In this document: piece after piece, positions 1 to 64,000 of the stretch
Layout: each line of letters starts with the position of its first letter
Position numbering within the stretch: the first letter of the stretch is position 1
Assembly: GCF_032401055.1 (NCBI RefSeq)
Contig: NZ_CP135529.1
Location: 620,001-684,000 of the forward strand
Direction of reading: 5' to 3'
DNA: 64,000 nucleotides
Source: Tardiphaga sp. 709
GTDB taxonomy: Bacteria > Pseudomonadota > Alphaproteobacteria > Rhizobiales > Xanthobacteraceae
The notes under the pieces: model-generated
Told to the model about the DNA's origin: nothing
Database searches by the model: none
Seen by the model: the letters and a program-made list of their open reading frames with translations, nothing else
Program-made: the position numbers and the translations under genes

Positions 1-488
1 GAGCCCGCAATATCCACGAACAGGACGAAACGCTCTTCCTCGACCGGCGTGTGATAGCGCCCGGTGAAGAAGTTCAACAACGCGCGTCCGCCGACGAGAT
101 TGGTGATTGCCAAAGCGAGATTGACGACGATGGAGACGACGACCGAATAGACCAGGCTCGACCAGAACGTATCCTCCGCGATCTCGAGCGTCCGCCCGAT
201 CAGCACATCCGCAAGCCGAAACCATTGCACGGCCAAAATCACGACGGCGTAGAACGCGCTCTTGATCAGGAGGTTGGCGGTGAACGAGCGACCGCTCAAC
301 CAGATCCGGATCGGACCATCGGCCACCATGATTTCGAAGCCGCCCAAAACCGTGCTGATCACCAATCCGATGACGAGCCCGGGCAGAATGGGCAGATCGT
401 GGGTGGCACTGAACGCCACGCCGGCGGCGCCGCCAGCGGCTATAATCGTCGTGAGGACCCTTAGTTTCCGTTCAAGCCTGGCGTTCAT
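1..488 (-). CDS. Membrane-bound class III adenylate/guanylate cyclase, C-terminus cut by window edge
   Basis: The minus-strand frame opens at an ATG (486-488) preceded by a strong GGAGGG ribosome site and runs off the window start, leaving 162 codons. About four hydrophobic segments (roughly residues 9-27, 31-55, 66-91 and 105-130) are followed by HTPVEEERFVLFVDIAGS. The FVDIAGS stretch is the typical opening of the class III nucleotide cyclase catalytic domain, with its first metal-binding Asp. The likely role is cyclic nucleotide synthesis at the inner membrane. The catalytic domain beyond this Asp lies outside the window, so cyclase activity and ATP/GTP choice cannot be judged. Confidence 0.85.
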   Translation of the reverse strand, partial: MNARLERKLRVLTTIIAAGGAAGVAFSATHDLPILPGLVIGLVISTVLGGFEIMVADGPIRIWLSGRSFTANLLIKSAFYAVVILAVQWFRLADVLIGRTLEIAEDTFWSSLVYSVVVSIVVNLALAITNLVGGRALLNFFTGRYHTPVEEERFVLFVDIAG

Positions 489-679
489 GGTCCCTCCCAC
501 CGGCACAGCCGACGGGAGGGTATATCAGATCGTCCAAGGGCGGGCTGACACGGGCCGATGGCAAAGGTTGCCCGCCAGCAGACCGACGCGCGGCCTCACC
601 GAGCCCTGCCGTGCTGTGCACGCCGCTATGATCTTCATCCTTTTACAACCACCCTAAGCTTCTCGCCGGCAGCGGTCAG

Positions 680-695
680 GTTCCGTTAACGGAAC
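680..695. promoter_or_regulatory. Perfect 16-bp palindrome between divergent cyclase genes
   Basis: The sequence GTTCCGTTAACGGAAC is fully self-complementary. It lies in the 320-bp gap between the divergently transcribed adenylate cyclase (start 488, minus) and diguanylate cyclase (start 810, plus). No other structure was seen in that gap. A dimeric repressor or activator operator is the simplest reading; the protein that binds it is unknown. Confidence 0.45.
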
Positions 696-809
696 TCGCT
701 GCATTTAGTGAAAATGGATGCGCTCATCGCGTCCGGCGGGGAGACCAATGCAGCCATCGGATCACGAAACCGCACACAGCGGCGTCACACGCACGTGGGA
801 CCGACGGCA

Positions 810-2069
810 ATGAGCACAATGACCATCTTCTGGTTCACGCTCGCCAACTTCCTGTCGTCAGGTCTCGTCTGGGCCTATGTCGCACGCTGCTATCCGAACT
901 TCGTCCCGGCCCGCTACTGGAGCGCCGCCTCATTGAGCGCGTCGGCCGGCTCTGCTCTCGGCCTGCTGTTTCCCAATCCCATCGGCCTGCTGTTCGCCGC
1001 GCAGATGACAGTTCTCGCTTTCTGTCTGTCAGAGGTCGGCATCCGCCGCTTTTACGACAGGCCTACATCCTGGATCGCCACCGCTCTGGTGATTTCCGCG
1101 AGTCTGGCCGGCTTCATGTTCTTCAGACTGGTCATCGACGAATATGCGATGCGCGTTGTCGTCTACTCGCTGAGCCAAGGCATTCCCGTGGCGCTGACGC
1201 TACCGCTGCTACTGTCGCGTGATCATCGGCGCAGCAATCACGGCGCACGGATGGCCGGCTACCTCTCGATTCTCCTGCTTGTTGCTTTTGCCTGCCGCGC
1301 GATCGCCGCGCTGCTTCATCTGGGCGGCAGCGAGACGACCATGGTGACGGTCGATGCGGTACAGGCCGGCTTCATGCTCGTGGCGGCATTCCTCGCCATG
1401 ACATGGAATTACGGACTGCTGATGATGGCGATCGACCGCCTGCGTGGCGACGCAGCCGAACTGGCGCTGATCGACGATCTGACCGGCGCCGGCAATCGCC
1501 GCCGCCTGTTGCAGCGGATGGACGAGGAATGTGCGATGGCGCGGCGGACCGCACGGCCATACGCACTGCTGGCGATCGACCTCGACGGCTTCAAGGCGGT
1601 CAATGATGGCTTCGGTCACAGCGCCGGCGATGACTGCCTGAGGCAATTCGCCCAAGCGGCGCAAGATCAGTTGCGCCCCGGCGATACGCTGGCCCGATGC
1701 GGCGGTGACGAGTTCTGCATCGTGCTGCCCGACACTGACCTGCAGCAGGCCGGCGAGATCGCGCGGCGCGTGCTGGCGGCCTGCCCGCGACAATTTGGCA
1801 ATGCCGGACACAAAGTGAGGACTCTATCCGCCTCCATCGGCGTCGCGCAGTGGTCCTCCGACCTCATCGCCTCCCCCGAACGGCTGATGGCGGCCGCCGA
1901 TCACGCCCTGTATCAGGCCAAACACAGCGGCAAGAACCGGGTCGTGCTCTATGAGCCTGCACCGCCGCTGGCACCGATCTTCGATGACGAGATCGGAAGC
2001 GCTCCATTGCCGGCACCGCATGCCCTCATTGCAATGACCGGGCCGGATCACCACCATTCCGGCTTCTGA
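810..2069 (+). CDS. Membrane-anchored GGDEF diguanylate cyclase
   Basis: Makes cyclic di-GMP from two GTP. The N-terminal half is hydrophobic (about six membrane segments, MASE-like), followed by a GGDEF domain with the intact signature CGGDEF at residues 298-302 and an RPGD inhibitory I-site five residues upstream, so product feedback inhibition is likely. No EAL domain is present. The start is uncertain. The frame is open from an ATG at 708, but its first 34 residues are hydrophilic and unlike the family. The ATG at 810, with a weak GGGA upstream, directly precedes the first membrane segment and is preferred. The gene is divergent from the adenylate cyclase, so two second-messenger enzymes share one control region. 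Confidence 0.88.
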   Translation: MSTMTIFWFTLANFLSSGLVWAYVARCYPNFVPARYWSAASLSASAGSALGLLFPNPIGLLFAAQMTVLAFCLSEVGIRRFYDRPTSWIATALVISASLAGFMFFRLVIDEYAMRVVVYSLSQGIPVALTLPLLLSRDHRRSNHGARMAGYLSILLLVAFACRAIAALLHLGGSETTMVTVDAVQAGFMLVAAFLAMTWNYGLLMMAIDRLRGDAAELALIDDLTGAGNRRRLLQRMDEECAMARRTARPYALLAIDLDGFKAVNDGFGHSAGDDCLRQFAQAAQDQLRPGDTLARCGGDEFCIVLPDTDLQQAGEIARRVLAACPRQFGNAGHKVRTLSASIGVAQWSSDLIASPERLMAAADHALYQAKHSGKNRVVLYEPAPPLAPIFDDEIGSAPLPAPHALIAMTGPDHHHSGF

Positions 2070-2202
2070 GACCTGCGGCACCATGATGAATTGCGCGTGA
2101 CCGCCTTCACAAATAACGCGTATTTCGCCCTCAAAATGCTAAGCAGCTTCCCGAATAACACGCGGCTTTCTGACTCGGCCTTTTCCAAAGGATAATTTGC
2201 CC

Positions 2203-2973
2203 ATGCCTTCGTTCCGTTTTCTCGCCTGCGCCGCTTTGGCCCTCGCGCTGTGTGGCGCCCCCGCGGTCGCATCGGCGCAGACGTTCAATGACGCCCAGCG
2301 CGGCGAGATCCAGAAGATCATCAAGGACTACCTGATCACCCATCCGGAAATCCTCGAAGAGGTCTCTGCCGAACTCACCAAGCGTCAGGCCCTGGCTGAA
2401 GCCGAGAAGCATCAGGCCGCAATCGCTGCGAACGCAAACACCATCTTCAACTCGCCACGCGGCGTCGTCGTCGGCAACAAGGATGGCGACGTCACCTTCG
2501 TCGAGTTCTTCGATTACAATTGCGGCTACTGCAAGCGCGCCATGGATGACATGGTCGGCATCATGAAGAGTGATCCGAAACTCAAGGTCGTGCTGAAGGA
2601 ATTCCCGGTGCTCGGGCCCGGCTCGGTTGAAGCCGCCCAGGTTGCCGTCGCCGTGCGCATGCAGGATCCGACCGGCAAGAAGTATCTCGACTTCCACCAG
2701 AAGCTGCTGAGCGGCCGCGGCCAGGCCGACAAGGCCCGCGCGATGGCAGCGGCTAAGGAAGCAGGTCTTGACGTCGCCAGACTGGAGAAGGACATGGCCA
2801 GCCCGGAAGTGCGCGCGACCATCGAAGAGAACTTCAAGCTCGCGGAATCCATGGGCATGAACGGCACGCCGAGCTACGTCATCGGCAAGCAGGTCGTGAT
2901 CGGCGCCGTCGGCGCGGAAGCGCTGAAGGAAAAGATCAATCAGGCGCGCTGCGGCAAGGCGATCTGTTCGTAA
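2203..2973 (+). CDS. Periplasmic DsbA-family thiol:disulfide protein
   Basis: A 256-residue exported thioredoxin-fold protein. A signal peptide (hydrophobic core about residues 6-20, cleavage after ASA) is followed by a helical N-terminal extension of the Com1/ScsC type and a thioredoxin domain. The active site is CGYC (C107, C110), and the cis-proline loop is GTPSY. It probably oxidises or isomerises disulfides in periplasmic proteins; the N-terminal helices suggest possible oligomerisation, as in ScsC. The ATG at 2203 is chosen because AAAGGA (2187-2192) sits 10 bp upstream; the TTG at 2197 would be only 4 bp away. It is monocistronic, ending at a strong terminator. Confidence 0.9.
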   Translation: MPSFRFLACAALALALCGAPAVASAQTFNDAQRGEIQKIIKDYLITHPEILEEVSAELTKRQALAEAEKHQAAIAANANTIFNSPRGVVVGNKDGDVTFVEFFDYNCGYCKRAMDDMVGIMKSDPKLKVVLKEFPVLGPGSVEAAQVAVAVRMQDPTGKKYLDFHQKLLSGRGQADKARAMAAAKEAGLDVARLEKDMASPEVRATIEENFKLAESMGMNGTPSYVIGKQVVIGAVGAEALKEKINQARCGKAICS

Positions 2974-3040
2974 GTACCAAAACCGGCGAGGTCGATTGAT
3001 ACCTCCCCCTGATTTAAGACGAACATCGCGGAAATATGAC

Positions 3041-3068
3041 AAACCGGCTGCATTGCAGCCGGTTTTTT
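3041..3068 (+). terminator. Rho-independent terminator after the DsbA-like gene
   Basis: A perfect 11-bp stem (AAACCGGCTGC / GCAGCCGGTTT) with a 3-nt ATT loop runs into six consecutive T. It lies 68 bp after the stop codon at 2973. Confidence 0.9.
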
Positions 3069-3172
3069 ATTTATCTTTCGGTGGCGGTCAAAGCCGCTGA
3101 ACGCCATCTGTGATAAAATAACTCATACTCACCGGAAAAAAGGATGCAGCGGGCACCCCGCTTAAGTTCCCA

Positions 3173-4081
3173 ATGTTGACCGATACCAAACAGGAGCAGC
3201 GGCTCCTGAAAATCTCGATTTACGTCACGCTTCTCATTTCATTTGCCAGCATCGCTTTCGGGCTCGCCATCAGTTCGCGTGCTATCGCCTTCGACGGTTT
3301 TTACACGTTGATCGACGCAGCCATGACCGGCGTTGCATTGCTGACCGCACGACTGATCAGCAGAGGCGAAGACGACCGCTTCCAGTATGGCTACTGGCAC
3401 CTTGAACCGATCCTTGCGCTGATCAACGGCACGGTGCTTAGCTTCGCCTGCGCCTATGCCTTCATCGACGGCCTTAACGGACTGATCACCGGCGGGCGCG
3501 CCATCGAATTCGGCCCCGGCGCCATCTTCGCTGCGGTGGCGGGCGCCATCAGCTTCGGCATGAGCATCTATATCCGCCGCTCGGCCGGCGAACACGGCTC
3601 GCAACTGCTCGACATCGATGCCCGTGCCTGGCTGATGGGCGGTGTACTCAGTCTGGCGGTCTGCATCAGCTTCCTGCTCGGAGCGGTGATGGCGAAGACT
3701 CCAGCAGCGGCCTATGCACCGCTGGTCGATCCGCTGATCCTGCTGGTGGTTGCGATCTGCCTGCTGCCGTTTCCGCTCTCGACGATCTGGAACGCCGGGC
3801 GCGACATCCTGCAGGTCGCACCGAGCGATCTCGACGAAGAGGTTCGCGAACTCGCCCAATCGATCGCGCATAAGCATGGCTTCAGCGACTACAGCTCACA
3901 TGTGATGCGCTCCGGCCGCCAGCAATTCATCGAGATCGGGCTGGTCGCGCCATCGGGCGAGATCAGCAAGACGTTCGCCGAACTTGATGCCATCCGTGCC
4001 GAGATCGCACTGGCGATGGGCGGCCTCAGCCCGGGTTACTGGCTGACGGTCGATTTCACCGCCGACAAGCGCTGGGTGTAA
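3173..4081 (+). CDS. Cation diffusion facilitator-family transporter (COG3965-like) with atypical metal site
   Basis: 302 residues with about six membrane segments and a cytosolic C-terminal domain, the layout of CDF metal/proton antiporters. The TM2 region has DGFYTLID (D41 to D48) and the following loop RFQYGYWHLEP corresponds to the GHGKAE loop of YiiP. The usual four-ligand zinc site (D/HxxxD in TM2, HxxxD in TM5) appears lost: Y44 replaces the first TM2 ligand, and in TM5 the HxxxD position reads as an Ala and a Gly (DARAWLMGG). Fold assignment is firm; transport of zinc or iron should not be assumed. It is convergent with the PQQ dehydrogenase, the two stops being 1 bp apart. Confidence 0.82.
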   Translation: MLTDTKQEQRLLKISIYVTLLISFASIAFGLAISSRAIAFDGFYTLIDAAMTGVALLTARLISRGEDDRFQYGYWHLEPILALINGTVLSFACAYAFIDGLNGLITGGRAIEFGPGAIFAAVAGAISFGMSIYIRRSAGEHGSQLLDIDARAWLMGGVLSLAVCISFLLGAVMAKTPAAAYAPLVDPLILLVVAICLLPFPLSTIWNAGRDILQVAPSDLDEEVRELAQSIAHKHGFSDYSSHVMRSGRQQFIEIGLVAPSGEISKTFAELDAIRAEIALAMGGLSPGYWLTVDFTADKRWV

Positions 4082-4082
4082 G

Positions 4083-6107
4083 TCACATCAGCGCTTTACT
4101 CCTTGCACGCCAGGTAACACCGCCGGCAAGGAGAAGGACAAGCACCGCGCCAAACGCGATCGCGCCGGCGCGGAGCCGACCACCGGGACGATCGATGTAG
4201 AGCGAGCGCAGCGATGGCGCCTCTCCGTCGCGCGCAAGACGAAACGCCACGACGCTGTCGCCGATCGAGGTGCCGGATTCGGAATGGCCACCGGCGGCGA
4301 TGACCACATACTGCTCTCCACCGATGGCGTAAATCATGGGATTGGCGACACCCGGCACCGGCAATCTTCCCTGCCAGAGTTCGGCGCCGGTCTTCGCATC
4401 ATACGCACGCAGGTAGGCATCCATCGCGCCGGTGAAGATCACGCCGCCGCGCGTGGCCAGGAGGCCGTTGACCAGCGGTGTGCCGGTGGCCAGTGCGAGA
4501 CCCAGTGGCGCGATGTCCTCGGTGGTGCCGACCTTCGACTCCCACAGCACCTTGCCCGCCTTGAGGTCCACCGCGACCATCGCGCCCCAGGGCGGCTTGT
4601 TGCAGGGCATACCGAGCGGCGACGCTACAAGCGCCCGCGTCATGGCAAAGGGCGCACCGCGCTGCGCGCCGAAATCGGTACCGGCCGGCGGCCTGTAGTT
4701 CTGCGCCTCGGCGCGTGGGATCAGCGTAACCCGATGCACAGCGCGGCTCGTATTGGCATAGAGCAGCTGGCTGACGGGATCGAAGGCAACACCGCCCCAA
4801 TTGACGCCGCCGCCGGTCATCGGAAACAGCAGCGTCCCGGCGCCCGTCGCGGGTGGCGTGTAGAGGCCTTCGTTGCGTCCACCGGCCAGTTCATCCCGGC
4901 ACTTGCCGCGATCCCAGAATGTCACGCCGAACGCCTCATCCGGCGTCACGCGTTGTGGCAGCAGTATCGGAAGATGCGTGGGAAAGGGCTGCGTCGGCGA
5001 CAGCGCTTCGCCGGCGACGCCGCCTTGCGGAACGGCCCTCTCCTCCACCGGCCAGATCGGCTCGCCGGTGGTGCGATCCAGCACGAACAGAAAGCCCTGC
5101 TTGGTGGCCTGGATGACGACGTCGCGCGAACCGCTTGCAAGATCGATGCGGGCCAGCGTCGGCTGCGCCGGCACGTCGTAATCCCAAACATCGTGATGCA
5201 CAATCTGGAACGACCAGACCAATTCGCCCGTGTCGATCTTCAGCGCAACGACCGAATTGGCGTGCGCATTGTTGCCGGGCCGCTTGCCGCCCCAGAAATC
5301 GGGACTGGGCGACGATGTGGGCAGAAACAGCAATCCGCGTTCGTCATCCGCCGACATCGGCGCCCAGACATTGGCGTGACCGGCCTCGATGCCCGCATGG
5401 ATCAGCGGGTCCCACGACCATCGCAGCGCGCCGCTGCGCGTATCGAACGCACGGACAGTGCCCTTCGGTGCGTTGACGCGCCGATTATCGGCCAATGAAG
5501 AACCTACCACGACGACGTCACGGCCCACCACCGGCGGCGATGTAATCTGGAATTCGCCGGGGCCATCGAGCGGCATTCCCGGATCGAGCTTGACCTCGCC
5601 CTGTGCGCCGAAGTCAGCACAGGGCAATCCCGTTGCCGCATCCAGCGCAATGACACGGGCATCGTTGCTGCCCATGAAGATGCGGCTGCGACAGGTCGCG
5701 CCGGTTCCCGCGCGATCGTCACGCCAATAGGCGACGCCGCGGCACACCCATCGATTGGCCGGACGCACATCCGCTGCGACCCGCGCATCGAAACGCCACT
5801 TCTGCCGGCCGCTGGCAGGATCGAGCGCAATCACCTCGTTGAATGGCGTACAGAAGACGAGACTGTCTTCAACCAGGAGCGGTGTTGCTTCGAATTTGGT
5901 GTGCGCCATCTGCGCAGGTGTGCGACGCAGGAGATCACCGGTCTGGAAGCGCCAAGCCTCTATCAGGCGGACGACATTGTCGGGGGTGATCTGATCCAGT
6001 GGCGCGAAGCGCGAGCCGCCGCGGTCGCCGCCCCAATGCTCCCATCCGAGAGCAGGTGCTACCGACAGGACTACGAGCGCCAGGATTCCTCCAATCCAAT
6101 TCCTCAT
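4083..6107 (-). CDS. PQQ-dependent membrane-bound dehydrogenase (quinoprotein glucose dehydrogenase-like)
   Basis: 674 residues. A signal or anchor segment (about residues 5-19) is followed by WEHWGGDRGGSRFAPLDQI, the usual opening of the eight-bladed quinoprotein propeller, with repeated W-motif strands (for example GKVLWESKVGT and GAELWQGRLP). A hydrophobic C-terminal segment (AIAFGAVLVLLLAGG) would anchor it, facing the periplasm. It would oxidise a sugar or alcohol and pass electrons to quinone; substrate is unknown. No cytochrome c domain (CxxCH) was seen. The ATG at 6107 is chosen because the domain starts about 20 residues later; the frame is open to 6239. Its upstream side carries a terminator-like hairpin at 6189-6221, and no PQQ synthesis genes are nearby. 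Confidence 0.85.
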   Translation of the reverse strand: MRNWIGGILALVVLSVAPALGWEHWGGDRGGSRFAPLDQITPDNVVRLIEAWRFQTGDLLRRTPAQMAHTKFEATPLLVEDSLVFCTPFNEVIALDPASGRQKWRFDARVAADVRPANRWVCRGVAYWRDDRAGTGATCRSRIFMGSNDARVIALDAATGLPCADFGAQGEVKLDPGMPLDGPGEFQITSPPVVGRDVVVVGSSLADNRRVNAPKGTVRAFDTRSGALRWSWDPLIHAGIEAGHANVWAPMSADDERGLLFLPTSSPSPDFWGGKRPGNNAHANSVVALKIDTGELVWSFQIVHHDVWDYDVPAQPTLARIDLASGSRDVVIQATKQGFLFVLDRTTGEPIWPVEERAVPQGGVAGEALSPTQPFPTHLPILLPQRVTPDEAFGVTFWDRGKCRDELAGGRNEGLYTPPATGAGTLLFPMTGGGVNWGGVAFDPVSQLLYANTSRAVHRVTLIPRAEAQNYRPPAGTDFGAQRGAPFAMTRALVASPLGMPCNKPPWGAMVAVDLKAGKVLWESKVGTTEDIAPLGLALATGTPLVNGLLATRGGVIFTGAMDAYLRAYDAKTGAELWQGRLPVPGVANPMIYAIGGEQYVVIAAGGHSESGTSIGDSVVAFRLARDGEAPSLRSLYIDRPGGRLRAGAIAFGAVLVLLLAGGVTWRARSKALM

Positions 6108-6188
6108 CGAAGCACAGCTCCGCAGATCCCGACTGACATGACCTGATGTTAGTCGTTGAGCCCGCCCTGTCCATGTCGAACGCATAGT

Positions 6189-6221
6189 AAAGAGGCCGGC
6201 TGCGTAACAGCCGGCCTCTTT
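6189..6221. terminator. Strong hairpin, terminator-like
   Basis: A perfect 14-bp stem (AAAGAGGCCGGCTG / CAGCCGGCCTCTTT) with a 5-nt loop. The arms end in A and T runs, so it could end transcripts from either side. It lies 73 bp downstream (minus strand) of the small ORF at 6294-6422 and upstream of the PQQ dehydrogenase, which it would insulate from read-through. Confidence 0.7.
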
Positions 6222-6293
6222 GAAATCGATCAATATCACAGCGATAGTTACGCGATGCCGTCGACTGTCGTCTCGCCGTCATCCGGGCGCTGC

Positions 6294-6422
6294 TCAAAGC
6301 AGCGACAGCTTGTTTGCCGTATTTTCCAGTACCTCGGCGACGAAATCGGAGACCGAATTCTCGATCGGCGCCGCTTTCGCGATCGTCTGAATGATCATCT
6401 CCACAAAGGCTGGCATCGCCAT
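6294..6422 (-). CDS. Possible 42-residue helical protein
   Basis: A short frame from ATG (6420-6422) to TGA encodes MAMPAFVEMIIQTIAK followed by a charged amphipathic helix-like tail ending NKLSLL. No recognised family. Support comes from position: it is the only plausible source of a transcript ending at the hairpin 6189-6221, and composition looks coding. Against it, no Shine-Dalgarno sequence is visible. Low confidence. Confidence 0.3.
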   Translation of the reverse strand: MAMPAFVEMIIQTIAKAAPIENSVSDFVAEVLENTANKLSLL

Positions 6423-6497
6423 TTTCGTTATTCGATGGTGCAATATACGTGCTGCCATTTGGTTCCGGCTGAGACTTCTTCATTCCATTTCCGACTT

Positions 6498-6508
6498 AGG
6501 AACATCCC
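6498..6508 (+). promoter_or_regulatory. AGGAACATCCC element, possible weak EcfG -35
   Basis: The 11-mer AGGAACATCCC upstream of the DUF6894 gene is repeated exactly at 6807-6817, where it forms part of a consensus EcfG promoter. Here the -10 position 16 bp downstream of GGAAC reads GATT rather than CGTT, so activity is doubtful. Confidence 0.35.
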
Positions 6509-6550
6509 CAACGGTGGTGGATTGCCCTTTACGGAGGAGGAGAACGAGCA

Positions 6551-6757
6551 ATGCCAAAATATCATTTCGAGATTGTCGATGGTTTCCGGCTGGAGGACCC
6601 CGTAGGTCTGGATTGTAGCGACGACACGCAAGCCAGGGATGTGGCCAAGAATATTGCTCATCAAATCGCAGTTGATATCGCAGGCGACAGTGACCGGAAG
6701 GTCGTCGTCATCGATGACAACGGCGATGAAGTCTACAAGACGAAGATCAAGCCCTGA
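6551..6757 (+). CDS. DUF6894-type small acidic protein
   Basis: 68 residues, no signal peptide or membrane segment. The pattern (MPKYHFEIVDG, then a GLDCSDDTQARDVAKNIA helix, then KVVVIDDNGDEVYK) is that of the small DUF6894 proteins common in Bradyrhizobiaceae, whose function is unknown. The start is fixed by a GGAGGAGGAG ribosome site (6534-6543). It lies just upstream of a DUF1236 gene and shares an 11-bp upstream element with it, which hints at a common stress response. Confidence 0.75.
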   Translation: MPKYHFEIVDGFRLEDPVGLDCSDDTQARDVAKNIAHQIAVDIAGDSDRKVVVIDDNGDEVYKTKIKP

Positions 6758-6807
6758 CGCGGCGTGACCTATGCTCATAACAAAAGCAATGGAACTATAC
6801 TTTCTCA

Positions 6808-6832
6808 GGAACATCCCTCTATCAGTGCCGTT
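6808..6832 (+). promoter_or_regulatory. EcfG (general stress sigma) promoter for the DUF1236 gene
   Basis: GGAAC (6808-6812), 16-bp spacer, CGTT (6829-6832): an exact match to the alphaproteobacterial EcfG consensus GGAAC-N16-17-CGTT. It ends 34 bp before the ATG at 6867. Confidence 0.75.
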
Positions 6833-6866
6833 GTACGGCGGGCAATGCATCGCGAGGAGAACCAAG

Positions 6867-7598
6867 ATGAACAACCGTTTATTGATGAGCGTCGCCGCTG
6901 CTGCACTGATTGCGGGTTCGGGTTTCGCTAGCGCGCAAAATCCCGGCGGCGCAGGAGCCGCAACGTCGGGTGGTGGCGCTGCCGGAATGACCCGTGACGC
7001 ACCGGCGGGCGGTGCTGCGCGTAGCGGCGCAACAAGTGCGCCCGCAGGCGGCGCGGCTGCTGATCGTGCTGCGCCGGCCGAACGCAACGCACCCGTCAAC
7101 AAGGACGAAGCGACCGACACCACCAACAAGTCCGAGCAGAAGCCGGCGGTGAAGTCGACGCAGTCCGACGACAAGATGCAGCGTGACGACAAGCGTGCGA
7201 CCGATTCGACCCATGACGGCGGAAAAGCCGGCAAGGACATGAAGGCCGATACCAAGGCTGGCGATACCAAGGCGGGTGCAGACACGAAGTCGACATCGAC
7301 CGAGACCAAGTCGACCACCACTACCGGTCAGGCCGGCGCAGGCGCCAAGCTTACCACCGAGCAGCGCACCAAGGTCACCACGGTCATCAAACAGCAGAAC
7401 ATCCAGCCCGTGACCAATGTGAACTTCTCGATCTCGGTCGGCACCCGTGTGCCGCGCGAGGTCCGCTTCCACCCGCTTCCGGCTGAGATCATCACCGTCT
7501 ATCCGGATTGGCGCGGCTACGAGTTCTTCCTGGTGCGCGATGAGATCATCGTCGTGAACCCGCGAACACTCGAGATCGTCGCAGTCCTCGATGCCTAA
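6867..7598 (+). CDS. Exported DUF1236 protein with Ala/Gly/Lys/Thr-rich linker
   Basis: 243 residues. A signal peptide (MNNRLLMSVAAAALIAG, cleavage after ASA) is followed by a long low-complexity region rich in Gly, Ala, Lys, Asp and Thr (about residues 25-165, with repeats of the type KAGDTKAG) and a folded C-terminal DUF1236 domain (VPREVRFHPLPAEI to IIVVNPRTLEIVAVLDA). DUF1236 has no assigned function; it occurs in rhizobial cell-envelope proteins. The ATG at 6867 has GAGGAGA upstream; the open frame extends to 6771 but the longer form would bury the signal peptide. An EcfG promoter precedes it, so induction under general stress is likely. Confidence 0.85.
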   Translation: MNNRLLMSVAAAALIAGSGFASAQNPGGAGAATSGGGAAGMTRDAPAGGAARSGATSAPAGGAAADRAAPAERNAPVNKDEATDTTNKSEQKPAVKSTQSDDKMQRDDKRATDSTHDGGKAGKDMKADTKAGDTKAGADTKSTSTETKSTTTTGQAGAGAKLTTEQRTKVTTVIKQQNIQPVTNVNFSISVGTRVPREVRFHPLPAEIITVYPDWRGYEFFLVRDEIIVVNPRTLEIVAVLDA

Positions 7599-7621
7599 GG
7601 CGGCGCGTCTGATGCAACACC

Positions 7622-7650
7622 CGGGCGGGCTCGAAAGGGTCCGCCCGTTT
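7622..7650 (+). terminator. Probable terminator after the DUF1236 gene
   Basis: A 7-bp GC stem (CGGGCGG / CCGCCCG) with a 12-nt loop is followed by TTT. It lies 24 bp after the stop at 7598. Confidence 0.55.
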
Positions 7651-7888
7651 GCTATCCGGCACGCTCCGCCCCTGTCGTGAGCCGGCAGATTGCCGGAAAT
7701 GGCGCCAGCGGCTTTAACCTTGGTTAATAAGCTTTTTCCATAGGTTCCACCGGGCTTTTTATGAATTAGGTGAGGTATTTGGCTGGGGGAACCGGGGCTC
7801 TAGAGGCTTCCCCTCCGCGGTTTGGTTACCTATAACCCCGGGCAGAACGGCGCCCACCCGCGCCCATTGCGATTGCCCGGGATGTCCG

Positions 7889-8356
7889 ATGGCCAATACC
7901 ACGACCAACACCATCTACGTGCTCAACGGCCCCAACCTCAACCTGCTCGGAATCCGCGAGCCGGACACCTATGGGCATGCAACTCTGGCCGATGTCGAGA
8001 AGCTCTGCGCAGCCGCCGCCGCGCAATATGGCCTGACCGCGGATTGCCGGCAGTCCAATAGCGAGAGCGAGCTTATCGGCTATATCCATCAGGCCCGCGA
8101 GAAACACGTGGCCGGCATCGTGATCAATGGCGGCGCTTACTCGCACACCTCGATCGCGTTGCATGACGCCATTGTCGGCGTGCGCATTCCCACCGTGGAA
8201 GTGCATGTCAGCAACGTCTACACCCGCGAAAGCTTCCGCCACCATTCCTTCATCGCCAAGGCAGCCTTTGCCAGCCTCTGCGGCTTCGGCATCGAAGGCT
8301 ATCGCCTTGCCATCAGCGGCCTTGCCGCAAAAATCGGTGCCAACGCCATCGCGTGA
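7889..8356 (+). CDS. aroQ: Type II 3-dehydroquinate dehydratase
   Basis: 155 residues. Dehydrates 3-dehydroquinate to 3-dehydroshikimate in the shikimate pathway. The flavodoxin-like family signature NGPNLNLLG is followed by active-site R23 and Y28, N80, H86 (SHTS) and the EVHVSN segment, so all catalytic residues are present. It is the housekeeping copy: it sits directly before accB-accC, an arrangement common in alphaproteobacteria. Compare the second copy at 29866, which lacks the His corresponding to H86. Confidence 0.96.
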
Positions 8357-8407
8357 CGCGCCCGCTTCGCTCTTTATTCGTCTTTCACTTCAGACATTGG
8401 ATTTCCC

Positions 8408-8902
8408 ATGGCCCGCAAGCCTGACGACACACAGACCGCCACGCCGCAAGCCAGCAACGATAGCGGCATGATCCGCGAACTGGCGCTGCTGCTGGATGAA
8501 ACCAACCTCACGGAGATCGAGGTAGAGCGCGCCGGTCTGCGCGTGCGCGTCGCGCGGAATATCAGCGTTGCTGCCGCTGTGCCCGCTTATGCGCCCGCAC
8601 CGGCTGCTGCACCCGCGCCTGTCGCCGCAGCTGCTGCCGCACCGGCCGCCGCCGACATGACCAAGCATCCCGGCGCTGTGCCCTCGCCGATGGTCGGCAC
8701 GGTCTACCGTGCCCCGGAGCCCGGCAAGCCGGCCTTCATCGAAGTCGGCACCAAGGTTGCTGCCGGACAGACTCTGGTCATTATCGAGGCGATGAAGACC
8801 ATGAACCAGATCCCGGCGCCGCGAGCCGGTACCGTAACGCAGATCCTGATCGAAGACGGCTCGCCGGTCGAATACGGTGAAGCGCTGGTCATCATCGAGT
8901 AA
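8408..8902 (+). CDS. accB: Acetyl-CoA carboxylase biotin carboxyl carrier protein
   Basis: 164 residues. An N-terminal helical region is followed by an Ala/Pro-rich flexible linker (about residues 55-82) and a C-terminal biotinyl domain. The biotinylated lysine is K130 in EAMKTMN. It carries the carboxyl group between AccC and the carboxyltransferase in the first step of fatty acid synthesis. It is followed 30 bp later by accC, an operon pair. Confidence 0.97.
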
Positions 8903-8932
8903 CACCACAACGTCCTCTGACTTCGGAACGCC

Positions 8933-10285
<1,353 letters not shown>

Positions 10286-10303
10286 AGTATTTGGCAGCAG
10301 GCT

Positions 10304-10328
10304 GGAACCAATCGCCTCCATCCGCGTT
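10304..10328 (+). promoter_or_regulatory. EcfG promoter for the phosphorelay operon
   Basis: GGAAC (10304-10308), a 16-bp spacer and CGTT (10325-10328) match the EcfG consensus exactly. The site lies 19 bp after the accC stop and about 73 bp before the GTG start of the first kinase gene. Confidence 0.75.
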
Positions 10329-10400
10329 TCAGTGCTGCCGGGAGCCGTCCGGCGGCGGGGGCCATATTGAAGTTCAGTCTGCAATCCAAGCGAGTATTAC

Positions 10401-11924
10401 GTGACCGCTGACGCCGCCCGCAGGCGAGCGCTCTGGCAAATCCTGCTGCTCTTGGCGGGATTGCTGGTGCTTGCCGCCATCAGCGCCGCCTCCGTCATCC
10501 TGGTAAACCAGGCACGTGACGATTCCAGATGGGTGGTCCACACCGTCGAAGTCCAGAACCAGATATCGAACCTGCTGCTGGAAATCCGCCGCGCCGAAAG
10601 CGCCACGCGGGCCTATCTGCTATCCACCGGTCCGCAGTTTCTGTCTGAATACGAAACCTCGGCGGCGGCCATCCTGCCAGCCGTCGACAGACTGGTCAGC
10701 CTGGCCAACGACAATCCGGCCCAGGTCGCCAACACCGTCAAACTGCGCGCAGCCGTCGAGCAGCGACTGGCGGAATTCGCCAGGGGTATCGACCGCATCA
10801 AGAACAACGACGTCCAGTCGAGCATCGATATCCTGCGCCGCGGCGATGCCAATCAGGCCGTTCAGGACATCGCCAATATCACCCGCGCGATGCGCGCCGA
10901 AGAAGGCCGCCTGTTCGTCGAACGGACCCGAACAGCAGACCAGAGCCAGCAATGGGCCTCGTGGGTCACCGTGGCAGGCTCCGGCCTGGTAGTGCTCCTG
11001 GCGGCGCTGTCGATCTTCCTCGTGCGCCGCTCGTCAAACGCCCGCGATGAGGCGGAGGCCAGGTTGCGCGACAGCAACATCGACCTCGAAGCCGCCGTTG
11101 AGGAGCGCACCGCCGACTTGCGCGAGGCCAACGACGAGCTGCAGCGCTTCTCCTATATCGTCAGCCACGACCTGCGCTCGCCGCTGGTTAACATCATGGG
11201 CTTCACGAGCGAGCTCGAGGAGCTGCGCGGCGACATCTTCAGGCGCATCGCGACGCTCGCCAATGCAGAGCCGGTCGTGGCCGATGTGAACGGCGAATTG
11301 CCGGAGCCGGCGCTGCCCGAACAGGACAAGCAACTCTCCGCCGATTTCACCGAAGCGCTCGGCTTCATCAAATCGTCGATCGGCAAGATGGACCGCCTGA
11401 TCAGTGCCATCCTCAATCTGACCCGCGAGGGCCGGCGCGAATTCAAGCCCGTCAAGATCGACACCCGCGAACTCATCGAAGGCATCGCTTCCACCGTAGC
11501 GCATCAGGCAGCCGAGACCGAAACCCAGATCCGCATCGAGCCATTGCCTGACATCGAGAGCGATCGTCTCGCAATGGAACAGATCTTCGGCAACCTGATC
11601 GACAATGCGCTGAAATATCTGAAGCCCGGCACCCCTGGCGACATTCTCGTCAAGGGCCGCACCAAGATGGGCTTTGCGATCTTCGAGATCATCGACAACG
11701 GCCGCGGCATCGATCCCCGAGATCATCAACGCATCTTTGATCTTTTCCGCCGTGCGGGTACACAGGACAAGCCCGGCCAGGGCATCGGACTGGCCCATGT
11801 GCGCGCTTTGGTGCGACGAATGGGCGGCACCATGTCGGTGTCATCGGAACTCGGCAACGGCAGCAACTTCACCGTCACGCTGCCGGCCAGATGGACGGGG
11901 CATAACCGGGATAAACAAACATGA
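10401..11924 (+). CDS. CHASE3-domain sensor histidine kinase
   Basis: 507 residues. Membrane segments at about 11-35 and 188-208 flank a periplasmic CHASE3 sensory domain, whose typical core EIRRAESATRAYLL is at about residues 61-74. A coiled coil (211-250) leads to a HisKA domain with H256 (SYIVSHDLRSPL) and an ATPase domain with N box (FGNLIDNALKY), G1 (DNGRGID) and G2 (GIGLAHV). An insert of about 40 residues rich in Glu and Pro lies between the two HisKA helices. GTG start. First gene of a three-gene operon; its stop overlaps the next start. The EcfG promoter upstream suggests stress induction. Confidence 0.93.
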   Translation: MTADAARRRALWQILLLLAGLLVLAAISAASVILVNQARDDSRWVVHTVEVQNQISNLLLEIRRAESATRAYLLSTGPQFLSEYETSAAAILPAVDRLVSLANDNPAQVANTVKLRAAVEQRLAEFARGIDRIKNNDVQSSIDILRRGDANQAVQDIANITRAMRAEEGRLFVERTRTADQSQQWASWVTVAGSGLVVLLAALSIFLVRRSSNARDEAEARLRDSNIDLEAAVEERTADLREANDELQRFSYIVSHDLRSPLVNIMGFTSELEELRGDIFRRIATLANAEPVVADVNGELPEPALPEQDKQLSADFTEALGFIKSSIGKMDRLISAILNLTREGRREFKPVKIDTRELIEGIASTVAHQAAETETQIRIEPLPDIESDRLAMEQIFGNLIDNALKYLKPGTPGDILVKGRTKMGFAIFEIIDNGRGIDPRDHQRIFDLFRRAGTQDKPGQGIGLAHVRALVRRMGGTMSVSSELGNGSNFTVTLPARWTGHNRDKQT

Positions 11925-12361
11925 GTAAGCCAGTCACCATCATTATGATCGAGGACGACGAGGGTCACGCCCGTCTGATCGAACGCAATATCAGGCGCTC
12001 GGGTGTCAATAATGAGATCATCCCGTTCACCAACGGTACAGACGCCGTCAACTATCTGTTCGGCAAGGATAGCACTGGCCTCGATCACAAGGGCGAAGCC
12101 CTGCTTATCCTGCTCGACCTCAACCTGCCCGACATGACCGGGATCGATATCCTGAAGCGTGTCAAAGAGAACGAATTTCTCAAATGCGCGCCCGTCGTGG
12201 TCCTCACCACCACCGACGACGCGCAGGAAATCAAGCGCTGCTACGAATTGGGCTGTAACGTCTACATCACCAAGCCCGTGAACTACGAGAGCTTCGCCAA
12301 CGCGATCCGCCAACTCGGTCTGTTTTTCTCCGTCATTCAGGTTCCGCAAGCGTCCACATGA
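11921..12361 (+). CDS. Single-domain response regulator (RcpA-like)
   Basis: 146 residues, one receiver domain and no output domain. Acidic pocket EDDE (11-14), phosphoacceptor D66 (LLDLNLPDM), switch Thr in VVLTTT and Lys in ITKP are all present. The 10-residue loop before D66 and the TTTDD segment are typical of the RcpA type that pairs with CHASE3 or phytochrome kinases. It would carry phosphate from the upstream kinase, possibly to the kinase downstream. It overlaps both neighbours by ATGA junctions, so the three proteins are translationally coupled. Confidence 0.93.
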   Translation: MSKPVTIIMIEDDEGHARLIERNIRRSGVNNEIIPFTNGTDAVNYLFGKDSTGLDHKGEALLILLDLNLPDMTGIDILKRVKENEFLKCAPVVVLTTTDDAQEIKRCYELGCNVYITKPVNYESFANAIRQLGLFFSVIQVPQAST

Positions 12362-13452
12362 TATCTGCGACGACGCCAACGCTGCTGTATATCGATGACG
12401 ACGCAGGTCTTGCGCGGCTGGTGTCGCGCGGCCTGACGCGGCAGGGCTTTGGCGTCGAGCATTGCGACAATGGCGAAGCCGGGATCGAACGGGTCAAGCA
12501 GGGTGGCATCGACGTCATCGCGCTCGATCAGTACATGCCGGGCCTCGATGGGTTAGAAACGCTTGAGCAGATCCAGAAGCTGCCCTCGCCGCCCCCGGTG
12601 GTGTTCGTCACGGCGTCGCAGGACAGCAAGATCGCCGTCACCGCCCTCAAGGCGGGTGCCGCCGACTATCTGGTGAAGGACACCCAGGGCGACTTCCTGC
12701 CGCTGCTGCATGTCGCCTGCACGACCGCCATCAAACAAGCCCTGATATCAAAGGCACGCGACGACGCCGAAGCCGAAGTCCACGCGTCGCGCGATCGTTA
12801 TGCAGCCCTCGCGGCCGAGCGCGAAGTGTTGCTGCGCGAGGTCAATCACCGCGTCGGCAACTCGCTGCAGATCATCGCCTCACTGCTGCATCTGCAGGCC
12901 AACTCAACCAACGAAGATCACGTCAAGGTGGCGCTGACCAACGCCATGGGCCGGGTCGCCGCCGTGGCGCAGGTCCATCGCCGGCTGTACACCTCGCACG
13001 ACCTCAACAGCGTGCTGCTCAATCAGTATCTCGAAGCCCTGCTGGAAGATCTCCGCCGCTCGGCCGAGGGCAACCGGATGTCGCGCCTGACGCTGAAAGC
13101 CGAATCTGTCGAGATCGATCCGGACCGCGCCGTAGCCATCGGCATCATCGTCAACGAGCTGGTGATGAACGCCGTCAAATACGCCTATCCCGACGGAGCC
13201 GGCCCGATCCATGTCGTGCTCACCGCGCAGGGCGACCAGCTCGAACTGTCGATCACTGACGATGGCGTCGGCCTCAACGTGAAAGTCGACCCGCGCTCCA
13301 CCGGCATGGGCCAGCGCATCGTCAATGCCATGGCCAGCAAGCTCGAAGCTTCCGTCGAACGCGATCCCGACCATACCGGCACGCGTATCGTGCTGCGGTT
13401 CTGCGCCGTCACCAAGCCCGCGGCCAAGCCACCTGTGAGCTCTGCCGGCTAG
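12358..13452 (+). CDS. Receiver plus HisKA_2 histidine kinase
   Basis: 364 residues, soluble. An N-terminal receiver domain (YIDDD at 11-15, phosphoacceptor D57, Lys in YLVKD) is joined by a coiled coil to a HisKA_2 domain with H164 in REVNHRVGNSLQII, then an ATPase domain (NELVMNAVKYAYP, DDGVGL). The reversed order, receiver first, makes it a kinase gated by phosphorylation. HisKA_2/HWE kinases commonly feed the PhyR-NepR-EcfG general stress pathway in this class, and the operon itself has an EcfG promoter, so a feedback role is a reasonable inference. No phyR, nepR or ecfG is in the window. Confidence 0.92.
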   Translation: MISATTPTLLYIDDDAGLARLVSRGLTRQGFGVEHCDNGEAGIERVKQGGIDVIALDQYMPGLDGLETLEQIQKLPSPPPVVFVTASQDSKIAVTALKAGAADYLVKDTQGDFLPLLHVACTTAIKQALISKARDDAEAEVHASRDRYAALAAEREVLLREVNHRVGNSLQIIASLLHLQANSTNEDHVKVALTNAMGRVAAVAQVHRRLYTSHDLNSVLLNQYLEALLEDLRRSAEGNRMSRLTLKAESVEIDPDRAVAIGIIVNELVMNAVKYAYPDGAGPIHVVLTAQGDQLELSITDDGVGLNVKVDPRSTGMGQRIVNAMASKLEASVERDPDHTGTRIVLRFCAVTKPAAKPPVSSAG

Positions 13453-13598
13453 GCCTGCCTGCGCTGCGGCCGCGCCTTAAACACTCCCAACCTGCACAAA
13501 TATGCCGCGCCCGTTCGCCTTGCGCGGCTCCATCACGTGCCTAGACTGCACCTTTCAGCTGCTGATATTTTCCTTCCTTTCCGGACCTCGGATTTCAT

Positions 13599-14438
13599 AT
13601 GCGCTGCCTTGTCGTAGCCGATCTCCACTATTCGCTGCCCCAGTTCGACTGGTTGTTGAGCGTTGCCTCGCAATTCGACCTCGTGATCTTCGCCGGTGAC
13701 GCGCTCGACGTCGCATCGGTCGTGGACTTCCGTGCGCAGATCCTGGTAGTGAAGAAGTATCTCGGCCTGCTTGCCCAACGCACCAAGGTGATCCTGTGCT
13801 CTGGCAATCACGATCTCGACGAACGCAACGATGAAGGCGAGAAGATCGCGCGATGGGTTGGCGATGTCAGACAACTCGGCATTGCCTGCGATGGTGACAG
13901 CCTCGCCATCAGCGATACGTTATTTACGGTCTGCCCGTGGTGGGACGGTCCGCTGGTTCAGCAGCGCATCGCGCAGCAACTCAACGAAGCATCCGCACAA
14001 AACGCAAAACGCTGGATCTGGGTCCATCATGCGCCGCCGACCAATTCACCCACAAGCTGGGGCGGCAAGCGTTACTTCGGCGATGTCGAACTGGTGCAAT
14101 GGATCGAGGCGCATCGGCCCGCGATGGTGATCTCCGGCCATGTGCATGAATCTCCGTTTGTCAAAGACGGCTCATGGTACGACCGGATTGGCGAGACCTG
14201 GGTGTTCAATGCAGGTCGCCAGTTCGGTCGGCCGCCGACTTACATCGTGCTCGACCTCGATGACGGCACAGCATTCTGGCTATCGGCGGAAGGCGCTGAC
14301 CATATAGACCTGAACGCTCCACTGCAGCGTCCGGCGTTGCCGATCAAGACCGCGCCCGCATGGCTCACATCCGTGGATCGTTTTGTCGATCCGAGCCCCG
14401 ATCCGAACCTGGTGACACCTTCGTTGGCGACAGGTTGA
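13599..14438 (+). CDS. Calcineurin-like metallophosphoesterase
   Basis: 279 residues, no signal peptide. Two-metal phosphoesterase motifs appear in order: DLH (8-10), GDALD (33-37), GNHD (near 70), HH (WVHHAPP) and GHVH (SGHVHESPF). It hydrolyses a phosphomonoester or diester; the substrate cannot be told. The last 74 bp overlap the convergent cyclic-nucleotide-binding gene. The juxtaposition with a cNMP-binding protein could point to cyclic nucleotide breakdown, but that is only a guess from context. Confidence 0.88.
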   Translation: MRCLVVADLHYSLPQFDWLLSVASQFDLVIFAGDALDVASVVDFRAQILVVKKYLGLLAQRTKVILCSGNHDLDERNDEGEKIARWVGDVRQLGIACDGDSLAISDTLFTVCPWWDGPLVQQRIAQQLNEASAQNAKRWIWVHHAPPTNSPTSWGGKRYFGDVELVQWIEAHRPAMVISGHVHESPFVKDGSWYDRIGETWVFNAGRQFGRPPTYIVLDLDDGTAFWLSAEGADHIDLNAPLQRPALPIKTAPAWLTSVDRFVDPSPDPNLVTPSLATG

Positions 14439-14862
14439 CCATGTTGTCCAAGAGCTCGCCGACCATCGACAGATGCGTACCATGGCCGGCATATTGCTGC
14501 TTGATATCGGCAAGATAGCTCGTCGCCACATTGAGCCGCTGCGCCAGCAGCCGCGCGATCATCAGCGCGACGGTCGGGTGATCCCGCAAGAAATCCGTCG
14601 CATTCTCGAATTCATAGACTTGCGTCTCCATCGCGGCGCGCACGGTCGCGGTATGCGGCTGTTCGAGGAGCACCGACATTTCACCGACCACAGCACCGGG
14701 TTCGGTCAAACTCGCAACCACCGTGTCGCCCTTGACGACATCGAGCTGCCCTTCAATCAGCACGAACAAATGCCCGCTGGTCTGTCCTTCCCGGATGATC
14801 GTATCGCCCGCTGCAACGCGGTGCTTCACGCCATCGCTGCAATGATCCAGAACGGCGCGCAT
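14365..14862 (-). CDS. Cyclic-nucleotide-binding (Crp-like) domain protein without HTH
   Basis: 165 residues: a cyclic-nucleotide-binding beta-barrel (GDTIIREGQTSGHLFVLIEG, then the phosphate-binding cassette region GAVVGEMSVLLEQPHTATVRA) followed by helices. The helix-turn-helix of Crp/Fnr regulators is absent, so it is more likely a sensory or adaptor protein than a transcription factor. The ATG at 14862 is chosen because GGAG lies 8 bp upstream; the frame is open to 14922. Its 3' end overlaps the metallophosphoesterase gene by 74 bp on the opposite strand. Confidence 0.85.
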   Translation of the reverse strand: MRAVLDHCSDGVKHRVAAGDTIIREGQTSGHLFVLIEGQLDVVKGDTVVASLTEPGAVVGEMSVLLEQPHTATVRAAMETQVYEFENATDFLRDHPTVALMIARLLAQRLNVATSYLADIKQQYAGHGTHLSMVGELLDNMVNLSPTKVSPGSDRGSDRQNDPRM

Positions 14863-15017
14863 ATCAGGCACTCCAACATGGTTGATAAAGCGTATGCTCG
14901 CCGTGACGATCGCGTGACACAAGGCCCGAACACGCTGAAATTGTCGGCAACCGGCGCATATTGGGTGGGCCGGAGCTTGCGAGACATCCCGTGCCGGCTA
15001 CCGCGTCTTTCTCCCTG

Positions 15018-15045
15018 TTGCATTTATTCGGGAGATAGTTATAGT
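15018..15045 (+). promoter_or_regulatory. Candidate housekeeping promoter for the URC cluster
   Basis: TTGCAT (15018-15023), a 16-bp spacer and TATAGT (15040-15045) fall in a short AT-rich patch 70-95 bp before the first gene of the uracil cluster. Matches are 4/6 and 5/6 to the sigma-70 consensus. Confidence 0.4.
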
Positions 15046-15066
15046 TAGTTGCTTCCTTAGCAATAA

Positions 15067-15088
15067 GGCCCGTCCTGTCAGGCGGGCC
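15067..15088 (+). promoter_or_regulatory. Leader hairpin upstream of the URC cluster
   Basis: GGCCCG-t-CCTG pairs with CAGG-CGGGCC around one unpaired base, giving a 10-bp stem with a one-base bulge and a minimal loop. It lies between the candidate promoter and the ATG at 15114 and is not followed by a T run. It may act as a leader structure or a protein-binding palindrome. Confidence 0.35.
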
Positions 15089-15113
15089 GTTGCCATTTTA
15101 GGGGGCCTTTGCG

Positions 15114-16370
15114 ATGAGCCGTTCCAACCGGATCGATCATATTCGCCTGACGTCGCATCCTGCGCCGGGCGCCAAGCATCACTTCCCGATCCAGTGGGGC
15201 GCACCCTCCGCACGCGAACGCGGGCCGGTCATCGGCACCGTCTCCCGCCCGCAGGACCGCAACGTCATCGGCACCCATGGCGGCTCCTATTCGGTCTATC
15301 GCGCGCTCGCGGTTTCATCCGGCGCACTTGATCCGCTGAAGCGCCCCGACCTCACAAACACCCATCCCGCTGCTGTCGTCGGGCCTTTCGGACAATGGAC
15401 CGATCCCGAGAAGATCGTATCGCTCGATCCCTGGGGTCATCTCGTTGCCGAGAACTTTGCGCCCGAGATCGCCGAAGGGATCGATATCCGCCCGAGCATT
15501 GCGATCACCAAGGCGCGGCTCGATCTGCCCGAGCTGCAGGCCGCGATCGCTGGCGGTCGCCTCAAACACGACGGCGAGGTCGTGCATGCCAATGGCAGCG
15601 TCTCCGTGGTCAAGATCGCTATCGATCCCGTGTGGTATCTGCCCGGTCTCGCCAAGCGTTTTGATACCAGCGAGAACAATCTGCGCCGCCAGCTGTTCGA
15701 ACAGACCGCCGGCATGTTTCCCGAACTGGTGACGCGGCCTGACCTGCAGGTGTTCCTGCCGCCGATCGGCGGGACTACCGCCTATCTGTTCGGCGACGTC
15801 AGCAAGCTGCCGGATCACACGACCAAGATCACCTGCCGCGTTCACGACGAGTGCAACGGCTCCGACGTGTTCGGCTCCGATATCTGCACCTGTCGTCCCT
15901 ATCTGATTCACGGTATCGAAGAATGCGCGCGCGCCGGTCAGTCCGGCGGACTCGGCATCATCATCTACAACCGCAAGGAAGGCCGCGCGCTCGGCGAGGT
16001 CACCAAATTCCTCGTCTACAACGCGCGCAAACGCCAGGAGGGCGGCGACGCCGCTGCGCAGTATTTCGAACGCACCGAATGCGTTGCCGGCGTGCAGGAT
16101 GCGCGCTTCCAGCAGTTGATGCCGGATGTGGTGCACTGGCTCGGCCTCAAGCGCATCGATCGCTTCATTTCCATGAGCGACATGAAGCATGATGCGTTGA
16201 CCAGTCAGGGCGTCGAGATCGTCGAGCGCGTGCCAATCCCCGACGACATGATCCCAGCCGATGCGCATGTGGAGATCGCCGCCAAGAAAGCGGCCGGCTA
16301 CTTCACACCGGACCCGGTGACGCCGCAGGACCTGATCGACTCCGTCGGTCGCGGGCTTGAGAAGTATTGA
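15114..16370 (+). CDS. URC1-like protein, GTP cyclohydrolase II family, uracil catabolism
   Basis: 418 residues. The C-terminal two-thirds resemble RibA-type GTP cyclohydrolase II: RVHDECNGSD then CTC gives a zinc site C247-x10-C258-x-C260, as in RibA, and NRKEGRALGEV stands where RibA has RQEGRGIGL. A long N-terminal extension (about 200 residues) separates it from riboflavin enzymes. Its neighbours are a DUF1688 protein and uracil phosphoribosyltransferase, the same trio as Urc1, Urc4 and Urc6 of the yeast URC pathway, in which uracil is activated to UMP and degraded through a ribosylurea-type intermediate. It probably opens the pyrimidine ring. An AGGGGG ribosome site precedes the ATG. Confidence 0.88.
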   Translation: MSRSNRIDHIRLTSHPAPGAKHHFPIQWGAPSARERGPVIGTVSRPQDRNVIGTHGGSYSVYRALAVSSGALDPLKRPDLTNTHPAAVVGPFGQWTDPEKIVSLDPWGHLVAENFAPEIAEGIDIRPSIAITKARLDLPELQAAIAGGRLKHDGEVVHANGSVSVVKIAIDPVWYLPGLAKRFDTSENNLRRQLFEQTAGMFPELVTRPDLQVFLPPIGGTTAYLFGDVSKLPDHTTKITCRVHDECNGSDVFGSDICTCRPYLIHGIEECARAGQSGGLGIIIYNRKEGRALGEVTKFLVYNARKRQEGGDAAAQYFERTECVAGVQDARFQQLMPDVVHWLGLKRIDRFISMSDMKHDALTSQGVEIVERVPIPDDMIPADAHVEIAAKKAAGYFTPDPVTPQDLIDSVGRGLEKY

Positions 16371-16380
16371 GATATCAGCA

Positions 16381-17625
16381 GTGAATCCCCAGACCCCGGA
16401 ATCCTCTGCCGCCCTCTCCTTGCTGTCAGCCCACGCCGTACGCACCCGTGCGCAGCGCATGCTGACCCTCGGCCTCGACGACAAACTGCCGAACTTCCGC
16501 ATCGATCTGACGCGCATGGACGACGTGATCAACCTGGTGCTGGATACGACGCGCGCCTCCTATCCGTCGCTCGATGTCCCGTTCCATTCGCGCTGGCGTC
16601 ACTTCGTCAATGCCGGCGACAATCGCTGGGCCGACCTCGCGGGCGGCATTTCATGGCCTGATCGCGCAGCACGCGGACGCGCGGAATTCGATCTCGCCAT
16701 CACCAGCGTGTTCCTCGATGCCGGGGCCGGTCCAACCTGGCGCTATACCGATCCCCAAACCGGCGCGGCCATCGGCCGCTCCGAAGGTCTCGGTCTCGCG
16801 AGCCTCGCGATGTTCTCCGGCGGCACGTTCTCTGCCGATCCCGCGCAGCCACTGCGCGCCGACGCCAGCAAGCTGGCACAGCTCGACGTCAGCGATCTCA
16901 AGCGCGGCATGCAGGTCTCCGACACCAATCCAATGGTCGGCATCGGCGGCCGCGCCGATCTGCTGCGCCGGCTTGGCGAACACGTAGCGTCGAAGCCCGA
17001 TGTGTTCGGCACGAAGGATACGCCGCGGCCCGGCGGATTGTTCGATCGCCTGGCCTCGCTGGTTGACAATGGCCGTCTGCCTGCCCCCACCATCCTCTCG
17101 GAACTGCTGCTGCAACTTGGTCCGATCTGGCCGTCGCGGCTGACGCTGGACGGCATCGCGCTCGGCGATTGCTGGAAGCATCCGGCGATGACGACCTCGG
17201 ATGCGACGAGCGGCCTTGTGCCCCTGCACAAGCTGTCGCAATGGCTGGCCTATTCGCTGATCGAACCGCTGCAGACCGCAGGCATCGATGTGACCGATAT
17301 CGACGGCCTCACGGGACTGGCCGAATATCGCAATGGTGGTCTTTTCGTCGATGGTGGCGTCCTGAAATTCCGCGATCCCGCTGACGCCACGCGTGAGCAC
17401 GACGTATCGTCGCCGCTGGTGGTGGAATGGCGGGCACTGACCGTGGCGCTACTTGACCGCGTCGCCGGCGGCCTGCGACAAAGACTGAAGCTCGACGCGA
17501 CGTCGCTGCCGTTGGCCAAGGTGCTCGAAGGTGGCACATGGGCCGCCGGCCGCATCCTGGCGCGCGAGCGCCGCGAGGATCATTCGCCGCCGGTGAAGGT
17601 CATCAGCGACGGCACGGTTTTCTAG
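16381..17625 (+). CDS. DUF1688 / URC4-like uracil catabolism protein
   Basis: 414 residues, soluble. A member of the DUF1688 family (URC4/urg3), recognised from its N-terminal VRTRAQRML and RIDLTRMDDVINLVLDT pattern and its position between URC1-like and upp genes. Urc4 is required for uracil use as nitrogen source in Saccharomyces (Lachancea) kluyveri; its reaction is not settled in what I know. GTG at 16381, 11 bp after the previous stop with GAGA upstream, is preferred; a TTG at 16357 would overlap the previous gene. Translationally close spacing argues for one operon with its neighbours. Confidence 0.85.
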   Translation: MNPQTPESSAALSLLSAHAVRTRAQRMLTLGLDDKLPNFRIDLTRMDDVINLVLDTTRASYPSLDVPFHSRWRHFVNAGDNRWADLAGGISWPDRAARGRAEFDLAITSVFLDAGAGPTWRYTDPQTGAAIGRSEGLGLASLAMFSGGTFSADPAQPLRADASKLAQLDVSDLKRGMQVSDTNPMVGIGGRADLLRRLGEHVASKPDVFGTKDTPRPGGLFDRLASLVDNGRLPAPTILSELLLQLGPIWPSRLTLDGIALGDCWKHPAMTTSDATSGLVPLHKLSQWLAYSLIEPLQTAGIDVTDIDGLTGLAEYRNGGLFVDGGVLKFRDPADATREHDVSSPLVVEWRALTVALLDRVAGGLRQRLKLDATSLPLAKVLEGGTWAAGRILARERREDHSPPVKVISDGTVF

Positions 17626-17655
17626 ATCAAAGACGGTTTTACACTCTCGCAACGG

Positions 17656-18294
17656 ATGAGGTTCATGGACGGCGTCACGATCGTTAATCACCCGCTGGTG
17701 CAGCACAAGCTGACGCTGATCCGCGACAAGAACCGCTCGACCAAGGGCTTTCGCGAACTCCTCAACGAAATCGGCATGCTGCTGTGCTACGAGGTGACGC
17801 GCGACCTTCCGCTCACCGATGTCGAGATCGAAACGCCGATCATGAAGATGACCGGCAAGGAAATCGCCGGCAAGAAACTCGTGTTTGCGCCGATCCTTCG
17901 CGCAGGCCTCTCTTTCGTCGAAGGCATGATCGGCCTCGTTCCGTCAGCGCGTATCGCGCATATCGGTCTCTATCGCGATCCCGAAACATTTGTGGCCGTG
18001 GAATACTTCTTCAAGGCCCCGACCAATCTCGACGAGCGCCTGGTGATCGTGATCGATCCGATGCTGGCAACGGCGAATACGGCGGTGGCAGCCATCGATC
18101 GCATCAAGGAACGCGGCGCCAAGGATATCCGCTTCGTTTGCCTGCTGGCAGCGCCGGAAGGCATTGAACGTCTGCGCGGCTATCATCCGGACGTCCCGAT
18201 CTGGACCGCGGCGATCGACGACCGGCTGAACGAGCACGCCTATATCGAGCCGGGTCTCGGTGACGCTGGTGACCGTGCTTACGGCACCAGGTAG
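17656..18294 (+). CDS. upp: Uracil phosphoribosyltransferase
   Basis: 212 residues. Makes UMP from uracil and PRPP. Features include [11 protein letters not shown] at the N-terminus, the PRPP-binding loop [10 protein letters not shown], and the C-terminal uracil-binding stretch [16 protein letters not shown]. In this setting it provides the first step of the URC pathway (Urc6 role) as well as salvage. It lies 30 bp after the DUF1688 gene. The ATG at 17656 or the one at 17665 could be used; neither has an ideal ribosome site. Confidence 0.95.
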
Positions 18295-18351
18295 CGAGGT
18301 GCACCGACACGCGGGCGCCTCCCGCCACGCGACACTTCCTTGGACTGTGGC

Positions 18352-19797
18352 TCAGTTGATCATCAGCAGCCAGGGCATTACGACCAGCAGCAAGCCGGCG
18401 AAATAGATCAACCCGAAGATCAGGCCGAACTTCCAGAAGTCGGCCTTGCCGATATAGCCGCTGCCAAAATACATCGGTGCCGGTCCGGTGGCATAGGGCG
18501 AGATCACGCCCATCAGGCCAAGCGAATAGATGCAGAGCAATGTCAGAGTCGACATCGGGATTCCGGGAATGCTCGACCCCACCGCCAGCACGACAGGCAG
18601 CATCGCCGCCGCGTGCGCCGTAATGCTCGAGAAAAAATAGTGGATCCAGAAGAAGATCGAGACCAGCAGGATCATCGCGATGGTCGGGCTGAATGTGGCG
18701 AGCGGAGCCGCCAGGCCGGCGGCAGCCCATTTGATGAAGCCGATGTCGTTGAGGCCGGATGACAACGTCAGCAGCGATGTGAAGTAGAAAAACACCTCCC
18801 ACGCTGCTTTCTCGGCGATGATGTCGGAAAACGTGATGACGCCGGTGACGAGCATCAGCGAGATCACAACGAACACCACCATGGTCGCATTGATGAAGTT
18901 CGAACCGAGGCCAGGTAGCGAGATGTCGGGATTGGATCCGGTGATCCACAGGAACATCGCAAGCACGACCAGTCCAGCCATGATCCATTCACTGCGCGAC
19001 AACGCCCCCATCGACGCGAGTTCGCTCGCGCTCCACGCCACGATCTCCGGGCTTTCTTTCACCTCCGGTCGGCAAATTGCGTAGCTCAGCAGTGGCAGAA
19101 GCAAAATCAGCGGCACGCCGAGCGGCGCGAAGCCGATGAACCACTGTGACCAGCCGACGTCCACGCTCACTATCTTCTTGGCGATGCTCAGCGCCGCCGC
19201 ATTGGGCGCAAGCGCGGTGAGGAACATCGAACTCGTCACCGCGGTCGCCGCGAAGGCGGTCCACATCACGTAGGTTCCGATCCTGCCGGCTGTCGGACCC
19301 GGCTCCGATCCGTAGATCTTCGGGATGTTGCTGACAATCGGATAGACCGTGCCGCCGCTACGCGCGGTGTTCGATGGCGTCGCCGGCGCGAGAACAAGAT
19401 CGGACAGCGCAACGGCGTAACCCAGTCCCACCGTGTTGCGCCCGAGGCCGCGAACCAGCAGCAATGCCAGACGCCTGCCAAGGCCGCTCTTGCGATAACC
19501 GATCGAGAATACGAAGGCGCCGACGATCAGCCATACCGTGCTTTCGGAGAATCCGCTCAGCATCCAGCGCAGCGACTTGTTGGGATCGTGTTCGACATAT
19601 CCCATCACGCCCGCAAAGGTCAGACCGATCAGACCAACCGCGCCAACAGGCATGGATTCCAGGATCAGGCCGGTAATCACCGCAGCGAAAACGGCAAAAT
19701 AATGCCACTGATTAGCGACAAGCCCTGCCGGAATTGGGATGACGTACAGCACCAGCCAGACAGCGAGAGGTGCAATCTTCTTCCAGCTCAGCGACAC
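18352..19797 (-). CDS. DASS-family anion transporter (SLC13, CitT-like)
   Basis: 481 residues with about 12-14 membrane segments. The first substrate/sodium loop reads PSNTARSGG (SNT motif), and the second half has a SSITAHAA loop in the re-entrant hairpin position, typical of CitT/TtdT-type dicarboxylate exchangers rather than the SNT-SNT sodium symporters. The likely substrate is a di- or tricarboxylate such as succinate, tartrate or citrate. It is convergent with upp and alone on its strand. The start has no strong ribosome site. Confidence 0.88.
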   Translation of the reverse strand: MSLSWKKIAPLAVWLVLYVIPIPAGLVANQWHYFAVFAAVITGLILESMPVGAVGLIGLTFAGVMGYVEHDPNKSLRWMLSGFSESTVWLIVGAFVFSIGYRKSGLGRRLALLLVRGLGRNTVGLGYAVALSDLVLAPATPSNTARSGGTVYPIVSNIPKIYGSEPGPTAGRIGTYVMWTAFAATAVTSSMFLTALAPNAAALSIAKKIVSVDVGWSQWFIGFAPLGVPLILLLPLLSYAICRPEVKESPEIVAWSASELASMGALSRSEWIMAGLVVLAMFLWITGSNPDISLPGLGSNFINATMVVFVVISLMLVTGVITFSDIIAEKAAWEVFFYFTSLLTLSSGLNDIGFIKWAAAGLAAPLATFSPTIAMILLVSIFFWIHYFFSSITAHAAAMLPVVLAVGSSIPGIPMSTLTLLCIYSLGLMGVISPYATGPAPMYFGSGYIGKADFWKFGLIFGLIYFAGLLLVVMPWLLMIN

Positions 19798-20239
19798 AGC
19801 TTCTCCCCCGACAAACCGACCTGCGACAATACGTCCGGCAACGTAACACCAGTTGTTGCCCGGCGAGCAACCGCCAACGCGATCTGCGCTGCATGTATCA
19901 CCATCTTAGAGCGCGCCTCTCTTTCCTTTCGCATCCGCAACATACGGCGCGCTGGCATGCAGCCGGGCCACGCGCGGCGTTGCGCCGGCAGCCCCGCACG
20001 CGACATGGAGCGGCAGGAAATGCTCGTCTATCGGATGGGTTTCTTCACCGCATGGGGAGCAAGCCGACGACAGGTCATGCGTGAAAGCTGCTACAGCCGG
20101 TCATCGGCACATTGCGTGTGCGTAGCTCGCCGGTGCGTACAGTCAGGCGACACTCTCAGGCTGGATCAGCCGCCACCACGATTGGGGACATCCATGGCCT
20201 CTATTCTTGCCAAGCCGCCCTGGCAACCGTCCCGGGATG
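19798..20239. other. 442-bp intergenic region, no gene found
   Basis: Upstream of the DASS transporter and downstream of NDH-2. Open frames here (for example 19788-20006, minus) have atypical composition and no family resemblance. A short repeat TTGCCA / TGGCAA with an 8-nt loop (20208-20229) could be a weak 3' hairpin. Promoter sequences for the transporter presumably lie near 19800-19900, but no clear match was seen. Confidence 0.5.
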
Positions 20240-21595
20240 TCAGCGCGCCGAACTAACGCGCTTTTCCTCGCCGCTATGCGACGGCACGGATTGGCTGTCG
20301 ACCACGGCACGCCCCTGCGTGATCAGCCGCGCGCCGCGCTGATCCAGCGTGTGGATCCACAGCCAGTTGATCGCAACCGCAAGACGATTACGCAGCCCGA
20401 TCAGGAAGTAGATATGGGCGATGCCCCAGATCCACCACGCCAGCGCGCCGCGCAGTCTGACGCGGCCGAAGTCGATCACGGCGAGCTTCTTGCCGATCTG
20501 TGCGAGACTGCCGTCGTGCGAATAGCGAAACGGTGCGGGCGTCTCGTCGCGCAAACGTTGTTTGATTGCTGACGCCACATAGCGCCCTTCCTGCTTTGCG
20601 GCCGGGGCAATGCCAGGTACCGGCTTGCCATCAGGGGCAGCAACGCTCACGGTATCACCGACAGCGAATATCTCGGGATGCCCCGGCACTGTGAGATCCG
20701 GATTGACCTGCAGACGCCCGGCGCGATCAGCGGCAACGCCCAACCATTCGGCAGCCGGCGACGCGCGCACGCCTGCCGCCCAGATGATCGTCCTGGCGCC
20801 GAGGGCCCTGTCGCCATAGACAACGCCATCGATGTTGCAATCCGACACGGCATGTCCGAGCGCGACTTCGACGCCGAGCTTCTCTAGCGAGCGTTGCGCA
20901 TAGGCCGACAGGTCCTCCGGAAATCCAGCGAGCACGCGTGTCCCCGCCTCGATCAGCACCACGCGCGTCTCGCGCGTATTGATATTGCGAAAATCTTCCG
21001 GCAGCGTCACCCGCGCGAGCTCCGCGATGGTGCCGGCGAGTTCGACACCAGTCGGTCCGGCGCCGATAATCACGAAGGTCAGCAGTGCCGCACGCTTGAC
21101 GGGATCGCTCTCGCGTTCGGCACGCTCAAAGGCCGTGAGAATACGGCGGCGCAGCGTGGTCGCATCTTCCAGCGTCTTGAGGCCCGGCGCGAACGGCTCC
21201 CATTCATCATGGCCGAAATAGGCGTGGCCGGCACCCGTGGCGAGCACCAGTGTGTCATAGGGCAGCGTCTGCCCGTCATCGAGCAGCACCCGGCGCGCCG
21301 CCGCATCCACGCCCGTCACGGTGCCGAGCAATGTCGTCACATCCTTGCGTCCACGCAACAGATAACGGATCGGCCAGGCGATCTCCGACGTCGCCAGCGA
21401 CGCGGTAGCGACCTGATACAGCAGCGGCTGAAACAGATGATGATTGCGGCGATCGACAATGGTGATGCTGACATCGGCACCGGTCAGCCGATACACGGTC
21501 TCCAGCCCGCCGAAGCCGGCGCCAACAACGACCACGCGATGAGGTGTTGTCGTTCTGGTCGATGCCTTGCCGTCGATTGTCACGATATTCGTCAT
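20240..21595 (-). CDS. ndh: Type II NADH dehydrogenase (NDH-2)
   Basis: 451 residues. The first Rossmann motif is VVVVGAGFGGLE (FAD), the second VIIGAGPTGVELAG (NADH), and the FAD-contact ATG-like motif is present (LVLATGAGHAYFG). The C-terminal LAWWIWGIAHIYFLIG segment is the amphipathic membrane-binding region of NDH-2. It passes electrons from NADH to quinone without proton pumping, at the inner face of the membrane. The ATG at 21595 has GGGAG 10 bp upstream; the frame is open to 21652. Confidence 0.92.
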   Translation of the reverse strand: MTNIVTIDGKASTRTTTPHRVVVVGAGFGGLETVYRLTGADVSITIVDRRNHHLFQPLLYQVATASLATSEIAWPIRYLLRGRKDVTTLLGTVTGVDAAARRVLLDDGQTLPYDTLVLATGAGHAYFGHDEWEPFAPGLKTLEDATTLRRRILTAFERAERESDPVKRAALLTFVIIGAGPTGVELAGTIAELARVTLPEDFRNINTRETRVVLIEAGTRVLAGFPEDLSAYAQRSLEKLGVEVALGHAVSDCNIDGVVYGDRALGARTIIWAAGVRASPAAEWLGVAADRAGRLQVNPDLTVPGHPEIFAVGDTVSVAAPDGKPVPGIAPAAKQEGRYVASAIKQRLRDETPAPFRYSHDGSLAQIGKKLAVIDFGRVRLRGALAWWIWGIAHIYFLIGLRNRLAVAINWLWIHTLDQRGARLITQGRAVVDSQSVPSHSGEEKRVSSAR

Positions 21596-21882
21596 GGTGA
21601 ACAGGCTCCCTGCCTGCATCCTGGTAGCTATGCCCGCCATCCGAACAATCAAGCAACAATCGGGCGCACCAGGCCGGTTGTTGAGCGGTTCCAGATTGAT
21701 CAGCCCGCGTTGGCATCAGTGTGCCCTGCGCCGCCAGGACTGATCCAATAAGTAAGCCAAATACCGGGCATAAGCATTGGTTGGTTCGTGGTTCCGATCC
21801 TCCGAGGCACCCTCAATCCGCTCAGCACCTGTCGAGCGCAGAGACCGTCGCCCAGGCCGCCTCGGCCTGCTATGCTGGCCGC

Positions 21883-22569
21883 ATGAGCTCACGCGACTCC
21901 GCCTCTTCCGAGGTCACGCCCGAACTGCTGCTGCGTGCCTATGCCTGCGGCATCTTCCCGATGTCGGAAAGCGCCGACGATCCCGGCCTGTTCTGGGTCG
22001 AGCCCGAGATGCGCGGCGTCATTCCGCTGGATCGGTTTCGCATCAGCTCGCGCCTCGCCCGCACCGTGCGCTCCGACGTATTCACCGTGACCGTCAACAC
22101 CGCCTTCAAGCGCGTGATGGCCGAATGCGCCGCGCCAAAGCCGGGCCGCGAGGACACCTGGATCAACACGCGTATCCGCGACCTCTATGGCGAGCTCCAT
22201 GAGATGGACCACGCCCACAGCGTCGAGATCTGGCAGGACGACACGCTGGCCGGTGGGCTCTATGGCGTATCGCTCGGCCGTGCCTTCTTCGGCGAGAGCA
22301 TGTTTCACCATGCACGCGATGCCTCGAAGGTGGCACTCGTGCATCTGGTCGCGCGGCTGATCGCCGGCGATTTCAAGCTGCTCGACACCCAATATGTCAC
22401 CGATCATCTGCTGAGCTTCGGCGCACAGGAAGTGCCGCGCGCGCGTTATCGCAAGCTGCTCGACGCATCGCTCGACGGCATTGCGGAATTCGACAGACTG
22501 CCGATGGATTTCCCGCTCAAGGGCGCGACGGTGCTGGACATCATCGCGGGACGGAACGGCGCCTCTTAA
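21883..22569 (+). CDS. aat: Leucyl/phenylalanyl-tRNA--protein transferase
   Basis: 228 residues. Adds Leu or Phe to proteins with N-terminal Arg or Lys, marking them for ClpS/ClpAP. Family motifs: [47 protein letters not shown] and [10 protein letters not shown]. The open frame extends to 21721, but family proteins start near [14 protein letters not shown], so the ATG at 21883 is chosen. It precedes a convergent DUF2155 gene, an arrangement often seen in this class. Confidence 0.95.
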
Positions 22570-22598
22570 GACGCGCCGTAGTAGACGCGCCGTAGTGC

Positions 22599-23519
22599 TT
22601 ACTGCCGGAACGCCGGGAAGCCCGGCGGTGGCTGCAGGGGCTGCTGCTGGGCGCGCGGCTGCTGTTTCGGCGGCGCGCGCTTCTGGGCCGGCGGCGGCGC
22701 ACGCGGTGCGTCGGGCTGTGTCGTCGCAACCGTGGCTTCCGGCTGCTTACAGTCGGTCAGCCAGATGTCGTAGATCGGGTGCTCGACGCCGTGCAGGCCC
22801 GGACTGGCCGCAAACATCCAGCCTGAGAAGATGCGCTTCACTTCGCCCTGCAGCGTGATTTCGTCGACCTCGACGAAAGCGTCGGTATTCGCCGCCTCGG
22901 TCGCCGGACGCGTGTAGCAGGCATCGGTCTTCACGCGGAGCGCGCCGAACTGCACGGTCTCGCCGATATCGGCGTCGAAATTGATGATGCGGCCGGTGAT
23001 CTTGTCGAGGCCCGAGAAGCTGGCCTTCTTGTTGACGATCTTCTGCGCCGGCGGCTCGGTGACGACTTCGTCGCCGGGTTGCAGCGTGGCAGGCGTCGGC
23101 GGCGCCACCTTCGGCGGCTGACGGCCACCGGGAGTGGCGGCAGGTGGCGCGTTGGCCACGCCGGGCTGTTGCTGCCCTGGCGCGGCCGGCTGCTGGGCCT
23201 GTCCCTGCCCCGGCGGGTTCTGCGGAACGATGGTGGTGTTGCTGCCGGGCGGCGGTGCCAGCGGCTGCGACTGCACGGCGCCGGGCGGCGGTGCGCCCAT
23301 GCCGGGACGGGTCGGCAACAGACGGCCCTGCGGCAGTTCCGGCACCTCTTCCTCGTCGTCCATGGGCGGCGGGGGTTGCTGGCCACGCGGCACCGCCCCC
23401 GGCGGCCGTGGCGGCGTGTCGCCGAACAGCGGACCGAACTGCGCCTGCACAGGTGCAGGCGACAGTGAGGTGGCGGCCAGAAGGGCCGCAAATCCGGCAA
23501 TGGTCAGGGTTCGCAACAT
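22599..23519 (-). CDS. Exported DUF2155 protein
   Basis: 306 residues. A signal peptide (cleavage after VQA) is followed by a long Pro/Gln/Gly-rich disordered stretch (about residues 27-160) and a C-terminal DUF2155 domain containing the conserved pattern KITGRI, then GETVQFGALRV, CYTRPATE, FVEVDE, IFSGWMFAASPGL, EHPIYDIWLTDCK. Function is unknown; the family is alphaproteobacterial and usually encoded near aat and the NDUFA12 gene. A second proline-rich stretch follows the domain. It probably acts in the periplasm. Confidence 0.9.
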   Translation of the reverse strand: MLRTLTIAGFAALLAATSLSPAPVQAQFGPLFGDTPPRPPGAVPRGQQPPPPMDDEEEVPELPQGRLLPTRPGMGAPPPGAVQSQPLAPPPGSNTTIVPQNPPGQGQAQQPAAPGQQQPGVANAPPAATPGGRQPPKVAPPTPATLQPGDEVVTEPPAQKIVNKKASFSGLDKITGRIINFDADIGETVQFGALRVKTDACYTRPATEAANTDAFVEVDEITLQGEVKRIFSGWMFAASPGLHGVEHPIYDIWLTDCKQPEATVATTQPDAPRAPPPAQKRAPPKQQPRAQQQPLQPPPGFPAFRQ

Positions 23520-23744
23520 GCGGCGCGGCTCAATCGAGAATCAGGCTCGCGACATTGTAGGAGAATGGCCGCGTAATCGCCTCCGGTTAACACGCCGAAT
23601 GCGGCGGCGAAAGGGCACCCTGCTCCCCATACCGCCCGGCTGGTCAGGTCATTCTCCCCGTGAAATAGTCCACATCAGGCAGGCGCGCGATGCGCGACCG
23701 GCCATCAATCCGGAACAAACCGGAGCATGGGGAGAGCGTTCAAT

Positions 23745-24524
23745 ATGGCTGACGGAATCCGTCTAGACGGCAGGGTAGCCGTCGTTACCGGCGCGGCCGG
23801 GGTGATCGGCACCGAGACCATCCAGTTGCTGGCGGCGCGCGGCGCCAGAATCGTCGCAGTGGATCGCGATGCCGGCGCATTGCAGCGCGCGGTCGAACAA
23901 CTCCCCGCTTCCGCCGAAGCATCGGCACTCACCGCCGACGTCACCAGCGAGGAAGACGTCATCGGCTATGTCGCCGCCGCCGTGAAACGCTTCGGCACCA
24001 TCGACATTTTCTACAACAACGCCGGCATCGAGGGCACGATCACGCCCATCGTGAAGATGTCGCTCACCGACTTCCGGCGAGTGCTCGACGTCAATGTGGT
24101 CGGCGTCTTTCTCGGCATGAAGCACGTGCTGCCGGTGATGCTGAAGGCCAACAAGGGCTCGATCATCAACACCGCGTCCATCGCCGGCGTCATCGGCTCG
24201 GCCGAAGTCGCCGTCTACAGCGCCAGCAAACACGCAGTGATCGGCCTCACCAAGAGCGCGGCGCAGGAATGCACCGGCACCAATGTTCGAGTGAACTGCG
24301 TTTGCCCCGGCCTGATCGACAGCCGCATGCTGAGTGCGATTGTGGATGCCCGCGTCGGCCGCGGCGCGCCTGCCCCGGTCGAGAAGGTCGTCGATCGCGT
24401 GCCGCAGCGCCGGCTCGGCCTCGCCCGGGAAGTCGCGCCAATCGTGGCCTTCCTCGCCTCCGACGATGCGAGCTACGTCACCGGCTCCGCTTACACCGTC
24501 GATGGCGGCCGCACCTCCGCTTAA
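23745..24524 (+). CDS. Short-chain dehydrogenase/reductase
   Basis: 259 residues, classical SDR. Motifs: TGAAGVIG (cofactor loop), VDRDA (an acidic residue after the second strand, favouring NAD), NNAG, a catalytic Ser in TASIAG, and YSASK. The C-terminus DGGRTSA is typical. The ATG at 23745 is preferred, with GGGGAGAG upstream. It is the first gene of a three-gene operon with an alpha/beta hydrolase and a GFA-like protein (27- and 30-bp gaps). Substrate unknown; the neighbours suggest catabolism of an ester or ring compound. Confidence 0.92.
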   Translation: MADGIRLDGRVAVVTGAAGVIGTETIQLLAARGARIVAVDRDAGALQRAVEQLPASAEASALTADVTSEEDVIGYVAAAVKRFGTIDIFYNNAGIEGTITPIVKMSLTDFRRVLDVNVVGVFLGMKHVLPVMLKANKGSIINTASIAGVIGSAEVAVYSASKHAVIGLTKSAAQECTGTNVRVNCVCPGLIDSRMLSAIVDARVGRGAPAPVEKVVDRVPQRRLGLAREVAPIVAFLASDDASYVTGSAYTVDGGRTSA

Positions 24525-24551
24525 ACATCAAGAAAACCAAGAGCAGATCAC

Positions 24552-25499
24552 ATGCCCGTTGTTCTCGATCCCGATGCCGCTGCCGTTCTCAACGTCTTTC
24601 GCGATGCCGGCCGTCCACCCTATGAGACGATCTCGCCGCAGGAAGCGCGCGAGTGGTATTTGAAAGCGCGCCCGGTCGCCAATCCCGAACCGCCGGAACT
24701 GGCGTCGGTGACATCCATGACGGTGCCCGGCCCGGCCGGCGCCATTCCCGTGCGCCTCTACACACCAAAGACCCTACGGAAAAAGGACGGCATGTCGCCG
24801 TGCCTGGTGTTCTTCCACGGCGGCGGCTGGGTGATCGGCGATCTCGATAGCCACGATGTGGTGTGTCGCATCCTCGCGCATGAAGGCGAGATGATCGTGA
24901 TCTCGGTCGACTATCGCCTCGCGCCGGAGAACAAGTTTCCGGCAGCCATCGACGACGCCATCGCTGCGACGCGCTGGATTTCCGACAATGCCGTGCAGCT
25001 CAATGTGGATGCGAAGCAGATCAGCGTCGGCGGCGACAGCGCTGGCGGCAATCTCGCGGCCATCGTGACGATCGATGCACGCGACAATGGCGGACCCAAG
25101 CTCGCCGGCCAGTTGCTGATCTATCCCGCCACTGATTTTCGCATGAGCCATCCCTCGCACAGCGAACCGGAGACGAGCTGCCTGTTGACACATAACGTCA
25201 TCCGCTGGTTCGCCGATCACTATCTCGCCAGCAAGTCCGACGTTGATAACTGGCGGGCCTCACCTGCCCGGATGGACAATCTGACAGGCCTGCCGCCAGC
25301 CTATGTGCTGACCGCCGGCGCCGATCCGCTGCGTGACGAAGGCGACGAATATGCCAGACGCCTATCAGAGGCCGGCGTGGCCGTGACCTACAAGACCTAT
25401 CCCGGCCAGTTTCACGGCTTCATCACCATGGGCAAGATCCTGCCCAAGGCAAACACCGCGCTCCATGAGATGGGGGAATGGCTTAAAGGGTTGGGCTAG
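24552..25499 (+). CDS. Alpha/beta hydrolase, hormone-sensitive lipase family
   Basis: 315 residues. The oxyanion motif HGGGW and nucleophile elbow GDSAGG are those of the HSL (family IV) esterases; the acidic residue is in ADPLRDEGDEYA and the His in GQFHGF. No signal peptide, so cytosolic. Such enzymes cut short-chain esters. It lies 27 bp after the SDR gene. Confidence 0.93.
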   Translation: MPVVLDPDAAAVLNVFRDAGRPPYETISPQEAREWYLKARPVANPEPPELASVTSMTVPGPAGAIPVRLYTPKTLRKKDGMSPCLVFFHGGGWVIGDLDSHDVVCRILAHEGEMIVISVDYRLAPENKFPAAIDDAIAATRWISDNAVQLNVDAKQISVGGDSAGGNLAAIVTIDARDNGGPKLAGQLLIYPATDFRMSHPSHSEPETSCLLTHNVIRWFADHYLASKSDVDNWRASPARMDNLTGLPPAYVLTAGADPLRDEGDEYARRLSEAGVAVTYKTYPGQFHGFITMGKILPKANTALHEMGEWLKGLG

Positions 25500-25529
25500 C
25501 GCGCTGGCGGCGTCCCGGGAGCAATCGCA

Positions 25530-26021
25530 ATGAAGAAGCCGGAGAAGATCGCACCCGGCGGTCCGGCCAGGGGCCGTTGCCTATGTGGCACGGTTCAGTT
25601 CGAAATCGATTTTCCGGCGCGCTGGGCGTGGCACGATCATTCCCGCGCAACACGGCAGGCGCATGGCGCCGCCTACGCCACCTATGTCGGCAGCTGGCGC
25701 AAGCGTCTCCGCGTCACTGCAGGCGAAGCGGAGATCACGCGCTTTGAAGACAAGGCGTCGGGAACCACCCGAAGCTTCTGCGCGCGATGCGGCACGCCGC
25801 TGTTCTACGAACGTGCCCGCTCGCCGCACATGGTCAACATTCCCCGCGCATTGTTCGGCAGCCGAACCGGCCGGCAGCCGCTTTATCATATCGGCATCGA
25901 GGAGTTGCAGGAGTGGACCTACACTGGCGAGCCGCTGGTCCCGCTTAAGGGTTTTCCGGGTGTCGTCTGGGAGCGTCCAGGACGAAAGAAGAAACGGACT
26001 CCAAACGACGAACCGTTCTAG
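25530..26021 (+). CDS. GFA/CENP-V-family protein with reduced zinc site
   Basis: 163 residues, Mss4-like fold. CLCG (about residues 17-20) and CARCG in the second half form one Cys4 zinc site. The usual CHCxxCRK segment between them is replaced by WAWHDHSRATRQ, so the second metal or glutathione site of typical GFA proteins is missing. Glutathione-formaldehyde activity is therefore unlikely. It ends the SDR-hydrolase operon and its stop overlaps the stop of the GntR gene on the other strand by 4 bp. Confidence 0.85.
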   Translation: MKKPEKIAPGGPARGRCLCGTVQFEIDFPARWAWHDHSRATRQAHGAAYATYVGSWRKRLRVTAGEAEITRFEDKASGTTRSFCARCGTPLFYERARSPHMVNIPRALFGSRTGRQPLYHIGIEELQEWTYTGEPLVPLKGFPGVVWERPGRKKKRTPNDEPF

Positions 26022-26758
26022 GTTTTCAGTTTCCTGCGCTGCTGGACGGTTTGCTGCCGCGACGGAGCATGAGCCGGTCTCAGCCAGTCCGAATTGCCAA
26101 GCGCATGTTTCACGCAGTCATGGATGTGGGTGTGCAGCAGTTTTCGCGCCTTCGCGGAATCCCGTGCCAGCGCAGCATTCATCAATTCGCGGTGCTCGAC
26201 CGCGGCCACCTCGCCGCGAAACACCACAGCCAGCATCTGATAGCGCAGATACTTGTCGTAAGCCGCGGACAGCGCATCGAGCAGCACCTGTGAGCCGCAG
26301 GCCGCGATCAGCGCGCGGTGAAATTGCCAGTCACACTGTTTCCAGGCCTCGGTCTTCGACTTGTCGCCGGCCAGCATGGCCTTTTCCATGGCGGACAGTT
26401 TGTGATGGGCGGAGACCACCAGCGCCTCCCAGTCGAGATCGCCTGATTTGAAGGACTGCTCGATGGCATGACCTTCCAGCAGTTCGCGCAATTCGGCGAT
26501 CTGCTGGAATTCCGTGGCCGAGATCGACGTGACCTCGAAGCCGCGCTGGCCCTCTGCGACGACAAAGCCTTCCGAACACAAACGGTTCAGCGTCTCGCGC
26601 AGCGTCGAGACGCTGGTGCCATAGGCAACGCTCATCTTCTCCAGCTTCAGCTTCTGGCCGGGCTCAAGCGTGCCGAAAATCACGTCGTTGCGGATGCGCC
26701 GATAGGCGCTGTCGCCAACGGTTTCTGAGGCCCGGTCCGCAATGAGGGTATCCAGCAT
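26018..26758 (-). CDS. GntR-family (FadR/FCD) transcriptional regulator
   Basis: 246 residues. An N-terminal winged helix (YRRIRNDVIFGTLEPGQKL, then VSTLRETLNRL recognition helix) is followed by an FCD ligand domain with metal-binding-type residues (the helix ending FHRALIAACG, then EHRELMNA and a His in HTHIHDC). It should respond to a small organic acid. The ATG at 26758 has AGGA 6 bp upstream. It is divergent from the TRAP operon and most likely controls it. Confidence 0.92.
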   Translation of the reverse strand: MLDTLIADRASETVGDSAYRRIRNDVIFGTLEPGQKLKLEKMSVAYGTSVSTLRETLNRLCSEGFVVAEGQRGFEVTSISATEFQQIAELRELLEGHAIEQSFKSGDLDWEALVVSAHHKLSAMEKAMLAGDKSKTEAWKQCDWQFHRALIAACGSQVLLDALSAAYDKYLRYQMLAVVFRGEVAAVEHRELMNAALARDSAKARKLLHTHIHDCVKHALGNSDWLRPAHAPSRQQTVQQRRKLKT

Positions 26759-26832
26759 GAAAGGTCCTGGTGACGAGGAATGGTCGCGCTGCGCCACCAT
26801 ACATCACCCCGCGCCGCAGACACAAATCATCA

Positions 26833-26879
26833 TAGATAACGTAAAATATCGGTTGATTTTTGTTTTGTCGTAGATGACG
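26833..26879. promoter_or_regulatory. Candidate regulator/promoter region between gntR and TRAP genes
   Basis: TAGATAACG (26833-26841) and TAGATGACG (26871-26879) form a direct repeat 38 bp apart around an AT-rich core, in the 163-bp divergent gap. Spacing is near a whole number of helical turns, suiting two regulator dimers. Binding by the GntR protein is inference. Confidence 0.35.
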
Positions 26880-26921
26880 GTGACGCCAAGAAGTAAAAAT
26901 ACCATCCAAGGGAGCCTCAAC

Positions 26922-27941
26922 ATGTCCGTACACCCGAAGTCCGCCGTCTGGCTTGCCGCCATCGCCGCCACCCTCGCCATCGCCGGCGGCCCTGCATCCG
27001 CGCAGGTACAGGAGCGCACGATCCGCTGGGGTCACCTCAACAACACTGATCATCCCGTCAGCAAGGGCGTGCAGAAGTTCACCGAACTCGTCGCGGCCAA
27101 GAGCGGTGGCAAGATGAAGGTGCGCGAATATCCCGCCAACCAGCTCGGCTCGGAGATGCAGCAGCAGTCGGCATTGCGCGCCGGCACGCAGGAAATGCAG
27201 TCGCCCGCCACGACCTCGCTGGTCGGCATCGTCAAGGATTACGGGCTGATCGATTTCCCCTTTATCGTCTCGACGCCGAAACAGGCCGACGCGCTGCTGG
27301 ATGGTCCGCTCGGCTCGGCCCTGCTGGCCAAGCTGCCGGAGAAGGGTCTGATCGGTCTCGGCTATTGGGATCTCGGCTTCCGCAACGTCACCAACAGCCG
27401 CCGCCCGGTCACCAAGGGCGAAGACCTCGACGGCATCAAGATCCGCGTGATCCCGAACCCGGTCTATCTCGAGACCTTCAAGGCGTTCAACGCCAATCCG
27501 GTGCCGATGAGCTTCTCCGAGCTCTACACCGCGCTGGAAACACGCACAGTGGACGGCCAGGAAAATCCGTTCTCGGTGATCCTCTCGAACAAATTCTATG
27601 AGGTGCAGAAGTATCTCAGCGTCACCAACCACACCTATTCGACCAATATCATCCTGGTGAGCAAGGTGTTCTGGGACAAGTTGTCCAAGGACGAGCAGAA
27701 GATCCTGCAGGATGCTGCCAACGAGGCCCGCGACTATCAGCGCAAGGTCAGCCGCGAACAGGCCACTGCGGCGATCGAGGAGCTGAAGACCAAGGGCATG
27801 GAAGTGAACGCCATCGCTCCGACCGAGCTTGCGAAGATGCGCGACAAGACCAAGCCGATCGCGGCAAAATTCTCCGCCGACTACGATCAGGACATCGTCA
27901 AGCTGTTCAACAGCGAACTTGAGCGCGTTCACAAGGACTGA
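26922..27941 (+). CDS. TRAP transporter solute-binding protein (DctP family)
   Basis: 339 residues. A signal peptide (cleavage after ASA) is followed by a DctP fold beginning RTIRWGHLNNTDHPVSKGVQKF. The carboxylate-binding region LDGIKIRVIPNPVYLETFKAFNANPVPM contains the conserved Arg that holds the ligand acid group. The ATG at 26922 has GGGAG upstream. The periplasmic protein delivers an organic acid to the DctQM membrane pair downstream. The operon ends with a dehydroquinase-like gene, so a hydroaromatic acid such as quinate or shikimate is a reasonable guess. Confidence 0.93.
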   Translation: MSVHPKSAVWLAAIAATLAIAGGPASAQVQERTIRWGHLNNTDHPVSKGVQKFTELVAAKSGGKMKVREYPANQLGSEMQQQSALRAGTQEMQSPATTSLVGIVKDYGLIDFPFIVSTPKQADALLDGPLGSALLAKLPEKGLIGLGYWDLGFRNVTNSRRPVTKGEDLDGIKIRVIPNPVYLETFKAFNANPVPMSFSELYTALETRTVDGQENPFSVILSNKFYEVQKYLSVTNHTYSTNIILVSKVFWDKLSKDEQKILQDAANEARDYQRKVSREQATAAIEELKTKGMEVNAIAPTELAKMRDKTKPIAAKFSADYDQDIVKLFNSELERVHKD

Positions 27942-27998
27942 GCAGCGCATCACCAACCGTCACTACGCGACGATCCAACGCTCACTGCGAAAGCATCC

Positions 27999-28574
27999 AT
28001 GCCCGCTTCATCAACTACTGCGACAAGCAGGATCGTCGAAGCCTATTACTCGTCGATCAAGGTCATCATGGCGGTGTTGCTTGCCGCCATGGTGGTCCTG
28101 GTATTCGGCAATGTGGTTCTACGTTACGTCTTTAACTCGGGCATCGCCCTTTCCGAAGAGCTGTCGCGCTGGCTGTTCGTCTGGATGGTGTTTCTCGGCG
28201 CCATCGTCGGCCTCCGCGAACACGCCCATCTCGGCGTCGACAGTTTCGTGAAGCTGTTGTCGCCGATGGGCCGCAAGATCTGCTACGCGCTCAGTCACGC
28301 GCTGATGCTCTACGCCTCTGTATTGCTCACCGAAGGCTCGTGGAAACAGACAGTGCTGAACTGGGACACGACAGCGCCCGCCTCCGGTCTCTCCGTCGGC
28401 CTGTTCTACGCCGCAGGTCTCGTCTTCGGCGTCGCCTCGATCCCGATCCTGCTGCATGACCTCTATCGCCTGTTCAGCGGGCAACTCGCCACGTCGGAGT
28501 TGATCGCCATCAGTGAATCCGAGGAGCATGTCCCTGCGGCGCCCGCCCCTGCCAACGGGAACGACCGCCGATGA
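27999..28574 (+). CDS. TRAP transporter small permease (DctQ family)
   Basis: 191 residues with four membrane segments and the family pattern NVVLRYVFNSGIALSEELSRWLFVWMVFLGA. It pairs with the large permease, whose start overlaps its stop by ATGA. A charged C-terminal tail follows the last segment. Confidence 0.93.
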   Translation: MPASSTTATSRIVEAYYSSIKVIMAVLLAAMVVLVFGNVVLRYVFNSGIALSEELSRWLFVWMVFLGAIVGLREHAHLGVDSFVKLLSPMGRKICYALSHALMLYASVLLTEGSWKQTVLNWDTTAPASGLSVGLFYAAGLVFGVASIPILLHDLYRLFSGQLATSELIAISESEEHVPAAPAPANGNDRR

Positions 28575-29851
28575 CCATCAGCATCTTCACGTTCTCGCTG
28601 CTCGGCGCGATGGCCATCGGCATGCCGATCGCATTCGCCCTGATCATCTGCGGCGTCGCGCTGATGACCTATCTGGATATATTCGACTCCCAGATCATCG
28701 CGCAGAACGTCATCAATGGCGTCGATTCCTTCCCGCTGATGGCGGTGCCGTTTTTCATCCTGGCCGGCGAGATCATGAACACCGGCGGCCTCGCCCGCCG
28801 CATCCTGAACTTCGCCATCGCCCTTGTCGGCCATCTGCGCGGCGGGCTCGGCTATGTCGCGATCCTGACCTCCTGCATCCTGGCATCGCTGTCCGGGTCT
28901 GCCGTTGCCGACGCCGCCGCGCTCGGCGCATTGCTGGTCCCGATGATGGTTGCGGCCGGGCATAACCGCGCCTCCGCGGCCGGCCTCGTTGCCGCTGGCG
29001 GCATCATCGCGCCGGTGATCCCTCCTTCGATCGGATTCGTGATCTTCGGCGTGGCTGCTGGAGTTTCCATCTCAAAACTGTTTCTCGCCGGTGTCGTGCC
29101 GGGCCTGATGCTCGGCGGCAGCCTGTGCCTCGCCTGGTGGTGGGTTGCGCGCAACGAGAATTCGGTGAGTCCGCCGCGCCAGAGCCTGGTGCAGATCTTT
29201 CGCGCGCTGATCGACGGCTTCTGGGCCTTGATGCTGCCAATGATCATCATCGTCGGGCTGCGCTTTGGCATCTTTACGCCGACCGAGGCGGCCGTTGTCG
29301 TTGCGGTCTACTCCTTCATCGTGGCAACGTTCGTCTATCGCGAGCTGACGCTGGCGCAGCTGATGAACATCCTGATCAGTTCAGCCCAGATCACCGCCGT
29401 GGTGATGTTCCTGGTCGCGGCAGCGCTCGTGTCATCGTGGCTGATCACGGTGGCCGAAATTTCCGGCCAGATAGTCGAACTCGCCCGCCCCTTCATGGGC
29501 AACCAGACGCTATTGATGATCGTGTTGATGATCATCGTCGTCATCGTCGGCACGGCGCTCGACATGACGCCGACCATCCTGATCCTGACGCCCGTATTGA
29601 TGCCAATCGTCCGCGAGGCCGGCATCGACCCGGTCTATTTCGGGGTGCTGTTCATCATCAACAACGCGATCGGACTGATCACGCCACCCGTCGGCGTGGT
29701 GCTCAATGTGGTGTGCGGCGTGGCGAAGGTGAGCATGGACGAGATCATGCGCGGCGTCTGGCCGTTCATGATCGCACAATTGGTGGTGCTCGCGCTGCTG
29801 ACGCTGTTTCCGTCGCTCGTGATGGTGCCGGCGAAGTGGCTCGGCGGCTAG
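28571..29851 (+). CDS. TRAP transporter large permease (DctM family)
   Basis: 426 residues with about 12 membrane segments. Family motifs include GIPMAF-like GMPIAFALI at the start, PFFILAGEIMN, SGSAVADAAALG, PVIPPSIGFVIFG and ITPPVGVVLNV. It is the sodium-driven transport subunit, translationally coupled to the small permease. Confidence 0.95.
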   Translation: MTISIFTFSLLGAMAIGMPIAFALIICGVALMTYLDIFDSQIIAQNVINGVDSFPLMAVPFFILAGEIMNTGGLARRILNFAIALVGHLRGGLGYVAILTSCILASLSGSAVADAAALGALLVPMMVAAGHNRASAAGLVAAGGIIAPVIPPSIGFVIFGVAAGVSISKLFLAGVVPGLMLGGSLCLAWWWVARNENSVSPPRQSLVQIFRALIDGFWALMLPMIIIVGLRFGIFTPTEAAVVVAVYSFIVATFVYRELTLAQLMNILISSAQITAVVMFLVAAALVSSWLITVAEISGQIVELARPFMGNQTLLMIVLMIIVVIVGTALDMTPTILILTPVLMPIVREAGIDPVYFGVLFIINNAIGLITPPVGVVLNVVCGVAKVSMDEIMRGVWPFMIAQLVVLALLTLFPSLVMVPAKWLGG

Positions 29852-29865
29852 AAGGAAGTTCGACA

Positions 29866-30303
29866 ATGAAACGCGTGATGATCCTCAACGGTCCCAACCT
29901 CAACCTGCTCGGCGTGCGGGAGCCGCATATCTACGGAACCACCACGCTCGACCAGATCAAGGCCAACTGCGAGGAACAGGCGGTCAAACTCAAATTGGCG
30001 CTGGCGTTCCATCAGTCGAACCACGAAGGCGTATTGGTCGATCTCATCCAGTCAGCCCGTCAGGATGCCGACGCCATCATCATCAATCCCGCGGGCTATT
30101 CGTTCACTTCGATCGCCATGCTCGACGCGATGAAAGCGTTCGAGGGACCGATCGTGGAGCTGCACATTTCGAACATCCACGCGCGCGACAAGTATCATCG
30201 CCATTCTGTGCTCTCGCAGGCTGCCACCGCTGTGATCTGCGGTCTCGGACCGTACGGCTATGTCGCAGCGATGCTGGCGGTCGCGCAGATGCCCACGCGT
30301 TGA
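29866..30303 (+). CDS. Second AroQ-like protein (type II dehydroquinase fold, active-site His replaced)
   Basis: 145 residues. [10 protein letters not shown]18, Y23, N74 and the ELHISN segment are conserved, but the active-site His of the usual THTS motif is Phe (F80, in GYSFTS). The ATG at 29866 has GGAAG upstream; the frame continues far upstream without a stop but that part is antisense-like overlap with dctM. It is the last gene of the TRAP operon, 14 bp after dctM, and separate from the housekeeping aroQ at 7889. It may act in catabolism of quinate-like acids or on a related substrate; the missing His leaves dehydroquinase activity in doubt. Confidence 0.88.
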   Translation: MKRVMILNGPNLNLLGVREPHIYGTTTLDQIKANCEEQAVKLKLALAFHQSNHEGVLVDLIQSARQDADAIIINPAGYSFTSIAMLDAMKAFEGPIVELHISNIHARDKYHRHSVLSQAATAVICGLGPYGYVAAMLAVAQMPTR

Positions 30304-30325
30304 TCGCGCCGGGCCGATGCGGCCT

Positions 30326-31741
30326 TCATTCGCGGATCAACATGCTCTGGGGCTTGGTGAGTACGTCGGGGTGGAGAATGGCGGCAAGGGTCGTTGCAGG
30401 CAGCAGACCTTTTTCCAGCACCAGATTGTAGACGCTGCGGCCGGTTTCATGGGCCTCGACCGCAACGGCGGTGGCATTGGCGTAGCCAATATAGGGATTG
30501 AGCGCGGTGACGAGACCGATCGAATTCTCGACATAGGCGCGGAGGCGTTCGGTGTTCGCCGTGATGCCCGAGACACAACGCTTCTCCAGCGTCAGGCAAG
30601 CCTCCCGCATATGGCTGACGCTCTTGAACAGGCTGTGCGCGATGATCGGCTCGAACGCGTTGAGCTGAAGCTGGCCGGCCTCGGCCGCAAAGGTCACCGT
30701 GAGATCATTGCCGATCACCTCGAACGCGACCTGGTTCACGACCTCGGGAATCACGGGGTTCACCTTGCCCGGCATGATCGAAGAGCCCGCCTGCACGGCC
30801 GGAAGATTGATCTCGTTGAGACCAGCGCGCGGGCCGCTGGACAGCAGCCGGAGGTCGTTGCAGATCTTGGAAATCTTGACGGCCACACGCTTGAGCACGC
30901 CGGACAACTGCACGAACGCACCGCAATCCTGCGTGGCTTCGATCAGGTTTACAGCGGTGACCAGCGGCATTCCCGTGATGGCGACGAGATGCTTGCAGAC
31001 CAGCCGCGCATAGTCCGGATGCGACGCGATTCCGGTGCCGATGGCGGTCGCTCCCATGTTGATCTCACAGATCAGCAATGCCGCCTCGCGCAGCCTATCC
31101 TCGTCTTCGCCGATCATGACGCCGTAAGTGCTGAACTCCTGACCGAGCGTCATGGGCACCGCGTCCTGCAACTGGGTGCGGCCCATTTTCAGGACATCCT
31201 TGAACTCTTCGGCCTTGCGTTCGAAACCCTGGCGCAACACGGCCATCGCATCGATCAGGTGAAACACGCCGTGATAGGTCGCGATCTTCAACGCCGTGGG
31301 ATACACGTCGTTGGTGCTCTGGCTCATATTGACCTGTTCGTTCGGGTGCAGGTACCCGTAGTCGCCTTTGCCATGACCGAGAATTTCCAGCGCACGATTG
31401 GCGATCACCTCGTTCGCGTTCATGTTGGTAGAGGTACCGGCGCCGCCCTGGATGACGTCCACCACGAACTGGTCATGCAGGCGACCGGCGCGAATTTCCT
31501 CGCAGGCAGCGATGATCGCATCGCCGCGTATCTTGTCGAGCAGCCCCAGCTCCATATTCGACAGAGCCGCCGCCTGCTTGATCGCAGCGAGCGCGCTGAT
31601 GAGTTCGGGATAGATGGAAATCGGAATCCCGGTGATCGGAAAATTTTCGACGGCCCTCAGCGTATGAACGCCGTAATAGGCGTCGGCCGGGACATCGCGG
31701 TTGCCCAACAGATCGTGCTCACTGCGCGTGTCGTTGGTCAT
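30326..31741 (-). CDS. aspA: Aspartate ammonia-lyase
   Basis: 471 residues, the normal length. Fumarase/aspartase superfamily: GGAGTSTNMNANEV, a TND stretch in QSTNDVYPT, and the signature GSSIMPGKVNP with the catalytic serine loop. The N-terminus EHDLLGNRDVPADAYYGVHTLRA is that of aspartase rather than class II fumarase. It interconverts aspartate with fumarate and ammonia. It is convergent with the TRAP operon; 22 bp separate the stops. Confidence 0.94.
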   Translation of the reverse strand: MTNDTRSEHDLLGNRDVPADAYYGVHTLRAVENFPITGIPISIYPELISALAAIKQAAALSNMELGLLDKIRGDAIIAACEEIRAGRLHDQFVVDVIQGGAGTSTNMNANEVIANRALEILGHGKGDYGYLHPNEQVNMSQSTNDVYPTALKIATYHGVFHLIDAMAVLRQGFERKAEEFKDVLKMGRTQLQDAVPMTLGQEFSTYGVMIGEDEDRLREAALLICEINMGATAIGTGIASHPDYARLVCKHLVAITGMPLVTAVNLIEATQDCGAFVQLSGVLKRVAVKISKICNDLRLLSSGPRAGLNEINLPAVQAGSSIMPGKVNPVIPEVVNQVAFEVIGNDLTVTFAAEAGQLQLNAFEPIIAHSLFKSVSHMREACLTLEKRCVSGITANTERLRAYVENSIGLVTALNPYIGYANATAVAVEAHETGRSVYNLVLEKGLLPATTLAAILHPDVLTKPQSMLIRE

Positions 31742-32042
31742 GTCGGATTTTCCTGAGTTGTCGCTGTGAACAGACGAATAATCTCGTCAGCCGTCCTCTT
31801 CCCCGATCATGCCCAGTGAGCTTTCGAAACCTACCATCTCGAACTCACATGTTACGGCAATATCGTATCCGCCCCAGCCCAGTCGATCGAGTACAATCCG
31901 GCGCCGCCCTAGAAGGCGGGCTCATCCGAGGCGGCACGCCGGACGTGCTTGCCGGCTGCAAGAGCTGGCGGCCGGAAGCAATGCGAGGCCGTGCACGCCG
32001 CAGAGCGGCCCGCACAACCGGTCGTCCAGAACGGGTGAGTTG
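31742..32042. other. 301-bp gap between aspA and the NDUFA12 gene
   Basis: No gene supported. A short stem CCGCC / GGCGG around CTAGAA (near 31905-31920) is the only structure noticed. The aspA promoter should lie just right of 31741; no consensus was recognised. Confidence 0.4.
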
Positions 32043-32453
32043 TTACGAGCCCGGCGTCCAGGCCTGGTAGTCGCCGGTCGCCTTGGGACGCCGGCCGCTG
32101 GCCAGTGTCGAGCCTGACGGACGATAGGCCGCTGGCGAACCGGTCAGGTTCGGCTGATGCGGCTTCTGCCATTCGCGCGGCGTGTAGGTCTCTTCAGTCG
32201 GCGGCACGTCCACCGTGTGGTGCATCCAGCCATGCCAGGCCGGTGGGATCTTGGTGGCTTCGGCATAGCCATTGTAGATCACCCAGCGGCGCTCGAAGCC
32301 CAGTGTCGGGTCGATCTTGCCACCCTTGGTGCGGTAATATGTGTTGCCCTGCTCGTCGGTGCCGACCAGTTCGCCGAATCGCGACGTCCACAGGTTCGTC
32401 CCGAAGGTCGTCCCGCTCCACCACGTGAAGAATTTCAGCAGAAACTGTTTCAT
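32043..32453 (-). CDS. NDUFA12-family complex I subunit
   Basis: 136 residues, soluble. The pattern WWSGTTFGTNLWTSRFGELVGTDEQGNTYY, then ERRWVIYNG and PPAWHGWMHHTVDVPPTE matches the B17.2/NDUFA12 accessory subunit of NADH:ubiquinone oxidoreductase found in alphaproteobacteria and mitochondria. It stabilises the peripheral arm. The nuo operon is elsewhere. Confidence 0.93.
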   Translation of the reverse strand: MKQFLLKFFTWWSGTTFGTNLWTSRFGELVGTDEQGNTYYRTKGGKIDPTLGFERRWVIYNGYAEATKIPPAWHGWMHHTVDVPPTEETYTPREWQKPHQPNLTGSPAAYRPSGSTLASGRRPKATGDYQAWTPGS

Positions 32454-32687
32454 ATTTTGAACCGTTCGAAGGTTTTCGTCGGGTTGTTGATGCCATCCGG
32501 ACCGCCAAATGTCCAGTTACCGCCGCGACCGATCGCCGCCTGCAACTGATCGTGACAAGCCTCGTATCGGCCTCCCCCGAACCCTACCTCCAAAGTACCT
32601 GCAGTCGCAGAAACGGCGCAATCCATTCATGCCGCATACAGTTCCGGACGATCATTCTGTCGTTGCGGAATAACCGCGTGGCGGCAG

Positions 32688-32712
32688 GGAACGGCAGTCC
32701 CTTCAGGGGGTT
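32688..32712 (+). promoter_or_regulatory. Near-consensus EcfG promoter for the BA14K gene
   Basis: GGAAC (32688-32692), 16-bp spacer, GGTT (32709-32712): -35 exact, -10 three of four to CGTT. It ends 28 bp before the ATG at 32741. Confidence 0.45.
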
Positions 32713-32740
32713 GAAGATGCATCCCAGACAGGAGCAAACA

Positions 32741-33256
32741 ATGACGAATTTGAAAATCTTGAGTGTCGCAGCAGCCGTCGCTGTGGCCATCCCCGCCTTC
32801 GCGGTGACCCCAAGCTACGCACAAAACACCAAGGTCGTGGGCGTTGGCCCCGGCGGTGCGCGCACGATCGGCACGTTCTCTGGCGGCGGTCAGCGCTTTG
32901 GTGGCGGAGGTGGCGGCTGGCATGGCGGCCAGCGCCCCGGCGGCGGTGGCTGGAATCACGGTGGCGGCTGGCGCGGTGGTGGCTGGCGTGGCGGCGGTTA
33001 CGGCCCGGGCTTCGCAGCCGGCGCTATTATTGGCAGCGGTCTGGCCGCCAGCAGCTATTACGGGAATTCCTACGGCTATTATGGCGGCAGCCCGTACTAC
33101 GGCAGCAGCTATTATGACGAAGCGCCGGATGTGGTCGAAGTCGCTCCCGACACCGGCGGCGGCGACGTCGATTACTGCATCCGCACCTACAAGTCGTACA
33201 ATGTCCGCACCGGCACCTATCTCGGTTATGACGGCCTGCGTCACGCCTGTCCGTAA
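32741..33256 (+). CDS. Exported BA14K-family Gly/Tyr-rich protein
   Basis: 171 residues. A signal peptide (cleavage after SYA) precedes a Gly/Trp/His/Arg-rich repeat region (about residues 50-90, GGGW units), a short hydrophobic GAIIGSGLAA patch and a Tyr/Ser/Gly stretch. The C-terminus has the BA14K motif YCIRTYKSYNVRTGTYLGYDG..HACP with two Cys. BA14K proteins are small surface or envelope proteins of Rhizobiales, first noted as an immunoreactive lectin-like protein in Brucella. GGAGC precedes the ATG. An EcfG-like promoter suggests stress control. Confidence 0.88.
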   Translation: MTNLKILSVAAAVAVAIPAFAVTPSYAQNTKVVGVGPGGARTIGTFSGGGQRFGGGGGGWHGGQRPGGGGWNHGGGWRGGGWRGGGYGPGFAAGAIIGSGLAASSYYGNSYGYYGGSPYYGSSYYDEAPDVVEVAPDTGGGDVDYCIRTYKSYNVRTGTYLGYDGLRHACP

Positions 33257-33278
33257 CACGATGATCTAAGCGTTACGC

Positions 33279-33307
33279 AAAGGACGGTGCCCGCGGCATC
33301 GTCCTTT
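33279..33307 (+). terminator. Terminator after the BA14K gene
   Basis: A 13-bp stem (AAAGGACGGTGCC / GGCATCGTCCTTT, one G-T pair) with a 3-nt CGC loop, ending in TTT. It lies 23 bp after the stop. Confidence 0.75.
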
Positions 33308-33458
33308 GTCGTTTCTGGTTTGCGCCTGCCGTCTCAGGGTCTAAGAACGTGGATGCAGCAGGCGGGGGACATTCAGGGAACTCGCGCGTAGTGTTGATGG
33401 ACACGTGGACCTATCTACCGGTTCGATGGGTCGACGACGTCGAGTGTGAGCAGGTTCA

Positions 33459-34655
33459 GTGGACGCGTCAGACAAGCCGAAGATCGCCGGGCTCCATCCC
33501 AATGAAGCCGAACGCCTCAAGGCGCTGCGCTCCTACGGCATTCTCGACACTGCCTTTGAGCCATCCTTCGACGACATCACCAAGATCGCCAGCTATGTCT
33601 GCCAGACGCCGATCTCGATCATCAGCCTGGTCGATGACGGCCGGCAGTGGTTCAAGTCGGAGATCGGTCTTGGCGTGCGGCAGACGCCGATGGATCAGTC
33701 GATCTGCGCGCATGCGATCCTCGAACACAGTTTTCTCGAAGTCGAGGACGTCACCAAGGATCCAAGGTTCGACTGCAATCCGCTGGTAACCGGCGAGCCA
33801 CATGTGCGCTTTTATGCCGGCGCACTGCTGCGCACACCGGACGGCCTGCCGCTTGGCACCGTCTGCGTGCTCGACGACAAGCCGCGCGTGCTGTCAGTCG
33901 AACAGCGCGAGGTGCTGGCCGCCCTCGCCCGCCAGGTCATGGCGCAGATGGAATTCCGCCGGGCGCTGCATCTGTCGGATCGGCTTCAGCGCAATATCAG
34001 CCGGCTGATGGCGGTGGCAGGCCACGACCTGAAGCAGCCATTGCAGGTCATGATCATGGCAATCGACCGCATCCGCAACAAGCTGACCGACGAAAAGGAC
34101 CGTGAGCGGCTCGGCTATGCCATCGATGCCGGCATGCGGATGGCGGAAGAGCTCGACCGTCTTGCCGAAACCTCGGTGATGGATGCCGGCTTTGGGATTC
34201 CGAACCTGCGATCGTTCCCGATCTCCGACGTGTTCGAGTCGATCATCGCCAACTGGCGCCTGCATGCCGACGCCAAAGGCCTCGACCTCGTCGTGATCCC
34301 CAGCAAGGCGCAAGTCGTCAGCGATCCCGGCATGTTGCGCGCGATCCTCGGCAATCTCGTCGGCAATGCCATCAAATATACAGAGCGCGGTCGTGTGCTG
34401 GTTGGCTGTCGCAAGCACGCCAACGCGGTGACCATCGAGGTGCTGGACTCCGGCACGGGCATTCCCGCCGAACAGCTCACCGCGATCTTCGATGCCTTCC
34501 ACCAGATCAATCCGGCCAGCGAGGGCCTCGGCCTCGGCCTGTCGATCGTGCGGCGCACGGCCGAAGCGCTCGGCCATGTGATCGAAGTAAAGTCTGACCT
34601 CACCCACGGTTCGCATTTCACTGTGAAAGTGCCGTTGGCGGCGAAACCGCTCTAG
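33459..34655 (+). CDS. GAF-domain sensor histidine kinase
   Basis: 398 residues, soluble. An N-terminal GAF domain (about 25-165; ISIISLVDDGRQWFKSEIGL is typical of the group that senses redox or light-type ligands) leads to a HisKA helix pair with H189 (VAGHDLKQPLQ) and an ATPase domain with N box (LGNLVGNAIKYTE), G1 (DSGTGIP) and G2 (GLGLGLSIV). GTG start with CAGG 5 bp upstream. No response regulator is adjacent, so it is an orphan kinase here. Confidence 0.92.
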   Translation: MDASDKPKIAGLHPNEAERLKALRSYGILDTAFEPSFDDITKIASYVCQTPISIISLVDDGRQWFKSEIGLGVRQTPMDQSICAHAILEHSFLEVEDVTKDPRFDCNPLVTGEPHVRFYAGALLRTPDGLPLGTVCVLDDKPRVLSVEQREVLAALARQVMAQMEFRRALHLSDRLQRNISRLMAVAGHDLKQPLQVMIMAIDRIRNKLTDEKDRERLGYAIDAGMRMAEELDRLAETSVMDAGFGIPNLRSFPISDVFESIIANWRLHADAKGLDLVVIPSKAQVVSDPGMLRAILGNLVGNAIKYTERGRVLVGCRKHANAVTIEVLDSGTGIPAEQLTAIFDAFHQINPASEGLGLGLSIVRRTAEALGHVIEVKSDLTHGSHFTVKVPLAAKPL

Positions 34656-34658
34656 CGA

Positions 34659-36119
34659 CTACTCGCCCGCGTTGGGCGCCTGATGCGGCGGCAATGTAAC
34701 GGGCGCAAAGCCCCATTCGTTGTTGCCGCGCAGGAACGCGATCCAGCCCCACGCCGCTCCGGCGTGACGCAGCAACTGAAAACTGAACGGCTCGAGGATC
34801 GCCGCGAACACCGCTGCGGCGACACTCGTCCGCGTGCGGCCGCCTGTCAGGCGCTGATAGAGATGCACGGTCCAGAGATAGACCAGGAAATCCGCGACGA
34901 TCTTCGCGGTGATCAGACCGAACACCGGCACGGCGATGGCAGTCTTGCCGGTGACGAGCAAAGCCAGCAGCAATACGAAGGCCGTGAGGCCGTAGATCGG
35001 CTGCAGTGTATCCAGCGCCTTGATCGGCAGCATGCGCAGGCCGAGCCGGCCATAGCGGCGATTGCCGGTCATGTCGCGATTCCAATACTGCGTCTGCAGG
35101 AAGCCCGCGAACCAGCGCCGGCGCTGCCGCAGGAACGTCATGACGTGAGAGGGCGCTTCAGTGCGCGCCAGTGACGTGCCAACCATCCGCAACTGCCAAT
35201 CCAGACCGTGATCGACGGCATGGCGATGCATGCGGTGGGTCAGCTCGTAGTCCTCGACAAGACACTCTGGATCGAAGCCACCGACGGCCACCAGCGCCTC
35301 CCTGCGGAAGCCGGCAAAGGCGCCGGAGATCAGCAGCAGGCTGTTGCCGCGCATCCAGGCGAAGCGCGAAATGATGTTGCGGATATATTCGTAGGTCTGG
35401 AACCACTGCATCACGCGGCCGCTGACGCTGTCGTCGCAGACCGGCACGAGAATGCCGCCGGCCGCGACCAGTGCGGGATCCGCAGCAAAGGCCGCGCGCA
35501 TTTCGGCGATGGCATCGTCAGCCAGAAACGTATCGGCATCCAGCGTGATGACGATGTCGGTATCGGCCTTGAGGATCGCCGTGTTCAGCGCCCGCGCCTT
35601 GCCTTGATGCGGCAGGCGCAACCATTGCAGCCTGGAACTGCCGAACTGGCCGATGCTGCTCTGACCGACCGCCGGAATAGCGAGACCGTAGCGGTCACGG
35701 AGGAGCGTATCAGTTGCATCGCGCGAGCCGTCATCCGCGATCAGGATCAGATCCGGCGCATCGGATTGCCCCGCGATGGCCGCCAGCGCCTCCGGCAGAT
35801 TCAGCGCCTCGTCATGCGCGGCTATCAGGATCCCCAGCGATGGACGCGATTGCGCGGCAACCGCTGCAGATGGACCACGCGCGGACACTGCCAGCGGCAG
35901 CGTCTGCCACACCACATAGAGCATCAGCACCGTGTCATAGGCGATATAGACCATGCCCGCCGACCACGCCCAGATGCTGGTGAGGAAGAACGCGCGGCCG
36001 AACAGCAGCGCCCAGAGCGCGAGTACGGCGAGATAGATCAGCAGGCTGATGAACGGCATCCGGCGCGGCGTGATACGCGGCGATGCGGCGGCGAAGGCCG
36101 CCTGAAGGGATATTGTCAT
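34659..36119 (-). CDS. Membrane glycosyltransferase family 2, processive type
   Basis: 486 residues. Two N-terminal membrane segments, a GT-A domain with ADDGS, DADTF, the acceptor ED in VEDYEL and the Q/RxxRW motif (RQRRRW), then three to four C-terminal membrane segments. This is the layout of PgaC, NodC and cellulose synthase-like enzymes, which polymerise a sugar at the inner membrane and extrude it. Product unknown; no partner exopolysaccharide genes are next to it. Confidence 0.9.
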   Translation of the reverse strand: MTISLQAAFAAASPRITPRRMPFISLLIYLAVLALWALLFGRAFFLTSIWAWSAGMVYIAYDTVLMLYVVWQTLPLAVSARGPSAAVAAQSRPSLGILIAAHDEALNLPEALAAIAGQSDAPDLILIADDGSRDATDTLLRDRYGLAIPAVGQSSIGQFGSSRLQWLRLPHQGKARALNTAILKADTDIVITLDADTFLADDAIAEMRAAFAADPALVAAGGILVPVCDDSVSGRVMQWFQTYEYIRNIISRFAWMRGNSLLLISGAFAGFRREALVAVGGFDPECLVEDYELTHRMHRHAVDHGLDWQLRMVGTSLARTEAPSHVMTFLRQRRRWFAGFLQTQYWNRDMTGNRRYGRLGLRMLPIKALDTLQPIYGLTAFVLLLALLVTGKTAIAVPVFGLITAKIVADFLVYLWTVHLYQRLTGGRTRTSVAAAVFAAILEPFSFQLLRHAGAAWGWIAFLRGNNEWGFAPVTLPPHQAPNAGE

Positions 36120-36281
36120 GCCGTCAATTCAATCGCGCGTTCGAGCAAACCGGTCCTGCGACAGCTACGCGTGAATCGTGATCGGGTTGCGGAGCCGCGA
36201 TCAAATAGCGCGTGATTGCGGTCACGACGAACACACAAAGTCGTCATGCCTCAAAAGACAAATCCTGTTTAAACTTATTCC

Positions 36282-36908
36282 ATGCACGCACAGAAAATGC
36301 CGATTCAACGTTACAGCCGCATCGCCATGATCCTGCACTGGCTGATTGCCGTTCTGATCACACTCAATGTCGCGCTGATCTGGAGCGTCGACCTCATTCC
36401 CGAGGACAACATCCGCTTCGTCATCGATGCACATAAGTCGTTCGGCATCACCGTGCTCGGCCTCGTGCTGATGCGCCTGCTGTGGCGCGCGGCGAACAGG
36501 CCACCCGATCTGCCCGAGACCTATCCGCCCGCCGAGAGGGCCGCCGCACATGGTGCACATCTCGCGCTCTATGTGCTGATGATCGGATTGCCACTGTCCG
36601 GCTGGATGCACGATTCCGCCTGGAAGGCCGCCGGCGAAATCCCGATGTATCTGTTCGGCCTGTTCCAGTGGCCACGCATCGGCTGGATCATGAGTGCCGA
36701 GCCGGCCTTCAAGGAACGCCTGCACGACATCTTCGGCGGCATTCACGTGTGGCTGTCCTATGCGCTCTATGCGCTGGTTGGCCTGCACATCGCCGCCGCG
36801 CTGAAGCATCAGTTCTGGGACGGCCATCCCGAACTGCAGCGGATGTGGCCCGGTGGCGACGCGCCCGCGCCTAGCCCCTTGTCGCCAGCGCAACGCCCGC
36901 CAGCGTAA
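36282..36908 (+). CDS. Cytochrome b561 family protein
   Basis: 208 residues with four membrane segments. Heme-ligand His candidates are in ILHWLI, DAHKSFG, HGAHLALY and GLHIAAALKH. Di-heme b561 proteins carry electrons between quinol and periplasmic acceptors, for example superoxide oxidase. ATG at 36282 or 36297. The last 38 bp overlap the convergent EamA gene. Confidence 0.9.
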   Translation: MHAQKMPIQRYSRIAMILHWLIAVLITLNVALIWSVDLIPEDNIRFVIDAHKSFGITVLGLVLMRLLWRAANRPPDLPETYPPAERAAAHGAHLALYVLMIGLPLSGWMHDSAWKAAGEIPMYLFGLFQWPRIGWIMSAEPAFKERLHDIFGGIHVWLSYALYALVGLHIAAALKHQFWDGHPELQRMWPGGDAPAPSPLSPAQRPPA

Positions 36909-37771
36909 ATACCAGGGCCGCGATCTGCATGGCGCCGAGCGGTTCCCGCAGGGCGATGGCCGAGCTGACCACGCCGATCACGGGCACCGCCATGGTCCCG
37001 ATTGCGGCCACCGAGGCCGGCAACTGCTTGAGCGCCGCGAACCAGCAGACATAAGCGATGCAGAACCCCACCAGCACGACATAGGCGAGCAGCCCCCAGC
37101 CCAGCGGCGTCAGTGCTGCAACATGCGGGCTTTCGAAGATCAGACCCAGCAACAGCACCGGCACACAACCGATCCCGATCTGCCAGGCGGATGACGTCAC
37201 CAGTGGCAGCGTGAGCCCGAACTTCTTGGCCAGCACCGTGCCGAGCGCAAAGCCGAACCCGCCCAGCAGCGCCAGAGCGATTCCCGGGAGCTTCTCCGCG
37301 CTCGCGGCCAGACCACCGCCCCCCATCAACGCGGCGATGCCGGCAAAGGCCATCAGCATGGCCACGATCCGCTGCATCGACAGGCGCTCGCCGAGGATCA
37401 GCCAGGCCAGTCCGGCAGCCCAGACCGGCATGGTGAACGCAATCACCGCGGCCTCGCCGGCCGGCAGCCACAGCAGCGACAAGCCGACGAAAGCCATCCA
37501 GCCGAACACGTTCAGGCCCGCCAGCACGACCAGATGCAACCATTGATGATGCGGCACGCGAAGACTCTCCGCCGCGCCAGACGGCGATCCCGGCCAGCAG
37601 CAATGCCCCGACAATGCCGGTGCTGCCGCGCGCCGACAGCGGTGGCCATTCCGACAGCAGCGCTTTCGACACCGGCCAGTTCAGACCCCAGGCGATCGAC
37701 GCGATGGCGAGCAACACGAGACCGAACGGAGCGATTCGCGGGCGCGACCCGGGCGGACTTTGCAGTGTCAT
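36871..37771 (-). pseudogene. EamA/DMT-family transporter gene, frameshifted
   Basis: The N-terminal part (MTLQSPPG..., first membrane segment FGLVLLAIASIAWGLNWP and the next helix to GIAVWRGGE) reads in one frame from the ATG at 37771. The rest (SLRVPHHQWLHLVVLAG to the TAG at 36871) reads in another. The frames meet at about 37568-37578 in a CGCCGCGCC run; removing one base would give a continuous protein of about 299 residues with ten membrane segments and two EamA repeats. Total length 901 nt is one more than a multiple of three, as expected for a single inserted base. This could be a true mutation or a sequencing error. Intact relatives export small metabolites. Confidence 0.85.
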
Positions 37772-38030
37772 GGGGAAAACCGGCTGAGGAATCGACGAGA
37801 CCATGCGCGCAGTTGGAGGGTCTGACCACTGCCGGTGGAGGGAACCTGACCGGCAACAGCCGCTGCGCCTGAGTCCCCCCAAACGCAATCCCTGGATGAC
37901 AAAATAAAGTTGGGCTGTGAACAGTGGGCGCAGCTCGGATTCCGGACAGTTTTAGAAATATTTTTGACTTCCGAATCCATGAGGACTCACTGATACTTGA
38001 CCTCAATCGAGGCGCGCTCTGACCCCTTGG

Positions 38031-38039
38031 TTATCCACC
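38031..38039 (+). promoter_or_regulatory. Candidate DnaA box
   Basis: TTATCCACC matches the DnaA consensus TTATCCACA at 8 of 9 positions. It lies 5 bp left of the candidate NrdR box. DnaA and NrdR sites together are known from the E. coli nrdAB promoter. Confidence 0.4.
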
Positions 38040-38043
38040 CTTT

Positions 38044-38059
38044 CCACCATATTTAGTAT
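38044..38059 (+). promoter_or_regulatory. Candidate NrdR box
   Basis: CCACCATATTTAGTAT matches the 16-bp NrdR consensus ACACWATATWTWGTGT at 13 positions. NrdR represses ribonucleotide reductase genes. A second box at the usual spacing was not found, which lowers confidence. Confidence 0.45.
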
Positions 38060-38084
38060 TTGATTCAGGAACCCCGACTACTCC

Positions 38085-38113
38085 TTGACGGGTGAGATCG
38101 GTTTGGCCTAGTT
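38085..38113 (+). promoter_or_regulatory. Candidate nrdJ promoter
   Basis: TTGACG (38085-38090), a 17-bp spacer and CTAGTT (38108-38113) resemble the alphaproteobacterial housekeeping consensus CTTGAC-N17-CTATAT. It lies 25 bp right of the NrdR-like box and predicts a leader of about 400 nt. Confidence 0.4.
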
Positions 38114-38526
38114 TTCGAACTGTTCGGCGCGGGTCGTTTTTTGTCCCGCCGGACGCTCCCAAACGGGTTCCAGATTGACCGCTCCGTCCTCCAGTCGAGG
38201 CTACGGGATCGGGGATTTGCGTCCTGGAATCCGGGCCGGAAAGTCGGCGTTTGGAGCACTAAAAAACGGGCCGGAAACCGGCTCAAACAGCGTGGTGAGG
38301 CGTTAGGATCGGGTCGACCTGCAGTTGCAAGGAAAGCCAGATCCGGGAAGCATGACCCCGGCAGTCCCGGGTGGCCGAGATGACGGCCAGCACATGCTCC
38401 ACAGAGATAAACAGGACCGGTTCACCCGGCCAAGCTGCGGCGAATTTGGGGCAACCTGGACGTCGCTAACAGAAATCGCCGATGCCGCCAGATGGGGTGT
38501 CGGGCTTAAGACGGGGCACGACCACG

Positions 38527-41500
38527 ATGCAGATTCAACGCCGCTACACCACCGAAGGACAGTCGCCCTATGCCGGGATCGACTTCCGCCACACCACGTC
38601 CGAGATCCGCAATCCGGATGGCTCCGTGGTGTTCAAGCTTGAAGGCGTTGAAGTGCCCGACTCATGGTCGCAGGTCGCCTCCGACGTGCTGGCCCAGAAG
38701 TATTTCCGTAAAGCGGGCGTCGCCGCGAAATTGAAGAAGGTCGAGGAAGAGACCGTGCCGTCGTGGCTGTGGCGCTCGGTGCCGGACACCGAGGCCCTCG
38801 CCTCCCTGCCCGAGAAAGAGCGCTTCGTCAGCGAACTTTCGTCCAAGCAGGTGTTCGACCGCCTCGCCGGCTGCTGGACCTATTGGGGCTGGAAGGGCGG
38901 CTACTTCACCTCTGAAGCCGACGCCCACGCGTTCCATGACGAGCTGCGCTTCATGCTCGCCAAACAAATGGTCGCGCCGAATTCGCCGCAGTGGTTCAAC
39001 ACCGGCCTGCACTGGGCCTACGGCGTCGATGGTCCCGGCCAGGGCCACTATTATGTGGACTGGAAGACCGGCAAGCTGACCAAGTCGAAATCGGCTTACG
39101 AACATCCGCAGCCCCATGCCTGTTTCATCCAGGGCGTCGAGGACGATCTGGTCAATGAAGGCGGCATCATGGACCTGTGGGTGCGTGAAGCCCGCCTGTT
39201 CAAGTATGGCTCGGGTACCGGCTCGAATTTCTCGAAGCTGCGCGGCGAAGGCGAGAAGCTGTCGGGTGGCGGACGCTCAAGCGGCCTGATGTCGTTCCTC
39301 AAGATCGGCGACCGTGCTGCCGGCGCCATCAAGTCGGGCGGCACCACGCGCCGCGCCGCCAAGATGGTCGTGGTCGATGCCGACCATCCGGATATCGAGA
39401 CCTATATCGACTGGAAGGTGAAGGAAGAGCAGAAGGTCGCGGCCCTCGTCACCGGGTCGAAGATGAACCAGAAGCACCTCAAGGCGATCCTGAAGGCCTG
39501 CGTGAACTGCGAAGGTTCGGGCGACGACTGCTTCGATCCCGAGAAGAACCCGGCGCTGCGCCGCGAGATCAAGCTCGCCCGCCGCTCGCTGGTCAATGAC
39601 AACGTCATCAAGCGCGTGATCCAGTATGCCAAGCAGGGCTACAAGGACATCGACTTCCCGATCTACGACACCGACTGGGACTCAGAGGCCTATCTCACTG
39701 TTGCCGGCCAGAACTCCAACAACTCCGTCTCGCTGAAGGACGATTTCCTGCGCGCCGTCGAGACCGATGGCAACTGGGACCTGATCGCCCGCAAGGACGG
39801 CAAGGTCATGAAGACCATCAAGGCCCGCGATCTCTGGGAAAAAATCGGTTACGCCGCCTGGGCGTCGGCCGATCCCGGCCTGCACTTCAACACCACCATG
39901 AACGACTGGCACACCTGCAAGTCGTCGGGCGATATCCGCGCGTCCAATCCGTGCTCGGAATACATGTTCCTGGACGACACGGCGTGTAACCTCGCCTCCG
40001 CCAACCTGCTGACCTTCTACGACACCGCCGCCGCAACCTTCGACATCCACGCCTACGAGCATCTCTGCCGTCTGTGGACCATGGTGCTCGAAATCTCGGT
40101 GATGATGGCGCAGTTCCCGTCGAAGCCGATCGCCGAACTCTCCTACGAGTTCCGCACCCTCGGCCTCGGCTATGCCAACATCGGCGGCCTGCTGATGACC
40201 ATGGGTCTGTCCTATGACAGCAAGGAAGGCCGCGCGCTGTGCGGCGCCCTCACCGCTGTCATGACCGGCGTCAGCTACGCGACCTCGGCCGAGATGGCCA
40301 AGGAGCTCGGCCCGTTCCCCGGCTACAAGAAGAACGCAGCTCACATGCTGCGCGTCATCCGCAACCATCGCCGTGCAGCCCATGGCGAAACCCGCGGCTA
40401 TGAAGGCCTCGCCGTCGCCCCCGTGGCGCTCGACCATGCCTCCTGCCCGCAGGCCGACATCGTCACCCGCGCCAAGATTGCCTGGGATCTCGCCCTCGAA
40501 CTCGGCGAACTCCATGGCTACCGCAACGCCCAGACCACCGTCGTGGCGCCGACCGGCACCATCGGCCTTGTCATGGATTGCGACACCACCGGCATCGAGC
40601 CTGACTTCGCGCTGGTGAAATTCAAGAAGCTCGCCGGTGGCGGCTACTGGAAGATCATCAACCGCGCCGTCCCGGCAGCACTCCGCGTGCTCGGCTATCG
40701 CGAGAGCGAGATCGCCGAGATCGAGGCCTATGCCGTCGGTCACGGTTCGCTGTCCAATGCGCCGGGCATCAATGCCTCGACCTTGAAAGCCAAGGGCTTC
40801 ACCGATGAAGCGCTGAAGAAGGTCGAGGCTGCACTGCCGACCGCCTTCGACATCAAGTTCGCCTTCAACAAGTGGACCTTCGGTGAGGACTTCCTGCGCG
40901 ACACCCTCAAGATCGAAGCTGAAGCCATTGCCGCGCCCGGTTTTGACCTGCTCGCCGCGCTCGGCTTCACCAAGCGCGAGATCGAAGCCGCCAACGTGCA
41001 TATCTGCGGCGCGATGACGGTGGAAGGTGCGCCGCATCTGAAGGCCGAGCACTACAGCGTGTTCGATTGCGCCAATCCCTGCGGCAAGATCGGCAAGCGC
41101 TATCTCTCGGTGGAAAGCCACATCCGCATGATGGCGGCGTCGCAGCCCTTCATTTCGGGTGCGATCTCCAAGACCATCAACATGCCGAACGACGCTACGG
41201 TGGAGGACTGCAAGTCCGCTTACCTGCTGTCGTGGAAGCTCGCGCTGAAGGCCAACGCGCTGTATCGCGATGGTTCCAAGCTCTCGCAGCCGCTCAACTC
41301 GCAGCTCATCTCTGATGAGGACGAGGACGAGGATGCGCTGGAGAACCTGATGGAGAAGCCGATGGCGGCGCGCACCGCCGCAATCTCCGAGAAGGTGGTC
41401 GAGCGTCTGGTCGAGCGCATCGTGGTGATGCGCGACCGCGAGAAGATGCCGGATCGCCGCAAGGGCTACACCCAGAAGGCCGTCGTCGGCGGTCACAAAG

Positions 41501-42270
41501 TGTACTTGCGCACCGGCGAATATGATGACGGCCGTCTCGGCGAGATCTTCATCGACATGCACAAGGAAGGCGCGGCGCTGCGCTCCTTCATCAACAACTT
41601 CGCCATCGCCGTCTCGCTGGGCCTCCAGTATGGCGTGCCGCTGGAGGAATATGTCGACGCCTTCACCTTCACCCGCTTCGAGCCCGCGGGCCCGGTACAG
41701 GGCAACGACAGCATCAAGTTCGCGACCTCGATCCTCGACTATGTGTTCCGCGAACTCGCGGTCTCCTACATGTCGCGCTTCGATCTCGGCCATGTCGACG
41801 TCTCGGAAGCGGGTTTTGATGCGCTCGGCAAGGGCGAGGACGAAGGCAAGGCGCCGGCCGACCAGAACAAGTATGTCTCGAAGGGCCTGACCCGCTCGCG
41901 CACCGACAACCTCGTCGTCATGCGCGCGCCGGCACCTGCCGAGAACACCGACGCCCGCGCGAGCGGCAACGTCACCTCGCTGAACGCGTCGGGCGCCACC
42001 GCCCGCCACGGCAGCGGCGATGCCGCGGTCGCCCTCAAGACCGCCGAGCCCGAGCACCAGCTCTCGCCGACCGAAAAACTCGAGGCGCAAGCCTGGAGCA
42101 AAGCGGGAAGCGCCGCAGCCGCCGCGCCAAGCAAGGCCGAACGCCGCGCCGAAGCGAAAGCCAAGGGCTATGAGGGCGACATGTGCGGCGAGTGTTCGAA
42201 CTTCACGCTGGTGCGGAATGGGACCTGTATGAAGTGCGATACGTGCGGCAGCACGACGGGGTGTTCGTAA
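38527..42270 (+). CDS. nrdJ: Vitamin B12-dependent (class II) ribonucleotide reductase
   Basis: 1247 residues, the long form of NrdJ. Reduces ribonucleotides to deoxyribonucleotides using adenosylcobalamin to start the radical. The active-site region [21 protein letters not shown] carries catalytic Cys and Asn/Glu residues; substrate loops include [16 protein letters not shown] near the N-terminus. After an Ala-rich linker (about 1145-1215) the C-terminus ends in a zinc-binding Cys cluster ([12 protein letters not shown]) that takes electrons from thioredoxin. The ATG at 38527 is preferred because family members begin MQIQRRYT; the frame is open to 38482. Codon use is very biased, as for a highly expressed gene. 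Confidence 0.96.
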
Positions 42271-42317
42271 TAACGGACTAAACTGACGTTGTAGCGTACA
42301 ATCGAAGCAGCAAGACC

Positions 42318-42346
42318 TTCCGCAGCGAGACACTCTCGCTGCGGAA
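42318..42346 (+). terminator. Strong hairpin downstream of nrdJ
   Basis: A perfect 13-bp stem (TTCCGCAGCGAGA / TCTCGCTGCGGAA) with a 3-nt CAC loop, 47 bp after the nrdJ stop. It is followed by AAAACC rather than a T run, so it may stabilise the 3' end or assist Rho rather than act as a classical terminator. It also marks the left edge of the AT-richer island. Confidence 0.6.
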
Positions 42347-42387
42347 AAACCTAGTCGAACAAAACGTGAATTCTGTCGGAGTTTCCA

Positions 42388-43626
42388 ATGGAAGGTGCGG
42401 GCCAGTCGCTTGCTGTAAACGAGGGCCGCGCAACGCCCGGCAAAGCAAAAACGCGAATAAAGAAGCTTCTCCTTGAAATATTTTCAGGCCTAACCTGGGC
42501 CTACGTTCTTACAACCTTGTTCCTTTTCAACATTGACGCGCTGATCGCAGCCCAACTGGGGGATCACGCATGGTTGGTATCATACAAGTCGATTATTTTC
42601 TTAGGTGTGCTCGCTCTAATTTCTTGGATCACATCGCCAACAGGAACAATTAAGACACTACTTTTCGTTTTGTTCTGGCCACTGCTAAAGGTGATTTGGA
42701 CTCTTCCCAAGGCTCTTGTTTGGATAGGGAGTTGGTCACTAGCGCTTGGCATTCTTAGCGCCGCGGCATCGTTCTTTTACAAGTTTCGCCAGAACGTTAC
42801 GTTGGCATTCTGCTTCATCCTTTGCCAAACCGCCCCGTTTGTTATCCAAGACAAGTATGTTCTCGCCACGCTGGCAATCACGAACTTGTTAGTTCTGTTT
42901 TGGCTGTACGTTAGAGCAACGCTGTCAATCTTTCAGCCTAACATATTGTTTTCTGCCTACCGCACTGCTGTCACGAAGAGCACCGTCTTTGTTGTCAAGC
43001 ATACTCGGCTCGATGACGACATTAAAGCGACTCCAGTAAGCAAGCTTGAGACCACACAAATCAGCAAGAGGTCGGAAAGTCTTGCTCAAGCGCTGATCTT
43101 CGGCCGAGCCTGCACATTTGCAGCGAGAAAACTGCCCGCGCTCCACTCAAAAGGGTACGCGACAGTCGCAGGTGCGATCAGTATTCTCTCTTTGATCTTC
43201 TTCGCGACAATCATCTTTACGACCGTGAATTTTTCGATTCACAAAACATACCCAAATGCATTTGAGACAATAGGAACCCCATCATATTTTAAGTTTTGGT
43301 ATTATAGCTTCTTCAGCTTCTTAAATCGCGACATCAAAGATATCGTCGCTGTATCCGATCTCGCCCAAGCTAGTGCAATATTGGAGGCGACTTTTTCTCT
43401 GTTCACTGTGCTTGTTTTTGCCGCGACTTTGATTTCGTACAGAACTGAAAAATACTCGACACAGCTTGCCGAAACCGCAAGCACAATCGAAACACAGAGC
43501 AGGGAAATTGAGGCTCATGTCATGAACGAATGGAGCCTCTCGCCCGAAGACGCCTTTAAGGAGCTTGAGCGAGCCAGGTCTGGAGCCTTGGCTTTAATTA
43601 TTTGGCTGACTAACAATACAAAGTAA
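42388..43626 (+). CDS. Unknown membrane protein with potassium-channel-like pore module lacking the filter
   Basis: 412 residues, no named family recognised. The N-terminal half has about five hydrophobic segments (34-52, 66-84, 90-118, 120-152, 158-178). After a soluble stretch (185-255), the region 258-352 has the TM-pore helix-TM layout of two-TM potassium channels: segment 262-282, pore-like FWYYSFFSFLNRDIKDIVAVSD (303-324), and segment 328-350 with LAQASAILEA, as in channel inner helices. Where channels have TxGYGD, this protein has FLNRDIKD, so potassium selectivity is not expected. A coiled-coil-like tail follows. AT-richer codon use than nrdJ suggests transfer. GGAG lies 6 bp before the ATG. 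It is followed by a nuclease-like gene. Confidence 0.75.
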   Translation: MEGAGQSLAVNEGRATPGKAKTRIKKLLLEIFSGLTWAYVLTTLFLFNIDALIAAQLGDHAWLVSYKSIIFLGVLALISWITSPTGTIKTLLFVLFWPLLKVIWTLPKALVWIGSWSLALGILSAAASFFYKFRQNVTLAFCFILCQTAPFVIQDKYVLATLAITNLLVLFWLYVRATLSIFQPNILFSAYRTAVTKSTVFVVKHTRLDDDIKATPVSKLETTQISKRSESLAQALIFGRACTFAARKLPALHSKGYATVAGAISILSLIFFATIIFTTVNFSIHKTYPNAFETIGTPSYFKFWYYSFFSFLNRDIKDIVAVSDLAQASAILEATFSLFTVLVFAATLISYRTEKYSTQLAETASTIETQSREIEAHVMNEWSLSPEDAFKELERARSGALALIIWLTNNTK

Positions 43627-43755
43627 CGAGAACTCTGAGCGTGTCAGCCCGCGTGATCCACCGCATCCGCGCCACACGAACGCTCCTGCATTGCGTACTG
43701 TTTGTCGTCACTGAGCTGACCACTCGCTCATTCAACCTGAAAGAATGCGGGCTCC

Positions 43756-44553
43756 ATGGACGAACGTACGAGGAAGGTAATCGATGACGCCAGAGCGATC
43801 TACGAACCGATTGTCATCGGAAAGAACAGCAGGATCGGGCGCGGGACGGCTCTTTGGGAGAATTTCGAGAGAGCAATCCAAGCATGTGAAGTCGATTCAA
43901 TGGCTGGAGACAGCAAGCTTTTCGAAAACATCAACGAACTAGCCGTTGCTAAGATCCTCGCTGAAGATAAAGGCCTTAAGGGGACAATCGAATACGAACC
44001 TAGTCTGTTGCCTAGCGGCCGAAAGATCGACTTCGTGACCGATAGAGGCCGTGACAACGCGTATATCGAAGTAAAGTCTGTTCGCCCAAACACTCCAGAC
44101 ACGGAAGAGGCTTGGAAACTCTACGAGAAGCGCCGGGAGCTTCATCCAAAGCAGGCGCAATTTATCGCACATAAAGATTGGATGGGCGGTCGCGTTTACG
44201 GAAACACGTTTGCTTCACGCTCAAAGTTCCTAGAATACGCCATGGATTTTGAAGAGCGTCTGGCCGAAGCTAAGAAAATTCGATGTGGGCCCGGTCTGCT
44301 TATTGTATGCGGTAATGGCCTGTCATGGCATCGCTCAAATCTTGAGGATTTTGCGGATTACTATCACGCCGGGAAACACCGGCAGGATGATCCGTTCGCG
44401 CAGATGGAAGCGCATCACATCGAAGACAATAAGCTCAATCTGCTACGCAACATCGATAACTTCGGATCGCTGAAGCGCCATTGGGATATCGCGCAAAGAG
44501 ACGAATTTGTGTGGCCTGTACGTGGTCCGAGCTTCGGTGGCGTCGTCCGATAG
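43756..44553 (+). CDS. Predicted PD-(D/E)XK-fold nuclease
   Basis: 265 residues, soluble, no close family recognised. The core NINELAVAKIL (E61 helix), then GRKIDFV (D92), then AYIEVKS (E105-V-K107) is the E...D...ExK pattern of PD-(D/E)XK nucleases. The C-terminal 100 residues are rich in His, Asn and Trp. It lies 129 bp after the channel-like gene on the same strand and shares its AT-richer composition, so the two probably arrived together. The ribosome site is weak. A DNA- or RNA-cutting role, for example in defence, is inference from fold and company only. Confidence 0.7.
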   Translation: MDERTRKVIDDARAIYEPIVIGKNSRIGRGTALWENFERAIQACEVDSMAGDSKLFENINELAVAKILAEDKGLKGTIEYEPSLLPSGRKIDFVTDRGRDNAYIEVKSVRPNTPDTEEAWKLYEKRRELHPKQAQFIAHKDWMGGRVYGNTFASRSKFLEYAMDFEERLAEAKKIRCGPGLLIVCGNGLSWHRSNLEDFADYYHAGKHRQDDPFAQMEAHHIEDNKLNLLRNIDNFGSLKRHWDIAQRDEFVWPVRGPSFGGVVR

Positions 44554-44562
44554 CAAGCGTAG

Positions 44563-44588
44563 GGCGGATTAGCGCAGCGCAATCCGCC
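44563..44588. repeat. Palindromic dispersed repeat, copy A
   Basis: GGCGGATT-10 nt-AATCCGCC, an 8-bp perfect inverted repeat with loop AGCGCAGCGC, directly after the nuclease gene. Related to 55105-55175 and to partial copies at 46165-46220 and 46863-46894. Confidence 0.7.
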
Positions 44589-44679
44589 GCAACTGTCTCT
44601 CGGCGCAGTGCCCGGTCAAACCGTCGACGGCCATGGTCGAGGCATGAGGCGCGCTTCATTCATCGGAGGTCGGGCACGG

Positions 44680-45948
44680 CTAGGCGCTGGTGACGCAGCG
44701 CCGCGTGATATGATCGATGTCCAGCGCACCCACCTGCCGCATGATCGTGATGAACTCATCGTCCAGGATCTGCAGCACCCGGTCCACGCCGGCCTCGCCG
44801 AACGACGCCAGGCCCCACACGTATGGCCGGCCAATGCCAACGGCCGCGGCGCCCAGAGCGAGCGCCTTCAGGACATCGGTGCCACGGCGTACGCCGCCGT
44901 CGATGAGCACCGGGATGCGCCCGCCCACCGCATCCACGACCTCCGCCAGCACACCGATCGTCGCCTGCCCGCTCTCTTCCGCGCGCCCGCCGTGGTTGGA
45001 GACGATCAGGCCGTCCACGCCGTGGCGCAACGCCTCCTTGGCGTCCTCACCCGTCATGATGCCCTTCAGCACGAGCTTGCCCTTGACGATCCCGCGCAGG
45101 CGATCGACGAATTCCCACGTCATCCCGGTGCCGTAGAGGTTGGTGACTTTGGAAACGTCGATGTCCGCGAAGTTGGTCTTGCGGCTGACCTCGTTGGTGA
45201 AGCCCGGTGTGTGACAGCCCGAGCACTCGCGCAGGTCCTGGCGCCGCTCGCGGAACAGGGTTTCGGTATTGCGGCCGCCCTGGCGGTCGACCGTGAGGAC
45301 GATCGCCGGAGAGCCCGCATTCTCGGCGCGCTGCACCAGCGCCCGCGTCACGTTCCAATCGTCGGTCGGATATAGCATGAACCAGGCCGGCCGGCCGTGC
45401 GCCTTGTTGACGTCGACGATGCTCGCGTTATCGACCGTCGAGAGAATCATCTGATGGTTACGCTTGGCAGCGGCGCGCGCCACGGTGACCCCGGCCTCGG
45501 GATCGTAGGCGCCGAGGCTGCTGACCGGGCACATGAAGATGGGGCTGGCCCAGGTTTCGCCGAAGATCTTCACGCTGGTGTCGATCTTTCGGGCATCGAT
45601 GAGACGCTGGACGCGGATATTGTACTTCGCGAAGGCGGTGTGATTGGCGTCGCGCGTCACGTCGCCGTCGACGCCGCTCTGGAGGTAGCCCCAGTGCGCC
45701 GGCGCGTCCTGGCTGAGCACGGCCTTCTTTGCCGCCGGCTCGAACTCAAACACGTCCAGCGCATCGGCCGGAGCGGTGATGATGCCGTCCGGACCGAACG
45801 CTCTTCGGGAGCCGCGCAGCACATCGTAGCTCTGCGCGAGCGCTTGATGCGCGTTAGCCGTCAACAGGGTGGTGATCGCACCGAGAGAGGTCGCCGTGAG
45901 AAGAGGACTAGCGGCGAAAAAACGCAGGAGTTGGCGGCGCGCGATCAT
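44680..45948 (-). CDS. FMN-dependent alpha-hydroxyacid dehydrogenase with Tat signal (LldD-like)
   Basis: 422 residues from the ATG at 45948. A twin-arginine signal (ARRQLLRFFAASPL, cleavage after ALA) is followed by an FMN barrel: ASPIFMCPVSSLGAYDPEAG, VLTVDRQGGRN, LVLKGIMTGEDA (catalytic-side Lys), the active-site SNHGGR, and the phosphate loop IDGGVRRGTDVLKALALGA. It oxidises an L-2-hydroxyacid such as lactate or a longer homologue. The Tat signal places it in the periplasm, unlike cytosolic LldD. An ATG at 46026 would add 26 residues before the signal; the shorter form is preferred. An extra CSGCH sequence occurs mid-protein, once, so heme c binding is conceivable but untested. Confidence 0.87.
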   Translation of the reverse strand: MIARRQLLRFFAASPLLTATSLGAITTLLTANAHQALAQSYDVLRGSRRAFGPDGIITAPADALDVFEFEPAAKKAVLSQDAPAHWGYLQSGVDGDVTRDANHTAFAKYNIRVQRLIDARKIDTSVKIFGETWASPIFMCPVSSLGAYDPEAGVTVARAAAKRNHQMILSTVDNASIVDVNKAHGRPAWFMLYPTDDWNVTRALVQRAENAGSPAIVLTVDRQGGRNTETLFRERRQDLRECSGCHTPGFTNEVSRKTNFADIDVSKVTNLYGTGMTWEFVDRLRGIVKGKLVLKGIMTGEDAKEALRHGVDGLIVSNHGGRAEESGQATIGVLAEVVDAVGGRIPVLIDGGVRRGTDVLKALALGAAAVGIGRPYVWGLASFGEAGVDRVLQILDDEFITIMRQVGALDIDHITRRCVTSA

Positions 45949-46362
45949 CGTGCGCTCTGAAATGTCCGGCGCCCCGGCTGCATGTGTCGCCTTCACCAGC
46001 GTCGTCCTGCGCGAGAGACCTGTCATCGTGTTCTTTCGAATGCGAATGAGTGCCGCAGGTTAGGCAGATTGGTCTGTGTCGTCGTCACGTCAGTGTCTTC
46101 AGGGTGGCGATGACATTCCGGCGATATAATGACAATTCTGGTCGCATGTCCATCGGCAAGCGGTGGCCGGATGAGCGCTGCGTGATCCACCATCGTCGTA
46201 TCGGCGCAATACGCTTCGCACTTGCGCGCCACGCGTTGACGTCGGACGTTGCGCCCTTGGGAGGCGACCGCGCGTCGCGCCTACGTCATTGACGATTCCC
46301 GCGATGCTCTATCTAGTTGCCGCAGTGCCGCCACGCGGCAGCCCCATGACCGGAATATCAAT
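45949..46362. other. 414-bp divergent gap with a degenerate repeat
   Basis: Between the hydroxyacid dehydrogenase (minus) and an exported protein gene (plus). The only recognisable content is repeat copy C (46165-46220). No small gene seen. Confidence 0.5.
46165..46220. repeat. Dispersed repeat, degenerate copy C
   Basis: Begins GGCCGGATGAGCG, has GTGATCCACC at the place of the second arm, and shares the 12-mer AATACGCTTCGC with copy B at 55105-55175. Pairing has decayed. Confidence 0.5.
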
Positions 46363-46809
46363 ATGCGCTTTCCAAAGACTCGCTGCCTCACTCTTCTCGC
46401 CGTCGCAACTCTGCTGTCCGCCGCACTGTCGCTGCCCGCTCACGCAGAAACCGGCAAAGTCCGCTTCAAGTTCTTCAAGGCCGGATGGTTCATCGGCGCG
46501 CAGGCAGGGAGCGGAATCCTCAGCTTCCGTGGTGAGATGTATCCGTTTCGCATCGGCGGCGTGAGCGCGGGCCTGACGTTTGGGGGCTCCTCGACCGATC
46601 TGGTCGGCGCGGCGCAAAATATGCATCAGGCTTCGGACATCGAAGGCATTTATACGGCGCTCGGTGCAGGTGTGGCGGTCGGTGCAGGCAGGCGCGCCAT
46701 CCAGATGCGCAACGCCAAGGGCGTCGTCCTGACGCTCGAGGGCGAGCAACTGGGCCTCCAGTTCGATCTGGACCTGAGCGGAATGAGCGTCTCCATCCAG
46801 AACCAGTAG
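46363..46809 (+). CDS. Exported protein of unknown function
   Basis: 148 residues. A signal peptide (hydrophobic core about 9-24, cleavage after AHA) precedes a Gly-rich, beta-type domain: GWFIGAQAGSGILSFRGE, then GGVSAGLTFGGSSTDLVG, then GAGVAVGAGRRAIQMRN, ending VLTLEGEQLGLQFDLDLSGMSVSI. Repeated Gly-x-Gly patterns recall lipid-binding SYLF/EipA-like domains, but I do not recognise the family with certainty. It is likely periplasmic. Confidence 0.7.
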   Translation: MRFPKTRCLTLLAVATLLSAALSLPAHAETGKVRFKFFKAGWFIGAQAGSGILSFRGEMYPFRIGGVSAGLTFGGSSTDLVGAAQNMHQASDIEGIYTALGAGVAVGAGRRAIQMRNAKGVVLTLEGEQLGLQFDLDLSGMSVSIQNQ

Positions 46810-46862
46810 TCGGATGCACCAACGTCAATGCGTTGGCCTTCACTGCGACATCCAACCAGCAA

Positions 46863-46894
46863 GCGTAATCCACCAATGTCGAGATCTCTGCGCG
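46863..46894. repeat. Dispersed repeat, partial copy D
   Basis: 32 bp matching 55119-55150 of copy B at 25 positions (shared GTCGAGAT and TGCGCG blocks). It ends 10 bp before the small HTH gene. Confidence 0.5.
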
Positions 46895-46904
46895 TTAAGT
46901 CCTC

Positions 46905-47081
46905 ATGAAACTAAGCCAGAAATCCGACGCCGTCCGGACCTCACAGCAGGACGAAGAATTGCGGCGGCAATTGTCGGTCGGTCGCAGCGTCAACGAGATC
47001 GCGATCCGGTTGAAGCGGTCACCGCTATCAGTCCGCACCCGCGTCAAGAAGCTCGGCATCAGCCAGCCGCAGGCGGATTAG
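46905..47081 (+). CDS. 58-residue helix-turn-helix protein
   Basis: Short frame from ATG 46905 to TAG. The segment DEELRRQLSVGRSVNEIA followed by IRLKRSPLSVRTRVKKLGI is a helix-turn-helix of the kind found in many very small Bradyrhizobium proteins, with the turn at VNEIAIRLKRS and recognition helix SPLSVRTRVKKL. The basic second half suits DNA binding. It lies 16 bp before the lytic transglycosylase gene on the same strand. A damaged relative is at 54494-54571. Confidence 0.75.
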   Translation: MKLSQKSDAVRTSQQDEELRRQLSVGRSVNEIAIRLKRSPLSVRTRVKKLGISQPQAD

Positions 47082-47097
47082 CGCGCTGCCATCAGCC

Positions 47098-47895
47098 ATG
47101 ACGAAGGTCCCGTTCATCTTCAGCGCCAAATGCCGTCGTCGCTGGCGGCGCAGCCTGCGCTCGGCGCAACGGACGCTCGCGAAACTGCCGCGCGCTGTTC
47201 AAATCGCCGGCGCCGTCGCAATCGTGCTTGTCACCCTCGTGCTGTCCAACCTCATCTATCACGTGATCCACAAGCCGACCGAGTTGTTCTTCTTTGTCGG
47301 CCACAGGCTCGACAAGGAGCCGGCCGAGACGTGGCGGCATTACGGGCCGCTGTTTCGCGCCTTTTCGACGCGGTCGATCACGCCCGAATTGCTCGCTGCG
47401 CTGGCGCAGGTCGAGAGTTCCGGCAATCCCCTGGATCGCACCTATTGGCGCTGGCGGTTCAGCTTCAATCCGTTCGCGATCTATCGGCCCGCATCCAGCG
47501 CCGTCGGTCTCTTTCAAATGACCGATCCGGCCTATGCCGAAGTTTCGCGCTTCTGCATCCGGGCGAACGCGGTTCAGGATACGGGCTGCGGCTTCGGCCC
47601 CTATATTCGTGCCATCCCGAGCCATGCCACCGAGCTCGCATCGATCTATCTGGACCGCAATGTCGCCGCGGTCCTCGCGCGCGCCGGCGGCGTGGCGCCG
47701 ACCCCGCAACAGGTGCAGGATCTCGCCGCCTTCATCCATCTGTGCGGTGGAGGACCCGCCACCGCTTATGCACGCCGTCGCTTCCAGATGACGGCCAATG
47801 AGCGATGCGGCGACCATTCCGTTGCGAGTTACGTCTCCAGGGTCAACGCGCTGAAGCGCAAGTTCCTGCTGATGGCATCCGATAGCGATAAATAG
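47098..47895 (+). CDS. Membrane-anchored lytic transglycosylase (SLT family)
   Basis: 265 residues. A basic N-terminus and one membrane segment (about 35-56) anchor a periplasmic SLT domain. Catalytic Glu is E106 in LAQVESSGNP; the next conserved block AVGLFQMTDPAYAEV follows, then LCGGGPATAYARR. It cleaves murein to 1,6-anhydro products. An insert YWRWRFSFNPF between the first two motifs is long for the family. The preceding 58-residue HTH gene may share its transcript. Confidence 0.9.
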   Translation: MTKVPFIFSAKCRRRWRRSLRSAQRTLAKLPRAVQIAGAVAIVLVTLVLSNLIYHVIHKPTELFFFVGHRLDKEPAETWRHYGPLFRAFSTRSITPELLAALAQVESSGNPLDRTYWRWRFSFNPFAIYRPASSAVGLFQMTDPAYAEVSRFCIRANAVQDTGCGFGPYIRAIPSHATELASIYLDRNVAAVLARAGGVAPTPQQVQDLAAFIHLCGGGPATAYARRRFQMTANERCGDHSVASYVSRVNALKRKFLLMASDSDK

Positions 47896-47960
47896 CGCGT
47901 AGTTTGGGTCGATCAAGCGCAGCCGGGATGAAGCTCTTGCGTCATCCGGGGTTGATCCCC

Positions 47961-48328
47961 TCAGTTCTTGAACCTCGCCTGCCCGGACTTGCCGTCGGCG
48001 GTCTTCAGCGTGACGCTCACCGAAGCGCCCTTGGCGATGTCGCCCTTCGCTTCGGCCTTCAATGCAGTCCCGGAGGTGACGAGCGGCAGCGTCTCGCGGT
48101 CGCTTCCGGACGTCAGCAGCACGGCGCCGGAAAAGCCGCTGGCCGGAAGCGGCTTGTTGGCCTCGTCGAGGATGTTGAAGGTCAGCACCTTCCTCGCAGC
48201 GATCATCTCGACATGCACGCCGGCGACATCCTCCATGGGTCCGCCATTCGGCCCCTTCTGATGGGCGTGCTGCGCCATCGCGGGAGCCGCCAGCAGCAGC
48301 GTGGATAGGACGAGCAAGATCGTCTTCA

Positions 48329-48329
<1 letters not shown>
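47961..48329 (-). CDS. Periplasmic accessory protein of the Czc-type efflux operon
   Basis: 122 residues. A signal peptide (cleavage after AMA) exposes an N-terminal QHAHQKGPNGGPMEDVAGVHVEM, with His and Met that could bind metal, then a beta-rich domain. The start overlaps the czcA stop (TAATG), so it is the last gene of the czc operon. Such proteins often accompany czcCBA genes in Rhizobiales; a metal-chaperone role is inference. Confidence 0.8.
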
Positions 48330-51631
<3,302 letters not shown>

Positions 51632-52642
51632 TCAGTGTTCATGGGACGCCGATCCTTTTCCGAGCTCCGCTTTCACGATGAAGCTGTTCTTTGCCGCGTA
51701 TTTGTCGCCGTCGAGCAGTCCGAACAGGATCTCGACATTATCGGAGTCGCGCGCGCCGAGTTCGACGTCGCGCGCTTCGAACTTGTCGCCGCTGCGGACA
51801 AACACCACGCTGCGGTTCTCGACCGTCTGGATCGCCGACGCCCGAACGGCGATCGCGACCGGCTTGGCCGACAGGATCAGGCGTGCCGAGACGAACAGGC
51901 CGGTGCGCAGGCGCATGTCGATATTCGGCACGACGGCGCGGGCGAGCGCGCTCTGCGTATCGCTGCTGCCAACCGGCGAGATGTAGGACAGGCTGGCCTC
52001 GATCGGCTTTCCACCATCGCCGACATCGATCAGGATCTTGTCGCCGATCCGGACACGCGGCAGGTTGCGGCGGTAGACGGACAGATCCACCCACACCGTC
52101 GAGATGTCGGCGACGATGAAGGCCGGCTTCTGCTCGGAGGCATATTCGCCGAGCGAGATCTGGCGGTCGATCACCGTCCCGGAGATCGGCGCCCGCATCT
52201 CATAGACGCTCAGGCTCTGGTTGCTCTCGATCTTCGCGAGGAGCTCGCCCTTCTCGACGGTGTCGCCGATGCGCTTCTTGATCTCGCGCACGACGCCGGG
52301 AAAGCGCGGGGTCACCTGCACCAGCGTTTCCTGATTGGGCTGCAGGATGCCGTTCAGCACCAGAGAGTCGTGCAGCGTCTCGCTTTTGGCGGAGAGGATT
52401 TCGATGTTCGACGAGGCAACGCGCGCATCGCTCATTTCCACGACGCCCTCTTCACCGTGGCCCTTCTCGTCGTGGCCTTTCTCACCCTTGGCCTTTTCAC
52501 CTTTGGCCTTGTCGCCCTGTCTGGCGGCCTTGGAGGTGGCCGCGGTCTGCGTGTCGGACTTGCTCGGGGCGGTGGCATAGACGCCGGCGCCGAGCGCGAA
52601 GATCGCGGCGGCGGCCACCAGGAACATGATTGGCTTGTTCAT
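51632..52642 (-). CDS. czcB: Efflux RND periplasmic adaptor, CzcB type
   Basis: 336 residues. A signal/anchor helix (5-24) is followed by a Lys/Glu/Gly/His-rich segment (about 40-68, GEKGHDEKGHGEEG) that could bind metal, then lipoyl-like and barrel domains (VTPRFPGVVREIKKRIGDTVEKGELLAKIES; RAPISGTVIDRQISLGEYA). The long helical hairpin of many adaptors is very short. It links CzcA to CzcC. The start overlaps the czcC stop by ATGA. Confidence 0.93.
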   Translation of the reverse strand: MNKPIMFLVAAAAIFALGAGVYATAPSKSDTQTAATSKAARQGDKAKGEKAKGEKGHDEKGHGEEGVVEMSDARVASSNIEILSAKSETLHDSLVLNGILQPNQETLVQVTPRFPGVVREIKKRIGDTVEKGELLAKIESNQSLSVYEMRAPISGTVIDRQISLGEYASEQKPAFIVADISTVWVDLSVYRRNLPRVRIGDKILIDVGDGGKPIEASLSYISPVGSSDTQSALARAVVPNIDMRLRTGLFVSARLILSAKPVAIAVRASAIQTVENRSVVFVRSGDKFEARDVELGARDSDNVEILFGLLDGDKYAAKNSFIVKAELGKGSASHEH

Positions 52643-53910
52643 CGTGCGCTCCCCCGCGCCAGTGCAAATGGATTGCCGACCAGCCCTTCGATAGTGGCGA
52701 CGGCGACGTGGAAATTCTGCTGGGCTTCCTGCTCGCGCAGGCGCGCCTGCGCGACGCTGGCCTGCGCGTCGAGCACTTCGAGCAGCGAGTAACGTCCCTG
52801 CCCGTAGCCTTCGGAAATCGCGTCGGCCGCGTCCCTGGACTTGGGGATCGCGGTCTCGCGCAGGATGGCAAGTTCGCGCAGCGAGCCCTGCAGCGAGTCG
52901 TAGGCGCGGCCCGCCACCACGATCAGCGTATTGCGGTTGCCCTGGCGTTCGGCGGCGGTCTTGGCGAGGCTTTCCTGCGCGGAGAGGATGTTACCCTGGT
53001 TCTGGTCGAACACCGGGATCGGCACCGATAGCGAAAGCCGAACGGCGTTGTCGCCGGTCTCGTTAAAGCGGCGCCATCCGGCGGATACCGTGACGTCCGG
53101 ATAGGGCTTCAACCGGGCGAGCAGCAGTTCGGCGTTGCGCTGCGCGTAGATCGCCTTCCAGCGGACGAGCTGCGGGTTGGCATCGATCGCCGCGACGACC
53201 GACTGAAATGTCGGTGGCCTGCCGGTCGCTTCCAGCCGTCCGGAGACGGCCGCGAATTTCGCCGCGCTGTCGCCCATCAGGATCGCCAGTTCACGGCGCG
53301 CGCTCGCGAGAGACGACCTGGTGCGCTCACGGTCGGCCTTGACCAGTGCCGATGCGACCTCGGCGCGTCCGGTCTCGGCGATGGACGATGCACCAGCCTC
53401 GACGCGCCGCTGCAGCAGCGGTGAGATCTTGTCGATCGCCTCGATCTGTTCGTCGAGGATCTGGATCCGCCGCTGCAGGCCGAGCACGCTCACAAAGGCG
53501 ATCGCAGTCTCTGACAGCACTTCGAGGCGGACGGCCTGGCGTCCAATGCCCGCCGCATCGAGGCCCGCCTGGCCGGCGGCGACGCGCGCGTCGCGCTTGC
53601 CCCACAGCTCGAACATCTGGCTGACCTGCAGCGTGGTCTCCGCCGAGCGGGTTCCCCTGTAGGCGCCCGACCCGAACGAATTGTCCTGCTCGTACGAAAT
53701 CTCCGGATTGATCAGCGCGCCGGACTGGATGCGCTGCCCGCGCGCGATCCCGACGTCACGCTCGGCGGCTGTCAGACGCGGACTGGCGGCAAGCGCGCGT
53801 TGAAGCGCAGCCCCCATGGTGAGGGTTTGCGAATGAGCTACCCCCGTCAGCGACGAACTGACGAACAGCACAGACGCGCACGCAAAACGCGTGGCGATCT
53901 TCGAGAACAT
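52639..53910 (-). CDS. czcC: Outer-membrane efflux protein, CzcC type
   Basis: 423 residues. A signal peptide (cleavage after AHS) precedes two TolC-type coiled-coil repeats (for example ALQRALAASPRLTAAERD, and ALLVARLKPYPDVTVSAGWRRF in the second half). It forms the outer-membrane channel of the CzcCBA complex. First of the three core genes in the operon. Confidence 0.93.
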   Translation of the reverse strand: MFSKIATRFACASVLFVSSSLTGVAHSQTLTMGAALQRALAASPRLTAAERDVGIARGQRIQSGALINPEISYEQDNSFGSGAYRGTRSAETTLQVSQMFELWGKRDARVAAGQAGLDAAGIGRQAVRLEVLSETAIAFVSVLGLQRRIQILDEQIEAIDKISPLLQRRVEAGASSIAETGRAEVASALVKADRERTRSSLASARRELAILMGDSAAKFAAVSGRLEATGRPPTFQSVVAAIDANPQLVRWKAIYAQRNAELLLARLKPYPDVTVSAGWRRFNETGDNAVRLSLSVPIPVFDQNQGNILSAQESLAKTAAERQGNRNTLIVVAGRAYDSLQGSLRELAILRETAIPKSRDAADAISEGYGQGRYSLLEVLDAQASVAQARLREQEAQQNFHVAVATIEGLVGNPFALARGSAR

Positions 53911-53964
53911 GATGGAAACCTGACGAATGACGGAGTCTGGGCGCGATGCGCCCGGCGATGACGG

Positions 53965-54378
53965 TCAGGTCAGGAATTTGGGTGGGGGAGGATCGATCCC
54001 GCGCGGCAGGCTGCGACGTTCGACATCGTGAAAAACCGCAGTACGGGTCTCGATGGAGACAGGCATCGCCGCGAAGACAAGCGGCTGTGCCGTCATGGAG
54101 AAGCAGCCGTGGCAGTGATTGTCCGCGACGATCCCCTTGTCGGAATGGCCGATCCCCTTCTCCGCGAGCGAGACGACTGTCGCTCCGGACGGATTGGTCA
54201 CATCGAGTTCGCAGAGGCCGTGCATGGCACCGGCGAAAATGTACGTCGCCAGCACGACCATCACCAACACCTTGCGCGAGATGCGCAGCAGGCCATGGCG
54301 GAAGATGCGGGCGAAAATCGTCACTTCAATCGTCTCTTTCAAACTCTGCGAGCGAGGTAGCACGGATCGGCGATTCAT
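53965..54378 (-). CDS. Small membrane protein at the head of the czc operon
   Basis: 137 residues from ATG 54378. One membrane segment (VLVMVVLATYIFAGAMH) is followed by a periplasmic tail with HGLCELD and DNHCHGCFSM, Cys/His groups suited to metal binding, and a C-terminal Pro-rich end. Its position before czcCBA matches CzcI/CnrY-type metal-sensing proteins, but sequence similarity to them is not evident to me. The short hydrophilic N-terminus (about 35 residues) would face the cytosol. A metal-sensing or periplasmic binding role is inference. Confidence 0.7.
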   Translation of the reverse strand: MNRRSVLPRSQSLKETIEVTIFARIFRHGLLRISRKVLVMVVLATYIFAGAMHGLCELDVTNPSGATVVSLAEKGIGHSDKGIVADNHCHGCFSMTAQPLVFAAMPVSIETRTAVFHDVERRSLPRGIDPPPPKFLT

Positions 54379-54382
54379 GTCG

Positions 54383-54415
54383 ATGCGCAACAATATAACA
54401 ACGCATGGTTATGCG
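54383..54415. promoter_or_regulatory. Candidate operator of the czc operon
   Basis: Three 5-bp arms alternate: ATGCG (54383-54387), CGCAT (54402-54406), ATGCG (54411-54415). They can pair as a 24-bp inverted repeat with an AT-rich centre (CAACAATATAACAA) or as a small one around GGTT. They lie 5-37 bp upstream of the first czc-operon start, where an ArsR- or MerR-type metal regulator would act. Confidence 0.4.
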
Positions 54416-54493
54416 CAGGGTACGTATTGCCCGCGTGTTACCACGTTAACGCGCAACCAGATCGCAAATGTGGCAAGCGCGACGTCTGGCCAC

Positions 54494-54571
54494 ATGGTCA
54501 TGATCGACTGGAAGTCGCTGCAGGACGAGGAGCTCAAGCAGCAACTCGCCAACGGTCGCGCATCAACGAGA
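54494..54571 (+). pseudogene. Remnant of a small HTH protein gene
   Basis: Reads MVMIDWKSLQDEELKQQLANGR, then shifts frame. GGTCGC-GCATCAACGAGA aligns with GGTCGCAGCGTCAACGAGA of the intact gene at 46905 with one base missing, and similarity ends at about 54571. The stop of the neighbouring SnoaL-like gene (minus) lies inside it, so this is probably a deletion or insertion junction. Confidence 0.6.
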
Positions 54572-55054
54572 CGTGGAAAATTCGTTGCCCTGCATGCCAT
54601 CTGTCCTGATCTGTCCGAGCAGGCCGTAGATGTCACCGAGCACCCAGAGGTCGCGCACCTTCGGCCCGTCGAACGAAAAGATCGGCGCTCCAAGCCAACC
54701 GACGAGCTTTCCTGTCGGCGGATTGCCGAACATCGCTTCGCGTTGAACGCCGTGGAAGTAGACCTTGCCGGAAACGCGATTGCCCTCCTCGATCATCAGG
54801 AGAATGTCCGTCGTGTAATTCTGCAGCACGCCGGTGACCCAGAGGACATAGTCGGCGAACTGGTCATGTCCGACCAACACCGGCCCGAGCGATCCCCTGA
54901 AAGTGAAGTCCTCATGGAAAATTTGCGGGATCAAAGTCACGTCCGCATGGTCCCACATATCCTTGTAGAAGGCACGGACCACCTCCTTCTGCGGCGTGAG
55001 CGTCACGCCGTCGAACATCATAGGCTTTTCAAGATGATCGCTACGTGTGTTCAT
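54563..55054 (-). CDS. SnoaL/NTF2-like fold protein
   Basis: 163 residues, soluble. VVRAFYKDMWDHADVTLIPQIFHEDFTFRG is the typical first helix-strand block of SnoaL-like proteins, followed by GHDQFADYVLWV, EEGNRVSGKVYFHG and IFSFDGPKVRDLWVLGD. Such proteins bind small hydrophobic ligands or act as cyclases and isomerases. Starts at 55054 or 55021 are possible. Its last residues (TSR) and stop come from the remnant of another gene, so the natural C-terminus may have been replaced. Confidence 0.8.
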   Translation of the reverse strand: MNTRSDHLEKPMMFDGVTLTPQKEVVRAFYKDMWDHADVTLIPQIFHEDFTFRGSLGPVLVGHDQFADYVLWVTGVLQNYTTDILLMIEEGNRVSGKVYFHGVQREAMFGNPPTGKLVGWLGAPIFSFDGPKVRDLWVLGDIYGLLGQIRTDGMQGNEFSTSR

Positions 55055-55104
55055 CGCCCTCGGTCCAGCATGATGGGATTGAACAACGACACTAGCAATC
55101 ACGG

Positions 55105-55175
55105 GGCGGATTGGCGAAGCGCAATCCGCCGCCGTCGAGATATTTGCGCGGCGGAATACGCTTCGCTACCCCGCC
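55105..55175. repeat. Palindromic dispersed repeat, full copy B
   Basis: Two hairpins in tandem: GGCGGATT-10 nt-AATCCGCC (55105-55130), then after GCCGTCGAGATATTTGCGC a second GGCGGAATACGCTTCGCTACCCCGCC. It resembles REP-type elements of Bradyrhizobium relatives. Confidence 0.7.
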
Positions 55176-55286
55176 CTGCAACCGAGCGGCGACCGCCTTC
55201 TGCCCCTCACGTCGATATTGCGCACGGGCCAGGAAACCGGGAATATCCCGCCCAATTCAAAAACGCCCCAGGGAGCCACGACACCT

Positions 55287-55964
55287 ATGAAGTTCGATGA
55301 CGTCATTCTCGGCCGCCGCAGCATCCGCGGCTACAAACCCGATCCGGTCCCCAAAAAGCTGATCGAGGAAATCATCAATCTGGCGATGCGCGCGCCGTCG
55401 TCGATGAACACCCAGCCGTGGAATTTCTATGTCGTCACCGGCGAGCCGCTCGACAGGATCCGCGCCGGCAACACCGAGCGGATGATCGCAGGCATCCCGC
55501 AGTCGCGCGAATTTCGTACCGGTCACGCGTTCTCGGGTCACCACCGCGACCGACAGGTCGGCGTCGCCAAGCAGTTGTTCTCGGCCATGGGGATCGCCAG
55601 GGACGACAAGGAGATGCGGCAGGACTGGGTGCTGCGCGGCTTCCGTCAGTTCGACGCGCCGGTCTGCGTGATCGTAACCTATGACCGCGTGCTGGACGGC
55701 AGCGACGATACGCCGTTCGATTGCGGCGCGGTGGCCACCGCCCTCGTCAATGCCGCCTGGTCGCGCGGCCTTGGCGCGGTGATCAACAGCCAGGGCATCA
55801 TGCAGTCGCCGGTGGTGCGCGAGCATGCCGGGATTGCGGACGATCAGGTCATCATGAAAAGCATCGCGCTCGGATGGCCGGATGACAGCTTTCCCGCCAA
55901 TGCGGTGGTGTCCGAACGCAAGTCGGTCGAGGAAGCCACGGTATTCGTCGGCTTCGACAGCTAA
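55287..55964 (+). CDS. Nitroreductase-family FMN protein
   Basis: 225 residues. The N-terminus RRSIRGYKPDPVPKKLIEEIINLAMRAPSSMNTQPWNF is the FMN-binding start of the nitroreductase family, and QSPVVREHAGI and SIALGWPDD occur at the usual places. It reduces quinones or nitro compounds with NAD(P)H. The ATG at 55287 has AGGGAG upstream; the frame is open to 55218. Confidence 0.93.
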   Translation: MKFDDVILGRRSIRGYKPDPVPKKLIEEIINLAMRAPSSMNTQPWNFYVVTGEPLDRIRAGNTERMIAGIPQSREFRTGHAFSGHHRDRQVGVAKQLFSAMGIARDDKEMRQDWVLRGFRQFDAPVCVIVTYDRVLDGSDDTPFDCGAVATALVNAAWSRGLGAVINSQGIMQSPVVREHAGIADDQVIMKSIALGWPDDSFPANAVVSERKSVEEATVFVGFDS

Positions 55965-55972
55965 CGCATCGC

Positions 55973-56317
55973 CTATTGCGGTCCGACTGTGCCGGTATGT
56001 CTCAGGCGGGATGATCTGACCCAGCCTGTGACGCCGCCGCCCGTCGCACGCGCATACATCACCGAGGTCCACCCGTCGCGCGTTTCAGCATAAGCGACCA
56101 GATGATCCCTGGGGATGACAAACACGCCGGCCACCGCGCAATGCGCGCTTGGCGCCGAATGGAATTGCAGGCGCCCCGTACCGGTGACGACGGCGCCGAG
56201 CGGCGGCGAAAAGATCGGCGTGTCTTTGGTACCGGTCCCGGGCTCGTCGCAGGCGGCGAATGCCGGAGACGCCAGGCATGCCAGCGCGATCACCAAAGCT
56301 TTCGACGTCACGTCCAT
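55973..56317 (-). CDS. Small exported protein with SH3-like domain
   Basis: 114 residues. A signal peptide (MDVTSKALVIALACL, cleavage after AFA) is followed by a beta-rich domain with LQFHSAPSAHCAVAGVFVIPRDHLVAYAETRDGWTSVMY and GVTGWVRSSRLR, the pattern of bacterial SH3 (SH3b) domains. It probably binds the cell wall or a periplasmic protein. The ATG at 56317 is inferred from the signal peptide; the frame is open to 56380. Confidence 0.8.
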   Translation of the reverse strand: MDVTSKALVIALACLASPAFAACDEPGTGTKDTPIFSPPLGAVVTGTGRLQFHSAPSAHCAVAGVFVIPRDHLVAYAETRDGWTSVMYARATGGGVTGWVRSSRLRHTGTVGPQ

Positions 56318-56504
56318 TCTCCCGGGGCTGATTGAGCGAGGCCGCCTCTCGATAGCTCTCACCATGGGTTGGTCGGGCAAAACGCGTTGCGGTTCAGCAA
56401 GCGCTGAGCGGATCGACGTTGCACGCGCCCCATGCGCGCAGCGCGGTTGACGTCCCTGCCTTTCCCGCGCATCCAGCCCCCAACGAGAAACCTGGGGGCG
56501 GAAC

Positions 56505-57968
56505 GTGCTTTACCTGATCTGGGCGCTGCCGGCGCTGGCAGTGATCGGCGCCATCGCCAGCGGGCTCGCCGGCACACTCCCCGCATCGCTCATCGGCCTC
56601 GCCACGGCGCTTGCAGTCGCGCTGGCCACCGCCCCGCAACTGTTCGGGATCTCTGATGCCGCAACGGCGCTGCTGCGCGGGGCATGGATCGGCTGGATCG
56701 TCGTGCCCTACATCCTCGGCGGGTTGCTGTTCTGGCAGATGGCAATCCGCCCCGGCGACGCGGCCATGCCGGTCGAGACGTCACTGCCGGATGCGCATGC
56801 ACGGCGGCGCCTGCTGTTCACCGCCTGCTATCTGATCGGACCCTTCGCGGAATCCGCGACAGGCTTCGGCATCGGCATCATGGGGACGATGGTGCTGATC
56901 CGCCGCCTCGGCCTGAAGCCGATCGAGCTCCTCGCCTTCTCGCTGATCAGCCAGACCATGATCGTGTGGGGCGCCATGGGCAGCGGCGCGGTGGTCGGCG
57001 CCGCGTTTGCGCGCACCGATCCCACGGCGCTCGCGCTGCGCACCAGCCTCATCTACCTCGTGTTCAACATTCTGTGGCTGCCGATCTACTGGCGCATGGC
57101 GGAGCGCGCCGGCATCCATGCCGACTGGCGCGAGCGGGCCAGCGAGGCGCTCTGGCTGCTCGGCAGTCTCGGCCTCGCCATCGTCGCGACGGCGTTTCTC
57201 GGGCCGGAGCCGGCGATGCTGGCAGCGTTCGGGCCGGCCATCGTGCTGCGTTATCTCATCGACGAAAAGCCGGACCGCGCGGCGATCGCCGCTGCGGCAC
57301 GGCGCATGCTGCCATTCACACTGCTGATCGGCTGGCTCGCGCTGACGCGCCTCGTGCCTCCGCTCAACCAACTGCTCCAGACTACTTGGAGCATGCAACC
57401 CTTCGCCGGCGCGCCGGTCTGGGCGCCGTTGTTTCACGCCGGCACATGGCTGGTCACGGCGGCCGTGCTGACGGCCCTGCTGCACGGCCATCAGCGGGCC
57501 TTCCCTGCGGAGATCGCAGCCGCCTGGAAGACCGGCCGGCTCGCTGTCCTCACAGTGATCGTGTTCTCGATGATGGCCGAACTGCTGTCGCGCTCGGGCA
57601 TCGCCGGCGGCCTCGCCCGCGGCATGTACGACACGTTCGGGGTCTGGTCGGTGACGGTCACCCCGATGATCTCGGCCGTGTTCGGCGCGCTGGCCAATAG
57701 CGGCAATGCGGCCAACGGCTTGTTCATGCCGTCGCAGCTCAGCCTCGCCACCGAGGCCGGCCTCGACGTCGCCGCCGTCGTCGCGCTTCAGCACGCCGCG
57801 GCACTATCGCTCAACATGGTCTCGCCGGTGCGGATGTCGATCGTCTGCAATCTCGCCGGCACGCCCGGCCACGAGCGGGACGCCTATCGCGCAATGTTCC
57901 CTTTCGTCGTGGTCATCGTCGCGGTTCTGCTCGTCATCTCCATCCTCATCGCCACCCGGCTCATGTGA
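56505..57968 (+). CDS. L-lactate permease family protein
   Basis: 487 residues, about 12-13 membrane segments. The motif GPFAESATGFGIGIMGTMVLI is the family signature, and SNSGNAANGLFMPSQ-like ANSGNAANGLFMPSQL occurs near the end. It imports lactate or glycolate with protons. Length is shorter than E. coli LldP (about 550). GTG start with GGGGGCGGA upstream. The lactate-type dehydrogenase at 44680 is not adjacent, but both could serve the same substrate. Confidence 0.92.
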   Translation: MLYLIWALPALAVIGAIASGLAGTLPASLIGLATALAVALATAPQLFGISDAATALLRGAWIGWIVVPYILGGLLFWQMAIRPGDAAMPVETSLPDAHARRRLLFTACYLIGPFAESATGFGIGIMGTMVLIRRLGLKPIELLAFSLISQTMIVWGAMGSGAVVGAAFARTDPTALALRTSLIYLVFNILWLPIYWRMAERAGIHADWRERASEALWLLGSLGLAIVATAFLGPEPAMLAAFGPAIVLRYLIDEKPDRAAIAAAARRMLPFTLLIGWLALTRLVPPLNQLLQTTWSMQPFAGAPVWAPLFHAGTWLVTAAVLTALLHGHQRAFPAEIAAAWKTGRLAVLTVIVFSMMAELLSRSGIAGGLARGMYDTFGVWSVTVTPMISAVFGALANSGNAANGLFMPSQLSLATEAGLDVAAVVALQHAAALSLNMVSPVRMSIVCNLAGTPGHERDAYRAMFPFVVVIVAVLLVISILIATRLM

Positions 57969-58011
57969 GATTTGGTGGCTCGAATAAGCCGGAATCCGGT
58001 GGCGATCCCCC

Positions 58012-58413
58012 TCACCCGAACTTGAACTTGCTGTAAGCCTCGCTCGTGCAAATGATCACATGCTCGGCACAGCCGTTGGTCCGGTGCGGGTCGCAGAGAT
58101 TTTCATAGTCCGGTGACGTCATCATCTCGATGAAGGCTGCAACGGAGGGATAATACACCAGCGCCAGATAGTCCCACTGCTGGTGATCCGGTTCGCCGAG
58201 CGCGACGGCCTTGGCGTCGCCGGTCCACAGCAAGGTGCCGCCGCGGGCCTTGATCATCGGCACGGTCAGCGCGCTGTAACGCAGATAGGCGTCCCAGCCC
58301 GACCCATCGCCGTCGAGCGAGCGCTCGCGGAATCGCATCAGATTGACCATGACGATCGGGCCCTGATGCTCCATCTCTTTGAGCCCCTTGATATTCAGGA
58401 GATCGACACCCAT
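58012..58413 (-). CDS. DUF1330-type protein (dimeric alpha-beta barrel)
   Basis: 133 residues. The pattern PIVMVNLMRFRERSLDG, YSALTVPMIKARGGTLLWTGDAKAVALG, WDYLALVYYPSVAAFIEMMTSPDYE matches DUF1330 proteins, which form dimeric ferredoxin-like barrels of unknown role. AGGAG lies 7 bp before the ATG at 58413. It follows the Dyp-type peroxidase by 47 bp on the same strand and is probably co-transcribed. Confidence 0.85.
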   Translation of the reverse strand: MGVDLLNIKGLKEMEHQGPIVMVNLMRFRERSLDGDGSGWDAYLRYSALTVPMIKARGGTLLWTGDAKAVALGEPDHQQWDYLALVYYPSVAAFIEMMTSPDYENLCDPHRTNGCAEHVIICTSEAYSKFKFG

Positions 58414-58460
58414 GCACAATCTCCTGTTTCAGCAGGTGGTGAACAGATAAGCCGACACGG

Positions 58461-59408
58461 TTACGCCTCGGGATCGACATCGTCCAGGAACGTCGCTGTG
58501 GGAACGAAGAACAGCGTCCCCGTCACCGCGCGGCTGAAATCCAGCAGACGGTCGTAAGTGCCCGGCGGGTTGCCGATGAACATGTTCTCCAGCATCTTCT
58601 CAATGCGCTGCGGCGAACGGGCGTAACCGATGAAATAGGTGCCGAACTCACCTTTGCCCACTTCGCCGAACGGCATGTTGTCGCGCAGGATCTGAAGCTG
58701 CTCCCCGTTCTCTTCAATCGACGTCAGCACGTTGTGCGCATACGGCTTCTTCTCGGAATCGCGCTGTTCGATATCGGAAAGCTTGTGCCGGCCGATGATG
58801 TTCTCCTGTTCCTCGACGGGCACCGTGTTCCATCGCGCGATGTCGTGCAGATATTTCTGCACGATCACGTAGCTGCCTCCGGCAAAGCCGGGGTCTTCAT
58901 CTCCGACAAGGGTGGCCGCGTCAGCGGCCTGACCGACAGGGTTTTCAGTTCCGTCAACAAAGCCGATCAGATCGCGGTCGTCGAAGAACTTGAAGCCGTG
59001 CACCTCGTCCACGGCCGAAACCGCGCCGGCGAGCCGGGACATGACGTGCGTCGCCAGTTCGAAACAAAGATCCATGCTCGCCGCGCGAATGTGAAAGAGG
59101 ATGTCGCCGGGCGTCGAAACGGCGGTATGCACGCCGCGAATTTCGCGAAACGGATGCAGGTCTTTCGGACTCGGCGCTCCGAACAGCCGGCTCCAGGCAT
59201 CGGAGCCGAATCCCATGATGCAGGACAACTGCCCGTTGAGATTGCGGAAGCCCACGCCGCGCAACAGGCTGGACAGGTCGCCACACAAGCCACGAACCGC
59301 CTTCTCGGGCGCCGGTCCGGGATTGATCGTCACGACCAGGAATATCGCCGCTCGCGTCAGCCTGGCAGCGACCGACTGGGACACGGGAGCCGGCAAGCTT
59401 GAAACCAT
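58461..59408 (-). CDS. Dyp-type heme peroxidase
   Basis: 315 residues, the class B size. The family motif GxxDG is present (GFVDGTENP) with distal Asp, and HDIARWNTVPVEEQENIIGRHK.SD and the C-terminal FFVPTATFLDD fit the family. No signal peptide, and no encapsulin gene or recognisable encapsulin-loading tail. Oxidises dyes and phenols with peroxide. The ATG at 59408 is preferred to the frame opening at 59438. Confidence 0.92.
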   Translation of the reverse strand: MVSSLPAPVSQSVAARLTRAAIFLVVTINPGPAPEKAVRGLCGDLSSLLRGVGFRNLNGQLSCIMGFGSDAWSRLFGAPSPKDLHPFREIRGVHTAVSTPGDILFHIRAASMDLCFELATHVMSRLAGAVSAVDEVHGFKFFDDRDLIGFVDGTENPVGQAADAATLVGDEDPGFAGGSYVIVQKYLHDIARWNTVPVEEQENIIGRHKLSDIEQRDSEKKPYAHNVLTSIEENGEQLQILRDNMPFGEVGKGEFGTYFIGYARSPQRIEKMLENMFIGNPPGTYDRLLDFSRAVTGTLFFVPTATFLDDVDPEA

Positions 59409-59477
59409 GTTCGATCCATTCGGTATCCGTTGCGTCACGTATCTTTAGCGTGACGAAGACAGTGTCTGCCGACGCGC

Positions 59478-60950
59478 CTATTGCCGGCTCACATGCTTTG
59501 CCGGCAGCTTACCGCCATTCCACTTGCCGTCGATCGCCCGCTCGATCTGCCCGGCCAGTTGCAGCAGCAGGCCGTCATTGGCCTGACGCGTCTGCGCCTG
59601 GATGCCGAGCGGCAGTCCGTTTTCCTGCGCCGCCAGCGGCAGCGAGATGCCGGGAATGCCGCACAGATTGGCGAGCGGTGTATAGGCGAAATTCTTCCAC
59701 AGGTTGGCGAACCAGTCGTGCACCGACGGATTGGTGCTGGTGGTGAGATATTCTGATGTACCGACCTTCGGAGTCGGCTTGGCGGTGATCGGCGTCAGGA
59801 TGATGTCGTAGCGCTCGAAGAACGCGCCGAAAGCGCGCGACGTCGTGTTGAACACCGCCTGCATCGCGTTGCGCTCGGTATAGGAGGTGTTCAGCCCGCT
59901 CTCCCAGATCTTGATGTTGATCGGCTCCAGCAGATCGGTGGTCGGTTTATCCAAACCGAGCCGCGCAAGATGACCGGCGATCACCTGCGCGAAATTGCTG
60001 ATGTAGCAGGTCGTCTGCGCAGCGAACGCGTTGCGGAAATCCACCTCCGGCAGTGCCCATTCCACGTGATGGCCGAGCCCTTCAAGCATTTTGCCGACAC
60101 GCTCCAGCTCTGCAACGAAATGCGGCGGCGCTTTGTAGTCGCCCCACTCATGCGACAGCGCGATGCGCAGCTTGCCCGGGTCGCGCTTGATGAGATCGCT
60201 ATAGGGTTCGGCCGGCGACCAGAACGGCATGAATTCGCCAGGTGCGCCGCCGCGGCAGTTGTCGACGAAGGCTGCGGTGTCGCGCACGCTGCGGCTGACG
60301 CAGCCCTGGATCGAGACCAGACCGGAGAGATCCGACAGCGCGGGCGCCAGCGAATAGACGCCGCGCGAGACCTTCAGGCCGATCAGGCCGTTCACACCTG
60401 CGGGAATGCGGATCGAACCACCGCCATCCGTGGCATGGGAGATCGGCAACACGCCGGCTGCGACCATCGCCGCAGAGCCGGCGGAGGAGCCACAGGTGGT
60501 GTAGTCGGTGTCCCAGGGATTGCGAGTGACATAGAGCTTGTTCTCGGCAGAACTGCAGACGCCGAATTCCGGCGTGGTGCTGCGGCCAATGATGTTGAGC
60601 CCGGCGTCCCGGATCTTGCCGGTCAGGAAGCTGTCCTGCGCAGGGCGATGCCCCTGCATGATCATGGAGCCGAATTCCTGCAGCCGTCCCTTCAGGGTCG
60701 GGCCGAGATCCTTCATGAGGTATGGAACGCCAGCGAACGCACCCTCGGCATTCATACCGTCCCTGGCAGGATCGGCGATGACGTCGTCGAACACTTCGAC
60801 GACGGCATCGAGCGCGGGATTGGTGCTGGCGATGCCTGCGGCGGCCTGCGCCGCCAGATCGGCCGGCGTCAGGTCGCCCTTGCGCACGCGCGCGGCCAGC
60901 GCCACCGCGTCGTGTTTGGCCCATTCGTCCCAGCTCATCGCCAATGTCAT
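59478..60950 (-). CDS. Amidase-signature enzyme
   Basis: 490 residues. Catalytic triad K80 (YLMKDL), cis-Ser S155 (CGSSAGS) and nucleophile S179 (DGGGSIRIPAG). It hydrolyses a carboxamide; not GatA by context, since no gatB or gatC is near and the C-terminal half differs. Neighbour of a Tat-exported amidohydrolase on the same strand, 247 bp away. Confidence 0.92.
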   Translation of the reverse strand: MTLAMSWDEWAKHDAVALAARVRKGDLTPADLAAQAAAGIASTNPALDAVVEVFDDVIADPARDGMNAEGAFAGVPYLMKDLGPTLKGRLQEFGSMIMQGHRPAQDSFLTGKIRDAGLNIIGRSTTPEFGVCSSAENKLYVTRNPWDTDYTTCGSSAGSAAMVAAGVLPISHATDGGGSIRIPAGVNGLIGLKVSRGVYSLAPALSDLSGLVSIQGCVSRSVRDTAAFVDNCRGGAPGEFMPFWSPAEPYSDLIKRDPGKLRIALSHEWGDYKAPPHFVAELERVGKMLEGLGHHVEWALPEVDFRNAFAAQTTCYISNFAQVIAGHLARLGLDKPTTDLLEPINIKIWESGLNTSYTERNAMQAVFNTTSRAFGAFFERYDIILTPITAKPTPKVGTSEYLTTSTNPSVHDWFANLWKNFAYTPLANLCGIPGISLPLAAQENGLPLGIQAQTRQANDGLLLQLAGQIERAIDGKWNGGKLPAKHVSRQ

Positions 60951-61197
60951 GTCGCACGTCCAATTCGAGATCTCGGTTGGTGCGAGCCTAGACCGGATGG
61001 CGGTTTTTTCGGAAGCCGTGGCAGGTGTCTTGAGCGCGCGGCAGACGCAGGGCAGACCAGCGTGCCGGATGGCGATTGCCGTCGCGCGCGCCCGGCGGCA
61101 GCGGTAAATTCCAGCAGGACGTCGCCGTGCGGCTGCACAACCGGACCGTCGGCGCCTCGGGTGTCGCTTCGCTCACCCGGGCACCGCGCCGCTCTCG

Positions 61198-62454
61198 TCA
61201 ATTTGCCGAGAACGGCAGAGAGTATGGCCTTCCGAACGGGACCCCGCCGCGCACGGTCTGGACCGCCTTCAGATAGGCCTTGCCGGTGCGGGGCTTGTTC
61301 GAAGTGTCGAGCAGTTCGACCGGACCTTCGACGAGTTCGAGAATGGCCACGTCCGCGGGCGCGCCGACCTGCAGCGTGCCAAGCTTGGGCACACGGTTGA
61401 TGACATTGGCCGGCTTGATCGCGGCGGCCGCGATCACCTGGTCGAGCGAGAAGCCGAGCGCGAGAAACTTGCTGAGCACCCAGGGCAGATACGGCCGGCT
61501 CGGTGTGTTCGCCGCGGCCACATGGACGTCGCTGGAAATCGTATCGAACACGAGCCCCTGCTGGATCGCCTCCTCGGCAATGTCGTAATCGAAGCTGCCG
61601 GCGCCATGACCGACATCGATGATGACGCCGCGCTTCTTGGCTTCCAACAGCGCCGGAAGCACCTTGCCGTTCTGCACCGTGTTGTTGCCGAGTGCGCTGT
61701 AGGGATGCGTCAGGATATCGCCCGGACGCAACGTATCGACCAGCACCGACAGATCGCCCGGTGCATTGCCGATGTGGCACATCACCCGCCCCTTGGTGCC
61801 CGAGCGTTCGACGGCCAGAATGGCGCGTTTCAGCGGTTCGATGCCGTTATTGCCGACGAATGCCAGCGTCTCGCGCACCTTGGCGCCAAGCACGAGATCG
61901 GGATTTTCCGCAATGGTGCGCGCGGCGGCGTCGACATTCGCATAGTCGATGTTCAGCAATTCGCCGACGGGAAAGCCCGCAAGGCCGATGGTCGAGATGT
62001 GCACGAAGGCAAACAGCCGGCTGCGCGAATGTCCGACCACGTCGCGCTTGAATCCGGCGAACGTGTTGGCGCCAGCATCTCCGGCGCTGACATAGGTTGT
62101 CGTCGCCGAGAACGGCACCAGCTCATCCGGCGGAATACCGATCGCCGAACCATAGGGATAGACATGGGTGTGAAGATCAACGAGGCCGGGCGTCACCAGT
62201 TTGCCTTTGGCATCGATGCTTTGTTTCGCCCGCTCCGCAGGAATGCTCGGCTCGACGGCGGCGACCTGCCCGAAGCGAATGCCGATATCGCGAATGCCCC
62301 GCAGATTCTGGCTGGGGTCGATGACCTCGCCGCCCCGGATCACCAGATCGAAATTCTCAGTGGGCTGCTGGCCGAACGTCCCCCCGGATGCACCTAGCGA
62401 CCCAAGCATGGCCGCGCCACCTGCCAACACGTCACGTCGTGAAATCTTAGCCAC
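61198..62454 (-). CDS. Tat-exported amidohydrolase/deacetylase-family metalloenzyme
   Basis: 418 residues. A twin-arginine signal (SRRDVLAGGAAML) precedes an amidohydrolase barrel with a two-metal site: H95 and H97 (DLHTH), probable carboxylated K192 (GAKVRET), H227 (MCHIG), H250 (ILTHP) and D309 (TISSD). Close in layout to the amidohydrolase/deacetylase group that includes N-acyl-D-amino-acid and EF_0837-type enzymes. Periplasmic location is unusual for the group. Substrate unknown. Confidence 0.9.
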   Translation of the reverse strand: MAKISRRDVLAGGAAMLGSLGASGGTFGQQPTENFDLVIRGGEVIDPSQNLRGIRDIGIRFGQVAAVEPSIPAERAKQSIDAKGKLVTPGLVDLHTHVYPYGSAIGIPPDELVPFSATTTYVSAGDAGANTFAGFKRDVVGHSRSRLFAFVHISTIGLAGFPVGELLNIDYANVDAAARTIAENPDLVLGAKVRETLAFVGNNGIEPLKRAILAVERSGTKGRVMCHIGNAPGDLSVLVDTLRPGDILTHPYSALGNNTVQNGKVLPALLEAKKRGVIIDVGHGAGSFDYDIAEEAIQQGLVFDTISSDVHVAAANTPSRPYLPWVLSKFLALGFSLDQVIAAAAIKPANVINRVPKLGTLQVGAPADVAILELVEGPVELLDTSNKPRTGKAYLKAVQTVRGGVPFGRPYSLPFSAN

Positions 62455-62668
62455 TGATATCTCCGCCCCTGAACCAAAGCCCTGTCAGGCGAAGATAGTG
62501 GCCGGAACTCGAAATGTGCTTTCGTTGATTTTGATTTCACGGCGCTTTTGAACTCCGCCGCGATCGAACCGGAGCAACAGATAGTCGCTGCGATGATTTA
62601 ACGAAGGGCGCGACGACGTCGACCGAAAGCTTTCACTGGAATCGGCGCTGCGAGATGCGCCGCCTCGC

Positions 62669-63028
62669 CTAGCCGCAATTCCAGATCGGTCCGATCGGGG
62701 TTCGCGTCCAGCATGGGCCCATGCTGCCGCCATTGTACTGGCCGCGATAAAAGCCGGGCCGGCCGAAATAATATTTCTCGCCGTCGGACCAGCGGTAATA
62801 GACCGGGGTACGGTCGATATACCAATGGCGTCGGTCGCGTTTGGCCATGCGCAGGTCCGCGCGCTTCTGCATGAACAGCGGAACGCTGTTGTTCAGTGGC
62901 TGGTGATAGCCCGGCAGGAAGCCGTAGCCCTTCCATTGCTGCGGCTTCTTCTTGACCGGCGCCGCCAGCGCAGCGGCAGAGGTAAGCGACAGGACGAGAG
63001 CAATCGATAGACACATGAATCGCGACAT
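62669..63028 (-). CDS. Small exported protein, Tyr/Arg-rich
   Basis: 119 residues. A signal peptide (MSRFMCLSIALVLSL, cleavage after ALA) is followed by KKKPQQWKGYGFLPGY and a mature region rich in Arg, Tyr and Trp with two Cys near the end (GPCWTRT, WNCG). A type of small envelope protein frequent in Bradyrhizobiaceae; function unknown. The frame is open to 63064 but the ATG at 63028 gives a normal signal peptide. Confidence 0.75.
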   Translation of the reverse strand: MSRFMCLSIALVLSLTSAAALAAPVKKKPQQWKGYGFLPGYHQPLNNSVPLFMQKRADLRMAKRDRRHWYIDRTPVYYRWSDGEKYYFGRPGFYRGQYNGGSMGPCWTRTPIGPIWNCG

Positions 63029-63139
63029 GCCAACAGCATAGAGATTTGGCGCGCGGACAGCCATTCAAATTCAGGTGGGGCGGATGGATTCTTCAGGCTA
63101 TCCTGTGGCGTTGTGTCTCCGCCGTGATACCCTCACACC

Positions 63140-63202
63140 ATGAAAACCAACACCCTCGCCGATATCCTGGAACGCATCGAGACGTGGCCGCCACATCTGT
63201 AG
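63140..63202 (+). pseudogene. Truncated antitoxin-like reading frame
   Basis: MKTNTLADILERIETWPPHL then TAG. The start resembles small addiction-module antitoxins that begin with a TLAEILERVETWP-type helix followed by a long helix, which is missing here. No toxin gene follows. It is likely a remnant, or chance. Confidence 0.35.
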
Positions 63203-63272
63203 GGCGAGCCGCATTCACTGCCGAGCTGATCGTGAAGCGCGACGGACTCCGCCCCCAATCTGGAAGACCGTG

Positions 63273-63695
63273 ATGCGATTTTTGTTCTGCTATCTGTTGG
63301 CGATCGGCTTTCTCGGAACGCAGGCATTGGCGAAGGAGCCAACATTCTTCCAGAAACAACTCATCAAATACGTGGCTGCACACCCGATCGGTTTCCCGAC
63401 AGAATTACGAAGTGAGCGTCTGCCCATCGATGTGCTCTTAAAATTCTCACTCGACCATGATGGTAAACTGTTGAACCCGAGAGTCGAAAAGGGAACGGGC
63501 ATTCCGAAGGTCGATCAGGATTTGCTGGAGTGGCTGGCGAAGCTGCAACCATTCCCGATAGTTTCAGCCGACGACGAGGCCCTGCAAGAGATCCAGTTGC
63601 CTGTCCGGTTTGGAGCGCGGCCGCCTGGGGAGACTTACGAAGAGAGTGAGAGAAAAATAAAACAGATGATCGGAAACGTTTGTAAGGGCTGCTAA
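63273..63695 (+). CDS. Exported TonB C-terminal-like protein
   Basis: 140 residues. A signal peptide (cleavage after ALA) is followed directly by a TonB-C-like fold: PIDVLLKFSLDHDGKLLNPRVEKGTGIPKVDQDLLEWLAKLQPFPIV and IQLPVRFGARPPGE. The usual membrane anchor and proline-rich arm of TonB are missing, so it cannot energise outer-membrane receptors in the normal way. Two Cys end the protein (CKGC). GGAAG lies 8 bp before the ATG. Confidence 0.8.
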   Translation: MRFLFCYLLAIGFLGTQALAKEPTFFQKQLIKYVAAHPIGFPTELRSERLPIDVLLKFSLDHDGKLLNPRVEKGTGIPKVDQDLLEWLAKLQPFPIVSADDEALQEIQLPVRFGARPPGETYEESERKIKQMIGNVCKGC

Positions 63696-63937
63696 CCGAT
63701 CGCGCGGCAGCCTTCGAAATGTCGGCGGCATGCAGTCTCTGATCACCTCACAGGGTTTCGGGCCAACGCACCGGACGGGTGCCAACATCGGCCTTCGAAC
63801 AAATGGCATCGCCAAGGTCGAGAATGCGTCGCTCTTCGTCGACGGCGCACGTCCCGGGAGCCATTGGCACTTGCACCCTGCCTCGCCTCGCAACGTGCCC
63901 CCGTGAAGCACCTGCGATCGCTGAGCAGCGATCCGGA

Positions 63938-64000
63938 TCAGTTTCTGCTCATGTTGATGGTGACGTTCCGGATGTCGCCTTCGGACGATATCGAGAAGGA
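63938..64000 (-). CDS. Possible C-terminal end of a gene continuing beyond the window
   Basis: Minus-strand frame open from the window edge for 20 codons, ending GDIRNVTINMSRN and TGA. The composition looks protein-like but it is too short to assign. Confidence 0.25.
   Translation of the reverse strand, partial: SFSISSEGDIRNVTINMSRN

Follow-up and report, generated by a model that had tools for sequence, protein, structure and literature searches.

A variable slot behind nrdJ holds a channel-like membrane protein gene and a PD-(D/E)XK-like nuclease gene, possibly as separate defence cargo

An ion-channel mode of abortive defence has been proposed for RexB of phage lambda and for gp31 of Sbash (PMC6426596, PMC6426606). 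P2-like phages are described as carrying small hotspots with a high turnover of cargo (PMC9122126). The locus reported here, in which a membrane protein gene with a channel-like module and a nuclease-like gene lie side by side in a chromosomal slot, bears a likeness to both. The window, by which we mean the whole 64-kb stretch of DNA analysed, contains the following features of interest:

38482 to 42270, plus strand: presumed nrdJ, the left anchor of the slot, an ORF whose 3′ part is matched in congeners
42388 to 43626, plus strand: membrane protein gene, 412 aa, identified from the ORF list, hydropathy and relatives
43162 to 43434, plus strand: TM-pore-TM module, residues 259-349 of the membrane protein, where DUF1345 and two channel pores align with the family profile
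43324 to 43341, plus strand: NRDIKD, residues 313-318, at the place of TxGYGD in the alignments
43756 to 44553, plus strand: PD-(D/E)XK-like nuclease gene, 265 aa, identified from the ORF list, residues and relatives
43936 to 44076, plus strand: catalytic-type residues E61 (43936-43938), D92 (44029-44031) and E105-x-K107 (44068-44076), invariant in 3/3 homologues
44559 to 44588, no strand: REP-like palindrome with copies scattered through the genus, here six bases 3′ of the nuclease stop codon
44680 to 46026, minus strand: presumed dehydrogenase-type gene, the right neighbour of the two-gene island
47098 to 47895, plus strand: SLT-domain (transglycosylase-type) gene, the right-hand anchor in some congeners, with PF01464 just above the cut-off

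We take the genes at 38482-42270 and 44680-46026 to be nrdJ and a dehydrogenase-type gene, names that rest on their sequences and on a first-pass annotation of this DNA. Two plus-strand genes of low GC3 between them had been described there, and the ORFs and GC3 values bear this out. GC3 is 0.53 in the membrane protein gene and 0.55 in the nuclease gene, compared with a range of 0.74-0.89 across six neighbouring genes; of all 500-bp windows in the 64 kb, the eight with the lowest GC fall within the two-gene region. The spacer between the two genes (129 bases, GC 0.589) is GC-richer than either of them. Promoter-like sites (3 vs 1.8 in shuffles) and terminator-like sites (4 vs 2.6) are near the shuffled expectation, and no tRNA was found in the 64-kb window.

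By hydropathy (19-residue window, mean at least 1.5), the membrane protein (P0001) has eight hydrophobic segments, comprising six at residues 40-175, which the first-pass annotation did not include, followed by 259-277 and 331-349. Between the last two sits FWYYSFFSFLNRDIKDI, and a TM-pore-TM layout is plausible from this arrangement. The four relatives that we identified have 8, 8, 5 and 7 such segments. One is encoded on a plasmid of Exiguobacterium acetylicum (23.7% identity over 98%), two are on plasmids of Arthrobacter and Paenarthrobacter (about 21%, reached via the Exiguobacterium acetylicum protein), and one is on a viral contig (28% identity). The protein aligns with relatives over nearly its full length at 24-28% identity, and the consensus of the C-terminal module in the five members is (F/W)-x-F-x-(Y/H)-Y-S. 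Of the three plasmids that carry relatives, two are conjugative and one is mobilizable; the phage contig is called P2-like because it also encodes a D12-class DNA methyltransferase, a portal gene and a gpP-type terminase gene. The relative on that contig is found past the terminase gene, with 319 bases left to the end of the available sequence. According to annotation, the plasmid relatives adjoin few recognised defence genes, and no neighbour shared among the relatives' loci was seen.

This protein family is sparsely distributed. Among 296 genomes of the source organism's taxonomic family the membrane protein was matched in one, its own, and a tblastn search with it at 0.01 had no match to L008, which was reached via P0003. 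A single-protein search of viral contigs returned no relative, further profile and single-protein scans of viral contigs with the family returned only the contig already known, and neither protein of the locus had a match in phage records. The profile scans and the P0001 scans each drew on 300-400 genomes at most, which certainly leaves the family undersampled. The protein has no match above cut-off in Pfam or NCBIfam and none to a PADLOC family up to E 10; among the system proteins of PADLOC-DB 2.0.0, neither it nor the nuclease (P0002) matched any family up to the same value. Searches of solved structures gave no credible match. Sub-threshold matches to RPW8, LapA, sigma70 and HtpX, as well as one to phrog_27401 (E 0.0017), were treated as chance, and a match in genome G334 (L005) was likewise dismissed, the matched stretch having four stops and no listed ORF of at least 120 aa that covers it in that frame. 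As far as sequence comparison goes, this is a sparse, mobile, single-gene family with no name in Pfam, PADLOC or NCBIfam. Among the papers listed by a literature search of partial coverage, none was seen to treat the family or the nrdJ slot.

In the membrane protein, N313-D318 (NRDIKD) occupies the place of the K+ filter, and TxGYG is absent in 5/5 family members. A true K+ channel was considered and rejected. Scans with the family alignment point to the kinship of the module. In one scan of 289 genomes, a DUF1345 protein was matched in 1 of 288 other genomes (E 2.2e-5), and in a second, of 288 genomes, two pore-signature proteins were matched in 2 of 287 others, with the signatures TLGAAD (L085, E 6.2e-5) and TTTGYGD (L086, E 2.0e-4). 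The place in L086 is independently matched by PF07885 at 3.9e-14, and DUF1345 (PF07077) is a domain of unknown function. These E-values are per genome (2.2e-5 to 2e-4) and a single hit could be chance, so that the case rests on three of three hits falling in the pore module in the same register. On rescoring with the family profile, the three hits reached 27.7, 22.9 and 22.9 bits, compared with 9.9 for the best of 6,000 shuffles.

Alignment of profiles by hhalign was less even. Against 13 DUF1345 proteins (15 loci minus the incomplete L052 and L055), 0/200 shuffles scored as high, for a match that spans 14 columns; against 19 channel pores (the Ion_trans_2 set of 20 loci minus L074), the family aligned in the expected register, but 13/200 column shuffles scored as high, which is not significant. 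In Pfam, the membrane protein is without a PF07885 match up to E 10 and its four relatives up to E 1, and none of the five matches PF07077 above cut-off. The earlier description of the protein as channel-like holds for the kinship of the module and for the replaced filter, and is weaker where the comparison with channel pores by hhalign is concerned. Kinship of the pore module with channel pores and DUF1345 is supported by these alignments, and the filterless module may not be conducting.

In the second protein, the residues expected of a PD-(D/E)XK nuclease that had been pointed out previously (E61, D92 and E105-V-K107) are present, and E61, D92, E105 and K107 are invariant in 3/3 aligned homologues. 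These share a C-terminal motif, Y-x2-G-x-HR-x-DDP, which is invariant in the three as well. Matches were found in 2 of the same 296 genomes, its own and one more; the nearest relative, at 54% identity and aligned over nearly the whole length, is in a Bradyrhizobiaceae MAG (CP078014.1) of the same family as the source genome, and a distant one is in G385 (E 2.4e-7, 1 of 298 other genomes). Neither a search with the protein nor one with the nuclease alignment found a relative in viral contigs, and the protein had no match in plasmids. The SfsA domain PF03749, whose RE domain has a restriction-type fold, matches two of the three homologues below cut-off (16 and 18.9 vs 22.8 bits), over residues 74-110 of the nuclease. 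A predicted structure was rejected as evidence, its mean pLDDT being 46.5. The best reading of the second gene, from residues and relatives, would be a solo PD-(D/E)XK nuclease and separate cargo.

In CP078014.1, the relative lies near presumed integrase-type and SRAP-type genes, and also near a gene whose match to HNH_5 is below threshold. Its ORF (L006:5752-6759) starts with an in-frame segment of ribosomal protein L30 (rpmD; PF00327 E 2.9e-17, TIGR01308 5.7e-20), so that the gene is either fused to L30 or came to lie downstream of an additional copy of it. The solved-structure search with this relative returned mostly ribosomal L30, due to the fused L30-like stretch.

A DNA search for the slot covered the source genome and 17 others of the genus. 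A match on the nrdJ side was found in 14 of the 17 others, all of which were read, and the three lacking one (G198, G214 and G222) were left out. In the congeners the DNA match ends at the nrdJ stop codon or at most 10 bases from it, and beyond it the 14 carry differing, mostly AT-rich cargo; no empty site was observed among these slots, and both genes of the window are absent from all 17 other congener genomes searched. Three contigs end soon after nrdJ, at about 1.1 kb (G088), 0.8 kb (G206) and 2.5 kb (G026). GC in the first 500 bases after nrdJ is at most 0.57 in 12/14, the exceptions being G189 (0.64) and G206 (0.59). Three near relatives with a right flank like that of the window (G107, G066 and G026) hold other genes in the slot, at a GC of 0.47-0.51 compared with 0.49 in the window. 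Those of G107 encode proteins of 488 aa and 291 aa, those of G066 two small proteins, and those of G026 a 235 aa protein as well as one of 296 aa whose matches to HEPN/DUF4145 stay below threshold. For the 488 aa protein, JetC/SMC matches (best 7.3e-5) were set aside as coiled-coil chance.

Recognisable antiviral-type genes occur in some of the other slots. Directly behind nrdJ, G155 carries a CBASS-type pair of a SAVED protein and an oligonucleotide cyclase (L032:5898-8341; Pfam E 1.6e-34 and 5.8e-23, PADLOC cyclase 9.8e-186), and behind nrdJ in G124 there is a TIR fragment of 107 aa beside an avidin-family gene (L034:8627-9103, PF01382 E 4.6e-9). The slot of G140 holds a protein with DUF4062, a domain linked to conflict proteins. 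In that of G169, a CHAT-domain gene comes after an LCAT-like lipase-type gene, 2.5-5.8 kb behind nrdJ (L035:3859-7150), a possible protease-effector pair. In 8/14 slots (G107, G066, G026, G088, G244, G230, G237 and G206), no scanned cargo ORF exceeded the Pfam cut-off, the ORFs there being partly scanned. On the right-hand side, the SLT-type gene of the window follows nrdJ in 5/14 congeners, 1.3-7.6 kb away; 3/14 slots have the small gene that lies at 46249 in the window, one of them a partial copy. The site after nrdJ is a variable, mostly AT-rich slot for acquired genes. The suggestion that the two genes are acquired DNA is borne out by their low GC3, their patchy distribution (1/296 and 2/296) and the variability of the slot in 14 congeners. 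The slot itself, with antiviral-type genes in some sister species, is context missing from the first-pass annotation.

Some further details concern the dynamics of the site. The unnamed 235 aa protein of G026 (L031:247-954) has a 48% relative in the slot of G244 (L039:1791-2489), so some cargo persists at the site or returns to it. Of the dehydrogenase-type gene, only a C-terminal fragment of 109 aa is left in G107 (L029:4824-5261), and G066 has no match; this neighbour is thus itself unstable. Copies of the REP-like palindrome with at most 6 mismatches lie within 6.5 kb after nrdJ in 5/14 congener slots (L029, L030, L031, L034 and L081), some directly behind a cargo gene, and short matches to it are dispersed through the genus. 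The palindrome may mark recombination points.

The defence content of the slot was compared with that of control loci around DUF1345 genes, which represent one family and neighbourhood, 10 from the genus and 3 from other genera, with a flank GC of 0.587-0.719. PADLOC was run on 32 mechanically called ORFs from 11 nrdJ slots and 51 ORFs from 13 control loci, and the remaining three of the 14 slots were scanned with Pfam alone. At 1e-4, 0/51 control ORFs match. Among the 32 slot ORFs there are matches for the two CBASS-type genes, the TIR fragment (6.9e-5) and the discounted coiled-coil protein (7.3e-5), which places defence matches in 2 (or 3) of 11 slots vs 0/13 controls. Of the 46 PADLOC families matched, 25 are listed, and the counts for the cyclase (21), SAVED (23), TIR (1) and coiled-coil (1) proteins sum to 46, so presumably no further slot ORF matched. 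Low GC distinguishes the slot from the controls much more clearly than defence matches do. Some congener slots hold CBASS or TIR genes, which supports a neighbourhood with defence genes in some relatives; enrichment is suggestive, the loci being too few for proof.

We read the two genes as independent cargo in an acquired-gene hotspot, the first encoding a membrane-permeabilising effector and the second a solo nuclease, with a probability of roughly 0.4. What the sequences support in this reading is the foreign composition, the variable site, the pore kinship, the missing filter, the catalytic residues and the lack of linkage; an oligomer, its sensing, gating and target, and a role in defence are what we infer. 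The first protein is, to judge from its sequence, probably a membrane-permeabilising anti-phage effector. Its N-terminal hydrophobic bundle and linker could form a sensing part, and the TM-pore-TM module without a K+ filter could oligomerise. Upon infection by a phage or another element, the pore would open unselectively and ions would leak; the membrane potential would then collapse and replication of the invader would stop, as has been suggested for RexB of lambda and gp31 of Sbash. The nuclease would probably cleave foreign nucleic acid unaided. The more specific proposal that the first gene is an undescribed one-gene anti-phage system, in which an infection-sensing polypeptide would stall or kill the cell via an unselective channel-type pore, and which is spread over Actinomycetota and Bacillota plasmids, a P2-like phage and the nrdJ hotspot, is one that we hold to be doubtful.

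It is quite possible that neither gene serves in defence. The first could encode an accessory protein of mobile elements for transport, stress response or the envelope, the second an unrelated repair-type nuclease, and the slot would be merely permissive. DUF1345 genes occur once each in 17/18 congener genomes, own included, so ordinary genomes, too, have channel-like modules that lack a filter. Some genes in the slot, such as the avidin-like one, have no defence link, and the 54% nuclease relative lies near the presumed SRAP-type gene. The patchiness of the two genes, carriage by phage and plasmids and the presence of CBASS and TIR genes in congener slots nevertheless fit conflict genes better.

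The first-pass annotation had proposed a single system of membrane effector and nuclease, and this was not supported by the search for homologues as neighbours. The nuclease partner is absent from the available flanks of all other membrane-protein loci (0/4; three plasmids and one P2-like contig), and the membrane-protein partner from those of the other nuclease loci (0/2; CP078014.1 and G385), which are few relatives, some with short flanks. For L004, L006, L007 and L008 the flanks covered 5.6-6 kb on each side, for L041 5 + 0.3 kb and for L083 0.5 + 1.4 kb, and at the G385 locus the partner was judged among listed ORFs. A conserved two-gene system was rejected, the partner lacking in the available flanks of all six other loci examined. 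The two genes could still form one system if they had been paired recently in this lineage, which would agree with their common strand, their distance of 129 bases, their similar GC3 (0.53/0.55) and their joint absence from the 17 other congeners. This is improbable given the partnerless loci (0/4 and 0/2), and the GC-richer spacer (0.589) looks as if the genes had arrived separately, while a common cargo slot accounts for their adjacency.

The first gene might alternatively encode a channel that is ion-selective through a filter of an unusual kind and that acts in ion balance. The profile match to a PF07885 channel, with kinship in register, speaks for such a protein. The filter stretch, however, varies across the five members (NRDIKD, NGIDD, NGIDE, GEVSA and GEVDA), unlike a conserved selectivity filter, and we regard this alternative as very improbable. 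That the two genes are functionless passengers in decay is hardly likely at all: decay does occur in the slot, as in the 107 aa TIR of G124 and the dehydrogenase fragment of G107, but neither ORF is interrupted, each aligns with relatives across almost its entire length (24-28% and 54%), and the nuclease keeps the catalytic-type residues.

If the reading of two independent cargo genes is true, a mobile single-gene membrane effector family would be added to the antiviral repertoire, along with a new use of a channel-type pore without a filter. The nrdJ slot is a compact place in which to seek unknown conflict genes.

Among described proteins, the two-TM/pore-loop K+ channels (PF07885, Ion_trans_2) resemble the membrane protein in their TM-pore-TM layout, with a profile match in register, whereas the family lacks TxGYG in 5/5 members and has an extra N-terminal hydrophobic bundle. 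DUF1345 (PF07077) shares with it a stretch of the P-x3-F-x-(Y)-Y-S-F type and the helix that follows; the match extends over few positions, 14 columns with hhalign and about 60 with HMMER, and DUF1345 is present in 17/18 congeners compared with one for P0001. The nuclease has the E, D and ExK residues of SfsA (PF03749) and other PD-(D/E)XK nucleases, but differs from SfsA in its sub-cut-off match and its own C-terminal motif, Y-x2-G-x-HR-x-DDP. RexAB, Sbash gp30/gp31 and CarolAnn gp43/gp44 offer the parallel of a membrane protein borne on a mobile element, with a proposed ion-channel mode of abortive defence that is putative here; those membrane proteins contain four TM segments and act with a partner protein, while the present one has eight hydrophobic segments and, among its relatives, no linked partner (PMC6426596, PMC6426606). 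The nrdJ slot differs from the hotspots of P2-like phages in being chromosomal, behind nrdJ, and in a defence share that is only suggestive, and it is like them in being a small slot between conserved genes with a high turnover of cargo (PMC9122126).
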